From Candidatus Raymondbacteria bacterium RIFOXYA2_FULL_49_16 (GTDB taxonomy: Bacteria; Fibrobacterota; OXYB2-FULL-49-7; XYB2-FULL-49-35), in contig MFYT01000081.1 of assembly GCA_001789205.1 (NCBI GenBank), forward strand, positions 6,681 to 31,819: DNA of 25,139 nt. Reading direction: 5' to 3'. The position numbers and the translations under genes are program-made. Positions 1 to 25,139 of this stretch are shown here, one piece after another. The notes under the pieces are model-generated. The model was given only the letters and a program-made list of their open reading frames with translations, did no database searches and had not been told where the DNA came from. The stretch's first letter is position 1, and each line of letters begins with the position of its first letter.

Positions 1-1062
1 CGCGAGTTAACAGCCGCGCGGATCCCCTTCAAGGCGGGCATTGCCAAGACCGGGGTGGTCGCGCATATCAAGGGCAATGGCAGGGCGCCTGCCGTGCTTC
101 TGCGTGCTGACATGGACGGTATTGCCGTGGCTAAGGAGGAAACCGGTCTGGCCTACAGTTCGCGGCATTCCGGCTACATGCATGCCTGCGGACATGACGC
201 GCATACGGCCATGCTCCTGACTGCTGGCCATATTCTCAATAGCGCGAGGCGGGAACTGCCAGGTGACGTGATCCTCGTGTTCCAGCCAGCTGAAGAAGGC
301 AAGTGCGGAGGCAAGCTGGTCGTTGACTCTGGCGCGATCAATTGGAAAAACATCGGCTGCGCAGTCGCTCTGCACATGTGGGGGGTCAGCCCGGGACACA
401 CGTTCGGCTGGAATACAGGACCAGCATTCGCGTTTGCGGACAAATTCGAAGCCGCGATCATTGGCAGGGGCGGGCACGGTTCCGCGCCGTCCCAGACCCT
501 CGATCCAATCCCTGTGGCAGCGCAGGCGATCAACACCATCAACACAATCACGAGCCGCACGCTCAACATTCACAAGCAGGCGGTCGTATCCGTGTGTACG
601 GTCAACGGTGGCAGCGCGTTCAACGTGATTCCCGACCGCGTGGACATCAAAGGCACAGTCCGGACCTACGAAGCGCCACTCCGGAATCGGATTGCCGCGC
701 AACTGAAAAGAATCTTCGTCCATACGGCCCGGGCCTCGGGATTAAAAGCCGAGTTCCAGTTCCACAAATTCTACCCAGTCCTGATCAATGACCGGAATAT
801 CGCGGAGCTGGGCAGGGATGTGGCCCAGAGGATTTTCGGCAAGAAGGCTGTCAAGGAGATGCAGCCCACCATGGGTGGCGAGGATTTCTCCTATTTCCTG
901 CAAAAAGTGCCTGGCGCCATGTTCCTGCTGGGGTCTTCCCGGACAAAAAAACCAACTCCGCATCACAATTCGCTATTTGACATTGACGAATCTTCAATGA
1001 TAATGGGGGTTGAATTCTTGTGCAAGTTCGTATACCGTTTCCAGACAAAAGCCCAAAGGTGA
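1..1062 (+). CDS. M20D-family amidohydrolase / peptidase, 5' end missing
   Basis: The frame is open from base 1, so the N-terminus lies outside the window and 353 codons plus stop remain; the GTG at 55 is internal. Family M20D enzymes (hippurate hydrolase, N-acyl amino-acid amidohydrolase, AbgB types) are cytoplasmic two-metal hydrolases that cut an amide to release an amino acid or its derivative. The expected metal ligands are visible: the HACGHDAH motif (181-204) with its Cys and His, the Glu pair at 292-297, the His of ALHMWG (373-375), the dimerisation-lid motif GGHGSAP near 470-490, MGGEDFSYF (about 870-897), and the late HHN (961-969). The substrate cannot be read from sequence. The gene ends 28 nt from the stop of the convergent nitroreductase, and no terminator hairpin is seen between them. 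Confidence 0.9.
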   Translation, partial: RELTAARIPFKAGIAKTGVVAHIKGNGRAPAVLLRADMDGIAVAKEETGLAYSSRHSGYMHACGHDAHTAMLLTAGHILNSARRELPGDVILVFQPAEEGKCGGKLVVDSGAINWKNIGCAVALHMWGVSPGHTFGWNTGPAFAFADKFEAAIIGRGGHGSAPSQTLDPIPVAAQAINTINTITSRTLNIHKQAVVSVCTVNGGSAFNVIPDRVDIKGTVRTYEAPLRNRIAAQLKRIFVHTARASGLKAEFQFHKFYPVLINDRNIAELGRDVAQRIFGKKAVKEMQPTMGGEDFSYFLQKVPGAMFLLGSSRTKKPTPHHNSLFDIDESSMIMGVEFLCKFVYRFQTKAQR

Positions 1063-1090
1063 CTATACGGCATTCTGGAGGGTCATTGTT

Positions 1091-1603
1091 TTAAAAACCT
1101 TCAGAAACAACCAAGTCCTTCAGTTCTTTGCGTTTCTTCAGCTGCGCAGTGTCCGCGGCATGGCCAAGAGTTATGCAAATGACCGGTTCAATACCCTGCG
1201 GAATATTGAGGGCTTTCCGCGTTGCCGCAGGATCAAAGGCCGCTATCCAACACGTGCCCAGCCCCTCCTCTGTTGCGGCAAGGATCAAATGGTCGGCAAT
1301 AATGGTCGCGTCAACATCAGCATGGTTTTTCCCATCGTACGACCGCACCCATGCTTCCGCAACAACCGCGCACACAACAAGGATGATCGGCGCCTCGACA
1401 AACCAGTCACGCTTGTACATTGACTTCAACAGCTCACCGTTACCCTTGGTATGGACAACAACAATCCTGAAAGGCTGTCTGTTCGCGGCTGTAGGCGCCA
1501 GACAACCAGCCTTAAGAATACGGCTCAAAACCTCTTCTTGAACAGGGGTCGAAATATATTTTCGCGTGCTGTAGCGCCTTTGGATTAATTCAAAAAAATT
1601 CAT
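1091..1603 (-). CDS. Nitroreductase family protein
   Basis: This 170-residue protein belongs to the short nitroreductase family. These are FMN-dependent cytoplasmic oxidoreductases that reduce nitroaromatics, quinones or other acceptors with NAD(P)H. The N-terminal RRYSTRKY motif (residues 9-16) is the FMN-phosphate-binding signature, followed by APTAANRQPF (about 36-45). The EEGLGTCWIAAFD stretch near residue 115 is the second conserved flavin-contacting block. The length is normal for the single-domain subgroup. The ATG at 1603 is preceded on the minus strand by AGGAG at good spacing, which supports this start. It is transcribed divergently from the ParA-M23 gene across 220 bp of very AT-rich DNA. 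The physiological substrate is unknown. Confidence 0.9.
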   Translation of the reverse strand: MNFFELIQRRYSTRKYISTPVQEEVLSRILKAGCLAPTAANRQPFRIVVVHTKGNGELLKSMYKRDWFVEAPIILVVCAVVAEAWVRSYDGKNHADVDATIIADHLILAATEEGLGTCWIAAFDPAATRKALNIPQGIEPVICITLGHAADTAQLKKRKELKDLVVSEGF

Positions 1604-1823
1604 GGCACACTCCTATAATATCGTAAAATCGTTTAATTCATAAATATCATTAAAATATTAATGTATTACATTAGATTCACATAAAAACCGTTGATTTCAC
1701 TGGAGTCTTTAGATATATTATTTAATTGCCGCTTTAAAGTGATACTGGAGATCATTGAATAAATATATAATTTATTTACGTATTACATAAAGAATTAACA
1801 GATCAAAACCGAATAATAGAACA
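1604..1823. other. AT-rich divergent intergenic region
   Basis: These 220 bp separate two divergent genes and must hold promoters for both. The composition is strongly AT-rich compared with the flanking genes. The 9-base word GTATTACAT occurs twice in direct orientation, at 1663-1671 and 1780-1788. A TATAAT hexamer lies at 1766-1771 on the plus strand, but no convincing -35 box sits 17 bp upstream, so no promoter is called. No hairpin or small ORF was recognised. Confidence 0.5.
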
Positions 1824-3638
1824 ATGAAACACCTGATATTCACCGATAATGACCAAGGCGGCGTTATCCTGGTCGCCAATATCAAGGGTGGCGTGGGAAA
1901 ATCGACCATTGCCACAAATCTCGCTTCAAGTTTCGCATCGCGCGGACCAACGCTTCTCATAGACCTTGATGTTCAGGGCAGCGCAACATCTGCCCTGGGA
2001 AAAAACCCTACCTCATTCAAGAAAACCAGCGCTCTCCTCTTAAAACAGCGCTTTTACCCCAAAGAAACCCTTGCTCCCTCAAAATTGACCACAACGCTTT
2101 TTGGGCGGACCAGAAATCGATTCAACACCCTTCTGCTTGGCAGAAACAGCGATATTACCAAGGTCGCGGTTAATATCATGCCTGGTCTCGACCTCATTCC
2201 CGCAAATACCAATCTCTTTTTCAAACTCAAGCACAAACACATAAAGAATCTCATCTTTTCCCTCGACGTGTGCAGGGAATACTACAAATACGTTGTCATT
2301 GATACAGCCTCAATCTGGGACGATATGATCAAGGCTCTCTTTATCGCCTCGGACATAAATCTGGTCCCCGTGACCCTCAATGCGCTGGCCACAAAGAGCC
2401 TGAAAACCTACGCGAATGAAATCGGAAAACTGATTAAAAAAAATCCGCATATCAACGTCCGTATCGTGAAAAACGAGGTGTATGGCACGCGTTCAACCAC
2501 CAACACCGGAAAGATCCGGACAATGAACGAAAACCGCACCTTTCTCCATTCGCTCTTCGAATCCTTCTCAAAGGCGCCGGAAAGCGGTGTCTTTACCCTG
2601 CCCCGTTCAATTGTACTCAACCTGGAAATTCCTGAAAGTTCGGTCATCCGCCATGCGCAAGACAGCGGCATAAGCCTCAATCAGCTCAAAGCAACTGGCC
2701 TGTTAAAAAAAGCCTTTGGCCAGCTTACAGATTCTATCCAGTATATCCTGAACAGAGTCGCCGCTGAAAAAATGGAAAAGAGACCCTGGTATTACGCGTT
2801 TGTCCGCGAACGTCTGAAAAGCTTTGCCAAAGCGGCGATCTTCCTTTTCATAGTGCTGCGCGGCGCAAGCCTTTTCAACGGCGAAACCCCTGCGGTCAGC
2901 ACGCCCTCAATGCTCGAAAAAACATACATTGCGCCAATCGCGCATGAATTCAAGGACAACGAGTCTCTCTATCAGATCGCAAAATACGCCATATCAGAAT
3001 ACCGGGCCATGGTGCCCTCAAGCGGCGATATTGATCGATACGTAAATGAAATGGTCACCATTCATAACCTCACCGCCCACCAGACCCGCCAGTCCATGAT
3101 CAGAAACAACGGCTATATTGAACGGGGTACAACCCTCACCTTTTATCCCCCTGCGTTCATTCACAACAAAAACTACGAAGTAGACAGGGAAATATTCGCC
3201 TACTATAAAACCCTTGTCGAGGACGAGCACCCCTATATCACTGGTTTGTGGTGTGAACGGGGCCTTGGCGGCGGCGAACCCCACACAGGCGTTGATATCG
3301 CCTGCAGGCTTGGCAGCAGGATCATATCGCCAATCGACGGCATTGTAAGAACCGAGACAAACGGCCGCGGCGGTAACATGGTGGTCATCCACAAGGACGA
3401 TTTTGTCCTCCTGTTCGCCCATATGGACCAACGGTTTGTCAAACAAGGTGACAGGGTAAGAAAAGGCCAAGTCATCGGCACCGTGGGACTTACTGGTGTC
3501 ACCTCCGGGCCCCACGTCCATTTCGGATATGGCATCCGTTCCCCAAAAGACCCGCAGCGTTTCGAATATATTGACCCCAACAATTTCATTTTCAGGCAGA
3601 ATTTTTATAGCGACAAGCTGAGCGCAGCCGGATTCTGA
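1824..3638 (+). CDS. ParA/MinD-like ATPase fused to LysM-like and M23 peptidase domains
   Basis: This is a 604-residue multidomain protein. Residues 14-310 form a ParA/MinD-type ATPase: deviant Walker A KGGVGKST (21-28), Walker A' LLIDLDVQGS (44-53), LDLIPAN (122-128), and Walker B VVIDTAS (157-163), with TAS in place of the usual TPP. Basic residues (316-336) precede a hydrophobic stretch at about 334-351, which I read as one membrane segment interrupted by Arg346. Residues 373-440 look LysM-like (ESLYQIAK ... RGTTLTFYP). Residues 470-590 are an M23 (LytM) zinc endopeptidase with HTGVD (His487, Asp491), His533 and PHVH (His564, His566), so its catalytic set is complete. The inferred topology is ATPase in the cytoplasm and hydrolase in the periplasm. 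The ATG at 1824 lacks a Shine-Dalgarno, but an in-frame stop at 1788 leaves no other ATG. lptD follows after 8 nt. Confidence 0.88.
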   Translation: MKHLIFTDNDQGGVILVANIKGGVGKSTIATNLASSFASRGPTLLIDLDVQGSATSALGKNPTSFKKTSALLLKQRFYPKETLAPSKLTTTLFGRTRNRFNTLLLGRNSDITKVAVNIMPGLDLIPANTNLFFKLKHKHIKNLIFSLDVCREYYKYVVIDTASIWDDMIKALFIASDINLVPVTLNALATKSLKTYANEIGKLIKKNPHINVRIVKNEVYGTRSTTNTGKIRTMNENRTFLHSLFESFSKAPESGVFTLPRSIVLNLEIPESSVIRHAQDSGISLNQLKATGLLKKAFGQLTDSIQYILNRVAAEKMEKRPWYYAFVRERLKSFAKAAIFLFIVLRGASLFNGETPAVSTPSMLEKTYIAPIAHEFKDNESLYQIAKYAISEYRAMVPSSGDIDRYVNEMVTIHNLTAHQTRQSMIRNNGYIERGTTLTFYPPAFIHNKNYEVDREIFAYYKTLVEDEHPYITGLWCERGLGGGEPHTGVDIACRLGSRIISPIDGIVRTETNGRGGNMVVIHKDDFVLLFAHMDQRFVKQGDRVRKGQVIGTVGLTGVTSGPHVHFGYGIRSPKDPQRFEYIDPNNFIFRQNFYSDKLSAAGF

Positions 3639-3646
3639 TCCCCGTT

Positions 3647-6226
3647 ATGCCCGCGCATCTGCTCCACCCACGCAGAAAACTCATGGCAGTCTGTCTGTGC
3701 GTCCTTGTTCTGGCATACGCGGGAACAGCCTTTGCGGCAGAGGGGCAGGGACCGCCGGATTCAACCCTGAAAGCCGACTCGTCCGGCCGGCAAACAGCGG
3801 CCGTTCACGATACCATCGCCTATGCGGCGGACAAGATAATATACAACAATAATGACAGTTTGCTCATGCTTCTTGGCAACGCGGAACTCAGCCAGGAAGG
3901 TATGAAACTTAAGGCCGATACCATCCTTTTTCACACAAACACCAGGATACTCGAGGCCATGGGGACCCCTATTCTCGACCAGGGCGCTGAATCGGTGAAT
4001 GGCGAAAGCATGACATACGATATGAACACGAAAAAGGGAAAGGTTCGGTACGGTACCGCCCGGTCAAAAGGCGATGTGTACAACGGCGCGGAGATCGGCC
4101 GTATGGAAGACGCCACATTCCTTGTACGCAACGGCGACTATTCGACCTGTGACATCGACACCGCCCCCCATTATTTCTTCTTCAGTAAAAACATGAAGAT
4201 GATCCCGGGCGATAAGATTATCGCAAAACCAGTGGTGCTTAACATTGGTGACGCGCCAGTGGGCGTGCTCCCCTTTTTCATATTCCCGACAAAAAAGGGA
4301 CGCTGTTCGGGCCTGCTCACGCCGCGGTGGGGCGAATTTCCGGAAAATGGCAACCGGGCGTCCTACCTGAACAACGTGGGATATTACTTCGCCATAAACG
4401 ATTATACCGACCTCGAGACCAAAGTCGATTTCACCAACGGCGATGGCTTCTTTTTCAAACGCATCTACCTGGATAACAGATTTGCCTACAACAAACGCTA
4501 CTGGCTCAATGGCAATATTAACGGACGTTTCGACCTTTCCCGTTCCGACAATACCCAATCGCAAAACTATGGATTGAGCTATTCGCACAACCAAAATCTC
4601 TTTTACCCTGATGGGTCTTTTTACATGCGCGGTTCTGGTGAAATTGTCGGCAACAGCAGCTATTACCGGAAAAGTACGCTCGACCGCGAAGATTACCTTA
4701 AAAGACAGCTCACTTCCAACATGGCCATTGTGAGACAATGGAAAGAAGCGGGAATCACGGCAAATACTGATTTCAAGTACGAGGAAGACCTGGACAGCAA
4801 AGAAAACAAGCTCAGTCTGCCCTCGTTCAGCGTTTCGTCGGTGCAACGCCCTCTCTCAGTCCTCGCGGCGCCATTCATGAAAGAACGCGAGAACGATGTG
4901 AGCGTACCGCCTGACAGCCAGCCTTGGTACGAAAAGATTAAATTCGGATACGGCGCCAGGGGAATCAACCGGAAAGAAAGGGTGCGAGAGCGGCGGTATA
5001 ATCTCATCGATACCGCCTACGACACTTCATATGTCATGCGGAACAATCAGGCAATGGACATGCGGCACGACCTCTCCTTTTCAATTTCCCCTTCGCCGCG
5101 TGTCTCATATATAAACATCAGTCCCCGGCTCTCCCTGGCCAGCAACTGGTTTTTCAAGGAACGAACGCAAACAGGCATCGCCGCAATCAGCGAACGCAGG
5201 TATTACAATTCAGCCAAAGCGTACGATACAGTCTATACGTGGGACACACTGCCTGGTATCAATTTCAACCACCGCGAGGAATTCAGCACCGGCCTTGACC
5301 TGGGCACCCAGCTCTATGGCATTGCCATGCTGAACCTGGGGCCGCTCATTGGCTTCAGGCATACCTTTCAGCCGTCGGTGGGCTATACCTTCAGCCCCAA
5401 ACTGGAGGGTGGAGAACGGTATATCTCGGCAGGCACGGCCAACAGTGGCAACAGGGACGAACAGCAGCGCATTGATTTCAGGGCAAACAACACCTTTCAG
5501 ATGAAGGTTGCCGGCGATCCTGAAGCGGAAAATCCAAAGGACAAGACGATCAGCCTGATGAACCTGAATCTTTCGACCGGGTACAACTTTGCCGCAAAAC
5601 CCGGCACACGCAAACTGGGCGACCTCCAAAGCTCTGCTTCTACCAACCTCTACTCGCTGCAGTTGAGTTATAGTGGCAGCCACACTTTTTATGATGATAA
5701 TGACAACCTGCTCTGGTCGCAGGCAGACGCTTCTCTTGTGAAACGCCTACCCAGCCTCCGCTCCCTGCGCCTCTCAGCTTCAACTGGCGCCCAGCTTTCA
5801 GGCACTTTTTCAAACGGACTGGTCGATATAAAGACACTGCTGCCCGATACCGCTAAAATGAATCCTTGGAATTTTGCGGCAAATTTCGGCTATTCATACA
5901 GCTCCTCTTACAATACGACCTTTAAGGTCTTTGAAAAAAGCACCACCTTTTCCTTGCGCGATCAGTTTACACTGAATTTTACCGACAACTGGCGCGTCTC
6001 CTATTCCAGCCGCTACGACTTTGAAAACAACGAATTAACAGAACAAAGCATGGATCTTTTGAGAAATTTCCATTGCTGGGAAGCGAACTTTCATTGGATC
6101 ATCAATGGGTATAGGGCAGGATATTATCTGAGAATAAATATCAAAGAAATACCCGATATAAAGATTGAGAAACGGGGCGGCGAAGCCGGAGGCATGCTGT
6201 TTCCCGGTCAGGGATATTACTATTAA
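3647..6226 (+). CDS. lptD: LptD-like outer-membrane LPS assembly protein
   Basis: This 859-residue exported protein matches LptD, the outer-membrane beta-barrel that inserts lipopolysaccharide into the outer leaflet. A signal peptide is clear: basic LHPRRK, a hydrophobic core at about 12-26, and cleavage near AFAA/EG (about 31). Residues 55-135 form an OstA/LptA-like beta-jellyroll (AYAADKIIYNNNDSLLMLLG ...). Next comes the family block GDYSTCDID ... PHYFFFSKNMKMIPGDKIIAKPV (about 163-200) and LLTPRWGEFPENG. The remainder is rich in alternating aromatic/polar strands typical of a barrel. The C-terminal LRINIKEIPDIKIEK resembles the FCB-type LptD ending. The start has no clear Shine-Dalgarno; Met13 is the alternative start. 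Spacing of 8 nt from the ParA-M23 gene suggests a shared transcript. Only isolated cysteines are visible, so the E. coli disulfide scheme is not obviously conserved. Confidence 0.88.
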   Translation: MPAHLLHPRRKLMAVCLCVLVLAYAGTAFAAEGQGPPDSTLKADSSGRQTAAVHDTIAYAADKIIYNNNDSLLMLLGNAELSQEGMKLKADTILFHTNTRILEAMGTPILDQGAESVNGESMTYDMNTKKGKVRYGTARSKGDVYNGAEIGRMEDATFLVRNGDYSTCDIDTAPHYFFFSKNMKMIPGDKIIAKPVVLNIGDAPVGVLPFFIFPTKKGRCSGLLTPRWGEFPENGNRASYLNNVGYYFAINDYTDLETKVDFTNGDGFFFKRIYLDNRFAYNKRYWLNGNINGRFDLSRSDNTQSQNYGLSYSHNQNLFYPDGSFYMRGSGEIVGNSSYYRKSTLDREDYLKRQLTSNMAIVRQWKEAGITANTDFKYEEDLDSKENKLSLPSFSVSSVQRPLSVLAAPFMKERENDVSVPPDSQPWYEKIKFGYGARGINRKERVRERRYNLIDTAYDTSYVMRNNQAMDMRHDLSFSISPSPRVSYINISPRLSLASNWFFKERTQTGIAAISERRYYNSAKAYDTVYTWDTLPGINFNHREEFSTGLDLGTQLYGIAMLNLGPLIGFRHTFQPSVGYTFSPKLEGGERYISAGTANSGNRDEQQRIDFRANNTFQMKVAGDPEAENPKDKTISLMNLNLSTGYNFAAKPGTRKLGDLQSSASTNLYSLQLSYSGSHTFYDDNDNLLWSQADASLVKRLPSLRSLRLSASTGAQLSGTFSNGLVDIKTLLPDTAKMNPWNFAANFGYSYSSSYNTTFKVFEKSTTFSLRDQFTLNFTDNWRVSYSSRYDFENNELTEQSMDLLRNFHCWEANFHWIINGYRAGYYLRINIKEIPDIKIEKRGGEAGGMLFPGQGYYY

Positions 6227-6281
6227 AACAAATGATTCTCCTGATCAAAGAATATTATTTTTTTAGACAAAGGAGACCTGC

Positions 6282-6797
6282 ATGAAATATATATTCGTTG
6301 CGGCGCTATTTTCGGGCATGCTTTTTATGCTGTTTGCACAGGAGAAAAAACAGGAACCCGCCTACGTGGGTCCGGGCAAGTGTAAAATGTGCCACAATGC
6401 AAAAGCCAAGGGAGAACAGTATGCCAAATGGCAGGGTGAAAAGCACTCCAAGGCCTTTCAGACCCTGCAGGGCGAAGAAGCCGCGGCGCTGGCGAATAAA
6501 ATGAAAATCGTGGACGCGTCAACAGATCCAAAGTGCCTCAAATGCCATATCACCGACGCTTTCATACAGAAAGATGGCGTGTCGTGCGAAACCTGTCATG
6601 GACCGGGAAGTCTTTATAAAACAATGCCCGTCATGAAAGACAAGAAAAAAGCCATGGAACTCGGGCTCATAGAACCCGCGAAGGAACTGTGCGTCAAATG
6701 CCACAATCCAGAAAGCCCCACGTATAAGCCCTTCACATACGAAGATGCAATCAAAATCGTCATGCATCCCAATCCGCAGCGCAAAAAAGAGGAATGA
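6282..6797 (+). CDS. Tetraheme c-type cytochrome, cytochrome c554-like, exported
   Basis: This 171-residue protein has a signal sequence (residues 1-19, cleavage near FA/QE) and four CxxCH heme-binding motifs: CKMCH (34-38), CLKCH (85-89), CETCH (102-106) and CVKCH (137-141). His55, in the EKHSKAF segment, is a plausible distal ligand of the kind seen in the cytochrome c554 family. It should act in the periplasm as an electron carrier or small reductase subunit; its partner is not visible here. A strong AAGGAGA Shine-Dalgarno precedes the ATG. A 5-bp stem followed by a T-run (about 6233-6256) lies just upstream and could weakly terminate lptD transcription. The stop codon overlaps the region of the yedF-like start, which indicates one operon with the next two genes. 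Confidence 0.88.
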   Translation: MKYIFVAALFSGMLFMLFAQEKKQEPAYVGPGKCKMCHNAKAKGEQYAKWQGEKHSKAFQTLQGEEAAALANKMKIVDASTDPKCLKCHITDAFIQKDGVSCETCHGPGSLYKTMPVMKDKKKAMELGLIEPAKELCVKCHNPESPTYKPFTYEDAIKIVMHPNPQRKKEE

Positions 6798-6799
6798 AT

Positions 6800-7405
6800 A
6801 TGGAACGGCTTGTTGATGCGCGCGGAATGCTTTGCCCCAAACCACTCATTCTGACTAAAAAGGCCCTTATGTCCGCGGACCAGGGCGACACGCTGAAAAT
6901 CCTCATCGACAACGAGACGTCAAAAAACAATGTCGCGCGTTTTCTCGCTGACAACATGCTACCACCAATAATCTCAGAGGCAAACGGCGTCTTCACCCTT
7001 TTTGCTGCGGTAAAAAAAGGCTCTTTAGCCCAACCCGATGCCGAAAGCTACTGCGCCGTTTCTTCCGTAAAACCCCCTGTTGTTCTGGTCTCGGGAAACA
7101 CCATTGGCAAGGGTTCAGACGAACTGGGAGCAGTGCTTGCAAAAGGTTTCATCAACACGATCAAAGAGGTCTCGCCCCTGCCCCAGGCGGTCATTTTAAT
7201 CAACAGCGGTGTCCTTCTCGCGTGCGAAGGTTCGTCTCTTATCGAACCGCTGAAAGAACTGGAAGCCAAGGGGGTCAAGGTGCTCTGCTGCGGCACATGT
7301 GTTGATTTTTTCAACAAAAAAAACGCCCTGCGTACAGGCGTCATTTCAAACGCGTATGACATCCTGACCCTTCTTTCTCAGGCAGGCCATGTCATCCCAT
7401 TATGA
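6800..7405 (+). CDS. yedF: YedF-like sulfurtransferase-type selenium metabolism protein
   Basis: The N-terminal ~70 residues form a TusA/SirA-like domain with the CPxP motif (Cys12-Pro15 from this start), the persulfide or selenide carrier site of that family. The C-terminal ~110 residues are DsrE-like and carry the CCGTCVDFF motif (about residues 163-171) expected in the two-domain YedF proteins linked with selenium metabolism. An ATG at 6794 overlaps the cytochrome stop, but GAGGA at 6789-6793 is ideally spaced for the ATG at 6800, so I chose 6800 (201 residues). The gene overlaps the next one by four bases (ATGA). No selD or selA is in the window, so the selenium link rests on family knowledge. 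Confidence 0.83.
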   Translation: MERLVDARGMLCPKPLILTKKALMSADQGDTLKILIDNETSKNNVARFLADNMLPPIISEANGVFTLFAAVKKGSLAQPDAESYCAVSSVKPPVVLVSGNTIGKGSDELGAVLAKGFINTIKEVSPLPQAVILINSGVLLACEGSSLIEPLKELEAKGVKVLCCGTCVDFFNKKNALRTGVISNAYDILTLLSQAGHVIPL

Positions 7406-7629
7406 ACAACACCTGCATTGCGCTGCTTGGGTCAACCCGCGCCACCATGGCATGTGAAGAGCTCTGTCTTGCGGCAGGCGTTCAGTGCGCCATTGTCCCG
7501 GTTCCCCGAGAAATTACCGCGGAATGCGGCGTGGCCCTGGAAGCCGCCCGGGCAGACCAGTCCCGAATACAATCCCTGTGTGAAAACGCTGGCTTTGCCC
7601 CGCAATTCTTCCACAGGTACGAATCCTAG
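7402..7629 (+). CDS. DUF3343 putative Se/S carrier-like protein
   Basis: This 75-residue protein matches the DUF3343 pattern, which has been annotated as a putative selenium/sulfur carrier-like domain. The hallmarks are an N-terminal beta strand with a small-residue turn (CIALLGSTRATMACEELC), then VPVPREITAECGVALE, where PRxIxxxCGxALE is the conserved core, and a short C-terminal element. The Cys of ECGVA (residue 42) is the likely functional thiol. It starts inside the yedF-like stop (ATGA overlap), so translation should be coupled, and the pairing of YedF with DUF3343 is a known association. Its stop lies 9 nt from the stop of the convergent regulator, and no terminator is evident in that gap. 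Confidence 0.78.
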   Translation: MNNTCIALLGSTRATMACEELCLAAGVQCAIVPVPREITAECGVALEAARADQSRIQSLCENAGFAPQFFHRYES

Positions 7630-7638
7630 AAAGACCCG

Positions 7639-8988
7639 CTACAGCTGTATTCCGTGTTCCTTGATCTTGCGCCAGAGCGTTGTGCGTGAAAGACCCAATT
7701 GCTGGGCGGTCGCGGACTGGTTGTTGTCGTGGCGTTGGAGCACGCGCGCAATGTGCCGTTTTTCCAGCTCGTTGAGGCTGAGCAGTTCCTCCTCCACTTC
7801 GCCGGACTTTGAGCCAATGAGAGGCCGATTAATAATGATATTTTTTGGAAGATCGTCAGGGTTGATTACCCCTCCCTCGGCCATGACTACTCCGCGCTCA
7901 ATGATGTTTTCGAGTTCGCGGATGTTTCCCGGGAAAGAATAGCCCTGAAGCAATGCCATGGCGTGCGGATCAACGACCGGCGGTTTTTTATCGAGCAGTG
8001 TGGCGTATTTGATAATGAAAAACGGTATAAGCTTGGCGATATTGGCCTTGCGCTCGCGCAATGGCGGCAGGTTGATATGGATCACATTGAGCCGGTAAAA
8101 CAGGTCTTCCCTGAAAGTACCTTTCTGAACATTGGCGGCAAGGTCCTGGTTTGTGGCCGCGATAATGCGCACATCGACCACCTTGGACTCGTTTCCGCCC
8201 ACCATGCGCACACTATGGTCCTGGAGAAACCTGAGGAGCTTGACCTGGGCGCTGGGTTGCAGCTCACCCACTTCATCAAGAAAAAGCGTGCCCTGATTGG
8301 CCTCTTCGACAAGCCCCTTTTTCTGGAACGCGGCCCCGGTAAAAGCGCCCTTTACATGGCCGAATAACTCGCTTTCAATCAGGTTCTCGGGAATGGCGCC
8401 GCAATTGACCGCCACAAAAGGGCCGTCGGCCCGTCTGCTTTTCATGTGGATATACCGCGCAAAGACCTCCTTGCCCGTGCCGCTTTCCCCGCTTACCAGC
8501 ACCGTGCTGTTGGTTTGGGCCACTTTGTCGGCCATGCCAATGGCACGCATCATCTTATCATCGTCTCCGACAAGGTCCCGCATAAGCCGGGTCTGCGACT
8601 CGAGGTACTTGAGGTCTTTTTCCTGGCGGATGGTGATTTTTTCAATGACCAGCGTTACATCATCGGCATGCACGGGTTTGACCAGATAGAGATAGGCGCC
8701 GTGCCGTACCGCGCGCGTCGCCAGTTCAATGTCGTCGATAGTGGTGAGCACCACGATCTCGCACCCCGCCATGTTCACCTTGATGTAACTGATGAGGTCG
8801 AGTTCATTCTCGCATGTCTCGGTAATATTAATGATGACAATGCTGATTTGTCCGCGTCCCAGGATCTTGAGCGCGTCAGCGGCGTTGGTCGCGTCGAGAA
8901 ACGTGTAGCCCTCGTGGTGGATATTGTTGACGATTTCCTCACGGATGGTGCGGTCCGGATCGACTATGAGTATCTTTTTCGTTTCCAT
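7639..8988 (-). CDS. NtrC-family sigma54-dependent regulator with Asp-less receiver
   Basis: This 449-residue protein has the NtrC layout: receiver (1-120), AAA+ sigma54 activation domain (about 140-375) and a Fis-type helix-turn-helix (about 405-449). The AAA+ part looks active: Walker A GESGTGKE (167-174), the sigma54-contacting GAFTGA loop (214-219), Walker B TLFLDEVGEL, and an arginine-finger region ending FREDLFYRL. The receiver keeps Asp10 and Asp12, Thr82 and Lys104-Pro105, but the phosphoacceptor position reads IIN54I, so Asp is replaced by Asn. Classical phosphorylation is therefore unlikely. It follows dnaJ with a one-base gap on the same strand, which implies cotranscription with chaperones. 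No partner kinase is in the window. Targets are unknown. Confidence 0.9.
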   Translation of the reverse strand: METKKILIVDPDRTIREEIVNNIHHEGYTFLDATNAADALKILGRGQISIVIINITETCENELDLISYIKVNMAGCEIVVLTTIDDIELATRAVRHGAYLYLVKPVHADDVTLVIEKITIRQEKDLKYLESQTRLMRDLVGDDDKMMRAIGMADKVAQTNSTVLVSGESGTGKEVFARYIHMKSRRADGPFVAVNCGAIPENLIESELFGHVKGAFTGAAFQKKGLVEEANQGTLFLDEVGELQPSAQVKLLRFLQDHSVRMVGGNESKVVDVRIIAATNQDLAANVQKGTFREDLFYRLNVIHINLPPLRERKANIAKLIPFFIIKYATLLDKKPPVVDPHAMALLQGYSFPGNIRELENIIERGVVMAEGGVINPDDLPKNIIINRPLIGSKSGEVEEELLSLNELEKRHIARVLQRHDNNQSATAQQLGLSRTTLWRKIKEHGIQL

Positions 8989-8989
8989 A

Positions 8990-10156
8990 TCAGCTGAAGA
9001 ATTTCTTCGCCTTTCGTAAAAAACCCGCGCCCTCGCCGCTGGCCTTTGTCTGATTGATCTCTTTTAGCTTCCGATAGAGATCGCGCTCTTCGGACGAAAG
9101 CCTTTTAGGCGTGCCCACGTGGATTTTGACCAATATATCGCCACGGTACCGGTTGTTGTTCACCTCAGGCAGGCCTTTTTCGCGCATGCGCAGGACCGAC
9201 TCTGATTCCGTGCCAGCGGCAATGGTGAGTTTAATCTTGCCGTCCAGTGTGTCGAGGACAATTTCGTCACCAAGCGCCGCCTGGGGCATTGAAATTTCGA
9301 GTTCGCAGACAAGGTCCTGACCATGACGTTCAAAAAATTCGTGCGGTATCTCCTCGATAATCACGATAAGATCGCCCGCCTGCCCGCCGCGCGCTCCCGC
9401 ATCCCCCTGTCCGCGGAGCGGAATATAGTTTCCCTCTGCAACGCCCGCTGGAATTTTAACGGAAATAGTGGATTCAGTACGCAACAGGCCATCGCCGCCG
9501 CATTCGCTGCATTTATTGGAAATGACTTCTCCGGTTCCATTACATGCGGAACAAGCCCCAACGTTCACCATCTGTCCAAAAAGGGACTGTGTGACCCGAC
9601 GGACCTGGCCCGATCCACCGCAGGTAGAACAGGTGCGCGCACCGCTGCCTCCCTTGCCTCCGCAATGGGAGCAATGCTCACGCTTCTTGTATTTTATTTT
9701 TTTGCTGGTACCGGTGTTTATTTCCTCAAGCGTCAGATGGACAGTTACCTGCAGGTCGCTCCCGCGGTTTGACCCGCCTCCCCTGCCTCCTCGCCTGCGC
9801 GATCCGCCGAAAAAGTCGGAGAAAAAGGAATCGCCGCCAAAATCGTTCATAAAAGCGCGCAAAGCGTCTGAAATATCAAACCCATCGGCCCCGCCCGCAA
9901 AACCTCCGCCCCAGCCGCCATGGCCCGCGCCAAACGCGGCATGGCCAAACTGGTCATACTTTTTGCGCTTGTCAGGGTCTTTGAGCACTTCGTAGGCTTC
10001 GGTGGCTTCCTTAAAACGCTCTTCAGCGCTTTTATCACCCTTGTTTTTGTCAGGGTGATATTTTATCGCCAGCTTGCGGTAGGCGTTCTTGATGCTCTCT
10101 GTGTCGGCATCTTTGCCAACACCGAGAACTTCGTAGTAATCGCGTTTCTCAGCCAT
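8990..10156 (-). CDS. dnaJ: Chaperone DnaJ (type I Hsp40)
   Basis: This 388-residue co-chaperone stimulates DnaK ATPase activity and delivers substrates in the cytoplasm. The J domain occupies residues 1-70 with the HPD tripeptide at 34-36. A Gly/Phe-rich linker (about 73-130) contains the DISDALRAFMNDFGGDSFF segment. Four CxxCxGxG-type zinc repeats follow (CSHCGGKG, CSTCGGSG, CSACNGTG, CSECGGDG), and then the substrate-binding beta-sandwich domains. All type I parts are intact. The start ATG shares one base with the dnaK stop (TAATG), which is classical translational coupling. The regulator gene begins one base after the dnaJ stop. Confidence 0.97.
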   Translation of the reverse strand: MAEKRDYYEVLGVGKDADTESIKNAYRKLAIKYHPDKNKGDKSAEERFKEATEAYEVLKDPDKRKKYDQFGHAAFGAGHGGWGGGFAGGADGFDISDALRAFMNDFGGDSFFSDFFGGSRRRGGRGGGSNRGSDLQVTVHLTLEEINTGTSKKIKYKKREHCSHCGGKGGSGARTCSTCGGSGQVRRVTQSLFGQMVNVGACSACNGTGEVISNKCSECGGDGLLRTESTISVKIPAGVAEGNYIPLRGQGDAGARGGQAGDLIVIIEEIPHEFFERHGQDLVCELEISMPQAALGDEIVLDTLDGKIKLTIAAGTESESVLRMREKGLPEVNNNRYRGDILVKIHVGTPKRLSSEERDLYRKLKEINQTKASGEGAGFLRKAKKFFS

Positions 10157-12102
10157 TACTTATCGTCCATTACTTCAAAATCAGCATCGACCGCGCCATC
10201 CTTCTTTTTCCCGTCCTTTTTTGGCTCGTCCTGCTGGGGGGCTTCCTGGCCTGCCTGCGCATCCGGGCCGGGTTGAGGCCCTGACTGTGCGCCCTGGGCA
10301 TGTTTGTACATCTCTTCAGCTATTTTATGCGATGCCTGGGTAAGCTCCTCTACTGCCGTGTTAATAACGGCAGGATCTTCGCCCTTCACCGCCTCTTTGA
10401 CCTTGGCAACAGCCTCTTCAATTTTCTTACGGTCGCCTTCTGAGACCTTGTCGCCCAGTTCCTTGAGGGACTTCTCTGTCGCATAGACAAGCTGTTCAGC
10501 CTTGTTCTTCGCGTCGATCTTTTCCCTGGCCTTTTTGTCCTCTGAGGCGTGCGCCTCAGCGTCTTTGACCATGCGCTGAATTTCAGCCTCGGAAAGACCT
10601 GACGACGATTCGATTCGTATTTTCTGTTCCTTGCCCGAGGCGAGGTCCTTTGCCGATACATTGACAATACCGTTTGCGTCAATATCAAAGGTGACCTCGA
10701 TCTGCGGCACCCCGCGCGGCGCAGGCGGAATACCCAGGAGGTCGAACCGGCCCAATGTCCGGTTGTAGACCGCCATTTCGCGTTCGCCCTGGAGCACATG
10801 GATTGAAACCGCGTTCTGATTGTCCTCAGCGGTGGAGAAGACCTGGCTCTTTTTCGTGGGAATAGTTGTCCCCTTGTCAATTAGTTTGGTCATGACGCCG
10901 CCAAGTGTCTCAATACCCAGAGAAAGAGGCGTAATGTCGAGAAGCAACACATCTTTCACAGCATCGTCGCCGCTCAGAATACCGCCCTGGATGGCCGCGC
11001 CCACGGCAACCACTTCGTCCGGGTTGACGCTCTTGTTGGGCTCTTTCTGGAACAACTCCTTCACCTTTTCCTGGATGCATGGCACGCGGGTAGAGCCACC
11101 CACCAAAAGAACCTCTGAGATATCAGACACTGAAACACCCGCGTCTTTTATTGCCTGCTTGCAGGGGCCAACAGACCGTTCGACTAGGTGCGCAATGAGT
11201 TGCTCGAATTTCGCCCGTGTAAGCCCGATATCAAGATGCTTTGGCCCGCTTGCATCGGCAGTGATAAAGGGCAGGTTGATGGTTGTTTGCATGGTTGAGG
11301 AGAGTTCGATTTTCGCGCGTTCTGCAGCCTCCTTGAGGCGCTGGAGCGCTATGCGGTCCTTGCGCAGGTCTATACCCTCGGTCTTCTGGAATTCCTGAGC
11401 AAGAAAATCTATGACAACCTGGTCAATATCATCGCCGCCCAGATGCGTATCGCCATTGGTCGATTTGACTTCAAAAACGCCCTCTCCGATCTCAAGAACG
11501 GAGATGTCAAACGTACCGCCGCCAAAATCGTAGACAGCTACAATTTCATTCTTCTTTTTCTTGTCAAGACCATAGGCAAGCGCCGCGGCCGTGGGTTCGT
11601 TCACGATGCGAAGCACTTCGAGCCCGGCTATACGGCCAGCGTCCTTGGTTGCCTGACGCTGAGCATCGTTAAAATATGCCGGAACCGTTACGACAGCCTG
11701 CTTGACCTCTTCGCCAAGGTAATCCTCAGCGGTCTTCTTCATTTTCTGAAGGATCATTGCTGAAATTTCAGGCGGGGTGTATTCCTTGCCTCCTGTCCCG
11801 ACTTTGACCAGTTCGTTGGGACCGCCAACGATTTTATATGGCACCAGTTTTTCTTCAGAAGCAACCTCGTTGTGGCGACGACCCATAAAACGTTTGATTG
11901 AATAGACTGTATTTTCCGGATTGGTGACTGCCTGTCGTTTTGCGGTTTGGCCAACGAGGATTTCGCCGTTTTTTGCAAAACCAACTACCGAAGGGGTAGT
12001 TCGACTTCCTTCTGAGTTTGCGATAACAACAGGTTTGCCGCCTTCCATGATGGCTACACACGAATTCGTGGTGCCAAGGTCGATTCCAATTACTTTTGCC
12101 AT
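10156..12102 (-). CDS. dnaK: Chaperone DnaK (Hsp70)
   Basis: This is a full-length 648-residue Hsp70. The nucleotide-binding domain shows [13 protein letters not shown] at residues 6-18, [15 protein letters not shown] and the GGGTFDIS phosphate-binding loop. The substrate-binding domain and an acidic/Gln-Pro-rich tail ending in [10 protein letters not shown] follow, as is usual in bacterial DnaK. A strong AAAGGAG Shine-Dalgarno lies 6-7 nt before the ATG. A 120-bp AT-rich gap, with overlapping inverted repeats, separates it from grpE, whereas its 3' end overlaps dnaJ by one base. It works with GrpE and DnaJ, all encoded here, in de novo folding and stress recovery. Confidence 0.98.
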
Positions 12103-12145
12103 ATTTTCTCCTTTTTAATTATTACATACTAAAATTCAAACAATA

Positions 12146-12178
12146 ATATGCAAAGATAATACCATCATGCATATCTTT
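12146..12178 (-). promoter_or_regulatory. Overlapping alternative inverted repeats in the dnaK leader
   Basis: Two perfect inverted repeats overlap in the grpE-dnaK gap: AAAGATA (12152-12158) with TATCTTT (12172-12178), and ATATGC (12146-12151) with GCATAT (12169-12174). Because they share bases 12172-12174, the two hairpins cannot form together on the dnaK leader RNA. Both stems are AT-rich and would be weak. They lie about 40 nt upstream of the dnaK Shine-Dalgarno. The repeats are seen; a regulatory role is only a suggestion. Confidence 0.3.
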
Positions 12179-12222
12179 ATATTTGATAATGAAAAATAGA
12201 TTATTTGGAGGAGTGAAGAAAA

Positions 12223-12801
12223 CTAATTGTTTCCTTTTGAAACAACTACTTTTGCATATTGAAGCACTTTAGTATTAAGGACATAGCCCTTTTGGAGCAC
12301 CCGGACAATATGGTGTTCGGGTATGTCGGCCGAAGCTTCCTGCATTACAGCCTCGTGTTTCTCAGGATTGAACTCATCGCCTATTGGATTATCTTCCTTG
12401 AGGCCTGCCTGGCGCAAAATATCGAAAAACTGATTGTAGATCATCTCAACGCCCTTGAAAAGCTTTTCAGTTTCAGGCGTATTGTGGTCAGGATGTATTG
12501 CGCGCTCAAAATTCTCCAGTACCGGGAGGATATTCGAGACTATTTCCTCGTTTGCCGTGGAAATAAGATTCACTGTCTCACGTGCAGTCCGTTTCTTGTA
12601 GTTATCGAACTCGGCAAGCAGCCGTAAACGCGCGTCTTTAAGCCCCTGGTTATCTTCCTTGAGCTTCTCGATCTCCTCGGCAAGCTCCTGCTCTTTGGTC
12701 TTCTTCTCAGGCTCAGCATGTACTTCAGACTCGACTTGATCCTTGGTTTCTGCCTCAATCTTAACCTCAGCCTCAACCTTTTCTTTTTTTATATCTTCCA
12801 T
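12223..12801 (-). CDS. grpE: GrpE nucleotide exchange factor
   Basis: This 192-residue GrpE promotes ADP release from DnaK. The first ~60 residues are highly charged (Glu/Lys-rich) and run into the long dimerisation helix (KEQELAEEIEKLKEDNQGLK). The C-terminal beta-domain carries the family core GVEMIYNQFFDILRQAGL, then NPEKHEAV and VLQKGYVLNTKVLQYAKVVV. The length is typical. It starts 13 nt after the hrcA stop with only a weak AGGGA-type ribosome site, which points to cotranscription with hrcA. Confidence 0.95.
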   Translation of the reverse strand: MEDIKKEKVEAEVKIEAETKDQVESEVHAEPEKKTKEQELAEEIEKLKEDNQGLKDARLRLLAEFDNYKKRTARETVNLISTANEEIVSNILPVLENFERAIHPDHNTPETEKLFKGVEMIYNQFFDILRQAGLKEDNPIGDEFNPEKHEAVMQEASADIPEHHIVRVLQKGYVLNTKVLQYAKVVVSKGNN

Positions 12802-12814
12802 AGGTGTGTCCCTG

Positions 12815-13852
12815 TTAATGTACGAATCTATCTGTTAAAAACCGCGCGGTATAATCGACCAGTGAAATAAGCCGTTCGTATTGCATGCGCGGCGGCCCCA
12901 TAATGCCCAAAGTTCCTTTAATACCGCTAATACCGCCAATGGAATAATTCGCTGTAACAATACTGTATTGTTCGAGATTGTCTTCTGTATTTTCTTCTCC
13001 GATAGTAATATACACGCCATCTTTCATGCGTTTCTCTAGGGGGGAAACAAGGAGTTCTTTTCTTTCAAGAAGCCCGATTACCGAACCAACCCTCTCCAGC
13101 GTGGAAAACTCGGGTTGAGAGACAATATTTGAAGTACCTTCGACATGGATGATTTTTTTATCAGGAAAATCAAAAAGGTCGCGCGCATTGTCGACAAAGA
13201 GCCGTACAGCGGAAATAGTCTTGGAATCTTCAGTGCGTACAATCTCTTCGAGCCGTTCCTTGATTTCAGAGAGCTGCTTCCCCTCAAGCCGTTCATTGAT
13301 AAAAGCGCAGGCCCTCTCAAGTTCCTTTTCATCGTAAACGGATTTTATTTCGCAAGTGACCGTATTCACCAACCCGGATTCGATTGCCAGCACAAGCAGA
13401 ATGTTTTTTTCTGAAAGCGGCACAATATCGAGTTTTTTAAAAACACCTTTGTAGAAACGCGGGGCAAGCACCAATCCCAATTCGGCGGACATGGACGAAA
13501 GAAGCTTGGCTGTTGCTGAGGTTATTTCCTCAACGCTGCTCACCAAACTGCTGCAGGTCCCATCCACTTCACCCTGCTCCTTGGTAGAAAGCCCGGCTAT
13601 CTCTATTAAGTAATCAACATAATATCGATAGCCCCTGTTCGTTGGTATGCGACCTGCTGAGGTGTGGGGTTGGGAAACATACCCCTTTTCTTCAAGGTCT
13701 GTGATAATATTCCTGATTGAAGCCGGACTGAGCATAAGCCCGCTCTTGCGTGAGACCGTGCGCGAGCTGGTAGGTTCGGCTGAAGATATATAATCGCGAA
13801 CCAATGTCTGAAGCACGCAGGATTCGCGGTCATTGAGCTTTTCTGTTTCCAT
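12815..13852 (-). CDS. hrcA: Heat-inducible transcription repressor HrcA
   Basis: This 345-residue protein is the repressor that binds CIRCE operators and needs GroEL for activity. The N-terminal winged helix (residues 1-75) shows the family pattern SAEPTSSRTVSRKSGLMLSP followed by SIRNIITDLEEKGYVSQPHTSAGRIPTNRGYRYYVDYL. The C-terminal GAF-like domain ends with GISGIKGTLGIMGPPRMQYERLISLVDYTA. It lies directly downstream of the groEL terminator hairpin with no visible promoter of its own, so expression may depend on readthrough. Its target, a CIRCE element, sits upstream of groES in this window. Confidence 0.96.
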   Translation of the reverse strand: METEKLNDRESCVLQTLVRDYISSAEPTSSRTVSRKSGLMLSPASIRNIITDLEEKGYVSQPHTSAGRIPTNRGYRYYVDYLIEIAGLSTKEQGEVDGTCSSLVSSVEEITSATAKLLSSMSAELGLVLAPRFYKGVFKKLDIVPLSEKNILLVLAIESGLVNTVTCEIKSVYDEKELERACAFINERLEGKQLSEIKERLEEIVRTEDSKTISAVRLFVDNARDLFDFPDKKIIHVEGTSNIVSQPEFSTLERVGSVIGLLERKELLVSPLEKRMKDGVYITIGEENTEDNLEQYSIVTANYSIGGISGIKGTLGIMGPPRMQYERLISLVDYTARFLTDRFVH

Positions 13853-13874
13853 GAATGCCCAGGATTGAAAGAAA

Positions 13875-13907
13875 GGGTTCCCGCGGATTTTGGCCCTGCG
13901 GGAACCC
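13875..13907 (-). terminator. Hairpin terminator / attenuator after groEL
   Basis: A perfect 10-bp stem (GGGTTCCCGC at 13875-13884 and GCGGGAACCC at 13898-13907) with a 13-nt loop lies 25 nt beyond the groEL stop. On the minus strand it is followed by TTTCTTTC, a broken U-tract. It most likely ends or attenuates the groESL transcript before hrcA. Confidence 0.75.
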
Positions 13908-13932
13908 GATATTGACTGTTTCCGGGGCCGGC

Positions 13933-15612
<1,680 letters not shown>

Positions 15613-15625
15613 TTATGGTTTTTGA

Positions 15626-15907
15626 TTAAATCTTAGCGAGAACATCGCTCTCGCGCAGGATCAGATACTCTTTTCCTTCGACTGTGATTTCGGTGCCGGA
15701 ATATTTTCCATAGAGCACCTTGTCGCCAACCTTGAGTTCCATTTCGATCTTTTTGCCGTCTTCGAATTTTCCCGGACCAACAGCAACGATTTCGCCTTCC
15801 TGGGGCTTTTCCTTGGCATTGTCGGGAATGATAATGCCACCGGCAGTTTTGCTCTCTGCCTCAAGCGCTTTCACGACCACTCGGTCTGCTAACGGTTTCA
15901 CCTTCAT
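15626..15907 (-). CDS. groES: Co-chaperonin GroES (Hsp10)
   Basis: This 93-residue co-chaperonin caps GroEL. It shows [10 protein letters not shown] at the start, the mobile-loop region with TAGGIIIPD (residues 21-29), [10 protein letters not shown] and [17 protein letters not shown] strong AGGAGG Shine-Dalgarno lies 5-6 nt before the ATG. It is the first gene of the groESL transcript, with promoter and CIRCE operator immediately upstream. Confidence 0.98.
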
Positions 15908-15967
15908 CTAAACCTCCTGATTTTTGGTTAAGGTATTGGTTTGAGTGTTTGTTTTTCCTTTTTCCTG

Positions 15968-15994
15968 CTAGCACTCCTATTGTTGGAGTGCTAA
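15968..15994 (-). promoter_or_regulatory. CIRCE operator (HrcA binding site)
   Basis: Read on the minus strand, TTAGCACTC (15986-15994) and GAGTGCTAG (15968-15976) are separated by exactly 9 nt. This matches the CIRCE consensus TTAGCACTC-N9-GAGTGCTAA with one mismatch, the last base. It lies just downstream of the inferred transcription start of groES, the usual repressor position. Confidence 0.97.
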
Positions 15995-16004
15995 CAGGGT
16001 ATAA

Positions 16005-16033
16005 ATTATAACAAAAATCGAATCAAAAGTCAA
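16005..16033 (-). promoter_or_regulatory. Sigma70-type promoter of groESL
   Basis: On the minus strand a TTGACT -35 box (16028-16033) and a perfect TATAAT -10 box (16005-16010) are separated by 17 bp. The expected start near 15998 falls immediately before the CIRCE element. Housekeeping promoter plus CIRCE implies HrcA repression rather than a heat-shock sigma factor. Confidence 0.9.
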
Positions 16034-16093
16034 TAGGGATTTTGAAAAATATTCCAGCGAGATTAAATGAATGGAAATAATGTATAGATGGAG

Positions 16094-16432
16094 TTAGCTA
16101 CCGACAATCTCATTCAGGCCATCAATTATCTGTTCTAAGATAGGATCTGAGACGTGACCAAGCTTGCTTCCGAGCCTTTCTAAAGAAAGGGTCCTGACTT
16201 GGCTAATCTTGACCCATGACTCCTTGGGTAATTCTTTCTTTCCCAGATGAAAGGTAAGCGGAAACCCGGCCCTTTGGGCCTGGCTGGTAATTGCAAGCGC
16301 GATGACAGTACCGGATCGTTCGTTAAAAACGTCTTGACTGATTACAATAACTGGTCGATGGCCAGCCTGTTCGCTTCCCCTGACAGGATTCAGATCTGCC
16401 CAATAAATATCGCCCCTTAATATTTTTCCCAT
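16094..16432 (-). CDS. MazF/PemK-family toxin (endoribonuclease)
   Basis: This 112-residue protein has the MazF/PemK fold signature: RGDIYWADLNPVRGSEQAGHRPVIVIS (residues 5-31), then ALAITSQAQRAGFPLTF and the conserved WVKISQVRTLSLERLGSKLG. These toxins are sequence-specific mRNA interferases. The GSEQAGHRPVIV segment carries the catalytic arginine of the family, and nothing looks degenerate. Its start overlaps the antitoxin 3' end by 16 nt, so translation is probably coupled. The cleavage specificity cannot be predicted from this view. Confidence 0.9.
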   Translation of the reverse strand: MGKILRGDIYWADLNPVRGSEQAGHRPVIVISQDVFNERSGTVIALAITSQAQRAGFPLTFHLGKKELPKESWVKISQVRTLSLERLGSKLGHVSDPILEQIIDGLNEIVGS

Positions 16433-16659
16433 TCCACTCCCTCTGCCCCAAGACTTTCCTCGGCAAGGTCTTTTTCTTCCTTTGGATCCAGTTTTTCACA
16501 CTCCATGGCAAGCCGTGACTTGTCTATTTTTGCCAATTTCTCACCCAATGCATCCTGAATGGCTCTGGAACGGCTAGGAAAGAGATGTTGGGCAACAAGT
16601 CGGTCAAGCTTCTTTAATATGCTTGAATCCAATGATATAGCGAGTTTTGCAACTGACAT
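16417..16659 (-). CDS. Ribbon-helix-helix antitoxin
   Basis: This 80-residue partner of the MazF toxin has an N-terminal ribbon-helix-helix DNA-binding segment (VAKLAISLDSSILKKLDRLV, then SRSRAIQDALGEKL) and an acidic C-terminal tail (KEEKDLAEESLGAEGVEWEKY) that would wrap the toxin. A GTG at 16665 could also start translation, but GGAGG is 5 nt before the ATG at 16659 and abuts the GTG, so I chose the ATG. It should autoregulate through the palindrome overlapping its own -10 box. Confidence 0.87.
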   Translation of the reverse strand: MSVAKLAISLDSSILKKLDRLVAQHLFPSRSRAIQDALGEKLAKIDKSRLAMECEKLDPKEEKDLAEESLGAEGVEWEKY

Positions 16660-16677
16660 ACACACCTCCGGTATGAC

Positions 16678-16692
16678 TATAGTAATACTATA
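16678..16692 (-). promoter_or_regulatory. Palindromic operator of the toxin-antitoxin pair
   Basis: TATAGTA and TACTATA form a perfect 7-bp inverted repeat around one central base. The palindrome includes the -10 hexamer of the antitoxin promoter, so antitoxin binding would block RNA polymerase. This is the arrangement expected for ribbon-helix-helix autoregulation. Confidence 0.7.
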
Positions 16693-16715
16693 ATAAATTT
16701 TCGATCATTTGTCAA
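16687..16715 (-). promoter_or_regulatory. Sigma70-type promoter of the toxin-antitoxin pair
   Basis: On the minus strand a perfect TTGACA (16710-16715) and TATAGT (16687-16692) are spaced by 17 bp. The antitoxin ATG follows about 28 nt downstream of the -10 box, so the leader is short. Confidence 0.85.
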
Positions 16716-16788
16716 TACCTATTTCACTGAAAACGAACGCGTAATCCCTGCTTAAAAGATCGCTGAATTACCCGGAAAAAAAACATCC

Positions 16789-16871
16789 CTCCCCTGACCA
16801 GCTCAGAGATGAAACCTTTAGTTTTATTAATGCCTCTGTTATATCAACAGACTCCTTCGGGGAGAGGTCAG
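16789..16871 (+). promoter_or_regulatory. Possible structured leader upstream of the first glycosyltransferase
   Basis: Three short perfect complementarities lie here: CTCCCC (16789-16794) with GGGGAG (16859-16864), CTGACC (16794-16799) with GGTCAG (16866-16871), and a small hairpin CTGTT-ATATC-AACAG (16836-16850). The first two share base 16794 and are in the wrong order to stack as one stem, so they would be alternatives. No known riboswitch was recognised, and the repeats may be fortuitous. Confidence 0.25.
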
Positions 16872-16935
16872 CACTGGAACAGATGCGTTAAATTCTGCTC
16901 CCCAGCGAATCAATAATGTATTTTTTCTGGTAACC

Positions 16936-18030
16936 ATGCACCCCATTCTCTTCCTATGCAGCGACAGCGAAATCAAGGGCGGCGGCCAGGTAAGCCTGCT
17001 CGAACTTGTGAAAAGAATTGACCGTTCAAAATACCTCCCTCGCGCAATCGTAGGCGCTCATGGCCCCCTGTTCGACGCCTTTGTAAAAGAACAAGTATCT
17101 GTCGAAGCCATGGCCCTGCCGCGCATTGCGCCATTTCCCGGTCCTGGCGCGGTTCTGGCGCTGCGGAAGATCGTTCGCTTTATTCGTTCGAATGCGATAC
17201 AATTGGTCCATTCAAACGACAGCAGGGCCCATGCGTACGCGGGACTCGCATGCTTGTTTACCAAAACACCCACGCTGTTCCACTACAGGGTTTCGTATAA
17301 AGACGGCCTGTTTGACACGCTTCTACCCCTGCTCTGTAAAAAGATAATCGCGGTCTCAAACGCAACAGCCGCCCGTTTTCCCCGCTGGTTCAAAGACAAA
17401 ACCACCGTGATATATAACAGTGTTGACACTGACCGTTTCTCTCCTGGAGAAAAACCAGTACCCAACCCCTATGCAAAAGGCAATGGGCCAATAATAGGCA
17501 GCGTTGGGCGGTTTGGGGCTGAAAAGGGCTTTGCCCTTCTGGTACGCGCTGTGGCGCTGCTCAGGAAGGATTTCCCGGATATTTCCCTCACGCTTGTAGG
17601 AAGCGGCCAGCCCCATGAAAAAGCAGCGCTTGAAGAGACTATCCGGACGCTCTCCATGCAGGACCAGGTGCTCTGCATTGACCAATGCGCTGCCATGCCC
17701 GATTTCATGCGCGCACTGGATGCCTATGCCCTGCTATCTGAAAACGAAGGTCTAAACCGTTCCATTCTTGAAGCCATGGCATGCGGCAGGTCTGTTGTGG
17801 CCACGCGCGTGGGTGGAACGCCTGAAATAATAACAGGCCCATCCATGGGCTTTATGGTCCAACCTGGCGACCCGGTGTCAGCGGCAAACGGGCTGAAAAC
17901 GATTTTAGAAGACCCTGAAACCCGTAAAGCCATGGAAATAAATGCGCGCGCCAGGATCATTGAAGCTTTTACGATTCAAGAGCAGGTACGCCGTATGGAA
18001 GAGGAATTTGATACGCTACTGAAGTCCTGA
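16936..18030 (+). CDS. GT4-family glycosyltransferase
   Basis: This 364-residue retaining glycosyltransferase of the GT-B fold, GT4 type, probably acts at the cytoplasmic face of the inner membrane on a polysaccharide or LPS sugar. The N-terminal GGGQVSLLELVKRI (residues 16-29) is the glycine-rich acceptor-side loop. The C-terminal nucleotide-sugar domain has GSVGRFGAEKGFALLVRA, LVGSGQPHE and the EX7E motif in ENEGLNRSILEAMACG (about 274-289). The sugar donor cannot be assigned. There is no clear Shine-Dalgarno before the ATG. Its 3' end overlaps that of the convergent glycosyltransferase by 15 nt. Confidence 0.9.
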   Translation: MHPILFLCSDSEIKGGGQVSLLELVKRIDRSKYLPRAIVGAHGPLFDAFVKEQVSVEAMALPRIAPFPGPGAVLALRKIVRFIRSNAIQLVHSNDSRAHAYAGLACLFTKTPTLFHYRVSYKDGLFDTLLPLLCKKIIAVSNATAARFPRWFKDKTTVIYNSVDTDRFSPGEKPVPNPYAKGNGPIIGSVGRFGAEKGFALLVRAVALLRKDFPDISLTLVGSGQPHEKAALEETIRTLSMQDQVLCIDQCAAMPDFMRALDAYALLSENEGLNRSILEAMACGRSVVATRVGGTPEIITGPSMGFMVQPGDPVSAANGLKTILEDPETRKAMEINARARIIEAFTIQEQVRRMEEEFDTLLKS

Positions 18031-19128
18031 TTCTACCTCGACAAAACGGATAAACGCGCTGGCAAATTTACCCTTTATGAATATGTCGGCCTGCCCTCTT
18101 CCCTGCGCCGCCAGGTCAGCGGCCAGTTCAGGATTGGACAATATCTGTTCCATTGCCCCGGCCATTGACGCTGGTTGCAAGGCATCGCAATAAAGCACCG
18201 CATTCCCGCCTACTTCCGGAAGCGAGGCAGCCCTGCTTGAACACACGGGAACACCGTAGTACATTGCCTCAAGGAGCGGATACCCAAACCCTTCGTAGAG
18301 CGAAGGCATGACAAAAAGGTCTGCGTTTCTATAGATAGCGGGAAGGTCGTTCTGCCGCACAAAGCCCGTGATCACCACAGGCTGGCTGCTTTCACTTGCC
18401 TGCTTGCGGAGCAATGGCTCGCATTGGCCCTCTCCGCCTGCCAGCACAAGCGAATGGGGGTATTTCCCTTTGTTCTTGAGCATTCGGAAGGCCTCAAGAA
18501 GGGTTGTCACATTCTTGTGGGTCTTAAAATTACCTGTGTATAAAACATACGGCTTTTTAATGCCATAGCTATCCAGGCAATCTGACGCAACACGGCCAAC
18601 CCCGGCCTTGTCGGGCGCCAGGTCGAGAGGGACCACCGCGGCCTTTTCCGCTACCCTGCCAAAGAGCCTGCTGACTTCGCCAAGGGTGAACTTTGAATCA
18701 CATGTTATCCAATCCGATTGTCTGAAATACAAACGGCACATGAGCGCATAGAGCGCGGCGCGGACATATCCCCTCTCGCGCCGGTATTCATCGAGGGTCA
18801 GTTCCATGATGTCGTGGACAGTTGAGACAACTGTACAACCGGTAAAAAGCGGCACTTTGCAATATGGGGAATAAAAGAAATTGACCTTGTATTTTGCCAG
18901 AAGGCGGGGCAGAAAAACCTGGTCCGAGAACATGGCTGGTCCGTTGGGAAGCGCGACATACGCTATCGTCCTGCCGAGGGGGACCCTATCGCACCCAGGA
19001 CCAATGAAAAGTATGATGCGCCAGGAAGGCCGCTGGGCAGCGAGGGTTTCCACAAAGGCCTCCACGTGCCTGCGGATTCCTGTCTGGCGTCCTGTGATGA
19101 ATTCGCGTGCGTCTATGCCTATGACCAT
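18016..19128 (-). CDS. GT4-family glycosyltransferase (mannosyltransferase-like)
   Basis: This 370-residue GT-B glycosyltransferase starts with GIDAREFITGRQTGIRRHVEAFVETL, the pattern of GT4 enzymes such as O-antigen mannosyltransferases. VSTVHDIMEL and ITCDSKFTLGEVSRLFG are typical of the N-terminal domain. The donor-site domain shows LYTGNFKTHKNVTTLLEAF, LVLAGGEG and the EX7E motif in SLYEGFGYPLLEAMYYG. The mannose assignment is only by resemblance. It is transcribed opposite to its two glycosyltransferase neighbours, overlapping one by 15 nt at the 3' end and lying 55 nt from the other at the 5' end. No Shine-Dalgarno is evident. Confidence 0.88.
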   Translation of the reverse strand: MVIGIDAREFITGRQTGIRRHVEAFVETLAAQRPSWRIILFIGPGCDRVPLGRTIAYVALPNGPAMFSDQVFLPRLLAKYKVNFFYSPYCKVPLFTGCTVVSTVHDIMELTLDEYRRERGYVRAALYALMCRLYFRQSDWITCDSKFTLGEVSRLFGRVAEKAAVVPLDLAPDKAGVGRVASDCLDSYGIKKPYVLYTGNFKTHKNVTTLLEAFRMLKNKGKYPHSLVLAGGEGQCEPLLRKQASESSQPVVITGFVRQNDLPAIYRNADLFVMPSLYEGFGYPLLEAMYYGVPVCSSRAASLPEVGGNAVLYCDALQPASMAGAMEQILSNPELAADLAAQGRGQADIFIKGKFASAFIRFVEVESGLQ

Positions 19129-19183
19129 TTTTTATTGGCTATCCGTTCTTTCTATAAAATAAATTATCCATAAGCAAAAACCG

Positions 19184-20353
19184 ATGAAAAACAGGCTCCG
19201 CACCGCCCATATCATTACCCGTCTCGACCGCGGCGGTTCAACCGACAACACACTTTATTCCGCGCTTTTTGCGGACAAGGCCGCCTTCGAGGTCTTTGTG
19301 GTATCAGGCCCCACAGACCATCCTGAAGGCGCCATCCAGAAACGCGCGCGCGCCGAAGGGGTCATTTTTCTCACTATAAATGCCATGGGCCGTGAAATAA
19401 ACCCCATACGCGATATTCTGGCGTGCATTAAGCTCTTTTCCTTCATTAAAAAACACCGGATAAAGATCGTCCACACCCATACCTCAAAGGCCGGTATTGT
19501 GGGACGAATCGCGGCTTTTTTTGCCTATGTGCCTGCCATAGTCCACACGCCCCATGGCCATGTTTTCTGGGGATACTACTCCCCTGCATTCACACGTCTT
19601 TTCATGATTACTGAGAAAATATGCGGCTGGCTTGGCCATTCGCTTGTGGCGCTTACGCAGGCCGAGAAAGACGATTATGTCCGGCTGAAAGTGGAACAGG
19701 AGAAAAAAATCACCATTGCACCAAGCGGTCTCGAACTTTCTCTCTATCGAAAGACCGAAGGCGCTCAGGCCCGCGCAACCCTGGGTATTGCGCACAACGC
19801 TTTTGTCATAGGCACTGTGGCACGCTTCGAGAAAATAAAAAACCATGCGACGCTCCTGAAGGCGGCAACACTCCTATGCGATAGAAAAATCGATTTTATC
19901 TGGGTCTTTGTAGGCGACGGCGTACTTCTTCCAGGGTTCAAAAAAGAGGCGCAGGAGGCCGGACTTCTGCAACATATGATTTTCACCGGCTGGCGCGATG
20001 ACATTCCAGCCATTCTTCCGGCCTTTGATATCTTCGTCCTTGCCTCACTCAACGAAGGCATGGGACGGGTCTTTGTCGAGGCCCAGGCATGCGGCCTGCC
20101 TGTGGTGGGTTCTGATGTCTGCGGCATCGCAAATGTGGTTAAAAACAATAAAACAGGCATTCTTGTTAAACCCGACGACAGCGCCTCCATTGCCGAGACC
20201 ATTGGGAAACTGCACGCTGATCCTGAGTTGAGAAAGACCATGGGATCAGAGGCGCTTGCGGCAATAGCCGAGGAATACAACGTCCATGCAATGGTGCACG
20301 GTCTGGAAACATTGTATCGCGATCTTCTCATGAAAAAGATGTTTGAAGAGTGA
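19184..20353 (+). CDS. GT4-family glycosyltransferase
   Basis: This 389-residue GT-B enzyme resembles GT4 transferases of exopolysaccharide, capsule or LPS clusters. The N-terminal domain shows HIITRLDRGGSTDNTLYSA, IVHTHTSKAGIVGRIAA and VHTPHGHVFWGYYSP. The donor domain shows GTVARFEKIKNHATLLKA, FVGDGVL and the EX7E motif in SLNEGMGRVFVEAQACGLPVV. The usual glycine-rich loop reads GGSTDNTL rather than GGAE-type. The donor sugar is unknown. The start at 19184 lacks a Shine-Dalgarno, like the other two glycosyltransferases. An AT-rich accessory block begins immediately after its stop. Confidence 0.9.
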   Translation: MKNRLRTAHIITRLDRGGSTDNTLYSALFADKAAFEVFVVSGPTDHPEGAIQKRARAEGVIFLTINAMGREINPIRDILACIKLFSFIKKHRIKIVHTHTSKAGIVGRIAAFFAYVPAIVHTPHGHVFWGYYSPAFTRLFMITEKICGWLGHSLVALTQAEKDDYVRLKVEQEKKITIAPSGLELSLYRKTEGAQARATLGIAHNAFVIGTVARFEKIKNHATLLKAATLLCDRKIDFIWVFVGDGVLLPGFKKEAQEAGLLQHMIFTGWRDDIPAILPAFDIFVLASLNEGMGRVFVEAQACGLPVVGSDVCGIANVVKNNKTGILVKPDDSASIAETIGKLHADPELRKTMGSEALAAIAEEYNVHAMVHGLETLYRDLLMKKMFEE

Positions 20354-20392
20354 AGGTAATAATACCATGGTTAACAATAGAATAGATTTGCA

Positions 20393-20421
20393 TTGACAAA
20401 CACCACACAAAAGAGTATATT
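20393..20421 (+). promoter_or_regulatory. Sigma70-type promoter of the exported-protein block
   Basis: A perfect TTGACA (20393-20398) and TATATT (20416-20421) are separated by exactly 17 bp. They precede the block of exported-protein genes that continues to the window end, so this is the probable promoter for the block. Confidence 0.8.
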
Positions 20422-20431
20422 ATTTTTGAAA

Positions 20432-20447
20432 TGTTAACCGCTTAACA
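20432..20447 (+). promoter_or_regulatory. Dyad symmetry downstream of the promoter, possible operator
   Basis: TGTTAA and TTAACA flank a 4-bp centre (CCGC) just after the expected transcription start. The 8-mer TGTTAACC here is the exact reverse complement of GGTTAACA at 20369-20376 upstream of the -35 box, so two inverted copies bracket the promoter. A regulator binding both is an inference. Confidence 0.4.
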
Positions 20448-20486
20448 GTGGGACCTAAATACAGTTTTACGCGAAGGAGAGACCAC

Positions 20487-20675
20487 GTGATAATTTTAAG
20501 ACTAACACAAATAATAACCATTTTAGTTTCCATCTCCTGCTTTACCCAGGTTGACTGGACCATTAAAGTCTCTGGCGCAACAGACCTCATTTACCCTATC
20601 GTTTATGGTGATAGTCAGTATGTGGCTGTGGGCCATTACAATTGTGACGAAATAACAATATGGGGGCTATCGTGA
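20487..20675 (+). pseudogene. Truncated exported repeat-protein fragment
   Basis: This is a 62-residue ORF from a GTG that has GAAGGAG (20473-20479) seven bases upstream. The first ~22 residues are a signal-like hydrophobic segment (LTQIITILVSISCF). The rest, WTIKVSGATDLIYPIVYGDSQYVAVG, looks like the first blade of the secreted beta-propeller-type proteins that repeat 'YGxxxFVAVG'. The protein stops soon after this single unit, whereas such proteins normally carry many. No continuation was found in the other plus frames. I read it as a 5' remnant that still has good expression signals; a genuine small exported protein is the alternative. Its stop overlaps the next start (GTGA). Confidence 0.5.
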
Positions 20676-21184
20676 ATAATAAGAAAATGGCCCAACTAAG
20701 AGAGCTATTAACACTAATCAGTATTATGTTCTCATTCAATATCCTAATAATGTGCACCAGAGGCGTAAACCCAAAGCCCGTATCAAGTGAAGACATCAAT
20801 TATAAACTTATCGCGAATGGCGTTTGGATGGCATCCGAATATAACTCTACTAGCCACGATTCTGAAAAAGTAGGTTTGCCCAATATAATGATTAGCCCCT
20901 ATTATATTTTTGCCTGTCCTGCAGATGATGATAGTATTAAAGTAGCTTGGTCGAATAGGATTGCATGTGACATATATAGAACCTATTTGGATGGCGATGG
21001 AAATATTTACTTCAATACGATTAACGATAAAGTAACAAATGACTCTCTTGACGGAGATACGATATCTGTTCATGTTAAATTCTATGCAGACAGTACGGCA
21101 ATATCTTATTTCGTATATAAAGATAGCTCGTACATATATCATATGAGTAAAACAAATAAAGACGCTTCAATCTTTTGTTTTTAA
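20672..21184 (+). CDS. Exported protein of unknown function
   Basis: I do not recognise this ~170-residue protein. A basic N-terminus (NNKK ... QLREL) and hydrophobic segment LLTLISIMFSFNILIMC suggest export. The Cys after LIM might be a loose lipobox, but the -1 residue is not the usual Gly/Ala/Ser. The remainder is polar, Asp/Ser/Tyr-rich and probably beta-structured (DGDGNIYFNTINDK ... DTISVHVKFYADS). Start choice is uncertain: GTG at 20672 has GGGGG five bases upstream and overlaps the preceding stop; ATG at 20660 and ATG at 20687 are alternatives. It lies in the AT-rich block, 14 nt before the next gene. Confidence 0.6.
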   Translation: MNNKKMAQLRELLTLISIMFSFNILIMCTRGVNPKPVSSEDINYKLIANGVWMASEYNSTSHDSEKVGLPNIMISPYYIFACPADDDSIKVAWSNRIACDIYRTYLDGDGNIYFNTINDKVTNDSLDGDTISVHVKFYADSTAISYFVYKDSSYIYHMSKTNKDASIFCF

Positions 21185-21198
21185 AAGAAGGGGGTAGC

Positions 21199-21717
21199 AT
21201 GTTTAAATTCAATCACCAACTAATTGGATTATTCATTTTAGTTTCTATATGGCACACATACCCTTACTTCGATAAGACATATTCAATAAATGACTTGAAA
21301 AACAAAAGTGATTTGATCTGTTATGGCGTTGTAGATTCAATCTACTACACAGAAGACATAAACAGTAAACTGCCATTCACATTTATTGATATTAAGATTA
21401 CGAAAATACTGAAAGGTCAAAACATGAAGACTGTATTAGTTAGGGAACTTGGAGGTTTTAGTAATAAGGTAGGCAACGTTTTTCCCTCGGGTTCGCCAAT
21501 CTATAAAATTGGCGAAGAGGTATTCGTATTCCTAAGAAAGAATAAAATTCATGATTTTTATTATACCTGTGCCAACAAACAAGGCAAATATATTATTAAA
21601 AATGAAAACGGGATTAAAAAGGTATATAATAAAATACCAATAAATGGAAATGAAGTTATTAACAATTCCAAAAGCCTTGACGCTATGATTGATTCTATTA
21701 AAGCTATTATGAACTGA
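21199..21717 (+). CDS. Small exported protein of the matrixin-neighbour type
   Basis: This 172-residue protein starts at the ATG with GAAGGGGG close upstream. It has a hydrophobic N-terminal segment (LIGLFILVSIWHTY, residues 7-20). The body reads SDLICYGVVDSIYY ... FTFIDIKITKILKG ... VLVRELGG ... GSPIYKIGEEVFVFL ... GKYIIK. From memory, this order (an 'SDxxxxGxV' opening, 'xxKVLKG', 'LGG', 'GxPxFxxGEExxxFL') recurs in small secreted proteins that often sit beside matrixin-type metalloproteases. A matrixin gene does follow here after 11 nt. The function is unknown; a propeptide-like, inhibitor or partner role for the protease is speculative. Confidence 0.68.
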   Translation: MFKFNHQLIGLFILVSIWHTYPYFDKTYSINDLKNKSDLICYGVVDSIYYTEDINSKLPFTFIDIKITKILKGQNMKTVLVRELGGFSNKVGNVFPSGSPIYKIGEEVFVFLRKNKIHDFYYTCANKQGKYIIKNENGIKKVYNKIPINGNEVINNSKSLDAMIDSIKAIMN

Positions 21718-21728
21718 AGGAGAAAGCT

Positions 21729-22673
21729 ATGTATTCAATATTACCATTTATTTGTTTAACAATCATATTCCTGGAGTGCTCTTTTTCTTTTAACGTCTCT
21801 GGCATTACCTCGAGTGGGGCTAGCTATTATTTGGATGAATATTTAAATCCTACAGATAGAAATGATCCGGATATCACCTATTTGTTTTATCCTTTTATGA
21901 ACTATATCCAGATATATGTAGAGGATGATGGGTCTCGATCCTTGACTACGACTGACATTCAAAACGTAACGCAACTTGCCTGTGCTGAGTGGGCAACTAC
22001 TGGCTATTTTAATTTCTGGGATGTTATCATACAAAACGTTGATCCAATCGTATCTTCGGGTACCGACAGACAATTAACAATTGCTTTTGATGCAGATGGA
22101 TATATTGATGGTCAAGAATTACCTATCGCAGAAACGTTCCCAAACTTTAATACCATGTGGATGTCAAAAGGACAATTATACTGTGATATTATTTTAAACG
22201 ACACCTATACGTTCTCTTTAACAACCATGAATCAAGCTGCCAATATTATTGATTATCAAAGTGTTATAACGCATGAACTCGGGCATCTATTAGGAGCTGG
22301 ACACTCAGATATAAACCAGAATGATGTTTCGAATTTTTCTGATTTGCCTACTATGGCAGATCCCGGAGAGCCAGAAAATACCTCTATGCGAACGACTACA
22401 ATTGCCCGTACGATTAGTGCCGATGATATCAACTGTATGAGGTTTCTGTATGGAAAATTATACGTACCCAAAATGTATGCCTCGCTATATAATGCGGCAC
22501 AGGCTGCCATAGGAGTTCAAGATATCTATGCTTCTGAAAATGTAGTACTGGATGCAGGTAATCTTATTCTAACAGACAACGTAAATGTTACTATTGAGGA
22601 CAATCTTGCCATTGACTTGGATATATTTTACCTTAAATGTGGTCTCAATGGCACAATTACATTTAGGAAATAA
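21729..22673 (+). CDS. Matrixin (M10A-like) metalloprotease, C-terminus frameshifted
   Basis: This 314-residue exported zinc protease has AAGGAG before the ATG and a signal peptide (residues 1-20). The zinc site HELGHLLGAGH (residues 182-192) is the full HExxHxxGxxH metzincin motif, with a Met-turn candidate at Met209 (PTMADPG). The catalytic domain ends near YGKLY (about 240). After it comes beta-repeat sequence (ASENVVLDAGNLILTDNVNVTIEDN) that stops abruptly at TAA 22671-22673. The same repeat style resumes at once in the +1 frame. Removing one A from 22668-22670 joins the two frames as TITFRN-NVNISTYYG, so the gene was probably one long matrixin plus beta-helix protein. Confidence 0.85.
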   Translation: MYSILPFICLTIIFLECSFSFNVSGITSSGASYYLDEYLNPTDRNDPDITYLFYPFMNYIQIYVEDDGSRSLTTTDIQNVTQLACAEWATTGYFNFWDVIIQNVDPIVSSGTDRQLTIAFDADGYIDGQELPIAETFPNFNTMWMSKGQLYCDIILNDTYTFSLTTMNQAANIIDYQSVITHELGHLLGAGHSDINQNDVSNFSDLPTMADPGEPENTSMRTTTIARTISADDINCMRFLYGKLYVPKMYASLYNAAQAAIGVQDIYASENVVLDAGNLILTDNVNVTIEDNLAIDLDIFYLKCGLNGTITFRK

Positions 22674-25139
22674 TGTTAATATAAGCACTTATTATGGAAA
22701 TAATACAGGTCAAAGTGTTTATGTTTTTACAAAAAGTAATCAAAATAAAATAAAAGGAATATACCAAGATATCGATCAGGCAATTACGAATATTCGAAAT
22801 GATGAAGCGATAGAATTATCTGTCCCACGTATGTTTAGTACTATTGATGATGCGGTGGTATATATTACCTCAAATAGTTACGCGAACTGCAATTTTTTAG
22901 TTTCGGTAAAACAGGGTACCTATACCATAGGGGGTCAATATAGGATAGAACCAAATCATGCAAAAAGTGTAAAGATTGATATTGAAGATGGTTCTAGAAT
23001 AGAATTTGAAGAGCATAGCTATTTAATATTAAACACCCCAAACAGCGAGATATTCCCAAAAAATGATGTTATACTTGTCAAAAATGAAAATTCTAGTCAA
23101 CCGATAATAAAAGTGATAAATAAAGAAAGGCCTAGCGAGGTTGTTCCTTCGATTAAGAGCATTATTGGATTGTTTGATGATTTGAACATTGCATTTGCGG
23201 GGTTCTCGGCTAAGGCGGGGCGTGAGATAAGTTTACAGGCTGGAGAGTACCCACTGGCGAACAATCCACCATTCCTAAAGGATGTCTCGATATCTGGTGT
23301 TTTGGGCCAAACATATACCACAAGTTCAGTAATCCAATTTGGACCAGACGTATCTTTTCCTGTAGAATTCTCCAATACAGAAGGTGCAGTAATACAAAAT
23401 ATTATTTTTACTTTTAATCGGGACGTAAATATTCCCGATGCCGCTTTTCTTGGATTCGGATCAGAGTCCCAACCGGTAATTGCAAATACGGCTTTCCGAA
23501 ATTGTATTTTCGTGAATGTTAATTCAAAACCAGGCCAACGTAAGATGGGGACAGCCCTTCGGGTTGGATATGCATCCGGAAACTTTTCTATACAAAACTG
23601 TTTGTTCAAGAATTTTAATACTGCATTGAGGTTTGATTCTCCATCTAGTGCTACATGTGCCCCTGTAATTTCTGGAACAATATTCGATGGAAACGTTGTT
23701 GGTGTCCGATGCCCTGAGGGTCTAAATTTATTTACCAGGACCAGCTATAACGATTTTTTCAACAACAACATATGCTTAAAGATAGGAGATGGCGAATCAT
23801 ACACCACTATTACCGCAGTCAATAGCGTTTCGGCCGGTAATAATATATCATCTGATCCTCAATATATTGATGCCAGCCTACTGTCTTTCCGATTGAGTAC
23901 GGGAAGCGTCTTAATTGATGCTATGCCAGGTCTGGTTGACATAGGGCCATATGATCATTTGCTAATATATTCAGTTGTGTTTATCGTCAAAAAAGCGATA
24001 TCGTCTGTCAGCGACTTTTTAAAAAGGACCCTTGGTATTTTCGGCAGTGGTGGATACGTTGAATTTACAGATCAGTCGGCAGTCAATAATTCTTTTACAG
24101 CAAACACTTTCAATCCTGATGAAGCTGAAATATCCACAAAAATAGGTGAAGGATTGGAACCCATTATTGAAGTAAAAATATCCCCATATTTTCATATTGA
24201 GAGAATCGAAACAAGTATTGAGAACCAATCTATTTTTACTGATCCGGGTATATCACCAGACAAAGTAATAAGCACATTCTTTTTTAATGGAAAAGAACTA
24301 CCTGATTTACAAATTAAGTATTCAGACATTCCTGTTTATAATACAACCTCAGAGATTAAAATTGGCCATCCAGACCAAACACCTCCAAATGCGCCGATTA
24401 ATTTCCAAGCGGGAATTCAAAACAACGCAATTTTGTTAGGTTGGGACATTAGTCCTGAAGAAGATATTATGCGATATAAGGTTTTTAAATCGAGTGTTTC
24501 TCCAATTGATTTATTTCCTGAATACCAGATTGCATCGGTAGATAGAAATACAAATACATTTTCAGACGGAAGTGGTGTTTCGGGATGCTTTGCAATTGTG
24601 GCATACGATTCTTCGGGCAATCAGTCTGCCGCAACAGAAACCATTGGGTTGGTAAACACTACGTTTTCATCAATCGGGAGCGCTGGTTCTTATTCTACTG
24701 GTACAATCTCAGTTAGCCATAACTCTTTTACAGTTTTTGGGAATGGAACTGCATGGAGTAGTGCTAATAGGGGGAAAGGGGATATTATTGTTATTAATGG
24801 AACAAGCTATTCAATCTTTAAAGTAGAATCAAATGAAAGGCTTTTTCTCGCCACAAATTATTCAGGACAGTCGATTTCCAATAATTTATATACTATAAAT
24901 CGTAAATACTCCACCTTACAAGCATGGGCAAGCACGCATAGAGACCTTGTTGCAGCCCAACAAAGCGAAGTTGCCGTACTGTACAACGACGGCGTTGAAT
25001 TCACCGTCAACTGGCAATCTCACATAGACGACGGCTGGAAGACCGATTCCCTGTACAGACTTACCATAACAGCCAATGAAAGAAACCGTCAAAAAGGCAG
25101 GGAAAACACCGGCGTAGTAATAAACTGCCAGGGAAGCGT
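22669..25139 (+). CDS. Beta-helix / FnIII surface protein, continuation of the matrixin gene, 3' end beyond window
   Basis: A frame one base off the matrixin frame is open from 22585 to the last base, giving 823 codons from 22669 with no stop. The first part (about 22810-23960) is a right-handed parallel beta-helix of pectate-lyase type: FSTIDDAVVYI, VSVKQGTYTIGG, repeated 'xIxNCxFxNxxTALxF' coils, then SSDPQYIDASLLSFRLSTGS and DIGPYD. A fibronectin-III-like domain follows (about 24370-24650; PPNAPINFQAG ... ILLGWDISPEEDIMRYKVFK ... AIVAYDSSGNQS). The end (24660-25139) has GDIIVINGTSYSIFKVES and TLQAWASTHRDLV modules seen in large secreted proteins. No ribosome site precedes the ATGs at 22585 or 22648, so independent translation is unlikely. 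Confidence 0.8.

Follow-up and report, generated by a model that had tools for sequence, protein, structure and literature searches.

We identified in the Fibrobacterota a conserved and apparently undescribed type of protein that, as its sequence and structural models indicate, joins a ParA-type ATPase and a wall-cutting enzyme in one chain across the membrane. The DNA analyzed, termed here the window, is a stretch of 25,139 nt from contig C81 of a 5.43-Mb genome with a completeness estimate of 100%. The fusion gene (positions 1824 to 3638 of the window, plus strand) is a single ORF of 604 aa with no internal stops and codes, from the N to the C terminus, for a ParA-like ATPase domain, a predicted membrane helix, a LysM-like module, and an M23 domain; the Pfam cutoffs of both AAA_31 and Peptidase_M23 are far exceeded. 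An earlier note on this DNA had proposed this single-chain architecture, and the uninterrupted ORF, the Pfam domains, and 26 other full-length orthologues bear it out; at the level of sequence, we regard the architecture and its conservation as established. That note had further envisaged a novel covalent inside-to-outside device. Of this proposal, the arrangement is real, conserved, retains its catalytic residues in 27 genomes, and is undescribed in the literature searched, with subscription papers mostly lying outside the reach of that search; the coupling of inside to outside is a reading of the layout, under which the fusion would represent an unusual form of both the control of a periplasmic wall hydrolase from the cytoplasm and the positioning of a cargo by ParA/MinD proteins.

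The N-terminal half (residues about 10 to 316; positions 1854 to 2771) is a predicted ATPase domain of the ParA/Soj type, matched by Pfam AAA_31 over residues 14 to 210 (E = 8.2e-21; 75 bits against a cutoff of 27). Its deviant Walker A motif, KGGVGKST at residues 21 to 28, fits the KGGxGK[ST] signature of the ParA/MinD family, and the switch aspartates D47 and D49 and the Walker B aspartate D160 are likewise present. The residues named in the earlier note for the two domains lie where it had placed them, and K21, K26, D47, D49, and D160 are identical in all 27 full-length proteins. The TAS following Walker B, flagged there as a caveat, is indeed found in the window protein, with TPS being usual in the orthologues. 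In structural comparisons, the closest fold of the modeled ATPase half is that of Soj/ParA: 243 residues align with Helicobacter pylori Soj (6iub) with a Z score of 26.8 and an rmsd of 2.6. The NCBIfam profile eps_fam (TIGR01007) of BY-kinases scores 36.1 bits, below its family cutoff of 108. Together with the conserved residues, the sequence suggests that the predicted ATPase half might dimerize in an ATP-dependent manner and turn over ATP.

At the other end of the chain, an M23 endopeptidase domain (residues about 484 to 584; positions 3273 to 3575) is recognized by Pfam Peptidase_M23 over residues 486 to 569 (E = 1.4e-22; 80 bits against a cutoff of 28.7). H487, D491, H533, H564, and H566, which make up the HxxxD and HxH motifs and the third histidine, are identical in 27 of 27 full-length proteins, and the claim of a catalytically complete domain thus holds as far as sequence can tell. 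By analogy to LytM, H487, D491, and H566 would be the zinc ligands and H533 and H564 the catalytic residues. The modeled fold is closest to those of endopeptidases and LytM domains, with StM23, ShyA, DipM, and Csd3 matched at Z scores of 15 to 16 (up to 16.2), and the domain is accordingly predicted to be a peptidoglycan hydrolase of the DD-endopeptidase type. Between it and the membrane, AlphaFold models show a predicted periplasmic module that contains an insertion (residues about 372 to 440; positions 2937 to 3143); the periplasmic part modeled alone reaches a pLDDT of 85.6 and a pTM of 0.81. The earlier note had called this region LysM-like. Residues 369 to 446 give weak matches to two LysM-type chains (Z = 5.5 to 5.7 over 53 to 55 residues), one of them 7vcm, whose matched part we take to be a LysM domain, and Pfam finds no LysM match there. 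The fold match being weak, a LysM-like identity, though plausible, is a lead.

The two halves are joined by a predicted single membrane helix (residues 333 to 351; positions 2820 to 2876), close to the hydrophobic stretch that had been noted at about residues 334 to 351. Its mean Kyte-Doolittle hydropathy is 1.72 in the window protein, and an equivalent segment occurs at the same place in all 27 orthologues (1.25 to 2.78). The mean net charge around this segment across the 27 is +1.8 on the N-terminal side and −0.1 on the C-terminal side, as expected for an N-in/C-out orientation. The AlphaFold model of the 604 residues (mean pLDDT, 76.6; pTM, 0.50) shows a Soj/ParA domain, a long helix (residues 292 to 345) that ends this domain and runs continuously into the membrane segment, about 15 residues after the span (352 to 366) that are predicted to be disordered (pLDDT below 50), and then the periplasmic domains. 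From these observations, we infer that the protein is bitopic, with a cytoplasmic N-terminal half and a periplasmic C-terminal half. The arginine at position 346 within the segment, another caveat raised earlier, is present and is unique to the window genome among the 27; K336 and R346 flank just nine uncharged residues in this protein. The membrane helix of the window member is therefore marginal by sequence, and it is here that the case for the topology is weakest.

A phylum-wide search of 167 genomes recovered the 26 further full-length orthologues, which come from seven families (f2 to f8) and align over nearly the whole length, as well as pieces of the fusion at contig ends. The window protein shares 34 to 44% pairwise identity with these orthologues and sits on a long end branch in the tree, marking it as a divergent member. 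Several Fibrobacterota genomes lack a fusion-type protein altogether. Searches at the level of genus, family, and class returned only the genome of origin, which is alone in its class among the genomes compared, and a single-sequence scan of genome contigs retrieved no relative of the fusion. A scan of named genomes with a profile built on the sequence that separates and flanks the domains yielded 24 loci, all titled Fibrobacterota (Chitinispirillia, Chitinivibrionia, and "Fibrobacter sp." metagenome-assembled genomes). No fusion outside the Fibrobacterota emerged from the named-genome scan, the reach of which is close relatives; because that scan rests on two short peptide patterns, distant fusions may exist elsewhere. 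Among plasmid records, none matches the fusion protein at 80% coverage. In close pairs of intact members, the ATPase part has a dN/dS of about 0.07 to 0.15, near that of the M23 part, and purifying selection on the ATPase is thus about as strong as that on the hydrolase.

A second branch of the family has a different history. In what is presumably the family Fibrobacteraceae (f10) and in family f9, the protein retains its membrane helix and LysM-like part together with an intact M23 site, and the N-terminal 150 to 240 residues contain no P-loop in any of 18 representatives. Profile comparison nevertheless aligns this region collinearly with the ParA domain (probability, 95; score, 61.9), against control scores of 14.9 for the reversed profile and 18.8 for the best of 30 column shuffles. 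Given this homology and collinearity, the region is most simply read as the remnant of an ATPase that has decayed. At about 0.16 to 0.22, its dN/dS lies above the 0.01 to 0.09 of the M23 part in these proteins; constraint on the pseudo-ATPase is relaxed yet still present. In f11 (genome G154), the protein lacks any ATPase and keeps the M23 domain. A tree of the C-terminal part places the 27 intact members on one side of a branch with support of 95/89 and the 18 pseudo-ATPase members on one side of another with support of 100/99. Intact ATPase, pseudo-ATPase, and no ATPase would form an evolutionary series within the phylum. With regard to loss of ligand-binding residues in relatives, which the earlier note had named as counting against its idea, the ATP-binding site has gone in part of the family, and the zinc site of the M23 domain has been kept. 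It follows from the loss of the P-loop in the Fibrobacteraceae and f9 that the use or cycling of ATP is not essential to every member.

In the window, the fusion gene is followed after 8 nt by lptD (positions 3647 to 6226, plus strand; Pfam LptD_2, E = 2.6e-67), which is involved in LPS assembly and with which it is probably cotranscribed. In the other loci examined, lptD is not adjacent. There, in nearly every case and in both clades, a same-strand gene coding for a protein of about 115 to 136 aa lies directly upstream, with a gap of usually −11 to +31 nt. One member is recognized by Pfam Response_reg (E = 1.7e-8), which led us to reject the upstream gene as a bactofilin; in the window, Pfam recognized no bactofilin next to the fusion. 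Asp occupies the phospho-acceptor position in 5 of 20 of these proteins and is replaced there by N or E in the other 15, which marks the product, on the evidence of its sequence, as a pseudo-receiver; conserved W, YF, and R residues were also observed (e.g., L066:5580-5927 and L050:6185-6589). The receiver-like gene occurs in 146 of 167 genomes of the phylum, some of them without the fusion, where other genes or no recognized partner follow it (in f12, it is followed by a methyltransferase-like gene), and it was not found in the window genome, which has the fusion. We therefore rejected a strict dependence on this gene and regard its product as a candidate partner that is not obligate; any role that it plays with the fusion would be inferred from these contexts.

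Several systems already encoded by these genomes have to be distinguished from the fusion. In the window genome, dnaA, mnmG, rsmG, parA, parB, an M23 gene whose product has a membrane segment, a bactofilin-like gene, and a DegP-like protease gene stand in a row on contig C54 (L078; G000:C54:8000-22000), with gene names assigned by eye from the translations. Because parA-parB form this separate locus beside mnmG-rsmG, the fusion is distinct from the chromosomal ParA, and the M23-bactofilin-like pair at the same place, a locus other than that of the fusion, led us to reject the fusion as a bactofilin-linked M23 protein. On contig C18 (L008; about 6769 to 8581), an FtsX gene adjoins a gene for a degenerate EnvC-like M23 protein (NNGID and GTKLHFE), apparently an ordinary FtsEX-EnvC-like arrangement. 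FtsX was found in 98 of 99 genomes of the phylum, on which ground a replacement of FtsEX by the fusion was rejected; the MinC C-terminal domain exceeds the cutoff in 1 of 99 and is essentially absent. With FtsEX present and MinC essentially absent, the fusion is an additional system.

FtsEX is an ABC ATPase made of several chains, and its partner EnvC is a catalytically dead activator. The fusion resembles this system in that a cytoplasmic ATPase is connected through the membrane with a periplasmic protein of the LytM/M23 fold, but it is a single chain with an ATPase of the ParA type and an intact M23 site, and it coexists with FtsX and an EnvC-like protein in the same genome. With ParA/Soj and MinD it shares the fold, the signature lysine, the switch aspartates, and Walker B; however, the known members of that family are soluble proteins or bind the membrane peripherally, and the cargoes that they move are separate molecules, whereas the fusion would make the ATPase an integral membrane protein that is joined covalently to a cargo on the outer side of the membrane. 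BY-kinases such as Wzc and CapAB also have a MinD/ParA-like P-loop domain joined, covalently or functionally, to a membrane protein that extends into the periplasm. In these, the membrane part is N terminal and the periplasmic module belongs to polysaccharide export, so the domain order is the reverse of that of the fusion, in which the periplasmic module is an M23 domain. The closest working precedent, by analogy, is LmdC of Hyphomonas and Rhodospirillum, a bitopic inner membrane M23 DD-endopeptidase with an intact zinc site that is recruited by a bactofilin through its cytoplasmic N-terminal tail (PMC10945521). Both proteins would be bitopic inner membrane M23 enzymes with a cytoplasmic N-terminal handle, the topology of the fusion being predicted. 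They differ in that LmdC combines a tail of about 38 aa with coiled coils and has a bactofilin gene next to its own, whereas the fusion has a whole ParA ATPase and a LysM-like linker.

On this precedent, the explanation that we favor, to which we assign just under an even chance, is that the fusion is a bitopic endopeptidase that is clustered or positioned through dimerization of its own cytoplasmic ATPase, in the way that LmdC is by bactofilin. With a ParA ATPase in the place of the LmdC tail, the hydrolase would be gathered or placed through ATP-dependent pairing and assembly. Upon ATP binding, the cytoplasmic domains might pair as ParA sandwich dimers, and the paired domains might assemble or bind a cytoplasmic landmark, whereby the tethered hydrolases would cluster at particular sites of the envelope. 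There, the LysM-like module could hold the wall while the M23 domain opens cross-links, and ATP hydrolysis, perhaps stimulated by a putative partner, would release the cluster. We prefer this explanation because the catalytic residues are invariant, the dN/dS of the ATPase is low, the helix is present in all orthologues, and the folds are those of Soj/ParA and M23; the receiver-like gene, missing in the window genome and present elsewhere without the fusion, counts against it, as do the loss of the P-loop in the Fibrobacteraceae and f9 and the marginal membrane helix of the window member.

Instead of being placed, the hydrolase might be switched. ATP-driven pairing and separation would then pass along a rigid helix (residues 292 to 345) and turn the M23 domain on and off in an FtsEX-like manner within one chain, as the continuous predicted helix between ATPase and membrane span and the joint conservation of ATPase and M23 catalytic residues in 27 genomes would allow. 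The predicted disorder just after the span argues against rigid transmission, however, and the pseudo-ATPase clade has kept a hydrolase whose active site is intact and which must work there without such a switch; we hold this version to be unlikely. Alternatively, the ATPase-derived domain might mainly dock onto a cytoplasmic landmark or the receiver-like neighbor, nucleotide use being secondary and lost in the Fibrobacteraceae: the pseudo-ATPase clade retains the domain under moderate constraint, and the receiver-like gene sits immediately before the M23 gene at almost every locus in either clade. Yet the ATPase catalytic residues are all invariant in the intact clade, a degree of conservation that docking alone would not require, and the window genome lacks the receiver-like gene; this reading, too, is unlikely.

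It is quite improbable that the Soj-like domain binds DNA nonspecifically, like ParA, and thereby confines wall cutting to, or excludes it from, membrane covered by the nucleoid. The closest fold is that of Soj, the phylum is essentially without MinC, and R213, K216, and K230 are invariant in the 27 orthologues, with R238 and R276 nearly so. The DNA-binding arginines of Soj, R189 and R218 (PMC3778016; see also PMC10120649), are nonetheless hard to place with confidence on the fusion: in the profile alignment, the R218 column is nonbasic, R276 is offset by two positions, and R238 follows an insertion. Finally, that the protein is an artefact of assembly or annotation, or stays in the cytosol without export, as Arg346 within the predicted membrane segment might be taken to suggest, is scarcely credible; the same full-length, single-ORF architecture in 26 other genomes rules out an assembly artefact, and the hydrophobic segment is found in all.

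Returning to an ATPase that positions the attached hydrolase, the broader proposition, which we advance tentatively and with less than even confidence, is that a ParA ATPase has here become an integral membrane protein with a built-in cargo, a one-protein, ATP-switched means of placing or gating wall hydrolysis that exists as a series within one phylum. A central problem, still open, is how wall hydrolases beyond the membrane receive spatial information from the cytoplasm, and the known answers, FtsEX-EnvC and bactofilin-LmdC, need several proteins; the fusion has both halves in one gene and can be tested by point substitutions. The Fibrobacter branch, in which the P-loop has gone and the rest has been kept, offers a natural control for the contribution of ATP. 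If the proposition is true, it would extend the ParA/MinD ATPases to integral membrane proteins.

The remainder of the window carries several further genes. A 203-aa protein in which TusA-like and DsrE-like domains are fused (positions 6794 to 7405) is encoded beside a multihaem cytochrome gene (6282 to 6797). On the minus strand, positions 7639 to 15585 hold a heat shock cluster comprising a GroEL-type chaperonin, HrcA, GrpE, DnaK, and DnaJ, followed by a sigma-54 response regulator (7639 to 8988). A PemK/MazF-like toxin gene (16094 to 16432, minus strand) lies near a 93-aa ORF on the same strand (15626 to 15907). A gene for a Matrixin-like (M10) metallopeptidase (21729 to 22673) is followed by a long low-GC stretch that extends to the end of the window.
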